Under the pieces are notes generated by a model, which was not told the DNA's origin, made no database searches, and worked only from the letters and a program-made list of their open reading frames with translations. Positions 1-62,654 of a stretch of 62,654 nt of DNA are shown piece by piece. The number at the start of each line of letters is the position of its first letter. The stretch's first letter is position 1. The stretch comes from Ignavibacterium sp. (lineage in GTDB: Bacteria; Zixibacteria; MSB-5A5; GN15; PGXB01). Location: NCBI GenBank assembly GCA_020724775.1, contig DYGG01000015.1, forward strand, positions 1-62,654, in the 5' to 3' direction. The position numbers were made by a program, and so were the translations under genes.

Positions 1-10
1 TAACACAAAA

Positions 11-42
11 ACAAAGGACAGTCCCGAAAAACTGCCCTTTGT
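11..42. other. Imperfect hairpin with CCCGAAAA loop
   Basis: Positions 11-22 pair with 31-42 over 12 positions with one mismatch, around the 8-nt loop CCCGAAAA. The right arm is the start of a 23-nt element that recurs at 35448-35470. The loop resembles that of the hairpin behind fumC (17541-17567). It looks like the 3' end of a transcript entering from outside the window. There is no U-tract, so a classic terminator is not shown. Confidence 0.45.
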
Positions 43-53
43 CATCAGTCTGA
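31..53. repeat. 23-nt dispersed element, copy 1
   Basis: This 23-nt sequence (ACTGCCCTTTG at its left end, CAGTCTGA at its right end) is identical to 35448-35470. In both places it directly abuts a strong hairpin. Here that hairpin is GCGAAC/GTTCGC at 54-59 and 66-71. The identity is seen directly; a 3'-UTR or transcript-end role is inferred. Confidence 0.6.
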
Positions 54-71
54 GCGAACCCATGTGTTCGC

Positions 72-580
72 CCATTGTTAACTTTCTCCCCAATCAAGAG
101 CATAATGTCCGTTCTTAGCATAGAGCCCTAAAGAGGAATGGCAATAATTGATGTGCCAACTTGCCATGGCCCCCGCTGCCTCACCCACCTGGTGGGTTTT
201 TCCTCTATCGCTACAATTCATCGATTCCATAACCAATATCCGTATCCAGATTCCTGTCCAATCCGCAAAATCACCATCGAATCACCGCTGATTGTACAAG
301 AAAGGTATATAGAGAGGTGAACATACGATAGATTGTCATCTTAAAAGCCACCCACCGTCTCCGCTTGTCATTCCCGAAATCGACAGCAGCACTTCTATGT
401 TAAACAGCCACTTACAAATCTTTAGGTTAGGAATATCGCCCTTGCGGAAACCACACAATTTCCTCTCTCGCAGAAGATTGACAGATAGAAAAAAGGATAA
501 ACGGCACTCTTAAAATCAAAACGAATACGAACCTATTACATGCTGCGGCCCAACAACTTACACTTCTTAACGGATGCCCC
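72..580. other. No supported gene; terminator-like palindrome at 183-197
   Basis: I find no convincing coding sequence here. A 60-codon frame at 138-320 has no ribosome binding site and a composition unlike its neighbours. A 15-nt palindrome (ACCCACC T GGTGGGT, 183-197) followed by five T's could be a weak plus-strand terminator. The rest is AT-rich sequence downstream of the minus-strand pcm gene. Confidence 0.4.
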
Positions 581-1315
581 TTACCTCTTCTGAACCTCCC
601 CCGTCATCGGCACAAACCGGACCGGAATAATCGACTGTTTCACTATCCCCTCTTCATTCTTGGTCACCAGATAAAGTTCCTGCGACAGGTCACCCACCGG
701 TATTACCAGACGGCCCCCTGTCTTCAACTGGTCGATAAGAGGTTGCGGAATCTTGGGAGCCGCCGCCGTAACTATGACCGCATCAAACGGCGCCGTCTCG
801 GGCCACCCCTGATAACCGTCTCCGGCCCGAACGAAAATATTCTTGTAGCCCAGCGAATCGAGTATCTCCGCCGCTTTCTCTGCCAGCGGTGTGACGATTT
901 CTATTGTGTAAACCGAGTCGGCAATCTCTCCCAGCACTGCCGCCTGATATCCCGAACCGGTGCCGATTTCCAGTACCTTAGATATCGAATCGATACCGAG
1001 AAGTTCCGTCATTATGGCGACAATATATGGCTGCGAGATTGTCTGGCTGTGCCCTATCGGCAGGGGACCGTCACTATAGGCACGCTCCCTCTCCTCCTTC
1101 GGCACAAAAAGATGCCGCGGTATCCTGCGCATCGCCTCTATGACATTCTTGTCGGCGATTCCGCGGGCGATAATCTGATTGTCCACCATCTTCTGACGCC
1201 GCAGATGATACAGCGAATCGGCGCCATCGGTTTCCGATTGACCGCCGCAGGAGCCGAAAAGAAACATCATACTCAAATATATATAAATCGTCCGTTTTTT
1301 ACGCCAGATTTTCAT
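581..1315 (-). CDS. pcm: Protein-L-isoaspartate O-methyltransferase, putative lipoprotein
   Basis: This is a 244-residue PCMT that transfers a methyl group from S-adenosylmethionine to L-isoaspartyl residues, starting repair of damaged proteins. The SAM-binding VLEIGTGSGYQA motif, the family segment GHSQTISQPYIVA and the late GGRLVIPVG segment are all present. Unusually, about 28 residues precede the enzyme: a basic start, a hydrophobic stretch and FGSC, which reads as a signal peptide with a lipobox. The mature enzyme would then sit outside the cytoplasm. No Shine-Dalgarno sequence is visible. A perfect TTGACA (minus strand, 1344-1349) lies where transcription could start at or very near the ATG. 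The enzyme family is certain; the exported location is inferred. Confidence 0.9.
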   Translation of the reverse strand: MKIWRKKRTIYIYLSMMFLFGSCGGQSETDGADSLYHLRRQKMVDNQIIARGIADKNVIEAMRRIPRHLFVPKEERERAYSDGPLPIGHSQTISQPYIVAIMTELLGIDSISKVLEIGTGSGYQAAVLGEIADSVYTIEIVTPLAEKAAEILDSLGYKNIFVRAGDGYQGWPETAPFDAVIVTAAAPKIPQPLIDQLKTGGRLVIPVGDLSQELYLVTKNEEGIVKQSIIPVRFVPMTGEVQKR

Positions 1316-1351
1316 AATGGTAATTTCGCGGTAATCCGCGCTTTGTCAATA

Positions 1352-1639
1352 CTAAAAGGTGATATGGTTTATCTCTTTGAGCCAAAGACGCACCAGCCCG
1401 TCGATTTTCGGGTCTATACTTTCCGCCAGACGGCCTGTCTTGAGAGTTTCCAGATAGATGGCGATTCCCCGCTTGGTATCATCGACCGTCAACGTGACAT
1501 TTTCTGTCTCAAGAAGCCGGTCGCGGTACTGGATGGTGAGGCGAATCAACTTGCCGAACACGGCAAACGACTCCGAGGAGATATACCCCTCATCCTTGAG
1601 CATCTTACCGAAAAACAGCCGCAGGTCTTCCTGGTCCAT
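1352..1639 (-). CDS. Conserved-looking small protein of unknown function
   Basis: A 95-residue, leucine-rich, charged and probably helical protein with no signal peptide or membrane segment and no motif I recognise. It lies 36 nt upstream of pcm on the same strand and may be co-transcribed with it. A TATAAT box on the minus strand (1666-1671) lies about 27 nt upstream of the ATG, supporting a real transcript, although the -35 box is weak. No strong ribosome binding site is seen. The amino-acid pattern looks natural, so I call it a gene with moderate confidence. Confidence 0.6.
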   Translation of the reverse strand: MDQEDLRLFFGKMLKDEGYISSESFAVFGKLIRLTIQYRDRLLETENVTLTVDDTKRGIAIYLETLKTGRLAESIDPKIDGLVRLWLKEINHITF

Positions 1640-1736
1640 CGGGGTTCCGCCAATTCGATTCTTATATTATACGATAAGAGATTGCCGCTTGGAATCCAAG
1701 CCGATTTTCACCCGACCGGACCGACAAAAAAACCGA

Positions 1737-1764
1737 TTGACAGATTTACAATTAAACATAGAAT
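1737..1764 (+). promoter_or_regulatory. Sigma70-type promoter of the lipoprotein gene
   Basis: TTGACA (1737-1742), a 16-nt spacer, then TAGAAT (1759-1764). It lies about 58 nt upstream of the ATG at 1822, which has a good AGGGAGGT ribosome binding site at 1811-1818. An intact promoter and ribosome binding site in front of a broken reading frame suggest the interruption is recent, or is read through. Confidence 0.6.
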
Positions 1765-1821
1765 TATAGTAGAACGTCCATATTTTCAGGTAATATGGCC
1801 AGGGCAAATAAGGGAGGTATC

Positions 1822-2937
1822 ATGAAAAGGCTTTGGGTCTATTTAATACCGTCAATACTGTTTCTTTCCTGCGGCGAGGAAAAGATTACTAAAAGTGACT
1901 TTTCAGCGCCGCACTATCCGCTTCTGAATGAGCCGCTGGTGCTGAAGGTCTCAAATCGCATTCAGCCGGTCAGCATCGACAGTAATATTTACACATTCGA
2001 CATGAGCTAGGATTCTTTGGTAAGAAACGGGGAAATGAATGACCTTCAATTATTCTATGCGTCCATAACCTCCTGCGACGATGAGAACCAGATCCATGAT
2101 TTTTCTCGCGGAGCATATAGAGCGTTTTCACCGACTTTTCGTTACGATGCATGTTTTCACGCCCCGACACCTCAATTTCATCTGCTTAGCGGGCACGGCA
2201 TTGCCGCTTTAGATTGCCTTGACGAGGATAAGAAAATGCTGGTGCGACCCACCCGGTTTTCGTCCGGCTTTGCTGTGCGCGCGGTTCAGTTGCATCATTC
2301 TTACCGACCGATTCCCGTTGTTCATGACAGCGGGTTTGGATTCTATTCGATAGCGGATGACGGAGAAAGTTACTGGCTGATTCCGGAACGGGGCGATGAA
2401 CTTATGCGCCTGGCATATTCCGGGGATTTCCTCACCGGCATTCCTATGCCAGAGCCCGAAATGGAGCAGGTAGCCTTTGATGGCGAATCTCTTTGGGTCA
2501 CCGATTCCAAACGATGTTACCGCCTCTCTTTGACCGGAGAACTGCAAGGCAGTTTCCACTGGCGTCAACTCGACCCCGGGCCGATCGCGGCTGTTGGAAA
2601 TAATATGTACATGGTGCGTCGTATAGGCCCCATTTCACATATGTATTCTATCGACATCCCGGCATCCTTCGCCGCCGACAGCGCCGTGGGCGATTTTCAA
2701 TTCACGATATATAGCGAAGTTCATTCCCTTGCCCGGGCCGGTTCCCATTTTGTTGTCGGCATTCCGGACAGTGCGCGAATAATTAATGACTCCGGCATGG
2801 TTATGGCATCATACTGCTGGAATGTCAGTTTCCCTATGGCAATCTCCTATTACAATGGGATTCTGAGCGTCCTCTGCATGGGTCCGTCAGATTTACTGGC
2901 ATTCGACCAGGTCATCGCCCGCTTCCTAATACCTTGA
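1822..2937 (+). pseudogene. Lipoprotein with propeller-like C-terminal part, interrupted by in-frame TAG
   Basis: The frame starts at ATG 1822 behind AGGGAGGT and encodes a lipoprotein signal (about 18 residues ending LFLSC). It stops at TAG 2008-2010 after 62 codons, then stays open in the same frame to 2937 (about 309 further codons). The downstream part has recurring short units such as DDGESYWLIP and FDGESLWVTD, like a beta-propeller or SMP-30-type repeat protein. The signal peptide is in the first part and the folded domain in the second, so one ancestral gene is the simplest reading. A separate start at TTG 2017 would lack both a signal and a clear ribosome binding site. A nonsense mutation, a sequencing error and programmed readthrough all remain possible. 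Confidence 0.7.
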
Positions 2938-2993
2938 AATTCAAGAACGGGGGAGAATGAAACTTCGGCAGTTGACTCCTGTATAAACTCGGC

Positions 2994-4382
2994 TCAAGCC
3001 TCTTTGATAGCCCCTATCAGGTCCAGTATAGCCTTTTTGCCATCGGCGAATAGCATCAGGGTATTGTCCAGCGCGAAAAGCGGGTTGGGGATGCCGGCAA
3101 AACCGGGACTTAAAGAGCGTTTAATGACAATTACGGTGCGGGCTTTGTCGACGTCAATAATCGGCATACCGGCGATTGGAGAATGCGGGTCAGTGCGCGC
3201 CACCGGGTTGACGACGTCATTTGCGCCCAATATTATCGCTGCATCGGCCGTCTCGATGGTCGAATTTACTTCATCCATCTCTTTCAACTTATCGTACGCG
3301 ATATTGGCTTCCGCCAGTAGCACATTCATATGTCCCGGCATTCTTCCTGCCACCGGGTGGATGGCAAATTCGACCTCGACTCCTTTCGATTCGAGAAGGT
3401 TAGTCAGGTCACGCACGGCATGCTGGGCTTGCGAGACAGCCATTCCGTAACCGGGGACTATGACTACCCGACGGGCGCTGTCAAGAACCATGGCTACTTC
3501 TTCCGGCGAAGTTGCCTTGATTTTTCCGGCATAGACTTCGTCACTTGAAGGAGTGGAAGAGGTTGGTCCCAAAACGCCGAAAAGCACCGTCAACCAGCTT
3601 CGATTCATCGCACGGCACATGATATCGGTCAGAATAATTCCGGAGGCGCCGACCAGAGAACCGGCAATAATAAGCACATTGTTGTTCAGCACAAAACCGG
3701 CAGCGGCTCCGGCAAGACCGGAGTAGGAGTTTAGCAGGGCTATCACCACCGGCATATCAGCGCCGCCGATAGGTATAGTCAGCAGAATTCCCAGAATCGA
3801 GGCGATGCCGACCAGCGCCCAGTAAGGCCAGTACACTGATGGCTCCAGCACGATATATACGCCGCAGGCGATGGCGGCGGCGCCGAGAAGTATATCTAAA
3901 GTATGCAGTCCCTTGAAATGAATCGCCTTTTCCGATATTACGCCTTGAAGTTTCCCGAAGGCGACCAGGCTTCCCCAGAATGTCACCGAACCTATGATTC
4001 CGGTCGCGACGGTAGCAATGGTAAACTGGTCTGTCGGGGCGACACCGAGATAAATCGATTCGCCAAACGCGGCTCCCGCCACCAGAAGCGACGCAATCCC
4101 GCCGAACCCGTTCAGAAGAGCCACCATCTGCGGCATTCCGGTCATTTGTACTTTGTAAGCCAAAACGGCGCCAATCGCGGCGCCGACTATGAAACCGATT
4201 ATAATCAGTTCATAACTGATGATGCTGCGGTCAATCAAAGTCACAACAATCGCGAGCAGCATCCCCAGGGCGCCAAGAAGATTGCCCCGGACAGCCGTCC
4301 GCGGATGAGACAGCCCCTTAAGACCGAAAATGAAAAGAACCGACGCTATCAGATAGGCGAGATTTACAAGAACCGGAGACAT
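2994..4382 (-). CDS. pntB: NAD(P) transhydrogenase subunit beta
   Basis: This 462-residue subunit combines about eight to nine membrane helices in the first ~265 residues with a C-terminal NADP(H)-binding domain containing the VIVPGYGMAVSQAQHAV fingerprint. With PntA it couples hydride transfer between NADH and NADP+ to inward proton movement across the cytoplasmic membrane, making NADPH. Its length is typical of the family. It is the last gene of the three-gene pnt operon, starting 3 nt after the pntAB stop. It converges with the interrupted lipoprotein gene. Confidence 0.96.
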   Translation of the reverse strand: MSPVLVNLAYLIASVLFIFGLKGLSHPRTAVRGNLLGALGMLLAIVVTLIDRSIISYELIIIGFIVGAAIGAVLAYKVQMTGMPQMVALLNGFGGIASLLVAGAAFGESIYLGVAPTDQFTIATVATGIIGSVTFWGSLVAFGKLQGVISEKAIHFKGLHTLDILLGAAAIACGVYIVLEPSVYWPYWALVGIASILGILLTIPIGGADMPVVIALLNSYSGLAGAAAGFVLNNNVLIIAGSLVGASGIILTDIMCRAMNRSWLTVLFGVLGPTSSTPSSDEVYAGKIKATSPEEVAMVLDSARRVVIVPGYGMAVSQAQHAVRDLTNLLESKGVEVEFAIHPVAGRMPGHMNVLLAEANIAYDKLKEMDEVNSTIETADAAIILGANDVVNPVARTDPHSPIAGMPIIDVDKARTVIVIKRSLSPGFAGIPNPLFALDNTLMLFADGKKAILDLIGAIKEA

Positions 4383-4385
4383 ATT

Positions 4386-4667
4386 TTAATCTTTCTTCTT
4401 GAACATTTTCAGCATTCTGTCGGTCACCAGAAAACCGCCGACCACATTGATAGTGGCAAATACTACCGCCGCGACACCGAGAACGGCTGTGAGAGTCGTA
4501 TGTTTGGTGCCGGCCGAAAGTATCGCGCCAATGATGGTTATTCCCGAGATGGCGTTTGAACCCGACATCAGGGGTGTGTGAAGTATCGGCGGGACCTTGG
4601 TGATAACTTCAAATCCGACAAAAATCGCCAGCACGAAAACTGTCAATATCATGATGAAGAATTCCAT
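4386..4667 (-). CDS. pntAB: NAD(P) transhydrogenase subunit alpha, membrane part
   Basis: A 93-residue, almost wholly hydrophobic protein with three predicted membrane helices. It matches the small membrane half of the split alpha subunit seen in many bacteria (alpha-2). Residues such as THTPLMSGSNAISG-like HTPLMSGSNAISG are typical of the proton-channel domain. Its ATG overlaps the pntAA stop codon by one base (TAATG), so the two are translationally coupled. Confidence 0.95.
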   Translation of the reverse strand: MEFFIMILTVFVLAIFVGFEVITKVPPILHTPLMSGSNAISGITIIGAILSAGTKHTTLTAVLGVAAVVFATINVVGGFLVTDRMLKMFKKKD

Positions 4668-5875
4668 TATGCCTCCTTATTTGCCGATGATGGCGACGGC
4701 ATATTTAGAAGTTGACGAATTTGCGAATGCACGATTTCTCCGTCACGAGTGAGCATCGTCTCCCGGGTGATTTCGTCATTCATATCCAGCGTCATCTTTC
4801 CCTTCTTCACCAGGTGCGAAAGGAAAGTAGCGATATTTTTACCGAACATCTGACTGGCATGGAATGGAATGGTGGAGGCAATGTTCACCGGACCGATGAT
4901 TGTAATACCATTTACAACTAAAGCTTCCGCCGGTTTGGTCAGTTCGCAATTGCCTCCCTTTTCGGCGGCGAGGTCCACTATTACCGAACCGGGCGCCATC
5001 CCTTTGGCCATCTCGGCCGTTATCAAAATGGGGGATTTCTTTCCGGGAACGAGCGCCGTAGTAATCACCACATTGCTTTCGGCGATAACTTTCGCCATTA
5101 ATTCCCGCTGTTTGCGATAAAACTCTTCACCCATCGCTTTGGCATAACCACCTTTATCTTCGGCGCCGGTCGCTTCCAGCGGCAGTTCGACAAATTTCGC
5201 CCCCAGGCTTTCTACCTGTTCCTTTACGGCAGGACGGATATCATATCCCTTGACAATGGCTCCCAATCTTCGGGAGGTGGCGATTGCCTGAAGCCCCGCT
5301 ACTCCGGCGCCAATCACAAATACGTGCGCCGGCGATATCGTCCCCGCGGCTGTCATCAACATCGGAAATATTTTCGGCAGCGCCTCCGCCGCCAGGATGA
5401 CCGCCTTGTACCCGGCAATGGTCGCCATCGAAGAGAGAACATCCATACTCTGCGCCCGGGTTATCCGGGGCATCAGTTCCAACGACAGGGCGGTAACTTT
5501 TCGCGCCGCCAATTCTTTGACCGCTTCCGGTTCGGCCAGCGGCTCGAACTGGGCAATTACAGTCTGTCCCGCGCGGTAAAGCGACAAGTCATCTTTCCCG
5601 GCGACCGGATTCGCTCCTAAGCCGCGAACATGCAAGACAATATCGGCTTTCTCAAAGAGGGACCGACGGTCCTCAACTATGTTAGCCCCTTTCTCCCTAT
5701 ATTGCTCGTCAGAAAATCCGGCTTCGCTGCCGGCTCCCGACTCGACCAGAATATTCATCCCGTTCTTAATAAGGGATGGCAGAGTATCCGGAGTAAGGGC
5801 GACTCGTCTCTCTCCGGGGTAACTCTCCTTCGCAACCGCTGCCGTTATTTTGGCAGTAGATACATTATCAGTCAT
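4667..5875 (-). CDS. pntAA: NAD(P) transhydrogenase subunit alpha, NAD-binding part
   Basis: This 402-residue soluble subunit binds NAD(H). It has the alanine dehydrogenase/PntA fold, shown by the N-terminal KESYPGERRVALTPDT segment and the dinucleotide-binding VIGAGVAGLQAIATSRRLGA segment near residue 190. Its size fits the split-alpha type, with the membrane part encoded separately downstream. It is the first gene of the pntAA-pntAB-pntB operon. The operon is divergent from the chemosensory operon across a 535-bp intergenic region. Confidence 0.96.
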   Translation of the reverse strand: MTDNVSTAKITAAVAKESYPGERRVALTPDTLPSLIKNGMNILVESGAGSEAGFSDEQYREKGANIVEDRRSLFEKADIVLHVRGLGANPVAGKDDLSLYRAGQTVIAQFEPLAEPEAVKELAARKVTALSLELMPRITRAQSMDVLSSMATIAGYKAVILAAEALPKIFPMLMTAAGTISPAHVFVIGAGVAGLQAIATSRRLGAIVKGYDIRPAVKEQVESLGAKFVELPLEATGAEDKGGYAKAMGEEFYRKQRELMAKVIAESNVVITTALVPGKKSPILITAEMAKGMAPGSVIVDLAAEKGGNCELTKPAEALVVNGITIIGPVNIASTIPFHASQMFGKNIATFLSHLVKKGKMTLDMNDEITRETMLTRDGEIVHSQIRQLLNMPSPSSANKEA

Positions 5876-6410
5876 ATGATTTGCTCAACGGATAGAACCG
5901 ATTGACAATGAATTGGTTTCCAATTTTTCCACTCACGCCATTTTTTGCAAGATATTCTTCGATTATACGCTCTATTTTATGGAAATTCGAAAAATTTCCC
6001 CGCCTCCGGTTGTTTTTGGCAGTTAAGTTAATAAAGTCCAATTTCTTACGCAACCAAAAAATGATTAAAAGATCGGGATTCCTTTTAGGTCAGTTGCGAA
6101 AGTAAGGATATTCCTGCTTTGTTCGCCAATAGCGCAATCTGCAATATTTTGGCATTTCAATTCAAAGATGATTCTATTCCGGTATCCGACCTTCAGGGTT
6201 TTATACTATTTTTATACAGTTTCAATCAAACCGCGCTCTCGGCTCTAAAGGGATTTCTCCGCAGGTCGATTAACCGTTAAGCGCTGTCGGAGAACCGGCG
6301 GCGACGACATTCTGAATTTTTGATAGTCCCTCTGACAGAACTATAAGGGGCTTTGTCAATGGACTGGGATGAGACAACTTCGGCAAGTTTCATTTTGGGG
6401 TGCCGTTTTT
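5876..6410. other. Divergent intergenic region between pnt and che operons
   Basis: An AT-rich region without a supported gene. It must hold the minus-strand pnt promoter and the plus-strand che promoter. The only convincing box pair I find is the che promoter at 6320-6347. The middle (about 5900-6240) is T/A-rich with no clear repeat or structured RNA that I can support. Confidence 0.5.
6320..6347 (+). promoter_or_regulatory. Probable promoter of the chemosensory operon
   Basis: TTGATA (6320-6325), a 16-nt spacer, then TATAAG (6342-6347). The expected start is near 6354, giving a leader of about 57 nt to the chosen cheA start at 6411. The boxes match sigma70 rather than the flagellar sigma28 consensus, so this operon does not look like a classical late-flagellar operon. 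Confidence 0.5.
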
Positions 6411-8792
6411 ATGGCTGTTGATTCACTGGAGAAAAAACTGGATATGCTGGCAGCCGAATTGGTGCTACTGAGCGTCGATGACCTTCCCGCCCTCGCCTGT
6501 CTGCATGAAAATTTCCTGCAACTGGCAAACGCCGGTCGTCAGTCGCACCCGGAATTCGCCAGGATTTGCCGGGATTGCTCCCTGATACTGGAAAAAATTG
6601 TCCTCAATGAAATAACTGATAAAGTCTCCCAGATAGAAAAAGTCGGTGACGCCATCAGCGTGTTGCAGAAAATTCTTCGGGACAACCGGGGAGGCTCAGA
6701 AATCGAACAACCCGTCAGATCTAATATCACCAACGCCGCTTCCCCCTGCGAAAACAATGCTGAATTAGATATTCCGCAAGATGATGACGTTGATAGAGTC
6801 GAGAATGGCGCGCCGGTGAGAATTGCAGGTAATGGTACAGGCAACGCCACCGAAACGGGCACCGAAAATGCGGAAGACCTGACGGTCAACCTGCAAAATA
6901 GCGACAGCGCCCTGCTCGCCGACTTTATCAATGAAGCGCGCGAGCATTGTGCCGTGGCAGAGCAGAAATTGATGGATATTGAAGCCGGCGCTGATATTGA
7001 AGGGGCTATCCACGCCATCTTCCGCAGTTTTCATACTATAAAAGGGGCCGCCGGATTTCTGGAATTGAAACCGATTCTGGTTCTGGCGCATGAGTCAGAA
7101 ACGGTCCTCGACCTGGCGCGCAAAGGGAGCCTGACTATTTCGGGGCAAATCGCCGACACCATTTTCGACGCTGTTGATGCCATGCGGAGTCTTCTTGAGG
7201 GGGTAGAAACCACCCTGAAACAGGATGGGTATTTTGATGGCTCCTCATTAACAGCCCCGCGTCTGGAAAGACTTCGCAAAATCATCGCCAACCCGGCCCA
7301 AGCCAATATGGCAGGTGCTTCCTCGCGGGTTGGCGACATTTTGATAGAAATGGGGGCGGTCTCGCAGCGCGAGATTGATACGGCGCTTTCCAAAAAAGAC
7401 AATCCCGATGAGAAACTGGGGGAGACCCTGGTCCGCCAGGGGCTGGTACCGGCGAAAGTGGTAGCGCACGCTCTTCGGGAACAGCAACAGACACGCTCCG
7501 ACAAAACACCGGCGGCGGTCAAAGAGATGGTCAAAATCGACACCGACCGTCTGGACCGCCTGGTGGACACTATCGGCGAACTGGTAATAGCCGAGTCGAT
7601 GGTCGGACAGGATGATGAGATTCTGAACATGGCTTCGCCCAAAATCGCCCGCAATATCTCGCATCTCAATAAAATCACCCGTGAATTGCAGGAGATGGGG
7701 ATGGCTACGCGGCTGGTGCCGGTGAAACCGACTTTTCAAAAACTGGCGCGGGCGGTGCGCGACCTGACCAAAAAGTCGGGGAAAGAAGTGGAACTGGCAA
7801 TTTTCGGGGAGGAAACCGAGGTTGACCGAAGCATCGTCGAAAATATCGGCGACCCCCTGATGTATATGATACGGAACGCTGTTGACCATGGCATAGAGAC
7901 TCCGGAAGAAAGGGTAATAGCGGGGAAAAGTCGGACCGGCAAAATCACCCTGCGCGCATATCATAAAGGGGGCAATATCTTCTTTGATATTGAAGATGAC
8001 GGGCGGGGATTGAATAAAGAGAAAATTCTGGAAAAGGCGAAAGAAAAAGGGCTGCTTGACTCGGAGCGGGAACTTTCTGACAAAGAGATTTTCGGGCTGA
8101 TTCTTCTGCCCGGTTTTTCCACGGCGTCGAAAGTGACTGACCTGTCGGGACGGGGAGTCGGGATGGATGTGGTTCGAAAAAATGTCGACGCCATGCGCGG
8201 ACATCTGGAGATAAACTCGACACCGGGAAAGGGAGCGCTTATTTCGATGAAACTGCCATTGACGCTGGCAATCATTGATGGCATGCTGGTCAAAGTGGAA
8301 AACGAAAGTTATATTGTTCCGACCCTTTCAATTGTGGAATCGCTGCGTCTTTCAAGGGAGATGATTAAGTCCGTTGTGGGTCGGGGAGAAATGGTTGACC
8401 TGCGCGGCGACCTGCTGACTCTGATACGGATTAGCGAACTATTCGGCATTTCTTATGACCCGGAAGACAACCGCCCGCAAACGGCGGTTGTTGTCGAAGA
8501 CGGTTTCAGGAGGGTAGGCCTGGTCGTGGATGAATTGCTGGGTCAGAGACAGACCGTAATCAAGAACCTTGGCAGAACATTCCGCGGCCAGAAATGGATC
8601 GCCGGCGGAGCGATTTTATCCAACGGTAATGTCGGGCTGATTCTGGATGTCGGGGGAATAATCAATCTTGCTGTCGAAGGAGACTGGCGCCGTGACGGCG
8701 GAGCGGAGATGAAGTTCTTGGCAAATGAAAGGAGTCGCGGCGCCCACTTATCGAAGGTCAAAGCGCCGGAATTATTGGCTCAAAATCAGTGA
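6411..8792 (+). CDS. cheA: Chemotaxis histidine kinase CheA with inserted MshEN-like domain
   Basis: CheA autophosphorylates and passes phosphate to CheY and CheB under receptor/CheW control. Counting from ATG 6411 (793 residues): a helical N-terminal extension (1-165), the Hpt domain (about 166-276) with phosphorylated His208 in SFHTIKGAAGF, an inserted MshEN/GspE-N-like segment (about 305-360, VGDILIEMG...LGETLVRQG), the dimerisation domain (372-437), the ATPase domain with N-box Asn489 and GRGVGMDVV at 580-588, and a CheW-like domain (about 625-757). An upstream in-frame ATG at 6369 adds 14 residues but lacks a ribosome binding site, whereas 6411 has GGGGTG 8 nt upstream. It is the first gene of the operon. 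The long extension and the inserted domain are unusual. Confidence 0.95.
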   Translation: MAVDSLEKKLDMLAAELVLLSVDDLPALACLHENFLQLANAGRQSHPEFARICRDCSLILEKIVLNEITDKVSQIEKVGDAISVLQKILRDNRGGSEIEQPVRSNITNAASPCENNAELDIPQDDDVDRVENGAPVRIAGNGTGNATETGTENAEDLTVNLQNSDSALLADFINEAREHCAVAEQKLMDIEAGADIEGAIHAIFRSFHTIKGAAGFLELKPILVLAHESETVLDLARKGSLTISGQIADTIFDAVDAMRSLLEGVETTLKQDGYFDGSSLTAPRLERLRKIIANPAQANMAGASSRVGDILIEMGAVSQREIDTALSKKDNPDEKLGETLVRQGLVPAKVVAHALREQQQTRSDKTPAAVKEMVKIDTDRLDRLVDTIGELVIAESMVGQDDEILNMASPKIARNISHLNKITRELQEMGMATRLVPVKPTFQKLARAVRDLTKKSGKEVELAIFGEETEVDRSIVENIGDPLMYMIRNAVDHGIETPEERVIAGKSRTGKITLRAYHKGGNIFFDIEDDGRGLNKEKILEKAKEKGLLDSERELSDKEIFGLILLPGFSTASKVTDLSGRGVGMDVVRKNVDAMRGHLEINSTPGKGALISMKLPLTLAIIDGMLVKVENESYIVPTLSIVESLRLSREMIKSVVGRGEMVDLRGDLLTLIRISELFGISYDPEDNRPQTAVVVEDGFRRVGLVVDELLGQRQTVIKNLGRTFRGQKWIAGGAILSNGNVGLILDVGGIINLAVEGDWRRDGGAEMKFLANERSRGAHLSKVKAPELLAQNQ

Positions 8793-8832
8793 CTGGTGAA
8801 ACTGCTGCGCATTCAACCAAAGGGAGAGATAA

Positions 8833-9399
8833 ATGCAAGAGAAAAGAAAGCATCAGGATGGCGGTCAGGGTGCGAATGCCGCCGTTGCCGCCCGAGCCGG
8901 CAAATATTTGACCTTTCGCCTGGCGGCGGAGGAATACGGACTGGAAATCCTGAAGGTCCGAGAAATCATAGGGTTGATGGATATCACCAAAGTTCCCCGC
9001 ACCCCTAACCATATTCGAGGGGTTATCAACCTGCGGGGCAAGGTCATTCCGGTACTTGACCTGCGCACTAAATTCGGAATGGAGACGACTCCCGACACCG
9101 AAGAAACATGTATCATTGTTGTCGATGTCTCCGCTGCCGATAACTCGCTTTTGATGGGTATCCTGGTGGATGCCGTTTCGGAAGTCCTGGACATCAAAGG
9201 GGAGGAGATTGAAAAATCGCCCGAATTCGGCTGCGATATCGACACCAGTTTTATCCTGGGAATCGGCAAGGTCAAAAGCAGCGTAAAGATTCTTCTTGAT
9301 ATCGACCGCGTTCTGACATCGGCCGACCTGGAGTCGGCGGAAAATATTGCCCGGGAGACCGCCCGGGAAACAATTGCGGCAGGGGAATTGAGAAGTTAA
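8833..9399 (+). CDS. cheW: Chemotaxis coupling protein CheW
   Basis: A 188-residue CheW that links CheA to chemoreceptors in signalling arrays. The core reads KYLTFRLAAEEYGLEILKV, then NHIRGVINLRGKVIPVLDLR, the standard CheW SH3-like signature. The N-terminus is basic and disordered-looking, and the C-terminus has an extra acidic tail of about 25 residues. It follows cheA by 40 nt with a GGGAGAG ribosome binding site. A 212-nt gap to the next gene could hold a second promoter, but I could not identify one. Confidence 0.96.
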   Translation: MQEKRKHQDGGQGANAAVAARAGKYLTFRLAAEEYGLEILKVREIIGLMDITKVPRTPNHIRGVINLRGKVIPVLDLRTKFGMETTPDTEETCIIVVDVSAADNSLLMGILVDAVSEVLDIKGEEIEKSPEFGCDIDTSFILGIGKVKSSVKILLDIDRVLTSADLESAENIARETARETIAAGELRS

Positions 9400-9611
9400 C
9401 ACATTCTCAATCGCCGTATCAATCGATCGCAGATTTTGCATTAAGTATGGGATAGAGTAATAGGCGCAGAATCAGATCGTGACTCAGCATTAAGTAACTC
9501 GAATTGGGGTGGACGAGATATCCCTCTTGGTAGAAAGAGTAGTCACGGGGCACTGACCGGAAATGGAATTGGAGATGGGGCGAACAAATTGCGGCGTTCT
9601 GAGGAATTGAG

Positions 9612-10709
9612 ATGAATGAAATGACCGAGCATTTTCCGGAATTTAAGGGTAACGGTTTTGAACTGCGCGTTTCTGATGACCGTTTGCAGGTGCTCTTGAC
9701 CTGCTCTCATGACGCCTTGTCACGACCGTCCCTGAAAGAGGAAATTCGTAAAGGACTGGCGGAGTTGAAGGTGACGGCTCCCTTACTTGATGATATCTTT
9801 CAACAGGCGCAGGAAGCGGCTCTCGAATGTGTGTCCGATATTACCCGGTTGCCGATTGTGTCCGGAAAAGCGCCGGTTCCGCCGGTCGATGGCATCCTCG
9901 AGTGGACCGATGAATATTTCACGCCCGGTTACTATATCGACCCGATAACTAAACGGATTGATTTCCATCAGAAAGCGGAGCGCCCGGCAGTCACCAAAAA
10001 CCAATTGCTGGTGAAGATGATTAAGCCGGTTCCGGGAGTTGATGGAATCGATGTCTTTGGCACGACCATAAGAGCGCCTCTTCCCCGAGAGGCAGAACTG
10101 CGCGCGGGCGTCAATATTGCCTGGGACGACAGCCTGCAAGGATATCGGGCCCTCTGCTCCGGAAAAGTGAAATTGGTGGGGCGGACGCTTGATGTCGATA
10201 CGGTGCTTCGCATTTCCGGCAATGTTGGGAATGAAACCGGCAATATCAAGCATAACGGACTGGTAACTGTCGGCGGCAATGTCGCGACCTCCATTATTGC
10301 CGGCGTTAATTATGATATTCTCGACCGGCTGCGGTCGGTCGCCGATGATGTAATGAAACTGAAAGAGAAGATCAAGAAACTGACCCCCGTATATAAAAAA
10401 CTCAAGGCTTGTGTGAGCGGCTTAAACGCCGCCCAAAAAGAGAGCCTGATGGAAATGGAATACTACATAAGCGAAGCGGAAACGGAGATTGCCGCGCTGG
10501 AAGAGATGGCAAAAAGCCTGCGGCGCGAGATGTATGCCGGGAAAGATGCCCGTATTACGATTCTGAATATGGTCTATCCGGGAGTGACTCTCCGAGTGCT
10601 CGACTCCCAGATGGCAGTGGAGCAGCCGCTTCTGGGTCCGCTCGCGGCTTATCAGGATAAAATCACAGGGGCACTAACACTGACATCCGAAATCGCAATC
10701 AACTCATGA
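9612..10709 (+). CDS. fapA: FapA/DUF342 family polymer-binding protein, short form
   Basis: A 365-residue DUF342 (FapA) protein. Seen in order: a short N-terminal domain, the conserved GYYIDPITKRIDFHQKAERP segment and GVDGIDVFG near residues 115-155, one short beta-helix stretch (ISGNVGNETGNIKHNGLVTVGGNV), a coiled coil (about 235-300), and a C-terminal beta part. Most family members carry a much longer run of right-handed beta-helix repeats; here it passes directly into the coiled coil. Family members are often found beside flagellar or chemotaxis genes, but their role is poorly defined. It is co-oriented with the che genes and ends 7 nt before cheX. Confidence 0.85.
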   Translation: MNEMTEHFPEFKGNGFELRVSDDRLQVLLTCSHDALSRPSLKEEIRKGLAELKVTAPLLDDIFQQAQEAALECVSDITRLPIVSGKAPVPPVDGILEWTDEYFTPGYYIDPITKRIDFHQKAERPAVTKNQLLVKMIKPVPGVDGIDVFGTTIRAPLPREAELRAGVNIAWDDSLQGYRALCSGKVKLVGRTLDVDTVLRISGNVGNETGNIKHNGLVTVGGNVATSIIAGVNYDILDRLRSVADDVMKLKEKIKKLTPVYKKLKACVSGLNAAQKESLMEMEYYISEAETEIAALEEMAKSLRREMYAGKDARITILNMVYPGVTLRVLDSQMAVEQPLLGPLAAYQDKITGALTLTSEIAINS

Positions 10710-10716
10710 GGAGCCT

Positions 10717-11220
10717 ATGAAAGCAGAAAACATTAATCCCTTTATCCTGTCAGTGACAGAGACTTTCGAGCATATGCTGGATTGCCGGCTGGAGTCGGGA
10801 GCGCCCACCTGTGTTCCCGAGGATAGCAACCAGCCCGATATTATCGGCGTAATTGGCCTCTCCGGCACGGCTCAGGGAATCGTCGCTTTGAAACTTCCGG
10901 TAAACACCGCCCTGGCGGTGGTCGGCAAAATGATTGGCGCCGAACTGCGCAGTGTCGATTCATCGATTATCGACGGCGTCGGGGAACTGGTCAATATTAT
11001 AGCCGGTAACGCCAAAGTCAAATTTGCCGGGCATTCCATCTCCTTGAGTCTTCCCACGGTCGTCCGCGGGGGCATTTACAAGTTGAACAATCTCAGCAAC
11101 ACGGTCTGGCTGACCGTTCCGTTCAAGAGCGAACTGGGCGAATTTGCCGTATCAGTTTGCTTCAAGGCGGAGGTGTCATCACAAAAGGAGGCAACTCATG
11201 CAAGTGTTAGTTGTGGATGA
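10717..11220 (+). CDS. cheX: CheX-type CheY-P phosphatase
   Basis: A 167-residue CheC/CheX/FliY-family phosphatase that removes phosphate from phospho-CheY. The single active-site motif E-x2-N is seen as Glu90 and Asn93 in DGVGELVNIIAGNAK. The family fold is supported by GVIGLSGTAQGIVALKLP near residues 44-61. Having one E-x2-N rather than two fits CheX, not CheC. The 3' end overlaps the start of cheY by 23 nt, so phosphatase and substrate are probably translationally coupled. No CheZ is present. Confidence 0.9.
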   Translation: MKAENINPFILSVTETFEHMLDCRLESGAPTCVPEDSNQPDIIGVIGLSGTAQGIVALKLPVNTALAVVGKMIGAELRSVDSSIIDGVGELVNIIAGNAKVKFAGHSISLSLPTVVRGGIYKLNNLSNTVWLTVPFKSELGEFAVSVCFKAEVSSQKEATHASVSCG

Positions 11221-11569
11221 TTCCCAGATAATGCGCAAGATTATCACGGGCGCTCTCAAAAAACTCGGAGTCAATGATATTCTGGAAGCCTCAAACGGTC
11301 AGGAAGCGGTGGAGATGCTGGGGAAACCGAGCGACATCGGGCTGGTACTGATGGATTGGAATATGCCGACCATGACCGGTATTGAAGCCGTGAAAAAACT
11401 TCGCTCGGACAACGTCAGCATACCGGTGGTTATGGTGACGACGGAGGCGGAGAAAGAAAAAGTGATGGAGGCTATCAAATCCGGCGCCAATGATTATCTG
11501 ATTAAGCCTTTTAATCCCAAAGATATTCAGGGTAAACTGGAAAAATTCCTGCCGGCTCTGAAAGGGTGA
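11198..11569 (+). CDS. cheY: Response regulator CheY (first copy)
   Basis: A 123-residue single-domain receiver. Acidic pair Asp7-Asp8, phospho-acceptor Asp53 in VLMDWNMPTMTG, Thr81 in the VTTEA segment and Lys103 in IKPFNP are all in place. No output domain is fused, so it should work by binding a partner protein. I chose ATG 11198 because AAAGGAGG at 11183-11190 fits it; an upstream in-frame start at 11144 would add 18 residues foreign to the fold. It overlaps cheX. Confidence 0.95.
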   Translation: MQVLVVDDSQIMRKIITGALKKLGVNDILEASNGQEAVEMLGKPSDIGLVLMDWNMPTMTGIEAVKKLRSDNVSIPVVMVTTEAEKEKVMEAIKSGANDYLIKPFNPKDIQGKLEKFLPALKG

Positions 11570-11621
11570 GTTAACCGACGACCAGAAGCGGCATAAGTAG
11601 GAGATAGGTAAAAGTTGAAAT

Positions 11622-12425
11622 ATGAAGACGGCGACATTTGAACAGATTAGAAAAATGGTCTACGACAGGTCGGGAATATGTCTCGGCGATAACAAACTGG
11701 CGCTGGTGCGGGCACGGATTGCCAAGCGGATGCGGGCGCTTAAAATCACCGACTACAGCCGGTATCTTGAGTACATTGTCAGTGATGAGTCCGGCGTTGA
11801 AATCCAGCAGATGCTGGATGCGATTTCAACCAACGTCACCAGCTTCTACCGGGAACCGGCCCATTTCGATTTTTTAGACCAGGTGGTAACGCGCTGGGTA
11901 GAGAAAGGGGCGCGGCAACTCCGGTTCTGGTCGGCGGCTTCATCCACCGGAGAAGAACCGTACACCATGTCAATCGAACTGGCGGAGATCATTGAAGACC
12001 GTCCTGTTGACGTCAAAATTTTAGCCACAGATATTTCTACTAAAGTCATTCGCCAGTCATTGCACGGCTGTTATTCAGTGGATAAAATCGCGCCGGTGCC
12101 GGAGAATCTGCGGCGCAAGTATTTTGTCAGGCAGGGAACAAACGGTAATTCCGACTATGCCGTGGGTGAGAGGCTGCGACAGATGGTGATTTTCAGGCAG
12201 TTTAATCTCTCCTCCTTTCCTTACCCGATACAGGGTCCACTGGATATGATATTCTGTAGCAATGTGATGATTTACTTCGACCGGCAGATACGGGGAAAAA
12301 TGGTGAATGAGTTTTACCGGGTGCTCCGTCCCGAAGGCTACCTGATTGTCGGGCATGCCGAAAGTATAACGGGGATGGCAAAAGGTTTCAAATGCATTAA
12401 ACCGTCAATCTATCTAAAGGAATAA
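11622..12425 (+). CDS. cheR: Chemoreceptor glutamate methyltransferase CheR
   Basis: This 267-residue enzyme methylates glutamates on chemoreceptors using SAM, raising kinase activity in adaptation. It has the N-terminal helical CheR domain, the TNVTSFYREPAHFDFL signature near residues 70-86, the SAM-binding SAASSTGEEPYTMSIELAE segment near 105-123, and IFCSNVMIYFD near 208. Its length is normal and no TPR tail is attached. It is 52 nt behind cheY and 2 nt ahead of cheD, which acts on the same receptor side chains. Confidence 0.97.
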   Translation: MKTATFEQIRKMVYDRSGICLGDNKLALVRARIAKRMRALKITDYSRYLEYIVSDESGVEIQQMLDAISTNVTSFYREPAHFDFLDQVVTRWVEKGARQLRFWSAASSTGEEPYTMSIELAEIIEDRPVDVKILATDISTKVIRQSLHGCYSVDKIAPVPENLRRKYFVRQGTNGNSDYAVGERLRQMVIFRQFNLSSFPYPIQGPLDMIFCSNVMIYFDRQIRGKMVNEFYRVLRPEGYLIVGHAESITGMAKGFKCIKPSIYLKE

Positions 12426-12427
12426 GA

Positions 12428-12907
12428 ATGGGGCTACAGGTTGTCGGCATCTCGGAAATTAAAATATCATACAGCCTCGACGATATTCTGATAACCTACT
12501 CCCTGGGGTCATGCATCGGGGTAACGGCGTACGACCCGGTCATTCGGGTCGGAGGGATGATACATTATATGCTTCCGCTCTCGCAGATTTCGCCGGAAAA
12601 GGCGGCCGGCAAACCGGGCATGTTTGCCGACACCGGCGTGCCTGAACTCTTTCGCGAGATGCTTGCCTGCGGCGCCGCCAAGGAGCGACTGATTGTGAAA
12701 GTAGCGGGTGGAGCCCAATTAATGGACCAGAACAAATTCTTTAATATAGGCGAAAGAAATTTTCTGATTCTGCGAAAGATTCTCTGGAAAAATAATATCC
12801 TGATTAAAGCCAGCGACGTCGGCGGTGTCATTTCACGTACCCTTCGCTTCGAACTGGAAACAGGAAAAGTAACTGTCAAGTCAGTTAAGGGAGAGGTGGA
12901 ACTATGA
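12428..12907 (+). CDS. cheD: Chemoreceptor glutamine deamidase CheD
   Basis: A 159-residue CheD, which deamidates receptor glutamines and in some bacteria stimulates CheC/CheX. The catalytic cysteine is Cys29 in LGSCIGVTAYD and the histidine is His46 in GGMIHYMLP. The later KVAGGAQLMD segment is also typical. It sits between cheR and an HDOD gene, whose ATG overlaps the cheD stop (ATGA). With cheR and cheB it completes a full adaptation set, so methyl-accepting receptors must exist elsewhere in the genome. Confidence 0.95.
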   Translation: MGLQVVGISEIKISYSLDDILITYSLGSCIGVTAYDPVIRVGGMIHYMLPLSQISPEKAAGKPGMFADTGVPELFREMLACGAAKERLIVKVAGGAQLMDQNKFFNIGERNFLILRKILWKNNILIKASDVGGVISRTLRFELETGKVTVKSVKGEVEL

Positions 12908-13785
12908 ATAAGAAAGAACAGATCGTTTCAAAGATATCCTCCTTTCCGACTCTGCCGGTGATGACGCATAGACTTATCAAGGCTCTCAATGACCCGGAGA
13001 ACGCCGCCACGGAAATCGTGCGTATTATTAAGTTCGACCCGGCGCTCACCGCCAATGTGCTCAAAGCGGCCAATTCCTCCTATCTGGGATTTCGCCGCCC
13101 GGCAAACTCACTCTCCGAAGCGACGTTCCGTCTCGGCACCAAGTGGATTTTCCAGATCGCCGTATCGTCGCTCATCTATTCAAACTTGAATCGCCCCGCC
13201 GCCGGTTACGATATGAGCGGTGAAGAACTCTGGCGCCATTCACTGGCGACCGCTTTGATGGCGGAGTCATTGAGCAGTCTCCTCAAAATCCGTGACAGCG
13301 GACTTATATATACCGCGGCCTTGCTCCACGATATGGGCAAAATCGTAATCGGAGAATTTATAGCGGACAGTTTTAAAGATATTCAGCGAATAATCAACGA
13401 AAAAAATATCTCTTTCGAACTTGCTGAAGAGGAAGTTCTGGGTGTCTCGCATACCGAGATTGGGGCGTTGCTTGCCGAATCCTGGCATTTTCCTTCCGTA
13501 ATTGCCGACTGTATCAGGTGGCACCATAATCCCGATTTATACCCTCAAAACGAGCCGGCGTTAGATATCGTGCATATCGCCGACGCCACCTGTCTGATGG
13601 AAGGGATTGGACTGGGTCGCGACGACCTGCAATATCGCCTGAGCGAAAAGGCGGTAACAAGATTGAATCTGAGTAATAATGTTCTCGAGGCAGCCATAAG
13701 TCAGACATTACTCAATCTGGAGGATGTCGAAAATCTGTTTCGCGAGGCATTGCCTGCTGCAAATGTCCGGGAGGTGAAAAAATAA
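12904..13785 (+). CDS. HDOD domain protein
   Basis: A 293-residue protein made almost entirely of an HDOD domain. Typical features are FPTLPVMTHRLIKALNDPE at the N-terminus, IIKFDPALTANVLKAANSS, and the HD-derived segment AALLHDMGKIVIGEF. HDOD proteins are regulatory relatives of HD phosphohydrolases and often act with two-component or cyclic-nucleotide systems without enzymatic activity of their own. It overlaps cheD by 4 nt and its stop overlaps the next cheY start (TAATG). That placement ties it to the chemosensory pathway as a possible output or scaffold. No cyclic-di-GMP hydrolase motif (HD-GYP) is present. Confidence 0.92.
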   Translation: MNKKEQIVSKISSFPTLPVMTHRLIKALNDPENAATEIVRIIKFDPALTANVLKAANSSYLGFRRPANSLSEATFRLGTKWIFQIAVSSLIYSNLNRPAAGYDMSGEELWRHSLATALMAESLSSLLKIRDSGLIYTAALLHDMGKIVIGEFIADSFKDIQRIINEKNISFELAEEEVLGVSHTEIGALLAESWHFPSVIADCIRWHHNPDLYPQNEPALDIVHIADATCLMEGIGLGRDDLQYRLSEKAVTRLNLSNNVLEAAISQTLLNLEDVENLFREALPAANVREVKK

Positions 13786-14163
13786 TGGCTTACAATATAC
13801 TGATTGTCGATGATTCCTCAACCATCCGCGCGGTTCTGGTGAAGATTTTGAAGATGACTAAACTGAATATAGGACAGATTCACGAAGCCGCCGACGGACG
13901 GGAGGCGCTGGTCACCTTGCAGAACAACTGGATCGACCTGGTCCTTTCGGATATCAATATGCCGGTGATGTCCGGGGTAGAACTTATCAATTTGATGTCC
14001 CAAGACCCGCTCTTGAAGGAAATCCCGGTGGTTGTGATATCGACCGACGGCAGCAGTGCCCGGATTAAAGATTTGAAAAAGAAAGGAGTCAAGGAATATA
14101 TTCGGAAGCCATTCACCCCGGAAACAATTGGCGGCATAATAGATAAAATTATGGGAGGCACAG

Positions 14164-14177
<14 letters not shown>
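13785..14177 (+). CDS. Response regulator, CheY-like (second copy)
   Basis: A 130-residue receiver domain with acidic residues Asp9-Asp10, phospho-acceptor Asp56 in VLSDINMPVMSG and Lys108 in IRKPFTPE. It has diverged clearly from the first CheY and has no output domain. Its start overlaps the HDOD stop by one base, and its end overlaps the next CheX-like gene by 14 nt. The arrangement repeats the receiver-plus-phosphatase pairing seen earlier in the operon. Confidence 0.93.
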
Positions 14178-15652
<1,475 letters not shown>

Positions 15653-15665
15653 ACGGTGAAGCGAC

Positions 15666-15691
15666 AAAAAAAAGGCGGCGTCACGGCCGCC
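15666..15691. terminator. Bidirectional terminator between cheB and a small minus-strand gene
   Basis: GGCGGC (15674-15679) pairs with GCCGCC (15686-15691) around a 6-nt loop. The eight A's at 15666-15673 become a U-tract on the minus strand, so it is a strong terminator for the minus-strand small gene and a weaker one for cheB. Confidence 0.75.
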
Positions 15692-15713
15692 CTTTCAAGG
15701 AAACTCTCCCCTC

Positions 15714-15833
15714 TTACTTGTGAAGATAACAGTACTTCGCCGGCGGCGAAACCAGCCGCTTGCACTGTTTGCCGTCGCGCGTCTTCGCCACGCAACGCAC
15801 CTTTCTGACCGCTTTCTTCATCTTCTTTGCCAT
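15714..15833 (-). CDS. 39-residue basic zinc-knuckle-like protein
   Basis: A very small gene with strong support: ATG at 15833 behind a near-perfect AGGAGG ribosome binding site (plus-strand 15840-15846 region) and a terminator just past its stop. The protein is lysine/arginine rich at the N-terminus and then has Cys14, Cys24, Cys35 and His38 in the pattern C-x9-C-x10-C-x2-H, with a TRDGKQCKR core and a YCYLHK end. This resembles the small putative zinc-binding motif 'C-x-T-x2-G-x2-C...YC-x2-H' found in many short hypothetical proteins. The function is unknown; nucleic-acid binding is only a guess from the charge. Confidence 0.8.
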   Translation of the reverse strand: MAKKMKKAVRKVRCVAKTRDGKQCKRLVSPPAKYCYLHK

Positions 15834-16137
15834 GATGGTTCCTCCTGAAGAACGGTTTTTGGCTCGCCCCGGAGCGCCGGGGACAGTGATACTGATTATA
15901 TCAGTAGTTTGATAATGTCATAGTATACCTTAATGCCGTTCCTGTCAACTAAAATCATGCATCGCGTCAGTCTCTTTATCAATATTGTCCCAGTCGCCGT
16001 TAAAACGGTGGTCGGAAACCCGGGTCAACCTCCCGGCGGCTCTTTCAAAAATTTGGGCTTGACTTCGCCACCAACCGGCGATACTCTTCGTAATAATCTT
16101 ATTTGGGAAGATATCAATATTATAGACGGAGGCGTCA
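15834..16137. other. Divergent intergenic region with hairpin
   Basis: The region separates the small minus-strand gene from fumC. A GC-rich hairpin (CCCCGG AGCG CCGGGG, 15867-15882) lies in the presumed 5' leader of the small gene. A TTGACT at 16059-16064 could be the fumC -35 box, but the -10 at the right distance (TACTCT) is poor. I see no gene in it. Confidence 0.45.
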
Positions 16138-17532
16138 ATGTCGGACTTTCGAATAGAGACAGATACTTTAGGAGAAGTTAAAGTTCCCGCTGATGCTTAT
16201 TACGGAGCGCAGACACAGCGGGCCGTACGGAATTTCCCGATAAGCGGCCTGCGGCTCCAGCCGGAGTTTATCAAGGCACAGGGGATAATCAAATACGCCG
16301 CGGTGAAAGCGAATATGGAAACCGGCGCGCTGGATAAGAAAATCGGCGCCGCCATTGTTGCCGCTTCCGAAGAAGTAATCTCCGGCAAACTTAACGGACA
16401 ATTCGTGGTGGATGCTTTCCAGGCCGGAGCCGGCACCTCCCAGAATATGAATGCCAATGAAGTCATTGCCAACCGCGCTACCGAAATACTGGGAGGCAAG
16501 CGGGGTGAATACAAACTTGTACATCCTAATGACCATGTCAATATGGCGCAGTCAACCAATGATACCATTCATGTCGCGATTCATATCGCCGCCGTCAGCG
16601 AGACATACCGCCGACTCTTTCCGACAATTGATAACCTCCACGGTGCTCTTGAAGCGAAGGCGAAAGAATTTGACCATATAATCAAATGCGGGCGGACCCA
16701 TCTTCAGGATGCCGTCCCGATTCGCCTGGGGCAGGAATTTTCCGGTTATGCGGCAATGATAGCCAACGACCGGAAACGAATCGAGCAGGCCCTTGACGGT
16801 CTTAAAGAACTGGTCATCGGCGGCACGGCGGTCGGCACCGGACTGAATGCCCCCAAAGGGTATAAGAAGTCTGTGGTCAAATATATCAATGAAAAAGCCG
16901 GGCATGAATTTCGAAACGCCGCCAATATGTTCGAGGCGATGCAGAGTTTCGATGCCGTGGTATTTTATGCCGGCGCCCTGAGAACGCTGATTTCCAGTTT
17001 GAAGAAAATTGCTGATGATATTCGTCTCCTCGGCTCCGGTCCGCTCACCGGTTTCAATGAGATTCAACTGCCGGCGGTTCAGCCCGGGTCGTCGATTATG
17101 CCGGGGAAAGTCAACCCGGTGATGGCGGAAATGCTCAATATGATTTGCTCCCACGCCATGGGGAATGACGCTTGCATTGTCCATGCCTCACAGGGGGGAC
17201 AATTGGAACTCAATGTCATGATGCCGGTAATTGCCTATAATCTGATTCAGGAAATACAAATCCTTTCGGGCGGCATGAATGCCTTTGCCGACAACTGCAT
17301 CGGGGGGCTGGGCGCCAATGAGGAAATCTGCCGTCAGTATGCCGAAAAGAGCGCCGCGCTGGCGACCGCACTCAATCCGATAATCGGGTATCATCATGCC
17401 GCCAAACTGGCGCAACAGGCTTTCAAAGAAAATCGCACCGTGCGTGAACTGGCTCTCGAACAAAAAGTGGCAGATGAGGCTACTCTGGATAAGGCGCTCG
17501 ACTTGCGGCGGATGACAGAAAGTCCGGAATGA
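16138..17532 (+). CDS. fumC: Fumarate hydratase class II
   Basis: A 464-residue member of the fumarase/aspartase superfamily, which would interconvert fumarate and malate in the TCA cycle. Seen: AFQAGAGTSQNMNANEV, VHPNDHVNMAQSTNDTIH, GRTHLQDAVPIRLGQEF and the signature GSSIMPGKVNP. GKVNP and the THLQDA segment favour fumarase. Some positions (NPNDHVN-like, STND) are also aspartase-like, so aspartate ammonia-lyase is the alternative. A GGAGG ribosome binding site lies 7 nt upstream of the start. With maeB in the same window it provides malate for NADPH production. Confidence 0.88.
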   Translation: MSDFRIETDTLGEVKVPADAYYGAQTQRAVRNFPISGLRLQPEFIKAQGIIKYAAVKANMETGALDKKIGAAIVAASEEVISGKLNGQFVVDAFQAGAGTSQNMNANEVIANRATEILGGKRGEYKLVHPNDHVNMAQSTNDTIHVAIHIAAVSETYRRLFPTIDNLHGALEAKAKEFDHIIKCGRTHLQDAVPIRLGQEFSGYAAMIANDRKRIEQALDGLKELVIGGTAVGTGLNAPKGYKKSVVKYINEKAGHEFRNAANMFEAMQSFDAVVFYAGALRTLISSLKKIADDIRLLGSGPLTGFNEIQLPAVQPGSSIMPGKVNPVMAEMLNMICSHAMGNDACIVHASQGGQLELNVMMPVIAYNLIQEIQILSGGMNAFADNCIGGLGANEEICRQYAEKSAALATALNPIIGYHHAAKLAQQAFKENRTVRELALEQKVADEATLDKALDLRRMTESPE

Positions 17533-17540
17533 AAAATTAA

Positions 17541-17567
17541 AGGTCAGGTCCCGAAAGAACCTGACCT
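17541..17567. terminator. Hairpin behind fumC
   Basis: AGGTCAGGT (17541-17549) pairs perfectly with ACCTGACCT (17559-17567) around the loop CCCGAAAGA. There is no U-tract. The loop and the CTTTGTC sequence shortly downstream recall the elements at 11-53 and 35441-35470. It may serve both fumC and the convergent minus-strand gene. Confidence 0.55.
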
Positions 17568-17623
17568 CACGCCGCTTTGTCGTTCAACAATCAGGCCGAC
17601 TTATACAAGAATCAAAGATTTGC

Positions 17624-17998
17624 TTACCGCGCTACCGGAGTCGTCGTCTCGGAGCGGTGGCTGATGCTCTTGCGCACCCATTCCGATGTCCATCGGGTGT
17701 TTTCTTCAATTGCCAGGAAAACTTTAATCGCTTCCGCAAACGCCAGCATAAACAGCACCGTTATGGCGCCGGTGAGAGCCATAAAGAGCACCCAGAGCAC
17801 TCCCAGGGAACCGTAGAAGGTGAGAAGTTGCGAGGTCAGAAGTGAAATCGTTCCGAACGCGAAGGCGACTCCTGTTATCACGGCGACAATGGTAATGATT
17901 ATTGAAAATGTCCTTAAGGCTTTGAAGCGGGTGTCCCAACTGCTTCTGACGGCAATCCTATTTTCCAAATTGCTGCTATCGTTAAATTCCGGTGACAT
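17624..17998 (-). CDS. Small two-helix membrane protein of unknown function
   Basis: A 124-residue protein with a short polar N-terminus, two hydrophobic helices (about residues 28-52 and 60-88) and a polar C-terminal tail. I chose the start at 17998 because CGGAGGT precedes it by a few bases; a longer frame from 18070 has no such signal. The helix-turn-helix-in-membrane layout resembles DUF4282-like small membrane proteins, but I cannot assign a family. It stands alone between fumC (convergent) and the SpoIIE-type phosphatase (same strand, upstream). Confidence 0.75.
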   Translation of the reverse strand: MSPEFNDSSNLENRIAVRSSWDTRFKALRTFSIIITIVAVITGVAFAFGTISLLTSQLLTFYGSLGVLWVLFMALTGAITVLFMLAFAEAIKVFLAIEENTRWTSEWVRKSISHRSETTTPVAR

Positions 17999-18120
17999 AG
18001 TACCTCCGAAAGGTTGATAATTGTCCGGGATTGACTGGTATGTACTATTATCGGCTGATTTTAGCGGCAAAATGAATTGATAGAACCTGGCAGAAGGTGC
18101 CAGCCGGGGATTAATCTGGC

Positions 18121-20661
18121 TTATTTTACCTTTGCCGCCAGAAGAGTGAAATCATCGGCAAGCGGCAGATTGCCGCCGAATCGGGCTACTTCATCTTCCA
18201 AAAGTTGCAGCAGATTATCGGGCGTCTGTTCAATATTTGCGCAGAGGAAATTCTTGATTCGCTCCTCGCCGAACATTTCATCCTGGGGACTGGTGGACTC
18301 GCTCAATCCATCGGTATACATAAAGATAAGGTCACCGTCATTCAGACTTATTACCTCCTCTTCATAAGCCATGTCGGGCACCGCTCCCAGGAGGATTCCG
18401 CCGGAAAGCAACTCCTCGCACTGCCCGTTGCGACGCACCACCAGCGGCGGGTTGTGCCCGGCATTGACATATTTGAGCGTGCAATTCTCTGGGTCGAACA
18501 GGGCTACAAAGAACGTAATAAACTGCTCCGGCTGGGAATTGCGATAAATGAGCCGGTTAATCTTAGCCACAATTTCAGCCAGGCTGATATTGGCGCCTGT
18601 GTCGACGTAGTAGGTTCCTACACCGATAGCGGTCCGCAAAGACGCCTGCACATTGGACATGAGCAATGCCGCTCCGGCCCCTTTGCCGGAGACATCGCCG
18701 ATGGCTAGCACTGTGCGCGCTGCGTCATGCTCGATGACATCAAAATAATCGCCGGCAACTTCAGTGCAGAAGCGACTGAGCGCTGCAATTTGCAGACCGG
18801 GACGACTCGGAATTGTCTGCGGAAGCATACCTTCCTGAACCCGTCGCGCAATCGACATCTCCGCTTCCAGCCGTTTCTTCTCGGCGCTTTCTTCAAGCAG
18901 AGTGATATTTTCCGCCGCCACCGCCGTCTGGTACGCCAGCGACTTGAGAATCTCCATATCGGCCGGTTCAAAATCTTTGTTCTCCGACTTCAGACCTATC
19001 CCCATAAACCCAATCAGTTCCGAGCGGAGCACCATCGGCAGCACCAGCGCTACCTGGTTTCTATCCATCCACTCTTTTTCGGCGGAAGAAAATTCGGTCA
19101 GACGTCCCGCTTCCAGTTCGTCACGCAAAATCGGACGTCCCCCCAGTCGTGATATTGATATTATAAAAGGGCTTTCGTTAGTGAATGGAGTTTTATCGCC
19201 GTTCCAGTGGACAAAATGCCCGCCGCCGGCCGAGCGCAGCACCGGAGTCACGGCATCAACTTTAAGAGCCATACGGAAGCGGTTCTCCAACTCCCTCCAG
19301 AAGGCTTCCTTGTCAGTCGTCGAGAGAGACTGGCGCAGATAATCGTTAAGCATCTCCCGAAGCCTGACCCGTTCCGGAAAAATCCGATTTTCGAGAAGAG
19401 ACGACAACTTTTTCTGGGTTGGCGCGAACCCAACCGCCAGCGCCAGCGCCACAAATAGCACCGGAGTGCGGCTTTCAATTCCGGCAAATTCCAGGAAAAT
19501 CTCGCTGAAGAAATAGACAAAGACATAAAAGGTAGTCAGTAGAAATAAGGTCACCAGCAGATGACGTGTTCCGCGGCGAATCCGACCTTCCACCTCCAGC
19601 AGCCGGTATTTTCCAAAGGCGTACGCAAACGACAGGGGAGAAAGCAGCAGAACGAGGAAAATGGCTATAAGAATTCCGATAATTACTATCTGGGGTTGCT
19701 GTCGCACCCAGTCGCCGGCAAGGAAAGCCAGTATGGGTAGAACGAGCAGCCCGGTCATGCCGGCGCCGGTTCCCCAGAGCACCAGGCGAATCTGCCTTTT
19801 CTCCAGCGGCTCTCTGGTTCGGGCGTAGTTTCTTCCCAGAAAATAGAATCCGAGCCCGATTTGCAGTCCGATTAACGTGAGTATGATATAACCCAGCAAT
19901 CTTATCTCCAGAAAATTGGCAACGATAAGCATCAGTATCAACGGAGCATAGATAATGACGTAAGTCGCGACAGGATATTTCTGAGCAAAAGTTCTGGGGC
20001 TGGGAAAGAGTATCTGGAGATTGAGCCAGAATGCCCCAAAGAATATTGCCAGAATTCCGAGATTGTTCAGAATGCCGGACATCAGGGGAATATTGAAAGC
20101 CGCGAAACCGTCCATTTCCATCCGGACGCCGGTGATAGTAAAACTGCCCATGGCAAAGCAGAAAAGCGCCAGAGCGCGGACCGCGCCGGAGTCGGGACGT
20201 TTCAGAAAAGCCCAGATGCCTACCGCCAGGTAAGAAAGCGATATCAGCAAACGAAGCGTAATCAAGGCTCCGATGCTGTAAAACTGCTCGGCGGAGGCAG
20301 AATGAGTGCGGAGAATCGTCCTGACCGTATCGCCGGCATGCTTGAATGATATGGGGACCTCCCGTCCGGGGGGAGAAGTTTTATTGAACGTTTGACTCCA
20401 TGCCCCCGGAAGAGCCGCCGAATCGCCGATGGTTAGAATGGTGTCGCCCAAAGAAGGGTACGGGGTCGTCACAAAGTCACTGGTGTCAATGCTCTGAAAA
20501 ATTATGGCACTGTCGCCGGCGGCGGAGACATCACTTCCCGCCACCCCCGATATCTTGAAGTTGACCAGGATGGTGGCTTCACGGGTATAGTAGAGTCCAA
20601 ATATCAGAATTAGAAGTACCGCGATTATATAGATAAGAATCTTAATCAGATTGGACATCAT
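18121..20661 (-). CDS. Membrane-anchored SpoIIE/RsbU-type protein phosphatase with GAF-like domain
   Basis: An 846-residue membrane sensor-phosphatase. Order: one N-terminal helix (about 5-24), an extracytoplasmic region of about 100 residues, seven to eight membrane helices (about 130-400), a GAF-like segment (about 440-600) and a C-terminal PP2C/SpoIIE domain (about 620-846). The last has AGDYFDVIEHD, AIGDVSGKGAGAALLMSN, YVNAGHNPP and YTDGLSES, which hold the metal-binding aspartates. Such enzymes dephosphorylate anti-anti-sigma (STAS) proteins in partner-switching pathways that control sigma factors or secretion. No STAS or anti-sigma kinase gene is adjacent, so its target lies elsewhere. 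Confidence 0.92.
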   Translation of the reverse strand: MMSNLIKILIYIIAVLLILIFGLYYTREATILVNFKISGVAGSDVSAAGDSAIIFQSIDTSDFVTTPYPSLGDTILTIGDSAALPGAWSQTFNKTSPPGREVPISFKHAGDTVRTILRTHSASAEQFYSIGALITLRLLISLSYLAVGIWAFLKRPDSGAVRALALFCFAMGSFTITGVRMEMDGFAAFNIPLMSGILNNLGILAIFFGAFWLNLQILFPSPRTFAQKYPVATYVIIYAPLILMLIVANFLEIRLLGYIILTLIGLQIGLGFYFLGRNYARTREPLEKRQIRLVLWGTGAGMTGLLVLPILAFLAGDWVRQQPQIVIIGILIAIFLVLLLSPLSFAYAFGKYRLLEVEGRIRRGTRHLLVTLFLLTTFYVFVYFFSEIFLEFAGIESRTPVLFVALALAVGFAPTQKKLSSLLENRIFPERVRLREMLNDYLRQSLSTTDKEAFWRELENRFRMALKVDAVTPVLRSAGGGHFVHWNGDKTPFTNESPFIISISRLGGRPILRDELEAGRLTEFSSAEKEWMDRNQVALVLPMVLRSELIGFMGIGLKSENKDFEPADMEILKSLAYQTAVAAENITLLEESAEKKRLEAEMSIARRVQEGMLPQTIPSRPGLQIAALSRFCTEVAGDYFDVIEHDAARTVLAIGDVSGKGAGAALLMSNVQASLRTAIGVGTYYVDTGANISLAEIVAKINRLIYRNSQPEQFITFFVALFDPENCTLKYVNAGHNPPLVVRRNGQCEELLSGGILLGAVPDMAYEEEVISLNDGDLIFMYTDGLSESTSPQDEMFGEERIKNFLCANIEQTPDNLLQLLEDEVARFGGNLPLADDFTLLAAKVK

Positions 20662-20763
20662 GGCAAAAGTTATACAATCATGGCGGAGATTTATTGTCGC
20701 GGAATATAATACCGCGGAAAGTCCAAGGCAATCGAGAAATCGGTGTGACTGGTTTCCGGGGTA

Positions 20764-20792
20764 TTGACCTTATCTTAAGGCTTCCGTATATT
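20764..20792 (+). promoter_or_regulatory. Promoter of the hydroxyacyl-CoA dehydrogenase/crotonase pair
   Basis: TTGACC (20764-20769), a 17-nt spacer and TATATT (20787-20792). The expected start is near 20799, with a leader of about 50 nt to the ATG at 20849, which has a GGGAG ribosome binding site. Confidence 0.6.
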
Positions 20793-20848
20793 GCGTCGGA
20801 ATACGATGTACAGTCAATCAAGATTCATATCATAATTGGGAGACCTCC

Positions 20849-21700
20849 ATGATAAAGAAAGTAGGCATAGTAGGACTGGGGCAGATGGGAAGCGGCATCA
20901 CGCAGGTGGCGGCGCAGGCCGGGTTCGCGCTGCTGGCGACCGATGCCGGCGAAGAGATTATCAGTCGCGGCATCAAGAATATCACCAAACAACTGGATAA
21001 GGCTATCGAGAAAGGGAAACTGGATCCCGCGGGGAAAGAGAAAATTCTCGGCGACATCAAGACAACCACGGAACTCCACGATTTTGCCGATTGCGACCTG
21101 GTTATCGAAGCGATTACCGAGAACATGACGGCGAAGAAAGAAATCTTTTCGGAACTCGATAAAATCTGCAAACCGGAAACAATTCTGGCTTCAAATACAT
21201 CGTCACTGCCGATAGGCGACCTGGCATCGGTAACCAAACGGCGCGACCGATTTGTCGGACTGCACTTTTTCAATCCTGTTCCGGTAATGAAACTGGTCGA
21301 GGTCGTCAAGACTCTGGATACATCTGATGAGACGTATAGCGCCGCCTTCGAATTTGCTAAAGCGGTCGGTAAATCGCCGGTAAGAGCGAAGGATACGCCG
21401 GGGTTTATCGTCAATGTCCTCTTGATACCGTATCTGCTCGATGCCATTCGTCAGTATGAAAACGGTCTTGCCTCGCGTGAAGATATCGATAACGGCATGA
21501 TGCTCGGTTGCGGGCATCCGATGGGACCGCTAACGTTGACTGATTTTATCGGTCTTGACACAACGCTCTATATCGCAGATGTCTTTTTTGAAGAATTCAA
21601 AGACAGCCATTATGCCGCGCCGCCGCTTCTGCGACGCATGGTCAACGCCGGGTATCTCGGCAAGAAGAGCGGACGCGGTTTCTATGAGTATATCAAGTAA
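20849..21700 (+). CDS. hbd: 3-hydroxybutyryl-CoA dehydrogenase
   Basis: A 283-residue short-form 3-hydroxyacyl-CoA dehydrogenase, reducing or oxidising acetoacetyl-CoA/3-hydroxybutyryl-CoA with NAD(P)H. The Rossmann fingerprint VGIVGLGQMGSG is at 5-16. Catalytic His139 and Glu151 lie in GLHFFNPVPVMKLVEVV, and Ser118 is in SNTSSLPIG. The C-terminal domain has DTPGFIVNVLLIPYL and PMGPLTLTDFIGLDT. Its length is exactly that of the monofunctional butyrate-type enzyme. A crotonase follows 12 nt downstream, so the two carry out consecutive steps in C4 acyl-CoA synthesis or breakdown. Confidence 0.94.
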   Translation: MIKKVGIVGLGQMGSGITQVAAQAGFALLATDAGEEIISRGIKNITKQLDKAIEKGKLDPAGKEKILGDIKTTTELHDFADCDLVIEAITENMTAKKEIFSELDKICKPETILASNTSSLPIGDLASVTKRRDRFVGLHFFNPVPVMKLVEVVKTLDTSDETYSAAFEFAKAVGKSPVRAKDTPGFIVNVLLIPYLLDAIRQYENGLASREDIDNGMMLGCGHPMGPLTLTDFIGLDTTLYIADVFFEEFKDSHYAAPPLLRRMVNAGYLGKKSGRGFYEYIK

Positions 21701-21712
21701 TCGGGAGACGAA

Positions 21713-22492
21713 ATGGAATATAAGAATATCATAGTTAAATTCGAAGAGCGGGTAGCGGTGATAACCATGAACCGCGAAAAAGCGCTCAATGCCCTTAATG
21801 ATGAAACCATCGCAGAACTGCAGTCATTTTTCCGTCATCACTGGCTGGATGATTCTTTCGGCTGTGTCATTATCACCGGCGCCGGCAAGGCGTTTGTCGC
21901 CGGGGCGGATATTTCGGAACTGGCGCAGTGCGATATCAAGAAGGCGCTCAAGAAATCGATGCTGGGGATTTACCTGACTAAGACGATTGAAAATTTCCCC
22001 AAACCGGTGATTGCGGCGGTGAACGGTTTTGCCCTCGGCGGCGGATGCGAACTGGCAATGGCCTGCGACATTCGGCTGGCATCGGAAAAGGCGAAATTCG
22101 GCCAGCCGGAAGTCAATCTCGGCCTGATTCCCGGGTATGGCGGCACGCAGAGGCTCGCCAGGCTGGTAGGGCGCGGCAAAGCCAAGCAGTTGATTTTCAC
22201 CGGCGAAATGGTTGACGCCAACGAAGCGAAACGGATTGGATTGGCGGATGAAGTCTATCCTGCCGAAGAGCTGATGACCAAGGCGATGGAGATGGCGAAA
22301 CTGATTAATTCCAAGGCTCCGATTGCGGTGGCGACGGCGAAAGAATGTATCAACCGCGGGCTTGATGTCAACCTCTCGGCCGGCCTCGAATTTGAGAAAA
22401 TGGGTTTCGGCACTATCTACGGAACCGAAGACGCGATGGAAGGAATGAAGGCATTTCTGGAGAAACGGGGAGCGGAGTTTAAGGGGAAGTAG
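21713..22492 (+). CDS. crt: Enoyl-CoA hydratase (crotonase family)
   Basis: A 259-residue crotonase. The oxyanion-hole segments AFVAGADISEL and NGFALGGGCELAMACDIRLAS are present. The two catalytic glutamates of true hydratases are at Glu113 and Glu133 (QPEVNLGLIPGYGGTQRL), so hydration of crotonyl-CoA-type substrates is likely. It is co-transcribed with the dehydrogenase. No thiolase or acyl-CoA dehydrogenase is next to them. The unit ends at an abrupt change to AT-rich sequence. Confidence 0.94.
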   Translation: MEYKNIIVKFEERVAVITMNREKALNALNDETIAELQSFFRHHWLDDSFGCVIITGAGKAFVAGADISELAQCDIKKALKKSMLGIYLTKTIENFPKPVIAAVNGFALGGGCELAMACDIRLASEKAKFGQPEVNLGLIPGYGGTQRLARLVGRGKAKQLIFTGEMVDANEAKRIGLADEVYPAEELMTKAMEMAKLINSKAPIAVATAKECINRGLDVNLSAGLEFEKMGFGTIYGTEDAMEGMKAFLEKRGAEFKGK

Positions 22493-22597
22493 TAAGATTC
22501 GACGCCCAGCAGATATTTATATTTGGCGCAGACTCATTATCAAGTGAACGGTGAATTAGAAGATGTCTAGTGGGCACCGTATTCAACACTGTGTTAT

Positions 22598-23754
22598 ATG
22601 GCAAATTCGAATATTTTGAATATTGATAATTGGACTGCTCCCGATAGCAGGGAATTTCTTTCTTTATTAAGGCAAGTTGCAATTAAGCCAAGCGGAAGAT
22701 TCATAGTTGGCAAGAGAATTGCACCAATCGACCTTTACTCGTATTTGAAAACAAGATTTGGGAAGCCTAATGGACCATCAATGGCTATTAGGCAACCATC
22801 GACAGAGAATATTATCCAATGGGATTATTTGATAGAGTCCAATCGTTCTTTTCTTAATATTCCTGCGCTAAATACGAGAATGGAATTTATCTTTTACTGT
22901 GATTTTAATATTGACCACAATCAATTTGAGAATCTAATTCAGAGCATCAAGAGTGATTTGTCAAATATAGGATCACGTCTTGGAAAGACCAGAAAGTCCT
23001 TGGATAAATGGTCGCTTTTCATAAATCCATATAAAATACTCAAAGATACGATCAATATTTTAGAATCCGAATCAAATCCCTTGATATTGATAATGTGGAT
23101 TTCCCCGCTGATCCGATTTCACAAAAAGAAATGGTGGAATTTAGATCTAGAATGGAAGTGATTACCGCCACTTATACCAGAGCGGTTATGTTAGGTGCAA
23201 GCTTACGTATCCTTATTCCTGTTTATGCCGAGTCCTTTTTGAATCTCCTTATATTGTATCTTGCGAAAGAAAATGTAAAAAGTGACCGCCGTTTATACGA
23301 GGGATTAATAAGACAGCATATTGATTTGCGGATAAGAAGCTTGCACCTATTTTGCGAAGGATTTGACCGACCGATTGATTGTTCAAGACCCCAATTCAGG
23401 GATTTTCACTCCCTAATGAACTCACGGAATGACTATATTCATGGTAACGTAGATCCATTCAGGCTTATCTTTAAGGAGGTATTCTTTGATTCAACTATTC
23501 CTGTTTTCAGAGAATATGAAGGTTTTGCCCAAAGCAAACTGAAACCCATGCTGAAGTATTCTGACCCTGTATCGGTTCTTAAAGATTTGGAGATAGCCAA
23601 GAAATTTGTAGATTTCATTTTGGACCATCTAAATCAGAATCATAGACGAGGGTTAGAATTACTGATGAATTGCAGTTACCCAGGATGGTCTGAAGACAAA
23701 AAAATGCTAGGCGTTCTATTCCCAGAATATTTGATTGAGGTATTCGGCTCATAA
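22598..23754 (+). pseudogene. AT-rich gene with HEPN-like motif, frameshifted
   Basis: Two overlapping frames (22598-23161 and 23095-23754) appear to be one gene of about 385 codons. At 23075-23085 a one-base deletion in CCCTTGAT breaks it: one added T gives NPFDIDNVDFPADPISQ with smooth passage between frames. Without it, the first frame ends in an unnatural tail. The second part has RNDYIHG (R-x4-H, residues 111-116 of that frame) within a helical domain, resembling HEPN ribonuclease or minimal-nucleotidyltransferase partners. Composition is clearly more AT-rich than both flanks and no ribosome binding site is seen, which suggests acquisition from elsewhere. It could also be a sequencing error in an intact gene. 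The exact family is not recognised. Confidence 0.6.
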
Positions 23755-23864
23755 TTGTGCGCATCTCGCCGCGGGGAGTAGCGCACGAAAAAGGATATCT
23801 TCCCCGGACATTAAAACGGGCAGATGTGCCCTCTCCGTCGCGGCGCGCACGAATCATTCATATC

Positions 23865-23894
23865 TTGCTATAAGCGCACATTTCTTCGTAGATT
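23865..23894 (+). promoter_or_regulatory. Possible leaderless promoter of the LysE-family gene
   Basis: TTGCTA (23865-23870), an 18-nt spacer and TAGATT (23889-23894), with only 7 nt to ATG 23902. Transcription would start at or next to the start codon. This fits the absence of a ribosome binding site. The -35 box is weak. Confidence 0.4.
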
Positions 23895-23901
23895 ATGCAC
23901 C

Positions 23902-24546
23902 ATGGAACTCCTGACCCTCTTTTTTACCTCCTTCATTGTCGGGTTTTCGGGGGCGATGATGCCCGGCCCGCTTCTGGCTGTCGATATTGCCCAGACTCCC
24001 GCCAAGGGCGCCCGCACCGGACCGATTCTAACCGGCGGTCATGCCATTGCTGAGGTCGCCGTGGTGGTTCTGCTTTCGGTCGGTCTTGCCACACTGGTTG
24101 CCGAAAATAAGGCCATTACCAGCGGTATCGGTATTGTCGGCGGCGGGATGCTGATTATTATGGGAATTGGCATGCTCTATGACCTGTTCAAAGCCCGTCT
24201 GAAAGCATCCGAAGGGACCGCCGAAGCCCGTCATGCCGGAAGACTGGTCTTTGACGGCATAATCACTTCTCTATCCAATCCGTACTGGTTTGTCTGGTGG
24301 GCGACCACCGGTTCCGCTTTCCTGCTCAAATCGCTCAAGCATGGTCCGGTTGTCGGTCCGACCGTGTTTTATTTCGGACATATCCTCTCAGACCTGGTAT
24401 GGTACAGTTTTGTAAGCATTCTTATCTGGAAAGGGCGGAGGCTGATTATCGGAACGGGATATAAGATTCTAATCGGGGTTTGCGCTTTGTTCTTGCTTTA
24501 TCTGGGGGGAGTTTTTATTCATGACGGCATCACGGGAGCGATATGA
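23902..24546 (+). CDS. LysE/RhtB-family membrane exporter
   Basis: A 214-residue inner-membrane protein with about six hydrophobic helices. The N-terminal segment FIVGFSGAMMPGPLLAVDIAQ and the central SLSNPYWFVWWATTG are typical of LysE-type translocators, which export amino acids or similar small molecules using the proton gradient. The substrate cannot be told from sequence. I chose ATG 23902 because the fold starts there; a longer frame from 23824 adds 26 basic residues absent from the family. No operon partner: dnaE begins 183 nt downstream. Confidence 0.85.
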   Translation: MELLTLFFTSFIVGFSGAMMPGPLLAVDIAQTPAKGARTGPILTGGHAIAEVAVVVLLSVGLATLVAENKAITSGIGIVGGGMLIIMGIGMLYDLFKARLKASEGTAEARHAGRLVFDGIITSLSNPYWFVWWATTGSAFLLKSLKHGPVVGPTVFYFGHILSDLVWYSFVSILIWKGRRLIIGTGYKILIGVCALFLLYLGGVFIHDGITGAI

Positions 24547-24729
24547 ACCAGAGGAGTACTATTTGGCAGTTCAAGTTCTCGTCTTCTAACGGATTCCAAA
24601 TTTGCAATTAAAATCGTAAGTCTGCCAAAAATATATTTTCAAAACTGACTTTTCTCATTCTGAAAAAATCGTTAAATTATTGGTGTCTTCGCAATCCGTA
24701 GGATGCTTTGGCAGTAATTTAAGGGTGTT

Positions 24730-27700
24730 ATGAAATTCGCCAATTTTGTACATTTGCATACTCATAGCCAGTATTCGCTTCTGGATGGCGCCTGTCAGTT
24801 AGATGCGACTATCGAACTGGCGCGCCAGTTCAAAATGCCGGCCCTTGCCATAACCGACCATGGCAATCTTTTCGGGGCGGCGGAATTTTACAAAAAGGCC
24901 ACTAAAGCCGGCATCAAGCCGATTATCGGTATCGAAGCCTATGTCGCCGCCGGAAGCCGCTTTGATAAGAAGCCCTCCGGCACCTATCCTGACGGCGGCT
25001 TCCATCTGGTGCTTCTTGCCAGAAACAATACCGGATACAAAAACCTGATAAAACTCTCATCCTCCGGTTTCCTGGAGGGATTCTACCATCGTCCCCGCAT
25101 CGATAAAGAGATATTGAAGCAGCATTCCGAGGGCCTCATTGCCCTTTCCGCTTGCATGAAGGGAGAAGTAAACTGGAATCTTCTCCAGGGGGAACCGTCC
25201 CGCGCCGCCGCCGCCGCTCTGGAGATGAAAGAAATCTTTGGCGAAGGGCATTTCTTCCTCGAAATTCAAAATCATGGACTTGACCGGGAGCAACTGCTTA
25301 TACCGATGATACATACCATCCACCGCGATACCGGAATCCCGCTGGTGGCGACCAATGACTGCCATTATCTTCGCCGCGAAGACTGGGAAGCGCATGATGC
25401 TCTTTTATGTATCCAGACCGGCAAGTTTGTGAGCGACCGGGACCGGATGCGCTATGATACCGACCAGATATATTTTAAGTCTCCTGATGAAATGACCCAA
25501 CTGTTCGGAGAGTTTCCGGAAGCGTTGGAAAATACTATCCGAATCGCCGAAGAGTGCAATGTCGAAATCGAGATGGGGAAATTACATCTGCCTCACTTTC
25601 CGCTTCCGAACCAGTTTGCCGATGCCGATTCTTATCTGCTTCATCTTTGTGAAGAGGGACTGCTCAAGCGTTACGGCAAGAAGACGGAAGAGTTGCAGAA
25701 ACGTATCGACTATGAACTCTCTGTTATCAGGCAGATGGGATACGCCGGATACTTTTTGATAGTCAAAGATTTCATCGATTACGCCCGTTCCCAGAATATC
25801 CCGGTTGGTCCCGGTCGCGGTTCGGCGGCCGGCTCTCTGGTTTCTTACTGCCTGGGGATTACCAATATTGACCCGATGAAATATTCGCTTCTGTTTGAGC
25901 GATTCCTCAATCCCGACCGAATTTCGATGCCGGATATCGATATTGATTTTGCCGACCGCGGGCGTGATAAGATTATCGAATACGTTGTGCAGAAGTATGG
26001 CGAAAGCAACGTTGCCCAGATTATCACTTTTGGCACCCTGGCGGCGCGCGGTGTGGTTCGCGATGTCGGTCGGGTGCTCGGAATGCCGTATTCCGAAGTG
26101 GACAAAATCGCCAAGATGGTGCCGTTTGCGGTCGATATGACGCTGGACAAAGCGATGGTGCAGAATCCCGATTTGAAAGCGCTCTACGAAAAAGACCAGC
26201 GCATCAGAAAATTGATAGACCTTTCTCGTACACTGGAGGGGCTGGCAAGGCATGCCTCCACTCACGCCGCCGGCGTTGTCATTGCTCCCAAGCCGCTGAC
26301 CGAATATGTTCCCCTGTTCCGGGGAAGCCACGACGAAATCACCACCCAGTTCGATATGACCATGATTGAAGAGATCGGACTTCTCAAAATGGACTTTCTC
26401 GGGCTGCGAACACTGACGGTGATTCAAGATTGCCTGCAGATGGTTAAAGAGAATCACGGCAAAGAAATCAATCTGGATGATATTGACTTGAATGACAAGA
26501 AAGTCTATAAACTGTTTTCCCGCGGCGACACCAGCGGAATCTTTCAGTTTGAATCGAGCGGAATGCGCGACTATCTGCGCCGCCTCAAACCGGAAAATCT
26601 GACCGACCTGGCGGTGATGAACGCTCTCTATCGCCCGGGCCCGCTTGATTCCGGAATGATAAACACCTACATCGAACGTAAAAACGGCAAGAGTCCCGTA
26701 ACTTTTGAGCATCCTAAACTGGAGAAGATTCTCAGGGAGACTTATGGCGTCATAGTTTTCCAGGAGCAGGTGCTTCAAATAGCCAATTCCCTCGCCGGAT
26801 ACTCGATGGGGAAAGCCGATATTCTGCGGAAGGCAATGGGGAAAAAGATTGCTGACCTGATGGCGGAGCAGAAGCGGGAGTTTCTCGACGGTTGTGCCAG
26901 GCAGGGAATCGACTCCAAAATAGCGCAATCGGTCTTCGAGCAGATAGAGACATTTGCCCGTTACGGTTTCAACAAAGCCCACTCCACCGGATACTCGCTG
27001 GTGGCGTATCACAGCGCCTACCTGAAGACATACTTCCCTCAGGAATTCATGGCGGCAAGTTTGACCTCTGAGACCGATTCCCCCGACCGGATATATATTT
27101 TAATGGAGGAGTGCCGTCGGCTCGGCATTACCGTACTGCCCCCGGATATAAATGAATCAGAGCGGGGGTTCAGCGTCAGAGATAAGAAAATCCGTTTCGG
27201 GTTGCTGGCGGTTAAGAATGTCGGTGAAGCGGCGGTGGAGACTATCATAGAGGCGCGCCGTTCCGGGGGGCACTTTGTTTCTATGGCTGACTTTGTTACG
27301 CGGGTCAACCTGAAACAGGTGAATAAGCGGGTGCTGGAATCGCTGATATCGGCGGGGGCGCTCGATTCGCTTCCCGGAAACCGAGCGCAGAAATTCGCCG
27401 CCATTGAAGCGATGCTCGATTTCGGTCAAAAGGTGGCTGTCAGTGGAGATTCCGTTGACCTATTCTCGCTGGGGGGTGCCCCGGTAAAAAGGGCGGAGCC
27501 GCAGTTTGAAAATATCCCTGACTGGTCTATCTCTTATAAATTATCCAGCGAGAAAGAAACACTGGGATTTTATGTTTCCGGTCATCCCCTGGACCGGTAC
27601 CGCGCCGAACTGAGCGCTTTCGGCACCGCCGACACCGGCCGTATTGCAGAGGTCAGCGACGGGCGTGAGGTCCGCTTTGGAGGAATTATCTCGGCTATCA

Positions 27701-28167
27701 AAACGATGAATGACAAGCGGGGGAACCGCATGGCGTTCGTTACGGTGGAAGATTTCAAGGGGAAAGCGGAGGTAATTGTCTTTTCCGACTGCTATGAGAA
27801 AGGAAAGAATTTCATAACGGAAGATAATATCGTAATGGTTTCAGGACGGGTCTCGACGCGTGAAGGAGAGATGCCCAAAATCGTAGCGAGCGAAATTTTC
27901 CCGCTCGATTCTCTCTCGGAGCGTTTCAACTGCGAGATGGTAGTCAGAATCGATGAAGATGCCTCGGAGCGAAAGATTAGCGCCGTTCAGGCGGCTCTGG
28001 AAAAAAGCGTCGGCAATACGCCTGTGGTCTTTGCGGCGCGTCGCAACGGGGAAGAGTATCTTATTAGGTCTAAACGACTTAAAGTGGCGCCAGAATCAAA
28101 ATTACTGCTCAAGTTGAAAGAATTGTTAGGGGATTCGGCCGTTTATTTGCAGCCTCACAATAAATAA
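24730..28167 (+). CDS. dnaE: DNA polymerase III subunit alpha
   Basis: A 1145-residue replicative polymerase of the DnaE1 type. Seen in order: N-terminal PHP domain (HLHTHSQYSLLDG), the C-family polymerase core with GPGRGSAAGSLVSYCLGIT and catalytic aspartates in MPDIDIDFADRGRD (about residues 400-412), the fingers (GFNKAHSTGYSLVAYHSAYLK), a helix-hairpin-helix region, and an OB-fold (RFGGIISAIKTMNDKRGNRMAFVTVED, about 980-1010). The PHP metal ligands look largely retained, so intrinsic proofreading is possible but not shown. An AAGGG ribosome binding site precedes the ATG. Length and domain order match DnaE, not PolC. Confidence 0.97.
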   Translation: MKFANFVHLHTHSQYSLLDGACQLDATIELARQFKMPALAITDHGNLFGAAEFYKKATKAGIKPIIGIEAYVAAGSRFDKKPSGTYPDGGFHLVLLARNNTGYKNLIKLSSSGFLEGFYHRPRIDKEILKQHSEGLIALSACMKGEVNWNLLQGEPSRAAAAALEMKEIFGEGHFFLEIQNHGLDREQLLIPMIHTIHRDTGIPLVATNDCHYLRREDWEAHDALLCIQTGKFVSDRDRMRYDTDQIYFKSPDEMTQLFGEFPEALENTIRIAEECNVEIEMGKLHLPHFPLPNQFADADSYLLHLCEEGLLKRYGKKTEELQKRIDYELSVIRQMGYAGYFLIVKDFIDYARSQNIPVGPGRGSAAGSLVSYCLGITNIDPMKYSLLFERFLNPDRISMPDIDIDFADRGRDKIIEYVVQKYGESNVAQIITFGTLAARGVVRDVGRVLGMPYSEVDKIAKMVPFAVDMTLDKAMVQNPDLKALYEKDQRIRKLIDLSRTLEGLARHASTHAAGVVIAPKPLTEYVPLFRGSHDEITTQFDMTMIEEIGLLKMDFLGLRTLTVIQDCLQMVKENHGKEINLDDIDLNDKKVYKLFSRGDTSGIFQFESSGMRDYLRRLKPENLTDLAVMNALYRPGPLDSGMINTYIERKNGKSPVTFEHPKLEKILRETYGVIVFQEQVLQIANSLAGYSMGKADILRKAMGKKIADLMAEQKREFLDGCARQGIDSKIAQSVFEQIETFARYGFNKAHSTGYSLVAYHSAYLKTYFPQEFMAASLTSETDSPDRIYILMEECRRLGITVLPPDINESERGFSVRDKKIRFGLLAVKNVGEAAVETIIEARRSGGHFVSMADFVTRVNLKQVNKRVLESLISAGALDSLPGNRAQKFAAIEAMLDFGQKVAVSGDSVDLFSLGGAPVKRAEPQFENIPDWSISYKLSSEKETLGFYVSGHPLDRYRAELSAFGTADTGRIAEVSDGREVRFGGIISAIKTMNDKRGNRMAFVTVEDFKGKAEVIVFSDCYEKGKNFITEDNIVMVSGRVSTREGEMPKIVASEIFPLDSLSERFNCEMVVRIDEDASERKISAVQAALEKSVGNTPVVFAARRNGEEYLIRSKRLKVAPESKLLLKLKELLGDSAVYLQPHNK

Positions 28168-28237
28168 GAAACCTTTTTAATCCGAATATGTTAAATTAGT
28201 ATCATGATTTTGAAAGACTTGCGAAATGAGGCTCCCG

Positions 28238-28786
28238 ATGCTTAAGAAGATATTCGTCCTGGCTATGTTTGTCTTGCTGGCGGCATCGTTGCCGGCTCAG
28301 GATAAAGGGGAAAAGAAATCAAAAGATGCTTCCTCTGCCATTGACACCACCAAAATAAACTGGGTTTCATATGACCAGGGAATGAAAATGGCCAAGTCGA
28401 GCGGCAAGCATATTATGGCATATTTCACCACCAAGTGGTGCGGCTACTGCAAGAAGATGCAAAAGGAGGCTTTTGTCGACCCGGAAGTTATCAGATATTT
28501 GAACAGCCACTTCATCAGTATCTGGATAGACGCCGAATCTAATAAGGAACTCGATATCGATGGCTATAAGATAACCGAGCAGAAACTTTCGCAGGCGGAG
28601 TATCGTGTCGGGGGGTATCCCACCTTCTGGTTCCTGAAACCAAATACCGACCGTATCGCTCCGGCGCCGGGATATAAATCAACCGAGCAGTTTCTGGACA
28701 TTCTCTATTTTGTCAAAGATGACCTCTATGAAAAAATGTCCTTTGCCGACTATATTAAGAACGGCGGACGAAACAAGAAAAACTGA
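28238..28786 (+). CDS. Exported thioredoxin-fold protein (Thioredoxin_7 type)
   Basis: A 182-residue secreted thioredoxin-like protein with a signal peptide (1-20, ending LPA before QDKGE) and a redox motif Trp67-Cys68-Gly-Tyr-Cys71 (KWCGYCKKM), followed by the cis-proline segment GGYPTFWF. It probably reduces or isomerises disulfides outside the cytoplasm, like the DsbD C-terminal domain or DUF255-type proteins. I prefer ATG 28238, which has TGAGG at the right distance, over ATG 28226. It lies 16 nt upstream of a second exported thioredoxin, so they form an operon. Confidence 0.87.
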   Translation: MLKKIFVLAMFVLLAASLPAQDKGEKKSKDASSAIDTTKINWVSYDQGMKMAKSSGKHIMAYFTTKWCGYCKKMQKEAFVDPEVIRYLNSHFISIWIDAESNKELDIDGYKITEQKLSQAEYRVGGYPTFWFLKPNTDRIAPAPGYKSTEQFLDILYFVKDDLYEKMSFADYIKNGGRNKKN

Positions 28787-28801
28787 GGATACGAATCGGA
28801 T

Positions 28802-29323
28802 ATGTTCAAGCATTTAGGGTTAGTTCTTTCACTGATGTTTTTGTTGTCTTTTGCGGGCTGCTCTACGGACAACAAAGATACCGCCGGTAATCCGGGGTAT
28901 AATCGCGCCGGAAGTCAAACCGAGGCGACTTTTGCGGTCTATGATGTCTTTGGGAAAATGCATAACTATGAAGAATTCAAAGGGAAAGGTCCGCTGGTTA
29001 TAAATTTCTGGGGAACCTGGTGCCCCCCCTGCCGACGAGAACTGCCCGACCTGAAAATGATTTATGCGGAGTATAGACCGCAGGGGCTGGAGATGATTGG
29101 TATGGCGGTTAATGATTCTCCGGGGAAAGTACGTCAGTTCGCCGCCGAAAACGGCATGGACTGGGTAATGCTGATGGCGAATGAAGACGCCATCCAGTCG
29201 TTCCAACTGGGAGCCGGGATTCCGGTAACGATTTTCATAGACCGGCAAGGACGCGAGGTCTCCCGGCTTATCGGCGCCCGTGGTTATGACGACTTCAAAA
29301 AGGAAATTGCCAAAATAATTTAG
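28802..29323 (+). CDS. TlpA/ResA-like thioredoxin lipoprotein
   Basis: A 173-residue lipoprotein (lipobox LSFAGC, Cys20) with an AhpC/TSA-type thioredoxin domain. The active site is WCPPC (Cys74 and Cys77) in NFWGTWCPPCRREL, and cis-Pro is in GAGIPVTIFIDRQG. The family reduces periplasmic cysteines, often for cytochrome c maturation. No cytochrome assembly gene is adjacent, so the client is unknown. It ends just before a strong terminator. Confidence 0.92.
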   Translation: MFKHLGLVLSLMFLLSFAGCSTDNKDTAGNPGYNRAGSQTEATFAVYDVFGKMHNYEEFKGKGPLVINFWGTWCPPCRRELPDLKMIYAEYRPQGLEMIGMAVNDSPGKVRQFAAENGMDWVMLMANEDAIQSFQLGAGIPVTIFIDRQGREVSRLIGARGYDDFKKEIAKII

Positions 29324-29346
29324 TTGTTCAGCAGGCAGTGCAAATC

Positions 29347-29374
29347 AGGCGGCGGTTCTGCCGCCTTTTTTTTT
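29347..29374 (+). terminator. Rho-independent terminator after the thioredoxin pair
   Basis: AGGCGGC (29347-29353) pairs with GCCGCCT (29360-29366) around GGTTCT, followed by eight T's. It begins 24 nt after the stop codon. Confidence 0.92.
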
Positions 29375-29470
29375 GCGGCAGTCTTACCGTACCCTGCCAT
29401 CATGCTGACTGCAAAGAGAACTTCACGCTTACTTGCAGAAATCTTACAGTCGCTTAATATTATTCTAATG

Positions 29471-29560
29471 TGAAGATAGCTTAATGGACTGTCACATCTG
29501 TGATAGCAAAGCCCTTCCTTTGCTCTCGCATCCAGGCCCCGCGCACGCGGGGCCATTTTA
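29471..29560 (+). ncRNA. Candidate structured small RNA
   Basis: Between two convergent gene ends there are three consecutive hairpins: TCACA/TGTGA (29492-29503), AGCAAAG/CTTTGCT (29505-29524) and a very stable GGCCCCGC/GCGGGGCC (29535-29554) followed by ATTTTATTTATTT. The preceding operon already has its own terminator at 29347-29374, so a second plus-strand terminator here implies a separate transcript. TTGCAG near 29433 and TATTCT at 29461-29466 could be promoter boxes but are not compelling. No open frame with a ribosome binding site fits. Family unknown. Confidence 0.4.
29535..29560 (+). terminator. GC-rich terminator hairpin
   Basis: An 8-bp perfect stem, GGCCCCGC (29535-29542) and GCGGGGCC (29547-29554), with loop GCAC, followed by ATTTTA. 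The T-rich side is on the plus strand, so it fits a plus-strand transcript better than the convergent minus-strand GNAT gene. Confidence 0.65.
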
Positions 29561-29590
29561 TTTATTTAACCGCTAAGGGCAAAATAGATT

Positions 29591-30025
29591 TCAGTCGTCG
29601 TCCGTTTCTCTTTTGGAGAAGTAATATATCTCGGAGTGATAATGATATCCGGCCCTCTTGAAAGCGGCGATCGACGGCAGATTCTCTTCTTCAATCAATG
29701 CCGCAATGACTTTCAGCCCCTGTTCCCGAAGCGCTTTTTCACACTCCTCGATTAATAGTCCGGCCAGCCTCTGCCCTCGGTAGTCCGGGTCAATGGCCAG
29801 CCGGTTAATCCACCCTTTGCGTCCATCGGATGTCCCGATTATCGCCCCAATCATTTTATCGCCATCGAACATTCCCTGAAAACAGGTCTCCATTCGCTTG
29901 ACTTCGTTGGCGATGGCGTCACGGGAATCTCGTCCTCTGGGACGGTACGGCAGACCGGAGCGGTCCCACAGGGCTATCAGATCATCATAGTCGGTGGCAT
30001 CAAGCGGACGAATCAGATAATCCAT
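29591..30025 (-). CDS. GNAT-family N-acetyltransferase
   Basis: A 144-residue GNAT protein. The acetyl-CoA-binding motif A is seen as INRLAIDPDYRGQRLAGLLIEECEKAL (about 72-98, with the Q/R-x2-G-x-G/A core), followed by the motif B-like IAAFKRAGYHYHSEIYYF. The substrate is unknown. It overlaps the upstream DUF116 gene by 26 nt on the same strand, so the two are translationally coupled. Confidence 0.88.
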   Translation of the reverse strand: MDYLIRPLDATDYDDLIALWDRSGLPYRPRGRDSRDAIANEVKRMETCFQGMFDGDKMIGAIIGTSDGRKGWINRLAIDPDYRGQRLAGLLIEECEKALREQGLKVIAALIEEENLPSIAAFKRAGYHYHSEIYYFSKRETDDD

Positions 30026-30740
30026 ATTTTTCCACTAAAATCTTTTCAACTCTATCTAAAGCGGTCTCCGTGGCAAACGGGGCATCGCTCCAGTGGCGGC
30101 AACCGGTGTAATTAAGGAATACCCCCCGCGCCGGAATCCCTAATTCACCGGCGGTGCGCATACCGGACGCCAGCGTCAGAATGCAGGAGATTCCGATTAC
30201 CGACAGCGACTGGTGTTTTTTCTGAATCCGCCTCAGTTGCTCCTCCAGTTTTCGCTGAGAGAAATAGCCGGCGACCCCATACCGGTCGGCAATCTGCATG
30301 ATTTTGTTAATCTGGCAGTTGGGAACACAGCGGTCGCAGACCTTGCCGAAGCGAGTTTTCTTGCGCTTGCATTTCTCCTGCATCAGGGAGAGACATTGAG
30401 GCAAGATTATGAATGTATTTTTCGCGGCATTGAATGATTCCCGGCAGGATTGGTCATAAAACTGGAAAGCCAGCGCCTCCAGAAGATAAAGAGGCCGGGG
30501 GGTGCGGCGAAACTGATGGTCATCACGGTCCGTGTTGTCGAAACAGGCCATTTGATAAAAAGCGTCGATATTCTTGAATTCGTTCTCAAAGAGCGCCAGC
30601 CCTTTGTCCGTTACTTCCGATGAAAACTGCTCCAGTTTACGATAGAAATCATCCTGCAGCAGAAATGTCGGCGGCGCCTTGCGGATCATAATTAAATATA
30701 TGGAAATATCCGAATCTTGCCAACCGTCTAAGCGTGTCAT
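30000..30740 (-). CDS. DUF116 family protein
   Basis: A 246-residue protein with the DUF116 hallmarks: a cysteine-rich patch (KCKRKKTRFGKVCDRCVPNC), then QINKIMQIADRYGVAGYF, then GISCILTLASGMRTAGELGIPARGVFLNYTGC. The clustered cysteines suggest a metal or iron-sulfur site. Function is not established for the family. I chose the start at 30740, preceded by GGAGAG, because a longer frame would run into the coaX coding region and promoter. It is divergent from coaX with 57 nt between starts. Confidence 0.82.
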   Translation of the reverse strand: MTRLDGWQDSDISIYLIMIRKAPPTFLLQDDFYRKLEQFSSEVTDKGLALFENEFKNIDAFYQMACFDNTDRDDHQFRRTPRPLYLLEALAFQFYDQSCRESFNAAKNTFIILPQCLSLMQEKCKRKKTRFGKVCDRCVPNCQINKIMQIADRYGVAGYFSQRKLEEQLRRIQKKHQSLSVIGISCILTLASGMRTAGELGIPARGVFLNYTGCRHWSDAPFATETALDRVEKILVEKYGLSDSSA

Positions 30741-30762
30741 AAATCGGTTCTCTCCAATCTTC

Positions 30763-30790
30763 TTGACTTGCCTCAAATCCGCCGTATATT
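30763..30790 (+). promoter_or_regulatory. Leaderless promoter of coaX
   Basis: TTGACT (30763-30768), a 16-nt spacer and TATATT (30785-30790). Only 7 nt separate the -10 box from ATG 30798, so the expected transcription start is the start codon itself. No ribosome binding site is present. Confidence 0.6.
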
Positions 30791-30797
30791 TCCCTTG

Positions 30798-31565
30798 ATG
30801 TTGCTTGCTATCGACATCGGCAATACTAATACTGTCATCGGGCTCTTTGACGGCGAGCGTCTTATTGACCATTTTCGCGCCGCGTCGGAGCATTCCCTTA
30901 CTATTGATGAATGCGGTTTCTTTGTGTCCGGACTGCTGGAAAGACTTAAATTCTCTCCAGACAAGGTCACTCAGGTAGTGATCGCCTCGGTGGTTCCCCG
31001 CTTAACTCCCGTTTATGAGGGTATGGCGCGCAAGTATTTCAAGCGGGAGCCGCTGACAGTCTCATCACGATTGAATCTTCCGATTAAAATAGGATACCAG
31101 GACCCGACCGCTGTCGGAGCCGACCGTATCGCCAATGCCGTCGCCGGTTTTGTCCGTTTCGGTGGACCGCTCATCATTGTTGACTACGGCACCGCCACCA
31201 CCTTTGATGTTATCACAGCCGAAGGGGTATATCTGGGCGGAGTCATTGCTCCGGGACCGGAGACCTCCGGCGGTGAATTGGCACGTCGGGCGGCACGTCT
31301 TTTCGAAGTCAGAATCGAGAAACCGGCGCGGGTAATCGGGCGAACAACCGCTGAATCAATTAAATCGGGACTCTTTTACGGCACCGTGGGACAGGTGGAC
31401 CTCATTATTCAGTTGATAATAGAAGAGTTGATGACGCCGGCGCGGGTGATTTCGACCGGCGGGCTTGCCCCCGATTTTGCGGCGGAGTCAAAGTTTATCG
31501 AAGCGACCTATCCGACCCTGACGCTTGACGGTCTAAAGATAATCGCGGGCTATTCTGTTCAATAG
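30798..31565 (+). CDS. coaX: Type III pantothenate kinase
   Basis: A 255-residue CoaX that phosphorylates pantothenate in the first step of coenzyme A synthesis. ATP-binding DIGNTNTVIGLFDGE is at 6-20, VGADRIANAVAG near 110, DYGTATTFDVI near 128 with the catalytic aspartate, and GGVIAPG near 145. The family uses ATP and a monovalent cation and is insensitive to CoA feedback. The ATG at 30798 matches the fold start; an in-frame start at 30768 would sit inside the promoter. Confidence 0.96.
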   Translation: MLLAIDIGNTNTVIGLFDGERLIDHFRAASEHSLTIDECGFFVSGLLERLKFSPDKVTQVVIASVVPRLTPVYEGMARKYFKREPLTVSSRLNLPIKIGYQDPTAVGADRIANAVAGFVRFGGPLIIVDYGTATTFDVITAEGVYLGGVIAPGPETSGGELARRAARLFEVRIEKPARVIGRTTAESIKSGLFYGTVGQVDLIIQLIIEELMTPARVISTGGLAPDFAAESKFIEATYPTLTLDGLKIIAGYSVQ

Positions 31566-31619
31566 TTAACTGTTTGTTACACAATTAAATACTCCACAAT
31601 CAAAAAATTTTGAAACCGC

Positions 31620-31647
31620 TTGACAATCCGGCGTAAAAGAATATATT
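31620..31647 (+). promoter_or_regulatory. groESL promoter
   Basis: TTGACA (31620-31625), a 16-nt spacer and TATATT (31642-31647). The CIRCE element begins 10 nt downstream, so it covers the transcription start region. Confidence 0.8.
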
Positions 31648-31656
31648 TGCCGACTG

Positions 31657-31683
31657 TTAGCACTCTCCTTAGTTGAGTGCTAA
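31657..31683. promoter_or_regulatory. CIRCE operator (HrcA binding site)
   Basis: A perfect CIRCE inverted repeat: TTAGCACTC (31657-31665), 9-nt spacer, GAGTGCTAA (31675-31683). By established knowledge HrcA binds it and represses groESL until heat shock. No hrcA gene lies in the window. Confidence 0.97.
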
Positions 31684-31741
31684 CAGCCAAAGAAGTTAAC
31701 AAGAAGCAACTTTTAATTCTTTTCAGTTCGGAGGATACAAT

Positions 31742-32032
31742 ATGATGGTGACACCATTGGCCGACCGCGTTGTGGTAAAGCCGGTCGAGATGACGGAAGT
31801 GAAAAAAGGCGGTATCATTATACCGGATACTGCCAAAGAGAAACCGCAAGAGGGTGAAGTGATGGAAGTGGGTCCGGGACGGACCACGGAAGACGGCAAG
31901 AAGGTTCCGATGGAAGTCAAGAAAGGGGACCGCGTTCTTTACGGCAAATATTCCGGGACAGAAGTTACTCTGGACGGTTCCGAGTACCTGATTATGCGTG
32001 AATCTGATATTCTCGCTATAGTTTCCAAATAA
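31742..32032 (+). CDS. groES: Co-chaperonin GroES
   Basis: A 96-residue GroES, the heptameric lid of the GroEL folding chamber. It has [12 protein letters not shown] at the N-terminus, the mobile loop [15 protein letters not shown] (about 23-37) that contacts GroEL, and the C-terminal [16 protein letters not shown] ribosome binding site is upstream; ATG 31742 and 31745 are adjacent alternatives. It is under the CIRCE-controlled promoter and groEL follows 18 nt later. Confidence 0.98.
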
Positions 32033-32038
32033 ATCTAA

Positions 32039-33682
<1,644 letters not shown>

Positions 33683-33709
33683 TTGTCGCAAAACGCATTT
33701 CCTTGATAG

Positions 33710-33737
33710 AAAACCCCTGTCACATGACAGGGGTTTT
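33710..33737 (+). terminator. groESL terminator
   Basis: A near-perfect palindrome, AAAACCCCTGTCA/TGACAGGGGTTTT (33710-33722 and 33725-33737), continuing into CTTA. It lies 28 nt after the groEL stop. Confidence 0.9.
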
Positions 33738-33757
33738 CTTATCTGCGGCTCCGGCTC

Positions 33758-33786
33758 TTGACTTGAACTGCAAATTTCTTTAGAAT
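33758..33786 (+). promoter_or_regulatory. Leaderless promoter of the FAD oxidase gene
   Basis: TTGACT (33758-33763), a 17-nt spacer and TAGAAT (33781-33786), then 6 nt to GTG 33793. The expected start of transcription is the start codon. No ribosome binding site is present. Confidence 0.6.
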
Positions 33787-33792
33787 GCCGCT

Positions 33793-34551
33793 GTGTCAAG
33801 ACTGGATGCCTTCATTGCCGAAGTTAAAAAGCGATTCCCGGATGACCGGCTCACCTATCAAAAGGGGGTTGCCACATTTCATCCGGAAAACGGCGCCGAA
33901 GCGGCGGCGCTTTTCCGGATGGCAAATCAAACCGGGCAGCAGCTATTTATCACCGGATTCGGCAACCAGATAGACCCGGTCGGAGAGAAATTCGCCGACC
34001 TGATGACCCTGCGCAGCGACCGTCTCAATACTTTGCTCCGGGTCGCCGCGGATGATTTCTATATCGAAGTCGGCGCCGGATATCCGCTTCGCGAACTGAA
34101 TCAGGAACTTTCCGAATACGGATTATTTCTGCCTCATAGTGACCTGCCGTATGTGGGCTCTATCGCCGGCGCGATCGCTGTCGGACTTTCCGCTCAGCGC
34201 GGAACGCAACTGCTTCCCTTGAGCCGTTATCTAATCATGGCAGAAATCGCTACCGCCACCGGTGACCTGATAAAACCGGGCTCGGCTTGTTTTAAATCTG
34301 TCTCGGGATTCGACATTGTCAAAATCTATTTTTCTTCCTGGGGAATGCTGGGGATGATTATGACGGTGACATTGCGGGTTCTGCCTCTTTCAGTCAAAGC
34401 CGAATATAGCGATCTGGTGCAAAATGCGGTCGACTATCGCAAATTCTGTCAGTTATATTTGAATCCCGGCGGCCATCTCTCGGCCCGCTTCTCTCTCAAA
34501 ATCAAATCCAGGTTTGACCCCAATAATATTCTCCCGCTAATTGCCGTGTAA
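33793..34551 (+). CDS. Short FAD-binding oxidase (GlcD/GlcE-like)
   Basis: A 252-residue protein containing the FAD_binding_4 (PCMH) fold: GQQLFITGFGNQ, RVAADDFYIEVGAGYPLRELNQEL, PYVGSIAGAIAVGLSA and FKSVSGFDIVKIYFSSWGMLGMI. The usual substrate-binding cap domain is almost absent, yet the protein ends with the family's terminal motif SRFDPNNILP. This looks like a compact GlcE-type subunit, not a truncation. GlcE-like proteins act with GlcD and an iron-sulfur subunit to oxidise 2-hydroxyacids, but neither partner is nearby. The start is GTG 33793, fixed by the promoter spacing. Confidence 0.85.
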   Translation: MSRLDAFIAEVKKRFPDDRLTYQKGVATFHPENGAEAAALFRMANQTGQQLFITGFGNQIDPVGEKFADLMTLRSDRLNTLLRVAADDFYIEVGAGYPLRELNQELSEYGLFLPHSDLPYVGSIAGAIAVGLSAQRGTQLLPLSRYLIMAEIATATGDLIKPGSACFKSVSGFDIVKIYFSSWGMLGMIMTVTLRVLPLSVKAEYSDLVQNAVDYRKFCQLYLNPGGHLSARFSLKIKSRFDPNNILPLIAV

Positions 34552-34659
34552 CCCGAAATCTAACTTTGCCTTAGTATTCTTCGTCGACAAAGGGGTCAGG
34601 AACTTTGAGCGGACGATGACGTATTACATTCTGTACTTTCTTAATAACTGATTGATAGA

Positions 34660-35436
34660 ATGCTTGTAAAAGTTGCGGCTGTTCAGACATTTTTAGGCAA
34701 GAAACTTACCATTGAGGAAAAACTGTTTATTTTTCGTCAGCGTCCCGATTTTATCTGTTTGCCGGAATACAGCCTGATTGAACCGGCTACTCCCGATTTT
34801 GCCCGCGCCGCGTTGATGTCGATTGAGCATCTGAAATATCTGCGCTCCCTCTCCGAAGAACTCTCCACTTTCTTAATCGGCGGCTCGGTGGTCGAGGGAG
34901 AAGGGGACTCTCTCTACAATAGTTCGTACATCTTTGATAGGGGCGTTTTCTGCGGCAAGTATCGCAAACTCAACCCGGTCAGCGGTGAAATCGCCCGCGG
35001 AATACTTCCCGGCGACCGGACTCTAATATATGATATTGATGGCATACGAGTCGCGGTAATGATATGTGCCGATGCTCTGAATCCGGACCTTTTCCGAATG
35101 ATAGGGAGACAAGGAGCCGATGTAATCTTTATCCCGACGACGTCAGCGTTTCGACCCGGGGAATCAAAATCGGAGAAACATAAAAGGGACCGAGAGATAT
35201 ATCTGCGCGGAGCGGAACTGGCCGGGGCATTTGTAGTCAAGACATGCGGTGTTGGAACCTTGATTGGCAAGCCGCTGCAGGGACGCTCTCTGATAGCGGC
35301 GCCGTGGGGCATTCTGGAAAGAGTTGATATTTACTCCGAAGCGGCGTCAGCCATACTCACCTCTATACTTGACATCGAAGAATTGCGCGAATTTCGCGCC
35401 AAGCGCAGACTTGTTACTGACCCGCGTTATCAATAA
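34660..35436 (+). CDS. Carbon-nitrogen hydrolase (nitrilase superfamily)
   Basis: A 258-residue amidase-like enzyme with the full catalytic triad Glu36 (CLPEYSL), Lys103 (GKYRKLNPV) and Cys136 (MICADALNP). It would hydrolyse an amide or carbamoyl bond in a small molecule. The Cys-Ala-Asp context differs from the usual CYD, so the substrate is hard to guess. It is downstream of the FAD oxidase with a 108-nt gap and may have its own promoter. A terminator hairpin follows. Confidence 0.88.
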   Translation: MLVKVAAVQTFLGKKLTIEEKLFIFRQRPDFICLPEYSLIEPATPDFARAALMSIEHLKYLRSLSEELSTFLIGGSVVEGEGDSLYNSSYIFDRGVFCGKYRKLNPVSGEIARGILPGDRTLIYDIDGIRVAVMICADALNPDLFRMIGRQGADVIFIPTTSAFRPGESKSEKHKRDREIYLRGAELAGAFVVKTCGVGTLIGKPLQGRSLIAAPWGILERVDIYSEAASAILTSILDIEELREFRAKRRLVTDPRYQ

Positions 35437-35447
35437 AATCTCGAAAG

Positions 35448-35470
35448 ACTGCCCTTTGTCATCAGTCTGA
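35448..35470. repeat. 23-nt dispersed element, copy 2
   Basis: Identical over 23 nt to 31-53. It begins 12 nt after the nitrilase stop and abuts the terminator hairpin at 35470-35492. Within it, with the two preceding bases, AGACTG and CAGTCT can pair around an 11-nt loop. Confidence 0.65.
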
Positions 35471-35492
35471 AACCCCGCTTGAAGCGGGGTTT
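35470..35492. terminator. Terminator between convergent genes
   Basis: AAACCCCGCTT (35470-35480) and AAGCGGGGTTT (35482-35492) form a perfect inverted repeat followed by CTCTTTA. It serves the nitrilase gene and possibly the convergent PpiD-like gene ending at 35514. Confidence 0.85.
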
Positions 35493-35513
35493 CTCTTTAG
35501 AATTATAACGCGG

Positions 35514-37346
35514 TTATGTACCGCTATAGAACTTATCCACGTAATTTTCAATCTTAGAGTTTTTAACCAGATATTCAAACCAGCGACCATACATATCCTG
35601 CTGCTTTTTCTGCAGCACAGCCACTTTTATCGAGTCCTGCGCCCGGTTGAAATCCTCAAGATTTGGCGACGTCCTCTCCAGAAGTCTTATAATGGCGGCG
35701 CCGTTGTCATAGGGTATCGGACGGGATACATCATCGTACGATTGCATGGCAAAGGCGGCACCGATTATTTCGGGTACCCGCCCCAATCCCGGAATGGATG
35801 AATTGCGCGTAATATTCTCGGTTGTAGCATAGGGATATCCTTTGCTTTCTCCGGCGCGCTCAATCGGCGTCCCCGACTTAATATCGTTATATATTTCCTC
35901 AGCCGCTTTGACCGCCAGTTCTTTGGCGCGCTCCAGACTCAATTTCTGATTAATCGCCTTTTCCACCTCCTCGAAAGGAGTATATCCGGCAGGCATATGC
36001 GAGGCAACCTTTGCTACAAAGAGCATGGCGGAATTTTCCAGCACGTCCGAGATAGTGCCTGGTTTATTATCAAAGGCAAAATCGGAGACATTCTTATCCT
36101 CGCCGACATACTGAATATATTCGCCTCTCTGAAAAGGCTTGGTGGAACGTGTTTCCAACCCCAATTCTTCAACCGCTTTCTCAAATCCTTTCTGCTTGGC
36201 GAGTTCTATGAACTCCTGGGCTCTTAACGCCAGTTGCTCTACCGTCTCACTCGATGGACCGACTTTGAGCAGTATATGAGCGGCGTTAATTTTCTCCGTT
36301 GATACCGGCGCGGTCGCCCCCGGAGGAGTTTCTTTGTCAGTCCGCCGACCCGTCAATTTGACAATATGCCATCCGAAACGGGTCCGGAATGGTGCGCTGA
36401 CCTGATTTATCTGAAGCGCCCAGGCAACACTGTCAAACTGAGGAACCATCTGTCCCCGCGCGAACCAGCCGAGGTCGCCGCCGCCGGCGGCGGAGTTGTC
36501 CTGCGAGAATGTCTTCGCCAGTTCGCCAAAATCGCCACCGGCCATTACAGAATCATGAATCTCTTTCATCTCCCGACCGACCCGCTCCCAGTCATTCTCC
36601 GACGGCTCTTTCTGAAAAACGACCAGGTCAAGCGATGTCCGAGGATCCAACCGGTAATCTTCCTTATGCTCTTCATAATATTTCTGCAAATCTTCCTTGC
36701 TTATGACCCCGACATTGGCGAGCATCTGCGACACCGGGACATTCAGGTAGCCGATACGAGCCGTTTCTTTTTCCTCCATGAATGCTTCCATCACTTCTGC
36801 CGGTGTCACCCTGATAGTATTGATGATTTCTTCCTGCAGTTTATATCTTTTCAATTCCGGCAGCACAAAACTTTCCACCGATGCCCAGAAGGGGGCATAC
36901 TCCGGGCTGGCCATGGCATTGACATACTTCTGATAGTCAAATTTCCCGTCAGTCAGGAATGCCGGGGTGGTCTGAAGTTCCTGCGGGGGATACAACCTCA
37001 GATAGCCATAGATCTCTTCACCGCTGACATGTATCTTATGCTTTTCTATTTCCTGATTAATCAGGAAATCTCCAACCATACGGTTCCACGCCTGGCTTTT
37101 GATTTCGTTAACCTTTTCCTGGGGAAGGTCATATTCGACTTTGTCCTGTTCTTCCCGTAACATACTGCTGTAATAGCGGTCAAAATCACGCATCCCGATT
37201 TCCTGGCCGTTAATAATCCCGATGGTGTCGCTGAACCGGTTGGATGAAGAGATATTCATTCCCCATTCGAACACAATGGTCGCCAGAAAGAATACCAGCA
37301 CCGTCGCCATAATAGGGACGATGAGTTTTCTCAAGAAAGCAAACAT
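35514..37346 (-). CDS. ppiD: Membrane-anchored peptidyl-prolyl isomerase (PpiD/SurA-like)
   Basis: A 610-residue foldase: one N-terminal membrane helix (about 8-28, FLRKLIVPIMATVLVFFLA), a SurA-N-type chaperone domain (about 40-220), and a parvulin domain (about 230-345). The parvulin part has FGELAKTFSQD, GGGDLGWFARGQMVPQF and FGWHIVKLTGRR. A second parvulin-like segment without clear catalytic residues follows. The layout matches PpiD, which helps proteins fold as they leave the translocon. A good AGGAGA ribosome binding site precedes the ATG. It is divergent from the M23 peptidase gene. Confidence 0.92.
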   Translation of the reverse strand: MFAFLRKLIVPIMATVLVFFLATIVFEWGMNISSSNRFSDTIGIINGQEIGMRDFDRYYSSMLREEQDKVEYDLPQEKVNEIKSQAWNRMVGDFLINQEIEKHKIHVSGEEIYGYLRLYPPQELQTTPAFLTDGKFDYQKYVNAMASPEYAPFWASVESFVLPELKRYKLQEEIINTIRVTPAEVMEAFMEEKETARIGYLNVPVSQMLANVGVISKEDLQKYYEEHKEDYRLDPRTSLDLVVFQKEPSENDWERVGREMKEIHDSVMAGGDFGELAKTFSQDNSAAGGGDLGWFARGQMVPQFDSVAWALQINQVSAPFRTRFGWHIVKLTGRRTDKETPPGATAPVSTEKINAAHILLKVGPSSETVEQLALRAQEFIELAKQKGFEKAVEELGLETRSTKPFQRGEYIQYVGEDKNVSDFAFDNKPGTISDVLENSAMLFVAKVASHMPAGYTPFEEVEKAINQKLSLERAKELAVKAAEEIYNDIKSGTPIERAGESKGYPYATTENITRNSSIPGLGRVPEIIGAAFAMQSYDDVSRPIPYDNGAAIIRLLERTSPNLEDFNRAQDSIKVAVLQKKQQDMYGRWFEYLVKNSKIENYVDKFYSGT

Positions 37347-37454
37347 CTATATTTCTCCTTATCTTTTGTCAAAATGAACCCTAAATATAAGCCAAATTCC
37401 TTATTTGGCAAGACGGTATTGCATAAGTTTATACATTACAGGCGGCAAAATGTT

Positions 37455-37483
37455 TTGACTTTGAACTTCAACGCCGATAATAT
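37455..37483 (+). promoter_or_regulatory. Promoter of the M23 peptidase gene
   Basis: TTGACT (37455-37460), a 17-nt spacer and TAATAT (37478-37483). The start is expected near 37490, so the leader is only about 9 nt and has no ribosome binding site. This is nearly leaderless. Confidence 0.6.
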
Positions 37484-37498
37484 GTTAAAAAATTACTT

Positions 37499-39745
37499 AT
37501 GCGTAACTTATCGGTCGCCACAATTGGAATATTAGCGCTTCTCCTGTCCGGGCCCAAAATAGTCCGCGCAGAAAAAGAATCCTGGCCTGTCCGGGGTGCA
37601 GTTGACCTGTCATCTTCATTCTGCGATTTCCGAGCCGGCCATTTTCACGGCGGAATCGATATCCGAACCGGTGGCGCTGAAGGGCGCGAGGTTTTTGCGC
37701 CGGTTGACGGTTATATCTGGCGGATCAGGTACTCATATTTTGGATATGGCAAATCTATTTATCTGAAAGACAGTTTGGGGTATATCTATGTCTTTGGCCA
37801 TCTGTCCCGTCTGGCGGCTCGTTTTGAGAAGGTAATAAGAGGCGAGCAATACCGGCAGAAAAGATATATCATTGACCAGTATTACGACGACGATTCCCTT
37901 ATGATCAGGCGGGGAGAACTTCTGGCATATGCCGGTCAGACCGGCGCCGGCCCCCCCCATCTTCACTTTGAGAAGAGAACCCCGTCAAATCTTCCTCTAC
38001 ATCCCCTGACCAACGGCTTTCCCATAGAGGATAAAATTCCGCCGGTGGTGGAGACGCTGGGATTCGATTATGTAGATGATTTCTCCGTTTTCCCCAATGG
38101 AGAACGGGGCATGACCGTCACTGTCTCTTATGACAGGGAATTGCAAAAGTATTTTATAGATTCTACGGTGGTACTGTCGGGACCCTTTGGTCTGAAACTC
38201 AAGACATTTGACCGCATTCGCCCGCAGGGTCCGCGGCTGAATATCTATCGGCTGCGCCTGCTGATAGACGATTATATCACCTATGAAAACAGTTTCGACC
38301 GGTATGATTACGCCGAGACCAGAATGGTTGACCTTCTGTTTGATTATGAAGCGGCTGTTTCCAGCAAAGATTATCAGCACCTGTTGTACAATCCTCCCGG
38401 TAAAAACTTCAGCGGGAGTAAATCCTTATATAAAGAAGGTGGCATTTTCACCTTTGTCAATGAGAACTCCTTCGGGTTGCACAATGGACGAATCGAGATT
38501 TATGATGCCGCCGGTAATAAGTCAGAACTACTGTTCAAGTTTTCTTTTCATCCTCAGGGACCTCTCTTTCGGACTGAATGGGTCAATGACACCGTCTTCT
38601 ACCTGGTGGCGCAGCCTTATGTTCAGTATCTTGATATCGACCATATCCAGGTACACAGCCTTGCCTCCGGTTCCGCCTGGAAGAGGCTTCGCGGCAATCA
38701 TATCGAGAAACGGGGTCGCACCGACTATCGGGTTATTTTGCCGCCGGAATCGTCGCGCTGGAGAGCCTTGAAAATAGAAGTAGTGGGAAACTCGGCATGG
38801 AGCAAAAACGACCAGTATCTTCCTTTGAATCTGAAAGTCAGCCATCGGCAGGACTGGGATTATTCTCTCAGCGATGGCGGGATACTATTTCATCTTGACT
38901 CACGCGATATAGCCCCACCGGCGCCATCGATAAACATAGTTTACGATGACGGCTATATTGAGAATATTATAATGACACCTGTCGCCGCCAATCGCTTCGT
39001 CGGGTTTTACCGAAATCACTCCGTGAGCAGCAAAATCACCGCTTTCAAACTGTATTCGGGGGATGTACTGCTCGACAGCGTCGCCGTCGATATTCACCTT
39101 CTTGGCTACAGTGACCGCGAAAAGACTCTGGAGCCGGTTGGGGGATTTAGAATTATCACCCGGAAGTCAAATTTTTACCGACCGCTTTTTGCACGAGGAT
39201 TTGAGAAATCCGGCTGGTTTCCGGAGAAGCGCGATATCATCAGCCCGGTTTACGCCGTGGAGCCGTCAATTTTCCCGCTGGCGGAGGCAGTCACTCTATC
39301 GTTTCACTATGATGATTCAATCTCCCCGGAAAAAATCGGCATCGGGAAACTGAACAAGGATAACGGCTGGTCCTGGATAACGCCCAAAGCAGAAGGGGAG
39401 TGGTTCAGCGCCAGTTCCAATGCTTTTGGAACCTTTGCTTTGCTCAAAGATGATGAGGCTCCCCGCGTTTCCCAGATCTATCCGGGAGACGGCAAAACCG
39501 TGCCGGGTCCACGGCCCCAGATAAGATTTTCTCTGAACGACAATCTCTCTGGCATCGGAAGCGACCAACAATTGATAATTCTTATTGACGGCGATTGGGT
39601 GATTCCGGAATATGACCCGGAGTTGTCGCTGGTGAAAACGGAGCCGGCGCGGCCGCTGTCTGCCGGCAGACATACCCTGGAAATAAAGGCGACCGACATG
39701 GCAGGAAATACCCGGACGGTTAAAACGTCATTTTACACCAAGTGA
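37499..39745 (+). CDS. Exported M23-family metallopeptidase with large C-terminal region
   Basis: A 748-residue secreted protein: signal peptide (1-24), M23/LytM domain (about 28-165) and about 580 residues of predicted beta structure. Zinc ligands are visible as His50 and Asp54 (HFHGGIDIRTGG) and the HxH pair His154/His156 (GPPHLHFEKR), with His101 as the likely extra catalytic residue. Active LytM enzymes cut peptide cross-links in peptidoglycan. The C-terminal part ends with an Ig-like segment (GRHTLEIKATDMAGNT) and may bind the envelope. A rhomboid gene follows 18 nt downstream. Confidence 0.9.
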   Translation: MRNLSVATIGILALLLSGPKIVRAEKESWPVRGAVDLSSSFCDFRAGHFHGGIDIRTGGAEGREVFAPVDGYIWRIRYSYFGYGKSIYLKDSLGYIYVFGHLSRLAARFEKVIRGEQYRQKRYIIDQYYDDDSLMIRRGELLAYAGQTGAGPPHLHFEKRTPSNLPLHPLTNGFPIEDKIPPVVETLGFDYVDDFSVFPNGERGMTVTVSYDRELQKYFIDSTVVLSGPFGLKLKTFDRIRPQGPRLNIYRLRLLIDDYITYENSFDRYDYAETRMVDLLFDYEAAVSSKDYQHLLYNPPGKNFSGSKSLYKEGGIFTFVNENSFGLHNGRIEIYDAAGNKSELLFKFSFHPQGPLFRTEWVNDTVFYLVAQPYVQYLDIDHIQVHSLASGSAWKRLRGNHIEKRGRTDYRVILPPESSRWRALKIEVVGNSAWSKNDQYLPLNLKVSHRQDWDYSLSDGGILFHLDSRDIAPPAPSINIVYDDGYIENIIMTPVAANRFVGFYRNHSVSSKITAFKLYSGDVLLDSVAVDIHLLGYSDREKTLEPVGGFRIITRKSNFYRPLFARGFEKSGWFPEKRDIISPVYAVEPSIFPLAEAVTLSFHYDDSISPEKIGIGKLNKDNGWSWITPKAEGEWFSASSNAFGTFALLKDDEAPRVSQIYPGDGKTVPGPRPQIRFSLNDNLSGIGSDQQLIILIDGDWVIPEYDPELSLVKTEPARPLSAGRHTLEIKATDMAGNTRTVKTSFYTK

Positions 39746-39763
39746 GAACATAGAGGTTGCATA

Positions 39764-40465
39764 GTGTTCTTTCCGCTGAAAGATGAAAATCCCACTCAAC
39801 GCAAGCCGATACTGTCCGTAGCCATCATTATTATCAATACTCTGGTATATATTTTCTCGGCAACCAGGGGGGTAGAGGGGTTTCAAGCATTTGTTGTGCA
39901 ATATGGACTGATTCCGTATGAAATCACCCACATGACAGAACTTACTCCCCGGCTGGCATCTCCGATATTTCTGACACTGTTGACCAGCATGTTTCTGCAT
40001 GGCGGAATTATGCATCTTGCCGGGAATATGCTTTTCCTCTGGGTCTTCGGGAATAATATCGAAGACCATTTGGGGCATTTTCGCTTTCTTCTCTTCTATA
40101 TCTTGGCCGGTTTTGCCGCCGACGGTCTTTTCATCCTCTTTTCCCCGAATTCTCAAATCCCACTGGTTGGGGCATCCGGCGCCATTGCCGGGGTTCTCGG
40201 CGCTTATCTGGTGTTATATCCCCGCGCCAGAATTCATACTTTGATATTTCTTCTATATTTTATTCGCGTGGTCAAAATTCCTGCCGCCGTCGTGCTCGGT
40301 TTCTGGTTTTTCTATCAGATTCTGATGTCGGCTATGTCGTCGGGAGCAGGCGGTGGGGTCGCCTGGCTGGCGCATGTGGGGGGTTTTGCGTTCGGCTGGC
40401 TCCTCTTCCGGATATTTGCCTCTAAGCCGGGCGGGGGACAGCGAATCTACAGAGTACAATGGTAA
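39764..40465 (+). CDS. Rhomboid-family intramembrane serine protease
   Basis: A 233-residue six-helix membrane protein with the catalytic Ser138 (VGASGAIAGVLGAYL) and His204 (WLAHVGGFAFG) of rhomboid proteases, and the conserved FLHGGIMHLAGNMLFLWVFGNNIED segment between helices 1 and 2. It cuts transmembrane helices of other proteins. The start is GTG 39764 with AGAGG upstream. Its closeness to the M23 peptidase suggests an operon. A terminator hairpin follows. Confidence 0.94.
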   Translation: MFFPLKDENPTQRKPILSVAIIIINTLVYIFSATRGVEGFQAFVVQYGLIPYEITHMTELTPRLASPIFLTLLTSMFLHGGIMHLAGNMLFLWVFGNNIEDHLGHFRFLLFYILAGFAADGLFILFSPNSQIPLVGASGAIAGVLGAYLVLYPRARIHTLIFLLYFIRVVKIPAAVVLGFWFFYQILMSAMSSGAGGGVAWLAHVGGFAFGWLLFRIFASKPGGGQRIYRVQW

Positions 40466-40487
40466 GTACAGACTGACATCAATCGAA

Positions 40488-40511
40488 AAGCCGAAGCGGA
40501 GGCTTCGGCTT
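40488..40511. terminator. Bidirectional terminator
   Basis: AAGCCGAAGC (40488-40497) pairs with GCTTCGGCTT (40502-40511) around GGAG. It lies between the rhomboid gene and the convergent maeB and can serve both. Confidence 0.8.
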
Positions 40512-40537
40512 CTTGTAATCAATCTGGTTTCTGTCGG

Positions 40538-42802
40538 CTACGTCCTGACGCGATTGACCCCCTCCTGAGCATCGACTACCGCAATCGCCGCCATATCGAC
40601 TATCTGGTTGACATCCAGCGTCCGATGCAGTACATGCACCGCTTTGGAAAGTCCCATCAGAATAGGACCGACAGGAATCAATCCCCCCAGACATTGCAGC
40701 AGTTTGTAGGCGATATTGCCGGAATTGAGGTCCGGGAAGATAAAGACATTCGCCTCGGTCTGCAGTTTGGAGAAGGGGAAGTACTTTTCAATCAGGTCCG
40801 GCATTAACGCCGTGTCCGCCTGCATTTCACCGTCAACAATCAGGTCGGGACGTTTCGCTTTTACCATCGCCGTCGCCTTTGCCACTTTCTCTGATTCGGG
40901 ATACCGGGCCGAGCCGAAATTGGAGAAGGAGAGCATGGCGATACGCGGTTCGATATTGAACGCCCGCGCCACATTGGCAGAACTTATCGCAATCTCCGCC
41001 AGTTCTTCCGCGGACGGGTCTATGTTTACCGTGGTATCGGCAAGCATATAGACTTTATCTTTCTGAATCATGGCAAAGAGTCCCGAGACCCGGGTCAGCC
41101 CTTCGCGAAGCCCTATAATCTGAAGCGCCGGACGCATGGTAGTCGGATAGTCGGACGTCACTCCCGAGAGTACGGCGTCACAATCCCCCATTTCCAGCAT
41201 CATGATGCCGAAATAGGTCGGGTCGGTCATTGTCCGGACCGCGCTGTCGAGGGTGATTCCGCGACGCTGCCGCTTCTCGTAGAATCGCTTTCCGTACGCT
41301 TCGCGTCGCGACGACGTAATAGGGTCAACAATCTCAATATCATTGAGATTGATTTCCAATTCCTTTGCCATCGCCTTGATAGATTCCGGATTCCCCAGCA
41401 CAATCGGCTTGGCGATTTTTTCTGAACTTATCATCTGACAGGCGCGCAGAATGCGGGAAGAATGTCCTTCGGGAAAGACAATCTTCTTCGGGTTACGTTT
41501 TGCCTTGCTGGTCACGACATCCATAATAACCCGGCCTTTGCCGATACGATGACTCAACTGACGTTTGTATTCCTCGATATCGACCATTCTTTGGGCGACA
41601 CCGCTTTTCATGGCAGCCTGGGCCACTGCCGACGCCTCCCATGTCAGGACTCTCTGGTCAAAAGGTTTGGGGATTATATAATCGCGGCCGAATTTGAAGC
41701 GGTCCACACCGTATGCCCGCGCCACCTCGTCGGGAACATCCTCTTTCGCCAGCGCCGCCAGCGCCCTGACCGCGGCAATTTTCATCTCTTCGTTTATCGC
41801 CGTGGCATGCACATCGAGCGCTCCCCGGAATATGAAAGGAAAACCCAGGACATTGTTGACCTGGTTCGGGTAATCGGAACGGCCGGTTGCCATGATAATA
41901 TCTTTGCGCGCCGCTACCGCCTCCGGATATGTAATTTCCGGGTCCGGGTTTGCCATGGCGAAAATTATCGGGTCGCGCGCCATGGAGCGAACCATATCCT
42001 GAGTGACCGTGTTGGCGATGGAAACACCCACGAAGACATCGGCATCCTTCATGGCGTCGGCAAGCGAATGGGCATCGGTCTTTCTGACAAATTCCTGTTT
42101 GTATTTGTTATACTTGTCGCCGCGCCCTTCATACAGGACACCCTTGGAGTCAACCATCAGCATATTGGCGGGATTGACCCCGAGCGTGCAGTACAGTTTG
42201 GCGCAGGCAATGCCGGCGGCGCCGGCGCCTGAAAAGACAACCCTTATTTTGTCGATATCCTTTTTCACTATCTCCAGGGCGTTGAGTAACGCCGCTCCGG
42301 ATATAATCGCCGTGCCATGCTGGTCGTCGTGAAAGACCGGAATCTTCATTGTCGCCTTGAGAGTTTCCTCAATATAGAAACATTCCGGCGCTTTGATATC
42401 TTCCAGATTAATGCCACCAAAAGTCGGCTCCAGTAACTGGCAGCACTTGATTATTTCATCCGCATCTTCCGTACTCAACTCGATATCAAAAACATCGATA
42501 TCGGCGAATCTCTTGAAGAGCACTCCCTTACCTTCCATCACCGGTTTTCCGGCGGCGGCTCCGATATTCCCCAGTCCCAGAACAGCGGTGCCATTGGATA
42601 CAACCGCCACAAGATTTCCTTTGGCGGTATACTTATAAACATCCGCCGGATTCTTGTGGATTTCCAAGCAGGGCTGCGCTACTCCCGGCGTATATGCCAA
42701 TGACAGGTCGAGTTGCGTGGTGCAGGGCTTGGTCGGGTTGATTTCTACCTTTCCCGGTTTACCTTTAGAGTGGTAATCCAGGGCCTGTTGTTTAGTGATC
42801 AT
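40538..42802 (-). CDS. maeB: NADP-dependent malic enzyme, MaeB type
   Basis: A 754-residue fusion. The N-terminal malic enzyme (about 1-425) has the catalytic [12 protein letters not shown] segment, [38 protein letters not shown] and the NADP-binding [16 protein letters not shown]. The C-terminal part (about 430-754) is a phosphotransacetylase-like domain ([18 protein letters not shown]) that in known MaeB enzymes mediates acetyl-CoA regulation rather than catalysis. The enzyme decarboxylates malate to pyruvate and makes NADPH. It complements the transhydrogenase and FumC in this window. A 264-nt region with no supported feature separates it from mreB. Confidence 0.96.
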
Positions 42803-43066
42803 TATCCAATAACTCCAATCTTAATGTAAGAAATCTCTATATCGCATGGGTGATATATAGGATTTGCGCGGAAATAGTCAAGGAGATTCCCCGTCAGACC
42901 GTACATCAGAGAATAAAATCAGGGTGCGATTCAATTTTTATAAAAATTGCCGATATTGTCATATATCGATGATGATATAAGAGATGGAGAACATAACTTT
43001 AAGCAATCTAATATCTTTATTCGACCCCTTTTTTTTATTGATTTTTCCTTGTTGGTGAGTTAAACT

Positions 43067-44158
43067 ATGCCCCAGTTTGAGTTAAAAAATAAAGAAGGCG
43101 CCACCACCCCTTACGGAAAAGGATCAACGTTGGGTTTTTTTGACCTGTTTTCAAATGACATCGGGATTGACTTAGGTACCGCCAATACTCTGGTGTTCGT
43201 ACGGGGACAGGGAATCGTTCTCAATGAACCGTCGGTGGTCGCCGTAGAGAAAACCAGCGGCAAAGTCCTTGCGGTCGGTTCGGCGGCAAAGGAGATGCTG
43301 GGACGGACTCCCGGCGAGATAGCCGCTATCCGTCCGCTGAAAGACGGCGTCATCGCGGACTTCGAAATTTCCGAAAAACTACTTTCCGATTTTATCCGTC
43401 GCGTGGTGAAACATCGTTACCTGATGAAACCGCGCATTGTGATTTCGGTCCCGTCCGGTATTACCGAAGTAGAAAAGCGGGCGGTTCGCGATTCGGCGGA
43501 AAATGCCGGCGCGCGCGAGGTGTTTCTCCTTCAAGAACCAATGGCGGCGGCGATCGGAGTTGGACTTCCGGTGGACCAGCCCTCGGGCATCATGATAATC
43601 GATATCGGCGGCGGCACTTCCGAAATTGCCGTTATCGCCTTAAACGGTATCGTCAATAATATCTCGGTCCGAATTGCCGGGGACGAGATGAATGACTCCA
43701 TCGTCATGTATCTTAAGAAAAATTACAATCTGCTGATCGGCGAACTGACCGCCGAAGAAATCAAAATAAAAATCGGCTCGGCTTTCCCGCTGGAAAAAGA
43801 ACTTTCTATGGAAATCAAGGGGCGTGACCTGGTGGCCGGGGTTCCAAAGAATCTTAAATTATCATCGGTGCAGGTGCGGGAAGCCTTGGTGGAGCCAATC
43901 GAGCGAATCGTGGAAGCGGTCCGTCAGTCGCTGGAGCGGACTCCCCCGGAGTTGGCGTCCGATATTCTTGAGCGCGGTATCATATTGACCGGCGGTGGCG
44001 CCCTCCTGCGGAGTCTGGATAAGAGACTGCGTCAGGAGACCAACCTCCCTGTCAATGTTGCCGAGGACCCTCTGACCTGCGTGGTGCGGGGAACCGGTAA
44101 GGTGCTTGAGAATATGCAGATGTTTTCCAAAGTTCTGATGAAGAGCCGTCGCGATTAG
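43067..44158 (+). CDS. mreB: Rod-shape actin homologue MreB
   Basis: A 363-residue MreB with the actin-fold phosphate motifs: [29 protein letters not shown] (phosphate 1), [17 protein letters not shown] (phosphate 2) and [15 protein letters not shown] (adenosine). It polymerises under the inner membrane and organises lateral wall synthesis, implying a rod-shaped cell. About 25 residues precede the usual start; the phenylalanine-rich [15 protein letters not shown] part may be the membrane-binding segment. mreC and mreD do not follow, which is unusual: the gene stands alone with its own terminator. Confidence 0.96.
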
Positions 44159-44189
44159 CCCATTCTAATCTGTTGCACAGTAAATTCTT

Positions 44190-44220
44190 AAAGGCAAACT
44201 TGGAATAGTTTGCCTTTTTT
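44190..44220 (+). terminator. mreB terminator
   Basis: AAAGGCAAACT (44190-44200) pairs with AGTTTGCCTTT (44207-44217) around TGGAAT, with six T's at the end (44215-44220). This ends mreB before the sigma-factor operon. Confidence 0.93.
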
Positions 44221-44271
44221 GTTAGTCTTTTTTAGATATTGTCTGTCTAACAGTTAAAAGATACAGAACTG

Positions 44272-44811
44272 ATGGGATTAGATGACAGGGAATTGGTATC
44301 AAAGGCGAAAGCCGGCGACCGCAAGGCGTTTGACGATTTAGTCAGGAACAACCGAGATAATATGTTTGCCCTTATATACAGAATGACCGGTGACCGCGAA
44401 ACGGCTCTCGATTTAATGCAGGATACATTCTTTACCGCCTTCAAAGAATTAAGCCGATTCCGCGAAGACGCCAATTTTTCTTCATGGCTGTACCGGGTGG
44501 CGTCAAACAAGACTCTCAACTATCTGAAACGTCGCAAGATTCTTTCTTTTTTGCCGCTGGCGCGATTGCAGGGCTCCGAGCCGACGGTGGAAATGGAAAG
44601 CGCGATGGAGCGCTCCGAAATCAGCGCCGCACTACTAAAAAGGGTTGAAGAACTTCCTCCCAAGCAGAAATTGATATTCAACCTAAGATATTATCAAGAA
44701 CTCTCCTTCGTCGAGATAGCCAGGATTCTTAAGAAGAGCGAATCGACTGTCAAGACCAACTACCAGAAGGCGATTGAGAAATTGCGTCTGGGATTAAAGG
44801 AGCATCGCTGA
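44272..44811 (+). CDS. ECF-type RNA polymerase sigma factor
   Basis: A 179-residue ECF sigma factor with region 2 (about 20-85, MTGDRETALDLMQDTFFTAFKEL and FSSWLYRVASNKTLNYLKRR) and region 4 (about 125-175, LPPKQKLIFNLRYYQELSFVEIARIL then STVKTNYQKAIEKL). It should direct transcription of its own operon and envelope-related genes when released. A putative anti-sigma gene follows 1 nt after its stop. No clear autoregulated GAAC-type promoter is visible upstream; TTGTCT...TACAGA near the start is only suggestive. Confidence 0.95.
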   Translation: MGLDDRELVSKAKAGDRKAFDDLVRNNRDNMFALIYRMTGDRETALDLMQDTFFTAFKELSRFREDANFSSWLYRVASNKTLNYLKRRKILSFLPLARLQGSEPTVEMESAMERSEISAALLKRVEELPPKQKLIFNLRYYQELSFVEIARILKKSESTVKTNYQKAIEKLRLGLKEHR

Positions 44812-44812
44812 A

Positions 44813-45394
44813 ATGAACAAGTGTCGCCAGATAAATGAAAAACTGCTTCTTTCGATGGATCTGAGCCGTTTGACAGCAGAAGAAATAAAGCACCTGAAGG
44901 GATGCCGGGACTGCGCCGGGACAGTTGACCAGTTACAGGAGTTGGACAGAGCACTGAGTGCAGTGACGATTCGTCCTTTGACCTCATCGGAGGCGGCCGG
45001 CTTTCAGACGGCGCTTGATGAAAAGATAGATGCTTACCAGAGTCGTTCTCGGAAAGGGTACACCGCTGCCCTCCGCTACGGCGTTCTGGCAACTGCGGTG
45101 GCTTTGTTACTCTTCCTCGTTCTTGCCAACCGACTGCAACTCCCCGGATTCAGTTTTGGTCCCGAAATGCAGGTGGCATCAAACCTTGATTCAGCCATCG
45201 AGGCATTGATAAATGAAGAAGCGGCGGCATATTCTGATAGTGACCTGGGCATAGACGAATCTTACCTGCGGGTCGTAGTCTCCGACTATGTCCGCAGTAA
45301 CGGATATAATACCGGCGATATGCTGCTGGGGGAACTGTCGTCGGAAGAACTCGAATATATCAGGAATAATTTCAAGACAGAGGATATACTATGA
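44813..45394 (+). CDS. Anti-sigma factor with ZAS-type zinc motif
   Basis: A 193-residue single-pass membrane protein. The cytoplasmic N-terminus has the zinc anti-sigma pattern His27-x3-Cys31-x2-Cys34 (KHLKGCRDC) with an additional Cys4. A membrane helix lies at about 88-105 (YGVLATAVALLLFLVLA) and a C-terminal sensor region of about 85 residues is outside. By family knowledge it holds the ECF sigma factor until a stress signal. Its position directly behind the sigma gene and overlap with the next gene by 4 nt support the pairing. Confidence 0.85.
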   Translation: MNKCRQINEKLLLSMDLSRLTAEEIKHLKGCRDCAGTVDQLQELDRALSAVTIRPLTSSEAAGFQTALDEKIDAYQSRSRKGYTAALRYGVLATAVALLLFLVLANRLQLPGFSFGPEMQVASNLDSAIEALINEEAAAYSDSDLGIDESYLRVVVSDYVRSNGYNTGDMLLGELSSEELEYIRNNFKTEDIL

Positions 45395-45903
45395 AAAGAC
45401 TCTCTCTTATTAAAATAGGCGTCCTGTCGGCGCTGCTCGTTATGATTATACCGTCACTGTTGTATTCCCAGCCTCCGGAGTGGTCCGGCCACGGCAATCC
45501 GGAACAACGGGCGCGCAATCTGGAGAATCTTCGACTGCTGAAGATGATGGAGTTTCTTGACCTCTCCGAGGAGCAAAGCAGTCAGTTTATCTCGCGCTTT
45601 GTCGCCTACCGCAAAGAGGGTCGAGAGATTGCGGAGTCTATTCAGAAAGAAGTGGATAAACTGGCGGAATTTCTCAAGAGCGAAAACCCGTCCGAAAATG
45701 AAATTCGCAAGATGGTGGCGCTGATTGACGACCTGCGGGAGAAGCGCCATCAGAGCATAAACAGATTCCATAAGGATATTGCCGGTATCCTTACCGCGGT
45801 GCAACTGGGCAAAGCCACCGTTTTCGAAGAGCGATTTGAAAGAGAATTGATTTCGAGCGTGCGCGGTTTTCGCATGAAGCATATGCCGCCGCTGGAACCA
45901 TAA
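45391..45903 (+). CDS. Periplasmic Spy/CpxP-like protein (first)
   Basis: A 170-residue exported protein with a signal peptide (about 1-26, ending LLYSQ) and a long helical body. The LKMMEFLDLSEEQSSQF segment resembles the LTxxQ motif of Spy, CpxP and ZraP. Those proteins form cradle-shaped helical dimers that act as periplasmic chaperones or metal sensors. Its start overlaps the anti-sigma stop, so it is part of the ECF operon and could be a stress-protective target or feedback sensor. Confidence 0.8.
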   Translation: MKRLSLIKIGVLSALLVMIIPSLLYSQPPEWSGHGNPEQRARNLENLRLLKMMEFLDLSEEQSSQFISRFVAYRKEGREIAESIQKEVDKLAEFLKSENPSENEIRKMVALIDDLREKRHQSINRFHKDIAGILTAVQLGKATVFEERFERELISSVRGFRMKHMPPLEP

Positions 45904-45940
45904 GCGAAATGATTTAACATTATTTGAAAGGAGTAACACC

Positions 45941-46519
45941 ATGAAACGCTTGATCACCCTGACTGCCATTGCCTTCCTGCTGAGCGCCGTCTATGTCGCC
46001 GCCGACCCGGGATCGCGAGGAGGAGGAAAAGGCTTCGGTCATCCGGGAGGAGGTCCCGGGGGATGGTTTGATGACGACGAGATAGGCCGACCGGGAATGC
46101 TGCTTCGTCTGGCTGACGAAATTGGCCTTGACGAGAATCAGAGAGCGCAGATTCTGAAGATGAATGAGGAGCATGCCATCCTTCGCATCGACAAGGAGGC
46201 AGAATTGGAGAAAGCCCAAATAAAACTTCGTCATCTGAGAATCTCCGATGCGCCGGAGAAGGATGTCCTTGCCGTCATCGATAAGGTGGGAGCGCTCAAA
46301 ACCGAGATGCGTAAAATGCAGTATCAGCATCGCCAGAAACTTGCCGCAGTTCTGAATGCCGAGCAACTGAAGAAACTTCAGGAATTAAAGCCCGGTATGG
46401 GGCGCGGTGACGGTCCCGGGCGACCCGGTCAGAGAGACGGAAAAGGGTGGGGAAAATGTGATGGAAGCGGACCACATGGCCGCGGTATGAACTGCGACTT
46501 CCCTTGCCGTCGGATATAA
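45941..46519 (+). CDS. Periplasmic Spy/CpxP-like protein (second), Gly/Cys-rich ends
   Basis: A 192-residue exported protein: signal peptide (1-21), a glycine-rich segment (GGGKGFGHPGGGPGG), a helical core with IGLDENQRAQILKMNEEH and LAAVLNAEQLKKLQELKPG (two LTxxQ-like repeats), and a glycine/histidine/cysteine-containing tail with GKCDGSGPHGRGMNCDFPC. The histidine and cysteine residues could bind metal. An AAAGGAG ribosome binding site precedes it and a strong terminator follows. With the first Spy-like gene it suggests that the ECF system senses metal or envelope damage. Confidence 0.8.
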   Translation: MKRLITLTAIAFLLSAVYVAADPGSRGGGKGFGHPGGGPGGWFDDDEIGRPGMLLRLADEIGLDENQRAQILKMNEEHAILRIDKEAELEKAQIKLRHLRISDAPEKDVLAVIDKVGALKTEMRKMQYQHRQKLAAVLNAEQLKKLQELKPGMGRGDGPGRPGQRDGKGWGKCDGSGPHGRGMNCDFPCRRI

Positions 46520-46544
46520 CGAGCACCCCCTTCCTCAACAGGAG

Positions 46545-46574
46545 AAGGCAGGCATCGAGCCTGCCTTTTCTTTT
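46545..46574 (+). terminator. Terminator of the ECF operon
   Basis: AAGGCAGGC (46545-46553) pairs with GCCTGCCTT (46559-46567) around ATCGA, then TTCTTTTTG. Confidence 0.93.
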
Positions 46575-46660
46575 TGAAGGTCGTAACGATATCCAACCAA
46601 TTACTGTTAAGTGTGTTATGCAGATACTGCCATTATGGCATATTTTCTGACAGAATCGAC

Positions 46661-46690
46661 TTGACTTCCCATCTTATTATTCGATATATA
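46661..46690 (+). promoter_or_regulatory. Leaderless promoter of the rnr operon
   Basis: TTGACT (46661-46666), an 18-nt spacer and TATATA (46685-46690), with only 5 nt to ATG 46696. Transcription is expected to begin at the start codon of RNase R, which has no ribosome binding site. Confidence 0.55.
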
Positions 46691-46695
46691 TAGGC

Positions 46696-48843
46696 ATGAT
46701 ACCAAATGAACAGTTTGTAATTGACTATCTCGCCTACAAGGCGGGAAGACCTTTGAAGGTTCGTGAACTTGCCAAAGCCCTCGACATTTCCGAAAGAGAT
46801 TACTCGGGCTTTCGAGCGATGGTGCGCCGGCTTACGGAATCGGGGCGGCTGGTGCTTCTCAAGAGAAACAGGCTCGGCGTGCCGGCGGCGCTTAATCTTG
46901 TAATCGGCAATATTTCTATTTCCAAAGGGGGATATGGCACGATTACGACTGACGTCGGCGAGCCGGTTGTAATTCTTCCCGACGATACTCTTACGGCTCT
47001 GGACGGTGATAAAGTAATGGTGCGCGTCGGAACCGGTCCCGAAGATGAACTATCCGGAAAGGTGATTAAAGTCATTGAGCGCTCGGCGCGCGATATAGTC
47101 GGTACCTTCCGCGCCAAGAAGAATTTCAATTATGTCGTTCCGGATAACCGGAAGATTCACCGCGACATTTATATCCCCAACCAGTTCTCCCGGAAAGCGC
47201 GCGACGGTGAAAAAGTGGTGGTGCGGGTGAGCGAGTGGGAAGACTATCTGACCAATCCGGAAGGAGAGGTAACGGAGCGTCTGGGGATGCCGCATGAGCC
47301 GGGTGTTGACCTTTTGACAGTGATTCGCAATTATCAACTTGCCGACAAATTTCGTCCTGAGGTAATGGCGGAAGCGGTAGTGGCAGAGAAACTTTTCAGC
47401 CAGGAAGAAATAGGGCGCCGTCGCGATTTTACCGGCGAGGTAATTTATACCATCGACCCGGAAGATGCCAAAGACCATGACGATGCCATTACGGTGCAGA
47501 AGACCGCCCGCGGATTCCGTCTGGGAGTCTTCATTGCCGACGTCTCCCATTTCGTGCCGGAAGGAAGCGAACTGGACAAAGAAGCCTTTCGTCGTGGCAA
47601 CTCGGTTTATCTGCCAGGCGCGGTAATCCCGATGCTTCCAGAAAAACTGTCCAATGACCTCTGCTCCCTGAAGCCGAACCGGAAACGGCTGGTCTATGTG
47701 ACCATAATTGAGTTTGACGATGCCGGAAAAGTACTCGGGTACGAAATCGTTGAGGGAGTGATTAACTCCCGCGCCAAACTGTCATACGAGGAGGTACAGG
47801 ATTATTTCGACAAGGGGCAGTCACCAAATGGACTGGGCAAGGTTGCCGAAAACCTCTCAATGGCACGGCGGCTGGCGGCTATTCTGACTAAGAAACGGAT
47901 GTCGGAGGGGTCACTCGATTTCGACTTGCCGGAAGCCAAGATAATTCTCAACTCACGCGGAGAGATTGTTGAAATCGGGAACCGCGTGAGAATGGAATCG
48001 CATCGTCTTGTTGAGGAATTCATGCTTGCCGCCAATCGCGTGGTGGCTCTGCATGTCTTCCGCCTGGGGCAGAAGTTTCTCTATCGGGTGCACGACAAAC
48101 CGGATTTGGAAAAACTGGAAGCGTTTTCCTATCTTGTTTCCACATTGGGGTACAACTTTCCCGTCAGTGACCATATGAAACCGATTCAGTTTGCCCACTT
48201 TCTCGATAAGATAAAGGGAAAACCGGAAGAGGAATTATTGAATGAACTGATGCTTCGTTCGATGAAGAAGGCGGTTTATCAGGCGCAGAATATCGGCCAT
48301 TTCGGACTGGCCTTTTCGCATTATACTCATTTTACGTCGCCTATTCGCCGTTACCCTGATTTGATAGTGCATCGTCTTCTCAAAAAGTTGAAATCGGGCC
48401 GTTATCCGGAAAAACTATATAAGAGGATTGATTCCATCCTGACCAATGTCGGCCGGCATTGCTCTGAAACGGAACGTAACGCCGAAGCCGCCGAGCGCGA
48501 GGCAATCAAAGTAAAACAGGTCGTTTATATGGCGGATAGAATAGGTCAGGAATATAGTGGAGTAATCTCCGGCATACTCAATTTTGGGTTCTTTGTACGA
48601 CTGGCTGATATCGGCGCCGAAGGCATGGTTCGTTTATCAACGCTGGATGACGATTATTACAAATTCGACCCGAAGCATTTTCGGCTGGTGGGAAGTGCCA
48701 CCGGAAAAATCTTTCGCTTAGGGGATACGGTTCGAGTCGGGGTGATGTCGGTGGATAAATCGCGAAATGAAATCAATCTCTATCTCATTCAACCGGAAGG
48801 GGACAAAAAGAAAAGCCGCAAGGGGAGAAGATATCGCCGATGA
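46696..48843 (+). CDS. rnr: Ribonuclease R
   Basis: A 715-residue RNase II-family 3'-5' exoribonuclease that degrades structured RNA. Order: N-terminal helix-turn-helix (1-70), cold-shock-type OB folds (about 75-230), the RNB catalytic domain with the metal-binding aspartates in Asp254-PEDAKDHDDA (Asp254, Asp260, Asp262, Asp263), and an S1 domain (about 615-700, YSGVISGILNFGFFVRLADIGAEGMV), then a short basic tail. The length is normal for RNase R and too long for RNase II. It leads a six-gene operon; the next start overlaps its stop by 4 nt. Confidence 0.96.
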   Translation: MIPNEQFVIDYLAYKAGRPLKVRELAKALDISERDYSGFRAMVRRLTESGRLVLLKRNRLGVPAALNLVIGNISISKGGYGTITTDVGEPVVILPDDTLTALDGDKVMVRVGTGPEDELSGKVIKVIERSARDIVGTFRAKKNFNYVVPDNRKIHRDIYIPNQFSRKARDGEKVVVRVSEWEDYLTNPEGEVTERLGMPHEPGVDLLTVIRNYQLADKFRPEVMAEAVVAEKLFSQEEIGRRRDFTGEVIYTIDPEDAKDHDDAITVQKTARGFRLGVFIADVSHFVPEGSELDKEAFRRGNSVYLPGAVIPMLPEKLSNDLCSLKPNRKRLVYVTIIEFDDAGKVLGYEIVEGVINSRAKLSYEEVQDYFDKGQSPNGLGKVAENLSMARRLAAILTKKRMSEGSLDFDLPEAKIILNSRGEIVEIGNRVRMESHRLVEEFMLAANRVVALHVFRLGQKFLYRVHDKPDLEKLEAFSYLVSTLGYNFPVSDHMKPIQFAHFLDKIKGKPEEELLNELMLRSMKKAVYQAQNIGHFGLAFSHYTHFTSPIRRYPDLIVHRLLKKLKSGRYPEKLYKRIDSILTNVGRHCSETERNAEAAEREAIKVKQVVYMADRIGQEYSGVISGILNFGFFVRLADIGAEGMVRLSTLDDDYYKFDPKHFRLVGSATGKIFRLGDTVRVGVMSVDKSRNEINLYLIQPEGDKKKSRKGRRYRR

Positions 48844-50279
48844 CGTTATCGCTTCTGACACTGATTCGACGGGAAACATTGGACCGGGAACCGTCCCTTG
48901 AAAACAGGCTGTCCCGACTGGGGGAACTGTACCATGACATTTCCCCGCTTTATAATGCGCTGAAAGAGCGCTTCGTGGAGATGATTCTGATAGAAGCCGA
49001 TTTTCCCGGAGTCAATGCCGGTCTTATTCGGAAACTGCGGCTCCGTTCCCCTCTGACTGATATCTGGCGTCTGCAACGGTTGCGGCCGACCCCGGAAACT
49101 CCGGAAGAACGATTTTATGACGGCTCTATTTCCCTTGCCGCCGATATGGAAGGATTGGAAGAGAAGGTAAAGCAGATATTTCATCAGAAAGCGCTTCTGC
49201 GGAAATTCCATATTGTGGGACGGTCGGAACAGATGAAACTGGTTGCGGAGACGATTGAGAAAATTGCCCCTACCGATATCTCAGTGCTAATCATAGGGCC
49301 ATCGGGAAGCGGCAAGGAACTGGTGGCGCGGGCGATTCACGAGAATTCATCGCGCCTTTCAGGACCGTTTGTTGCGGTGAATTGCGGGGCGTTGGCAGAA
49401 GGGGTTCTGGAATCGGAACTATTCGGGCATGAGAAAGGCGCCTTCACCGGTTCGGTCGGCAAACGGGAGGGGCTCTTTGTCCAGGCGAACGGTGGAACCA
49501 TCTTTCTCGACGAAATTGGCGAGACCAAACCAGAGATGCAGGTGAAACTTTTGCGCGTTCTGGAAGATGGAATCTTCTATTCGGTCGGCGGCGATAGACC
49601 GTCCCGCTCGGATGCGCGGGTGATTGCCGCGACCAATCGCGACCTGACCGAGGCGATTAAAGAGGGGCACTTTCGCGAAGACCTTTACTTTCGCCTGGGA
49701 GTGGTCAAAATAATTCTTCCGGCGCTTTATGAGAGAAGCGAAGACATTCTTCCGCTGCTCATTCACTTTGCTTCCCGGGAAAATCTCAAGGGCTTTACCG
49801 ATGGCGCCATTGAGATGGTTCTTCGCTATGACTGGCCCGGTAATGTGCGGCAACTGCGTAATTTTGTCACCCGGATGGGCGCGCTTCATCGGAGCGATGA
49901 GATTACCGAGCGTGAAGTCGAGCAGTTTGTCCGGGAGCAGGGAATTGCGCAGAAAAATCTGCCGGTGGCGACGGGCCATACTCCCGAGGAAGCGGGACAT
50001 GAGTTGATATATCGGGCGCTTCTTTCTCTGGGAAACGAAATTAGAATGCTTCGAGATCTGATTACCGCCAACCTGCCGTCACAAAGCGGAATCAACGGCG
50101 AGTTCGAGCGTGAGACCTCGTTTCCGGGAAAGACGGGTGGCTCCATGCAGGATATGGAGCGGCAACTGATTGCCGAGGTGTTGCGGGAAACCGGCGGCAA
50201 CAGAAAAGCGGCCGCCCAAAAACTGGGAATCGGCGAACGAACGCTTTATAGAAAAATAAAACAGTATCATTTGAATTGA
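48840..50279 (+). CDS. Sigma54-dependent transcriptional activator
   Basis: A 479-residue bacterial enhancer-binding protein. Its N-terminal ~115 residues are helical and match no receiver or GAF domain I recognise. The AAA+ domain has Walker A GPSGSGKE (153-160), the sigma54-contact loop as GAFTGS (200-205; the usual form is GAFTGA), Walker B GGTIFLDEIGE and the arginine-finger region FREDLYFRLGV. The C-terminal Fis-type HTH is seen in GGNRKAAAQKLGIGERTLYRKIKQY. It should activate sigma54 promoters in response to an unknown signal. Its neighbours suggest control of surface proteins, but this is inference. Confidence 0.93.
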   Translation: MTLSLLTLIRRETLDREPSLENRLSRLGELYHDISPLYNALKERFVEMILIEADFPGVNAGLIRKLRLRSPLTDIWRLQRLRPTPETPEERFYDGSISLAADMEGLEEKVKQIFHQKALLRKFHIVGRSEQMKLVAETIEKIAPTDISVLIIGPSGSGKELVARAIHENSSRLSGPFVAVNCGALAEGVLESELFGHEKGAFTGSVGKREGLFVQANGGTIFLDEIGETKPEMQVKLLRVLEDGIFYSVGGDRPSRSDARVIAATNRDLTEAIKEGHFREDLYFRLGVVKIILPALYERSEDILPLLIHFASRENLKGFTDGAIEMVLRYDWPGNVRQLRNFVTRMGALHRSDEITEREVEQFVREQGIAQKNLPVATGHTPEEAGHELIYRALLSLGNEIRMLRDLITANLPSQSGINGEFERETSFPGKTGGSMQDMERQLIAEVLRETGGNRKAAAQKLGIGERTLYRKIKQYHLN

Positions 50280-51889
50280 GAACAGGTGCAACAATAGCGG
50301 TTCTATTGCTGGGAGCGGCTATCTCCCTCTCAGCGCAAAATCTGGGAGGAAGTCTTTATTCTTCCAAAGATGAGCTGTTTGAGGCTTATCTAAAGGGAGA
50401 TGTCGATTATCAAACTTATCTTAATCTGCTGGAAATTCTCGAGACCGGCGTTGACAGCACCAACTGGTACCTTCTGGAAGAACTCAGCGACTTCGGATAT
50501 TTCCTGACAGAAGAATCAACCTCGTTTACCCCGATAGAGGAAGAACAGATTCAGGCGGCACAGCGACCCGATGCAGCGCACTTCTTGAGAATGCGACGTT
50601 ATCAGGAACTGGCGGAAGAGGGCGACGCCGAGACGCGATACTATCTCAGTTCGACGTTGCGCCCGGACTGGACAGTACTCGTGCGAGCGGAAGACGATTA
50701 TACTTCAGATCCGGTTCTGAATGAGCGGTCGCTTGTAATGAATAATAACGATGGCCCCGTCCACAAAATGTCAATTGGTAACTACACCGCGCGATTCGGC
50801 CTGGGGCTGACAGTGGGGTACCGCGGCGGTCTGTTTTCTCGCTCGGATAACCGGGCAGAGGAATCGATACTTATTCCGCATTACCGCGGGTTTAATGGAA
50901 TCTTCGTTGAAGGCGGTCGCCGGAATGAAACAGCGCGATGGCTTTTTCATTACGACCGAGACAGGCGCCATCGCCTGAGTGCGACCGCCATATCCCTGAA
51001 ACGGAAATTGAGGCGGTTCCGGCTTGAAGCGATTGCGCTCGGCGCGGTCTTGAAGGATAGAACTCTAAATGAAAACTACTATCATTACCAGTATGGATTT
51101 TTTGTCAATTATAAGTATCGGACAAATGAGATATCACTGGAAGCGGCTTCACAAAAGGAAGCAAATGCGGCGATTCCGGCAGTAATTCTGGAATCTAAAT
51201 TTAAAGTTGCTCCGACGATCCTGCGGGTCGCGGTCTGGAAATATGATGACGATTTTGTCAATCTCATGGGTGGCGCACGGGCCGGTCCGGCAAGCCAGAC
51301 TGTAGTGATTGAAGACGTCGACTTCTCTTTTTCTGACCGGCGCAATAACCAAACCGGATTTATGCTTCGGGGGGATACCAGAATGGGCAACCGCCTGCGT
51401 CATAATATCTCTTTTCAGCGGTTTGCCGCCGACCGTTTCTCCAGCCAGAGCCGGTTGTCGACCTACTTTGGGAAAGAACTGTCGCCGACAATTGATGTCC
51501 GTCTGTATTATTTCTACAATAACTATGATGAAACTATTGACGCGCCGGGCTCAAATGAAACCAGGTTGGAGTTTCAATACAAAAGGGGAGGGGCTTTCCT
51601 GCGGACATTTATTGGATACAGCCGGGACCGAACCGAAAGAGAATATCTATCTTACTTTGTCAAGGCGCGAAAGAGCCTGGCACAGTTCGGACAGGTTGAG
51701 TTATGGGTAAACCACGACAAGTTTAATCTGAAAACGGGGCGGACAGATTATCTATACGGGTATATAATGGAGACCGTTTCGATTAGTTCCTATTTCGAAA
51801 TGAGCGCCAAGTATTCTTATCGTTACAGCCGCAGCGCCGACGAAAAAAATCGTCACTCCGCTTTTCTGGAAGGGCAATTGAAATGGTAA
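50276..51889 (+). CDS. Predicted outer-membrane beta-barrel protein
   Basis: A 537-residue protein: signal peptide (about 1-20, ending LSAQ), a helical acidic N-terminal part (25-125) resembling the degenerate helix-hairpin-helix region of FCB-group outer-membrane proteins, then about 400 residues of alternating amphipathic strands ending in an aromatic residue (EGQLKW), as in barrel proteins. The IGNYTARFGLGLTVGYRGG segment (about 160-180) is like the 'GNY...FGxGL' motif of that family. The start is TTG 50276, overlapping the previous stop; it gives a good signal peptide. Function unknown. It overlaps the next gene by 7 nt. Confidence 0.75.
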   Translation: MRTGATIAVLLLGAAISLSAQNLGGSLYSSKDELFEAYLKGDVDYQTYLNLLEILETGVDSTNWYLLEELSDFGYFLTEESTSFTPIEEEQIQAAQRPDAAHFLRMRRYQELAEEGDAETRYYLSSTLRPDWTVLVRAEDDYTSDPVLNERSLVMNNNDGPVHKMSIGNYTARFGLGLTVGYRGGLFSRSDNRAEESILIPHYRGFNGIFVEGGRRNETARWLFHYDRDRRHRLSATAISLKRKLRRFRLEAIALGAVLKDRTLNENYYHYQYGFFVNYKYRTNEISLEAASQKEANAAIPAVILESKFKVAPTILRVAVWKYDDDFVNLMGGARAGPASQTVVIEDVDFSFSDRRNNQTGFMLRGDTRMGNRLRHNISFQRFAADRFSSQSRLSTYFGKELSPTIDVRLYYFYNNYDETIDAPGSNETRLEFQYKRGGAFLRTFIGYSRDRTEREYLSYFVKARKSLAQFGQVELWVNHDKFNLKTGRTDYLYGYIMETVSISSYFEMSAKYSYRYSRSADEKNRHSAFLEGQLKW

Positions 51890-53529
51890 AGAGTTCTTTC
51901 ATCGTTGCTCTTACAGTATTTCTCGCTGTCGGCGGCGTGGGGCAAATGGCAAGCGCCGACCTGCTTATAAATGAAGTGATGGCGAATGAACCCGGTTCGC
52001 AGGTGACTTTGGAATGGATAGAGATTTTCAACAATTCCGACAGCGTAAAAAGCCTCTCTAATTACACTCTCGAAATAAACGGAACTTTGCTTTTGCTTCC
52101 CGATGACGTCATCATAGGAGGTCAGTATTATATCCTCTGCCGAAGATTTGCCACTTCGGGAACGGTTCCCGGATTTGAGGAAGTCTGGGGGAATAATACC
52201 GGGGTCTGGGGTGACGACGTTTCCACAGAGTTTTATCCGATATACCAGTTGACATCTATATTGCTGACCAACGATACCGGTCAGATAATCCTTCGTCTTG
52301 GCGGCTCCACCAAATCGTCATTTGTCTGGAATCAAAACGGGGCTGACGGTGTCTCCTGGGAGCGATTCTCGCCGACCTCGGCGACCATCAGCAATTCCAC
52401 CGACCCGCGCGGGGGCACGCCGGGCGAGATGAATTCCATTACGCCGCGAAGAAATGATTTGTCCCTTGTTTCCTTGAGCGCCTATCCGGCCGGTGCCGGC
52501 AGCACAAGTCTTCGCTTTACAGTCGCCAATAGCGGCACATCGGAAAGCACATCCTCCGAATTTAAATTGTACTATGACCCGGACGGCGACGCGACGGTCA
52601 ATGAAGGCGACTTGATAACCATTTACTCCCTTTTCAATCTCTCGCCCTATGACACAATAGAATTTGCGGATAACCTGACACTAAATGGCATCTACCCGAC
52701 AGTTCTGGCGCAGTTGCCTGATGATGAACGACCGGAAAACAATGTAAAATCAGCGCGGGCTACCGGCGAGGAATTTCCACCGCTTGTAATCAATGAATTT
52801 GTTCCGTACCCCAGACCGCCTCTAACGACGGAGTGGGTAGAAATCAAGAACCGTTCGGATACCGCTATCAATATCTCGGGATGGAAAATTGGTGATTCCC
52901 TTCGCCTGAACATTATTAGCGCCGGGAGTCAATCTCTGGCGTCGGGAGAATATCTGGTATTAGCAAAGGACAGCGCCGCCTTTCGTGCCTTTTATAGTGA
53001 CGATGCCATTCTTATGGTGCAACCGTCGAGTTGGGCGGAACTGAATAATAACTTCGACCTGGTCCGCCTTTATGATGCTAACAATTTCCCCGCCGACAGT
53101 TTTCGTTACGGCTCAGTTTACCCCAACAATTACAGCTGGTCGCGAGGTGAAGAAGCAGGAAAGACGGAACAGTGGGGACGTTCCATCGACCCCGGGGGAA
53201 CGCCGGGAATGACGAATCTGGTCTATTATCAGGCGTCAGCGTCCTCTATCAGTCTCAGGATTGAACCGAATCCGTTCTCGCCGTCAAGAGACCGGCAGAC
53301 CGCCATAACTTTCACGATGCCGCCGGGCGAGAATATGACTATCCGCGTCTATGATATTGAAGGCCGTTTGGTCAAGACGATTCTTGACAATATGCCGGCC
53401 CTTGATGGTGTGGTTTACTGGGACGGTACCTCTGATGACAATCTCTGTCTCCAGGTGGGGATATATATTATTTATGCGGAAGTTCATAATCGGGCGCAAT
53501 TCAAGCAAACGGTGGTGATAGCGCCATGA
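51883..53529 (+). CDS. Secreted protein with two lamin-tail domains and FlgD-like C-terminal domain
   Basis: A 548-residue secreted protein. Signal peptide (1-25, ending ASA), lamin-tail domain 1 (about 26-180, LLINEVMANEPGSQVTLEWIEIFN), a CARDB-like Ig segment (about 185-300), lamin-tail domain 2 (about 305-440, LVINEFVPYPRPPLTTEWVEIKN), and a C-terminal FlgD/T9SS-like domain (about 455-548) with MTIRVYDIEGRLVKTILDN and GIYIIYAEVHN. In FCB-group bacteria such C-terminal domains often serve for sorting to the cell surface. It sits between two barrel-like genes with overlapping ends. No catalytic domain is visible. Confidence 0.88.
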   Translation: MVKSSFIVALTVFLAVGGVGQMASADLLINEVMANEPGSQVTLEWIEIFNNSDSVKSLSNYTLEINGTLLLLPDDVIIGGQYYILCRRFATSGTVPGFEEVWGNNTGVWGDDVSTEFYPIYQLTSILLTNDTGQIILRLGGSTKSSFVWNQNGADGVSWERFSPTSATISNSTDPRGGTPGEMNSITPRRNDLSLVSLSAYPAGAGSTSLRFTVANSGTSESTSSEFKLYYDPDGDATVNEGDLITIYSLFNLSPYDTIEFADNLTLNGIYPTVLAQLPDDERPENNVKSARATGEEFPPLVINEFVPYPRPPLTTEWVEIKNRSDTAINISGWKIGDSLRLNIISAGSQSLASGEYLVLAKDSAAFRAFYSDDAILMVQPSSWAELNNNFDLVRLYDANNFPADSFRYGSVYPNNYSWSRGEEAGKTEQWGRSIDPGGTPGMTNLVYYQASASSISLRIEPNPFSPSRDRQTAITFTMPPGENMTIRVYDIEGRLVKTILDNMPALDGVVYWDGTSDDNLCLQVGIYIIYAEVHNRAQFKQTVVIAP

Positions 53530-54356
53530 GCAAAGCACTTCTGGCAGGAATTTTGGTATTGCTTCTGTCTACTTCCGCCGACGGATTTGAAATTGGCTCC
53601 TCCCGCCGTGTCGCCGCGGGAGGCGCCGTGCTCCTGTCCTCGCCTGTCGCCGGCGATCTTGTTGACTACCCCGCCGTTCTGCTGGAGCGAAATTCCTTTG
53701 CGATAGAGTCGGGTTTTGAGCGGAGATTTGAACTTTCCGACCTGGACCGTATCTATCTTTCCGCCGGATATCGGCTGGGCGACTTTTCTCTCGGTGCCGG
53801 CGTTTCACAAAGAGGACAAGAAAATTACTATCTGGAAAGGGTCAATCGCGGTTCTGTATCATACCACACAGGATTAGTCTCACTGGGTGCATCGGTATCG
53901 GCGAAGTCGATAGAAATAGGCGAAGGGTACGGAAATTTCAGCGAAGTATCTTTCGGGCTCGGCGGCGGTTTAAGATATGATATTTTGCATCTGGCGGTCT
54001 CGGTCGATAACATCAATCAACCGCGGTTGGATAAGAGCGCTCCCCGCGAGAATCTCCTTACTTCATTTCTGGCTGAACTGACCGGCGGTCCGAAAGTTTT
54101 TCTTCTGGGGAAAGCGGTGATGGAAAAATCGGAGAAACCGCGTCTGGCGCTGGCGCAGTATATAAGACTGATGGAGGCACATGCTCTTATCTGGAATATC
54201 ACCGGCAACCCTTTGACCTATGGCGGCGGCTTGGAGATACGATACAGCGGTTTTGCCATAAGTTATTCCGCCTCATACCATCCGACTCTCGGATTCAGCC
54301 ATAATGCGGCGCTGGCGTACAGTTTCTCTCCATCAAACAAAAGGAATAAGCGATGA
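53526..54356 (+). CDS. PorV/UPF0164-like outer-membrane protein
   Basis: A 276-residue protein with a signal peptide (1-20) and beta-strand periodicity throughout, with glycine-rich turns such as LGAGVSQRGQENYY and FGLGGGLRYDILHLAVSVDNINQPRL. The SRRVAAGGAVLLSSPVAGD start and the 'VDNINQP' segment resemble the PorV/UPF0164 barrel family of the FCB group, but the typical asparagine-proline-alanine motif is missing. In type IX secretion PorV carries CTD proteins at the surface. Being next to a CTD-type protein makes a similar role plausible. It overlaps dgt by 4 nt. Confidence 0.65.
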   Translation: MSKALLAGILVLLLSTSADGFEIGSSRRVAAGGAVLLSSPVAGDLVDYPAVLLERNSFAIESGFERRFELSDLDRIYLSAGYRLGDFSLGAGVSQRGQENYYLERVNRGSVSYHTGLVSLGASVSAKSIEIGEGYGNFSEVSFGLGGGLRYDILHLAVSVDNINQPRLDKSAPRENLLTSFLAELTGGPKVFLLGKAVMEKSEKPRLALAQYIRLMEAHALIWNITGNPLTYGGGLEIRYSGFAISYSASYHPTLGFSHNAALAYSFSPSNKRNKR

Positions 54357-55498
54357 GCCAGTTCCAGGAACCGGCCGAAAGAGTGAGGGATTACGAGAGC
54401 AGAATTCTGGCGCCATACGCAGCGCATTCATCCCAGAGCCGGGGAAGAAAATATCCGCAGAAAGAGCATCCCTTGCGAACCGTATATCAAAGGGATCGCG
54501 ACCGGGTAATACATTCGGCGGCGTTTCGTCGGATGGAATATAAGACCCAGGTATTTGTCAATCACGAGGGAGACCATTATCGGACACGGTTGACTCATAC
54601 CATAGAAGTAGCGCAAATTAGCCGAACTATCGCGCGGGCATTGGGCTTGAATGAAGACCTTGCCGAGGCGATTGCGCTGGTGCACGACCTGGGGCACACC
54701 CCTTTCGGGCATTCCGGAGAAGATGCTCTCAATGAGTTAATGCGCGATTTCGGCGGTTTCAATCATAACCGGCAATCACTTCGAGTGGTCGATTTCCTGG
54801 AGAGGCGATATCCCGACTTTCCCGGACTTAATCTTACCTACGAGGTGCGTGAGGGAATAATCAAGCATGAAACATGGTCACCGCAAATATTGACGGAAGA
54901 GTTTCCGCCTGATGAAAGACCGACCCTGGAAGCGGCTCTGGTTGATATTGCCGACTCCATCGCTTATAACAGCCATGATGTTGATGATGGGCTTTCGTCG
55001 GGAATTCTGGACAAGACTGATATGGAGCAGGTCCCGATTTTTATGGAGGCAGTGCGGGAGTCGGAGAGGCTGTGGCGCGAACTCGACCCCAAACTGCGCC
55101 GTCATTCCCTGGTCCGTCTCCTGGTGGACTGGCAGGTTACAGATCTGATTAGCGAAACCGCAAAGAATATCGGCCGTTACCGGATTGACTCTATAGATGC
55201 TGTCCGGCGATGTCACCAGCAGACTATCTCGCTTTCTTCCCCGATTGCCGCCAAGGTGGAAAAACTGAAAAAATATCTCTCTGATAAAATGTATCGCCAT
55301 CCGAGGCTGCTGGCGACTTCGGAGGAGGCGCGTCAGATTATCACTACCCTTTTTGGGCGATACAAAGAGGACCCCTCTCGTCTTCATGGTAAGTTCAAGT
55401 TCCGGGTGGGAATGGAGCCGATAGAAATCATAATAGCGGATTTCATAGCCGGAATGACCGACCGGTATGCCATAAGGATGTACGAGAAACTGAAATAG
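54353..55498 (+). CDS. dgt: dGTPase-like HD phosphohydrolase
   Basis: A 381-residue HD-domain enzyme. Seen: HSAAFRRMEYKTQVFVNHEGDHYRTRLTHTIEVAQ with the first metal histidine, then ALVHDLGHTPFGHSGEDAL with the HD pair, then GFNHNRQSLRVVD and DSIAYNSHDVDDGL. It matches deoxyguanosinetriphosphate triphosphohydrolase-like proteins, which remove triphosphate from dNTPs. The start at 54353 is set by the overlap with the previous stop (ATGA). It is the last gene of the operon; no U-tract terminator is obvious, only inverted repeats further down. Confidence 0.94.
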   Translation: MSQFQEPAERVRDYESRILAPYAAHSSQSRGRKYPQKEHPLRTVYQRDRDRVIHSAAFRRMEYKTQVFVNHEGDHYRTRLTHTIEVAQISRTIARALGLNEDLAEAIALVHDLGHTPFGHSGEDALNELMRDFGGFNHNRQSLRVVDFLERRYPDFPGLNLTYEVREGIIKHETWSPQILTEEFPPDERPTLEAALVDIADSIAYNSHDVDDGLSSGILDKTDMEQVPIFMEAVRESERLWRELDPKLRRHSLVRLLVDWQVTDLISETAKNIGRYRIDSIDAVRRCHQQTISLSSPIAAKVEKLKKYLSDKMYRHPRLLATSEEARQIITTLFGRYKEDPSRLHGKFKFRVGMEPIEIIIADFIAGMTDRYAIRMYEKLK

Positions 55499-55579
55499 GA
55501 AGTTCTAAGGGGCTTTAAAAGGGATGCATCAGGTTTTGCTTCAGCCGGAGTCGGGGGTAGTGAGTTGACGCGACGGGGC

Positions 55580-55629
55580 AACTCGAAGACTACGAGTTAA
55601 ACGGCTGAAAAACTCGTAGTTTACGAGTT
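55580..55629. repeat. Nested AACTCG/CGAGTT inverted repeats
   Basis: AACTCG and CGAGTT alternate four times (55580-85, 55593-98, 55611-16, 55624-29). The middle pair extends to CTACGAGTT/AACTCGTAG around a 12-nt loop. Either the outer or the inner arms can pair, so alternative hairpins are possible. It lies 82 nt after the dgt stop. Confidence 0.6.
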
Positions 55630-56032
55630 AGAGACTTCTAAGTTGGGGTTAAGAAGTGGGCTCTGTTTCATTCTAATCATATGGCAATCAATCGCATACG
55701 ATTTTGTCTCTGATTCCGACCGCATTCCGGCACGGAAGTTGTGTTACTTGGGCGCGAAGGGTCGCAGTTCCCAACCTTCGCTTTCGCGAGGTCATGCTTA
55801 TTCCCTTCAATTTTTCCCTTTCGGCGGAGTGGCCGGAGGCGGAAAGGATAGGAAACCGGGGGAAAGCGCCTCTGCGGGCGTGTCCCCCGGGCTCAAAAAG
55901 AAGCGGATTGAGCGTCTGAATATGACGGACGAATTGGGCTGGTGCTGTGATTCTGCGAAACGGACCAATGATATAAACATCTGGTTGGAATAGGGACGGC
56001 AGTCCTTTGATGGGTGAGGTCGGCCGGCGGAA

Positions 56033-56060
56033 CCTGCCGTCCGCGGCGGCGGGCGGCAGG
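56033..56060. repeat. Strong GC-rich hairpin
   Basis: CCTGCCGTCCGC (56033-56044) folds back on GCGGGCGGCAGG (56049-56060) with one mismatch. No U-tract follows, so it is probably not a terminator and may be a dispersed palindromic repeat. Confidence 0.5.
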
Positions 56061-56129
56061 GGAGAGAAACAGGCAATTCTCTGATAATATTGCTCGGCGG
56101 ACAAGAAACGCTTAATTGGAAGGAGGAGT

Positions 56130-56189
56130 ATGGGAGAATTTCGGTTGTTCGGAAACATAGGAACGGAAGGATTTATTGCCTCCGGCTGA
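56130..56189 (+). CDS. Possible 19-residue leader peptide
   Basis: A 19-codon frame (MGEFRLFGNIGTEGFIASG) begins at ATG 56130 with an excellent ribosome binding site (GGAAGGAGGAGT). It ends 4 nt before the TATAAT box of the propeller gene, so on a longer transcript it would be translated just ahead of that gene. The second cassette also has a tiny frame behind GAGAGAGGT (59634-59654, six codons), but the two peptides are unrelated. It may be chance. Confidence 0.3.
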   Translation: MGEFRLFGNIGTEGFIASG

Positions 56190-56192
56190 ATG

Positions 56193-56198
56193 TATAAT
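56193..56198 (+). promoter_or_regulatory. -10 box of propeller gene, copy 1
   Basis: A perfect TATAAT, preceded by ATTGCC and followed by ATAAAT and GG. The second cassette has the same arrangement (ATTGCC, TATAAT at 59607-59612, ATAAAT, GG), so the promoter was part of the duplicated unit. The -35 box is unclear in both. Confidence 0.55.
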
Positions 56199-56218
56199 CT
56201 TATAAATGGGAGTAACTA

Positions 56219-57286
56219 ATGAAAAAGAATCAGTTGGTATCGATAATCGGGGCGGTGATATTGGCGACCTTCAGCACGGCGCCTCTTTTTGCCGCCGACT
56301 TTGAAGTCACGAAGGTGATCGAAATTGGCCCGGCAAATCAGGGATTCATGAGTTGGCCTCTTCGCTGGTCGCCCGACGGGAAGTGGCTGGCATTTTTCCG
56401 TGGAGACCGGCTGATGTTGGCGGACACACTAGGGGGGACAAAGGAGGTGAAGAGATTAGACCTCGGACCGAGACGATTTGAATGGGTTTCGAACGAAGAA
56501 ATAGCGGGCTATTTTGACCAGGGGACAATACCTGATTCATCTATTCAAAGGATATTGATCATAGACATTACAGACGGGGCCGAAACGGTTCTGGAGGAAC
56601 AAATACATTATAAGGGTCGCGTGAATCGAAGGTCGATGCAAGGGCCGTGGCGGACGGTTGAAGGAGATGTTTATTATATTATGGACGAGCGTATCAGCCC
56701 CATTTCGCGCAAGACAACTGAGGTCAGGAAGAAGATAGTTACGCGGAAGGGGGCCCGATCGGGAAACTCCTCGGGAAATAGTGGTCATATCCTTCACTGG
56801 GGAACGGATGGGATTTATAAAGTGGCACTTTCGGGAGCGGATTCGGTCCGCATTTCGCCTCACCCGCAAGGGGTGGGCCCCGGAGGGGTCACATTATCGC
56901 CTGATAGTTCTATCATAAATGTAAGCGGCAGTTTACTAAGGCTGAAGGATTCAATAACAATTAATCTGAATAAGGTGGTATCGGACATTCCTGATATAGC
57001 GAAGTATTGCGGGTGCGGGGACGTTTCGTTTAATCTTATATTTCGCGAGGCGCTGTTCGTGCAATCCTGTGATTCTGATGGCCATGAAACACTGGTAGAG
57101 AGGGCCGGAGTTTTTGACCTTGATGACCACTCCTACCGGTTCCTTGAAACCGGCGCCAATGCCAGATATATTTCGGCGCCGGTGTATGCGCCGGATGGTT
57201 CGAAAATTGCATTCATATCTGACGGCATTTGTTATATGATATTTAGAAAGCAGATTGGGGGTAAGAAATGGGCGCCCGAATTATAA
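56219..57286 (+). CDS. Secreted beta-propeller (PD40/TolB-like) protein, copy 1
   Basis: A 355-residue secreted protein: signal peptide (1-25, LATFSTAPLFAA), then propeller-like repeats. The clearest units are the PD40-type LRWSPDGKWLAFFRGDRLM near 47-66 and VYAPDGSKIAFISDG near 323-337, with other blades degenerate. PD40 repeats bind proteins or peptidoglycan partners in TolB-like systems. It overlaps the amidase gene by 19 nt, so the two are translated together. A paralogue (59721-60749) has nearly the same signal peptide but a much diverged body. Function unknown. Confidence 0.8.
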   Translation: MKKNQLVSIIGAVILATFSTAPLFAADFEVTKVIEIGPANQGFMSWPLRWSPDGKWLAFFRGDRLMLADTLGGTKEVKRLDLGPRRFEWVSNEEIAGYFDQGTIPDSSIQRILIIDITDGAETVLEEQIHYKGRVNRRSMQGPWRTVEGDVYYIMDERISPISRKTTEVRKKIVTRKGARSGNSSGNSGHILHWGTDGIYKVALSGADSVRISPHPQGVGPGGVTLSPDSSIINVSGSLLRLKDSITINLNKVVSDIPDIAKYCGCGDVSFNLIFREALFVQSCDSDGHETLVERAGVFDLDDHSYRFLETGANARYISAPVYAPDGSKIAFISDGICYMIFRKQIGGKKWAPEL

Positions 57287-59463
57287 TCAACATAATGATG
57301 CTATTTGCTTTGGCAGTTGGATGCTACGCACAACAATATGATGTGTGCTTTGACCCGGGGCACGGAGGGGACGAGCCGGGAACTATAGGATTAACAACCA
57401 GTGGTGACACCCTCCTGGAGAAGGACGTGAATCTTCAAGTGGCCCGAGCCCTGGCTCAAAAATGGATGCAGGAATATGTATTGATGTCCTATTTTGTTAC
57501 GAGGGATACCAACTTTATTACCCCCCGAGATAGGGCTAAAATGGCGAATGACAGCGGAGCCTATTGTCTGATATCCATACACCATAATTCATTTGACCCT
57601 TGTCCGTCACAGAAAATTCTGTCATTGTATTCAAACTACCCCACGGTTGTTGGTGACCCATGGCCGCCGAGAGTGCGAGATACATCGAGCACACTTGCCA
57701 AGAAAGTATCTTTTATGGTACGGGATATGTTCGAATATCCGCTGTCGGTTGAAAGCCCCAAAAATACTAATACAGATTTTTCCGTGCTATGCCGCTCTAA
57801 GATGGCCTCAACGATATCTGAAGCGTCATTCATCTGCATTCCTCAGGAAGCTGACTTATTTACGGAATATAGTTATTCCCATCCTTTATGGAGCGACCAC
57901 GCCGAGGATGAAGCTCTCGCCATTGCGCAAGCAGCTTGGAGCTATAAATGGAATAACGGCATAGGAAGCATAGATTACGCATATGTTCTATCTTCATGGA
58001 CAACTGCTCAATGTACCGTAAGCGTCGATTGGGAGAGTCACGAAGTTCCATTCGAATGGTGCTGGCCAAGCAACCAGTATTACACAATCGGCGCCGATTG
58101 GGATTTCTACTTTGATGGCTATCACTATACTTTCTACCGCTGGGCTAGGGTGGATTATAAATATCGTGATATTCTGGAGTTGTACTCTCCCGGCACTAAT
58201 CCGCTTTACGCTCAGCCACCGGTGACGGATTTATGGGGGTATGTTAGTTTGATCGCAATATATAGCGGTGGTGATTTTGGGACTAGACTGGTGATGCCTT
58301 TTCCCTTCACCACGGAAATCGATAATAACGATACGACGACAGTGATGTGGGATGCCTGTCCGGGCGTGTTGAACAGTTGCTCGGTTTATGTTGACCTATC
58401 GACTGACAACAAGCGGACCTGGACACGGATAGCGGGCCCGCTGCCTTACGATAACGGGATGCAGGGGCAGATTTATAAAGGATCGGATGGGACCGACTAT
58501 CCCAACGTCGGTAAATTTCTCTGGCATACTCCCAATATAGTGTCGGACAGTTGCTATCTGAGGATTTCGGGAAGCGACATTGCCGAGAATCAAGCAACCT
58601 TTGTCTCCCATCGCTTTTCCCTGGCGGGGTGCTGGCGGCCGATACCGCATTTCGAGGCAAATGACTCTTCCGGAATATTTCCGATGACTGTTCATTTTTT
58701 GGAGTGGTCCGAGCATGGCCCGACAGCATGGTTTTGGGATTTTGGGGACGGAGAGACTTCCACCCAGCAGAGTCCATATCATGTCTATGACACGATAGGG
58801 AATTACACTGTGAGCCTGATTGCCTCCAACGCTTGCGGACCGGAAACGCTTATTGTCCCTGACATGATTCATGTCGTTTGTCAGATGCCGTCGAACATTG
58901 ACGCATCGGATTCTTCTGTTCTGGTCGGACAGCAGGTTACTTTCTTTCGATTCCCCAATGATTCTTTGGATGCGACTTTTGACTGGGATTTCGGAGACGG
59001 TGAGACAGCCACCACCTCATCAGATCTAATTGCGCACCAGTACACATGCCCCGGGATATTTACGGTGAAACTAAGGCTAACTAACCGTTGCGGGGTCACG
59101 GAATTAGTGAAAAACAGATTCGTGACAGTGACCGACCCGACCGGGACATTGGACTCTGATGGTGACGGTTTTGGAGACGAGTGTGACAATTGTCCGGAGG
59201 TTGCCAACAATGACCAGACCGATAGTGACGGCAACGGAGTAGGGGATGCCTGTGATTTTGTCTGCGGCAACGCTAACGGCAGCGGCAATGGACTGGTGAA
59301 TATTCTGGATGTGCTGTATATGGTGGCATACTTATATAAGGGAGGGCAGACGCCATTTCCGCTGGAATCAGCGGACTGTAATGGGAATGGCACCGTGAAT
59401 ATCATTGATGTCACCTATCTTCTGGCAAACTTGTACAAGGGGGGCCCGCCATTGGTATGTTAA
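57268..59463 (+). CDS. Secreted N-acetylmuramoyl-L-alanine amidase with PKD, thrombospondin-3 and dockerin-like domains, copy 1
   Basis: A 731-residue secreted wall hydrolase. Signal peptide (1-21), Amidase_3 domain (about 24-215) with zinc ligands His32 (DPGHGGDEPG), Glu51 and His105/106 (SIHHNS) and catalytic Glu185 (STISEASFI), a middle beta region (220-460), two PKD domains (about 465-545 and 550-630, both with WDFGDGET), a calcium-binding thrombospondin-3 segment (DSDGDGFGDECDNCP), and a dockerin-like repeat pair at the C-terminus ending LYKGG. It should cut the amide bond between muramic acid and the stem peptide. Residues about 334-450 are encoded by DNA exactly repeated in the second copy. 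Confidence 0.92.
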   Translation: MGARIIINIMMLFALAVGCYAQQYDVCFDPGHGGDEPGTIGLTTSGDTLLEKDVNLQVARALAQKWMQEYVLMSYFVTRDTNFITPRDRAKMANDSGAYCLISIHHNSFDPCPSQKILSLYSNYPTVVGDPWPPRVRDTSSTLAKKVSFMVRDMFEYPLSVESPKNTNTDFSVLCRSKMASTISEASFICIPQEADLFTEYSYSHPLWSDHAEDEALAIAQAAWSYKWNNGIGSIDYAYVLSSWTTAQCTVSVDWESHEVPFEWCWPSNQYYTIGADWDFYFDGYHYTFYRWARVDYKYRDILELYSPGTNPLYAQPPVTDLWGYVSLIAIYSGGDFGTRLVMPFPFTTEIDNNDTTTVMWDACPGVLNSCSVYVDLSTDNKRTWTRIAGPLPYDNGMQGQIYKGSDGTDYPNVGKFLWHTPNIVSDSCYLRISGSDIAENQATFVSHRFSLAGCWRPIPHFEANDSSGIFPMTVHFLEWSEHGPTAWFWDFGDGETSTQQSPYHVYDTIGNYTVSLIASNACGPETLIVPDMIHVVCQMPSNIDASDSSVLVGQQVTFFRFPNDSLDATFDWDFGDGETATTSSDLIAHQYTCPGIFTVKLRLTNRCGVTELVKNRFVTVTDPTGTLDSDGDGFGDECDNCPEVANNDQTDSDGNGVGDACDFVCGNANGSGNGLVNILDVLYMVAYLYKGGQTPFPLESADCNGNGTVNIIDVTYLLANLYKGGPPLVC
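58266..58616 (+). repeat. 351-bp exact direct repeat, copy 1
   Basis: Every base of 58266-58616 matches 61735-62085 (offset 3469). Sequence just outside is clearly diverged on the left and only partly similar on the right. It encodes part of the middle region of the amidase. Confidence 0.97.
59131..59185 (+). repeat. Second exact repeat tract, copy 1
   Basis: Identical to 62600-62654 over all 55 bases up to the window edge, at the same 3469-bp offset as the 351-bp repeat. It encodes the start of the thrombospondin-3 segment. Confidence 0.9.
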
Positions 59464-59486
59464 CGTGAATGGAATGAATTTTAGGG

Positions 59487-59537
59487 GGTCAGAGTGGTTT
59501 TTTGGAATAATCTTCATTGCGGAAAACCTCTCTGACC
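59487..59537. terminator. Long hairpin after amidase copy 1
   Basis: GGTCAGAGTGGTTTT (59487-59501) pairs with AAAACCTCTCTGACC (59523-59537), 14 of 15 positions, around a 21-nt loop. It starts 24 nt after the stop codon. TGTTTGTT follows, giving a weak U-tract. Confidence 0.65.
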
Positions 59538-59606
59538 TGTTTGTTGGTCACCTGAAGCAGGCAAGGCGAGATTGATAATACTGGCTAATAGTATTGCCCC
59601 TTGGGG

Positions 59607-59612
59607 TATAAT
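59607..59612 (+). promoter_or_regulatory. -10 box of propeller gene, copy 2
   Basis: Perfect TATAAT in the same local context as the copy-1 promoter (ATTGCC upstream, ATAAAT and GG downstream). The leader here is about 100 nt, against about 14 nt in copy 1, so an insertion separates promoter and gene. Confidence 0.5.
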
Positions 59613-59720
59613 CCATAAATTGGTGAGAGAGGTATGAAAATACCTTTGTGGTAGATCAAACGGGGACCGATGGATATCATTCTGCTGGAATTAGCGGGAC
59701 CTGATGACCGGGAGGAACGG

Positions 59721-60749
59721 ATGAAGAAATCAAATTTGTTTCAAGCGATAATCGGGGCGTTGATATTAGCGACCTTCAGTGCGGCGCCTCTTTTTGCCGC
59801 CGACTTTGAAGTCACCAAAGTGGTTGAAATCGGCCCGGCGGACTTGGTGCCTTTCCTGGGACCATTGAAATGGTCGCCGGATGGTACTATGATATCATAT
59901 TTTAGTAAGGGCTATTTGATGATTTCAGACACTCTGGGAAATACACATCAGGTGAGAAAAGTAGAATCTATGCCAAGGGTGTATGAATGGGTATCGGACA
60001 GTCTGATATGCATTGACTCCCAGACCGATTTTCGGCGGGCGGGAGAGATTTCTGACAAAGTGATGATAAATGTGTATGATGGTACTGAAAGGACGGCTCA
60101 GGATTTCTTTCAAGAACTTGTGTCGGATGAGGCATCGGACATTGTGGATTTTGACTCGCCCAGACGAACTGTAGAGGGCAACCTATGTTTCCGGACTTAC
60201 ACCCGGTCGGGGCGGGCAAAATACTTGACTTACAAACCTTCAAGAAGAAAGGCGGTCGTATCGACTCAAGCAAGCGATCATTACCCGAGGTGGGGTACAG
60301 ATGCCCTCTATCTTGTGCGAGTAGATGGGTCGGATTCTGTAAGATTCGCGCGAAAACCTTATGAACATATGCCTCGCTCTCCAGTTGTCAGCAAAGACCT
60401 GCGATATGTCTTGATGGGTGGAACATTGCAGCGTCTTTCCGATTCGATTTATATAGTTTTGGACACTATGATAAAAGAATTACCCGCCAGAACTGAAGTA
60501 TGTGGTTTTGTTCTTGGCTCATTCAATGAATCTGTATCAGAGATTTTGCTTCAATTGAGCTGCGATGACGGGCATATGTATGTAGTGAATAGTATAGGGG
60601 TGTTCAATCTACTGTCGAACAAGCTCACTATAATTGACCCAATCATAAGTAAGAGCAACTGCACGAGCCCTCGCTACTCACCTGATGGAAGAAAAATAGC
60701 CTTTTTATCGGAAGGGAAACTTTTCATTCTGGAGAGGAGGGGATTATGA
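59721..60749 (+). CDS. Secreted beta-propeller protein, copy 2
   Basis: A 342-residue paralogue of the protein at 56219-57286. The signal peptide (LATFSAAPLFAADFEVTKV) is almost identical, while the rest shares only scattered positions such as LKWSPDG, RRTVEGN and PRYSPDGRKIAFLSEGKLF. I chose ATG 59721, which has GGGAGGA upstream and aligns with copy 1; an ATG at 59670 adds 17 acidic residues before the signal peptide. It overlaps the second amidase gene by 4 nt. Confidence 0.8.
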   Translation: MKKSNLFQAIIGALILATFSAAPLFAADFEVTKVVEIGPADLVPFLGPLKWSPDGTMISYFSKGYLMISDTLGNTHQVRKVESMPRVYEWVSDSLICIDSQTDFRRAGEISDKVMINVYDGTERTAQDFFQELVSDEASDIVDFDSPRRTVEGNLCFRTYTRSGRAKYLTYKPSRRKAVVSTQASDHYPRWGTDALYLVRVDGSDSVRFARKPYEHMPRSPVVSKDLRYVLMGGTLQRLSDSIYIVLDTMIKELPARTEVCGFVLGSFNESVSEILLQLSCDDGHMYVVNSIGVFNLLSNKLTIIDPIISKSNCTSPRYSPDGRKIAFLSEGKLFILERRGL

Positions 60750-61734
60750 AGTGGATATTAATAATATGGGTCATGCTAATATTCTTTTTGACGTTCGCGC
60801 ATAAGACTAAGTCAGCCGACATATGCATTGACCTCGGCCACGGTGGTGATGCTCCCGGGGCGCCCACATACATTCCTGGTTTCACTGAGGACAGCGTGAA
60901 TCTAATGGTCGGCCATCGCCTAAAGGATTTACTTGATTGGGACCCTTCTCACTCTTATGTATTTACTAGACTAATTGACACTGAACTCACTCTATGGGAT
61001 AGGGCGATAATTGCGAACGAGAATCAAGTTTGCGCATTCGTTTCAATTCATCATAATGGTGATAGCAGCTAGTACACACAGTATCGCCGCACGTATTACT
61101 CAGAGAGGATAAGTACTGCCATCAATTCTGAAGCATCTGAAGAATACCAACTATATTGGCAAGGGCTCCCGAGAACTACTGATTGGACTCTCGCTGGGAA
61201 GGCAATGTATAGGATAAGAGATGCTTATAGGACTTTAGGAGAAATCCCATATGCAGTGGAAACGGCCAATTTTTGGGTGCTCACGCATTCAATCATGGCT
61301 TCCACCCTAACCGAAGCTTCATTCATCAGTCAGCCGGCCGAGGCGGATAGATTTTACTACAACACTGATGACCACATTGGCAAAGAGGCTGCCGCGCTGT
61401 ACGCCGCGATCAACAGCTACCTATGGTGGGGACAAGGTATCGCCAAAGTTGACTATGTTTATCTGGACCCTTATGTTAATCCCTACGAGCAAATCCCACT
61501 CGAAGTTGACGGTTGGGATGATTATGTTCCATACCAGGCTTGCTGGCTTCAGCATGAGTACCATTCCTTGTATGCAATTCCTTTTTACAAAGATGGATAC
61601 CAATATACGTTTCATCATTGGTTGCATCGAGATTATACCACAGGCTTCCTGTTAGATGAGTCATCTGCAAATCCGTATAGTTTCTTCGTGGATTATGCTT
61701 CCGACAGCACCCACTGGTACACAGCGGTGTTCAC

Positions 61735-62085
61735 CGGTGGTGATTTTGGGACTAGACTGGTGATGCCTTTTCCCTTCACCACGGAAATCGATAATAACGA
61801 TACGACGACAGTGATGTGGGATGCCTGTCCGGGCGTGTTGAACAGTTGCTCGGTTTATGTTGACCTATCGACTGACAACAAGCGGACCTGGACACGGATA
61901 GCGGGCCCGCTGCCTTACGATAACGGGATGCAGGGGCAGATTTATAAAGGATCGGATGGGACCGACTATCCCAACGTCGGTAAATTTCTCTGGCATACTC
62001 CCAATATAGTGTCGGACAGTTGCTATCTGAGGATTTCGGGAAGCGACATTGCCGAGAATCAAGCAACCTTTGTCTCCCATCGCTT
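61735..62085 (+). repeat. 351-bp exact direct repeat, copy 2
   Basis: Exact copy of 58266-58616. It lies in the interrupted amidase downstream of the TAG. Confidence 0.97.
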
Positions 62086-62599
62086 CTCTCTGGCGGGGTG
62101 CTGGCGGCCGACGCCTGGAATTTACACTACTGATACAATCGGTTATTATCCGATGATAGTGGAATTGTTCGACAACTCCGGACATGATCCGACATCTTGG
62201 TTGTGGGATTTTGGCGACGGGGAGACCTCGACTCTCAAAGACCCCATTCATGTATATGATACGGCGGGAGATTTTACGGTGCGTCTGGTTGCTTCCAATG
62301 CCTGCGGTCCGGAGACCCTGATAGTTCCGAATCTGATACATGTTTACTGCCAGATGCCATCGAGAATAGAAGCGTCTGATACCACCGTAGTAGTTGGCGA
62401 GGAATTGACACTTTATCGATATCGCTATGACTCACTTACTGTAAATTATCATTGGGATTTTGGGGATGGCACAACAGATAGCAGTACTGACAATGTAATA
62501 GACCATGTCTATTCTTGTCCGGGGATATTTACGGTGAAAGTGGATGTTACCAATCGCTGTGGTGTGACTCATCTGGTTAACAACAGGTTTATTACGGTA

Positions 62600-62654
62600 A
62601 CCGACCCGACCGGGACATTGGACTCTGATGGTGACGGTTTTGGAGACGAGTGTG
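62600..62654 (+). repeat. Second exact repeat tract, copy 2
   Basis: Exact match to 59131-59185, cut by the window edge, so the tract may be longer. Confidence 0.9.

Follow-up and report, generated by a model that had tools for sequence, protein, structure and literature searches.

The window analysed here, the whole 62,654-nt stretch of contig DYGG01000015.1, belongs to a metagenome-assembled genome (MAG) of 3.07 Mb in 87 contigs. Candidatus Zixiibacteriota MAGs, e.g. CP070766.1, are its closest named relatives. On its forward strand, coaX, encoding a type III pantothenate kinase (30,798 to 31,565; Pfam PF03309, E = 1.7e-65), lies divergent from a minus-strand DUF116 gene (30,000 to 30,740; Pfam PF01976, E = 4e-20) that has GGAG 11 nt upstream of its ATG, and the two start codons are 57 nt apart. 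Two further forward-strand genes are, like coaX, predicted to be leaderless: a FAD-binding oxidase-like gene (FAD gene) with a GTG start (33,793 to 34,551; Pfam PF01565, E = 6.6e-16) and rnr, encoding RNase R (46,696 to 48,843; TIGR02063, E = 5e-232). Between groEL and the FAD gene promoter lies a very strong, near-perfect hairpin on the forward strand, likely a terminator (33,705 to 33,743; -26.2 kcal/mol, z = -7.2), which ends about 50 nt upstream of the FAD gene start, and a terminator also precedes rnr (46,540 to 46,575, forward strand; -23.5 kcal/mol, z = -5.7). Given the divergent neighbour of coaX and the terminators upstream of the other two, each gene heads its own transcription unit; there is scant space for an additional promoter at coaX and the FAD gene, rnr being the exception.

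Upstream of coaX, the sequence reads TTGACT-N16-TATATT-N7-ATG, with the -35 box at 30,763 to 30,768, the -10 box at 30,785 to 30,790 and the ATG at 30,798. The corresponding region of the FAD gene is TTGACT-N17-TAGAAT-N6-GTG (boxes at 33,758 to 33,763 and 33,781 to 33,786, GTG at 33,793) and that of rnr is TTGACT-N18-TATATA-N5-ATG (46,661 to 46,666 and 46,685 to 46,690, ATG at 46,696), all on the forward strand. The original prediction, TTGACT-N16-18-TAnnnT ending 5-7 nt before a start codon, therefore describes coaX and the FAD gene exactly; for rnr the spacing stands, while the -10 box departs from TAnnnT at its sixth base, an A, most relatives having TAnnnT here. Compared with the sigma-70 hexamers TTGACA and TATAAT at a spacer of 16-18 nt, coaX and the FAD gene match at 10 of 12 bases, and the rnr promoter passes the genome's own matrix (score 11.3) and fails a strict consensus scan. 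That these genes have no ribosome binding site was borne out, the longest match to the anti-Shine-Dalgarno (anti-SD) sequence being 0 nt for coaX, 0 nt for the FAD gene and 3 nt for rnr. In the standard sigma-70 geometry, +1 comes after six intervening bases downstream of the -10 box. With a gap of 6 nt, +1 thus coincides with the start codon's first base, and gaps of 5-8 nt place it within 2 nt of that base. For coaX, the predicted transcription start is at 30,797-30,798, so that its mRNA is predicted to begin at the ATG.

SD-led initiation is the majority mode in this genome. An anti-SD match of at least 4 nt precedes 34 of the 49 genes called within the window, and in a genome sample of 1.5 Mb (1222 genes called by coding potential, with starts picked without upstream motifs) SD matches peak 5-7 nt upstream of starts, which shows that SD sequences are used. 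SD use was judged from this peak, as a contig breaks off within the 16S gene and leaves the anti-SD unreadable.

To count promoter-to-start distances, the check originally proposed, we used a two-box promoter matrix trained on upstream regions regardless of position and took scores of at least 9 as matches. Among 578 operon-first genes, 14 had a match at 6 nt and 10 at 7 nt from the start codon. This peak of 24 compares with 5.5 expected locally (2.7 per position; Poisson P = 4e-9) and persists against the 4.2 per position found over gaps of 10-60 nt (P = 9e-6). A second, broad rise about 30-45 nt upstream of starts represents the normal leadered class, and operon-internal genes of the same 1.5 Mb sample showed no peak of matrix matches near starts. 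TTGAC alone also peaked sharply, exactly 30 nt before starts (12 vs about 1-2). With gaps of 5-8 nt, 27 operon-first genes carry a promoter match; displaced 4-nt windows nearby hold 9-15 genes, so roughly half the candidates exceed this background, and perhaps 10-15 of the 27 are chance or short-leader cases. The leaderless class would amount to a few percent of operon-first genes.

Several properties of these 27 candidates were compared with those of other genes. An SD match of at least 4 nt was present in 11% of them, vs 58% of other first genes, 63% of inner genes and 32% of shuffled sequences, a deficit that is partly forced because the -10 box fills the SD site and is thus supportive but not independent. 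Their start codons comprise 25 ATG, 2 GTG and no TTG, consistent with initiation at AUG or GUG. A pyrimidine occupies position -1 in 21/27 candidates vs 287/551 others (Fisher p = 0.01), an excess expected when the A of ATG is +1; pyrimidines are frequent at -1 of the control gene dnaE too (23/30). Weaker mRNA structure at the candidate starts was not seen (minimum free energy -4.3 vs -5.0, p = 0.41).

Counting exact occurrences of TTGACT-N15-18-TANNNT-N4-8-ATG proved too blunt a test, with 17 in the genome vs 9 for the reversed pattern, and many exact matches must therefore be chance. This count favours the view that the boxes in the window are chance promoter likenesses near start codons, yet that view is scarcely credible for coaX, rnr and the FAD gene, since their conservation across about 30 genomes each refutes it. 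Chance may still account for the LysE-type gene and pcm, which had been put forward as weaker cases and do have weaker promoters. The former (Pfam PF01810) is preceded on the forward strand by TTGCTA-N18-TAGATT (23,865 to 23,894; matrix score 10.0), 7 nt before its ATG at 23,902, and pcm (PF01135) on the minus strand by TTGACA-N16-GAAATT (1,322 to 1,349; score 12.8), 6 nt before its ATG at 1,315 and with G in place of the first T of the -10 box. Leaderless mRNAs are weakly supported for these two genes.

The conservation was determined among orthologs from the 40 nearest genomes, with up to 30 loci per gene and a matrix match at 5-8 nt as criterion. The architecture is kept in 28/30 loci for coaX, 23/30 for rnr and 24/29 for the FAD gene, the -35 boxes included, as well as in 22/30 for ruvX and 27/30 for smpB. 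Since ruvX and smpB were chosen as candidates in this genome, their conservation elsewhere is new evidence. By comparison, none of 30 dnaE upstream regions had a match, and shuffled sequences gave 0.1-1%. The start of the coaX protein, MLLAIDIGNTNT, is likewise kept among relatives. The few orthologs without the promoter or with an SD instead include coaX at L109 and L126 and rnr at L152 and L157, and in the latter two, within the order, an SD stands in place of the promoter.

Across alignment columns, information is found only in the -35 and -10 boxes, reaching 1.8 bits in coaX (1.0-1.8 bits at columns -12 to -7, with 0.1 in its spacer), compared with about 0.1-0.2 bits in spacers generally and a flat profile at dnaE. 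This bears on whether the boxes, instead of forming a sigma-70 promoter, might be an operator to which a regulator binds. A gene-specific sub-consensus hexamer, TTGCAA, conserved in smpB would suit an operator; however, boxes that fit the genome's promoter matrix, are spaced by N16-18 across an unconserved spacer and precede unrelated genes make this highly improbable. We consider it similarly very unlikely that an upstream promoter supplies a normal leader, with the start-adjacent pair being incidental or an internal promoter. An extra matrix match at least 15 nt upstream does exist in 6 rnr, 2 coaX and 2 FAD gene relatives, but the order-wide fixed spacing, the lack of an SD, the divergent neighbour and the upstream terminators all argue against such a leader.

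The spacing itself is informative as to where transcription would begin. The modal gap between -10 box and start is 6 nt for coaX, rnr, the FAD gene and ruvX, so that +1 falls on the A of ATG. Gaps of 7-8 nt among smpB orthologs, and of 8-10 nt for the FAD gene in L161, L162, L164 and L168 (several of its missing cases), nevertheless suggest that some of these promoters, although real, could fire a few nucleotides upstream of the start codon and give a 5' UTR of 1-5 nt, near-leaderless rather than strictly leaderless. We regard this as possible, at well below even odds for the class; a leader of 1-5 nt would in any case be too short for an SD.

Our preferred explanation, to which we assign a probability of about 0.87, is that coaX, the FAD gene and rnr have leaderless mRNAs, which arise from adjacent housekeeping promoters and are translated without an SD. 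Leaderless mRNA for these genes is strongly supported, at the level of sequence, by the genome-wide peak, the SD deficit and the order-wide presence of the boxes at a fixed distance. In this model, a sigma-70-type promoter abuts the start codon and RNA polymerase would initiate at, or about 2 nt from, its first base. Translation of leaderless mRNA by binding to a 5'-AUG is known in other bacteria, and ribosomes here presumably bind the 5'-terminal AUG or GUG in the same manner. Whereas the boxes, their spacing, the peak, the conservation and the SD deficit are read directly from DNA, we infer the transcription start position and the ribosomal route from them. The class would be a minority in an otherwise SD-led genome and is conserved for individual genes across the order. 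The coexistence of two translation-start modes, as originally suggested, is thus supported by the SDs of the window genes, the 6-7 nt promoter peak, the SD deficit and the order-wide box conservation.

Outside the order, the picture differs. The coaX start MLxxIDIGNTN is shared by other orders of the class, with an SD preceding it in several genomes. In several sister orders AGGAG precedes the same ATG, which confirms the start codon, and coaX of L405 and L416 is SD-led, reading AAGGAGGCATT-ATG. Leaderless-like coaX was found at few other-order loci (L384, L387 and L403). In L418 and L419 (family f3), TATAAT or TATATT stands as a -10 box 6-8 nt ahead of the coaX ATG, with no recognisable -35. 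Among the coaX upstream regions of other phyla scanned, the architecture was essentially absent, with one marginal match in Nitrospira (L366; score 9.4, gap 9 nt). We also counted TTGAC-N17-19-TATATT-N5-8-ATG against the same pattern with N15-18 before ATG over 118 genomes of the phylum. The leaderless spacing is in excess in the order of the window (423 vs 298, p = 7.5e-6), and the other orders of the phylum showed no such excess (202 vs 191, p = 0.33).

This mechanism is already known in other phyla. Of the 953 bacterial genomes surveyed by Zheng et al. (2011; PMC3160421), 207 have TANNNT boxes lying about 12 bp from translation starts, according to the part of the survey drawn on here. Their TA-led genes, like those described here, have the box about 12 bp upstream and no 5' UTR and stand beside SD-led genes; the first T of the -10 box lies at -13 in coaX, -12 in the FAD gene and -11 in rnr. 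They also resemble the present class in being inherited by lineage and exchanged with SD over time. Zixibacteria are not named in that part of the survey, and here the class is small and its genes were followed one at a time across an order. Zhong et al. (2025; PMC12340547) proved the same design by experiment in Deinococcus-Thermus: the -10 box adjoins the open reading frame and the mRNA is leaderless, the promoter being experimentally shown there. It covers about 30% of open reading frames in that group, in contrast to a few percent here, where the -35 element TTGAC(A/T) is also conserved. Mycobacterium tuberculosis (PMC3898074) likewise has both leaderless mRNAs and SD-led ones, although leaderless expression is extensive there and measured by transcription start mapping, whereas here it is minor and deduced from sequence. 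A literature search for 'leaderless' with 'Zixibacteria', in this spelling of the name only, found no paper, and we found no earlier report for this phylum.

Our data therefore add a candidate phylum to the bacteria with leaderless expression, and the conservation from gene to gene is unusually clear. Single genes that are leaderless through an order and SD-led in sister orders suggest that the switch from SD to leaderless can be dated gene by gene, and gene-start callers based on SD may misplace starts in such MAGs. It is a doubtful speculation that a fixed housekeeping set, to which smpB and rnr belong as partners in trans-translation and RNA decay, is selectively kept leaderless such that its synthesis continues, or is separately regulated, when SD-dependent initiation is impaired.

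Some additional features were observed. The smpB orthologs of the order (L218-L247; positions -43 to -31) keep a sub-consensus -35, TTGCAA or TTGCCA, together with an upstream block from -43 to -36, beyond plain promoter needs. The FAD gene product consists of a FAD_binding_4 domain only (252 aa) and lacks the C-terminal portion present in GlcD-type oxidases; a nitrilase-like gene lies next to it on the 3' side, an arrangement that recurs in another genome (G013, L160). Elsewhere in the window, secreted-protein genes with near-identical signal peptides are duplicated (56,219-57,286 and 59,670-60,749; 58,396-58,872 and 61,865-62,341), and a repeated stretch lies near the 3' end of the 57,268 gene, near a dockerin-like C-terminus, in minus-strand open reading frames with an identical C-terminal part.
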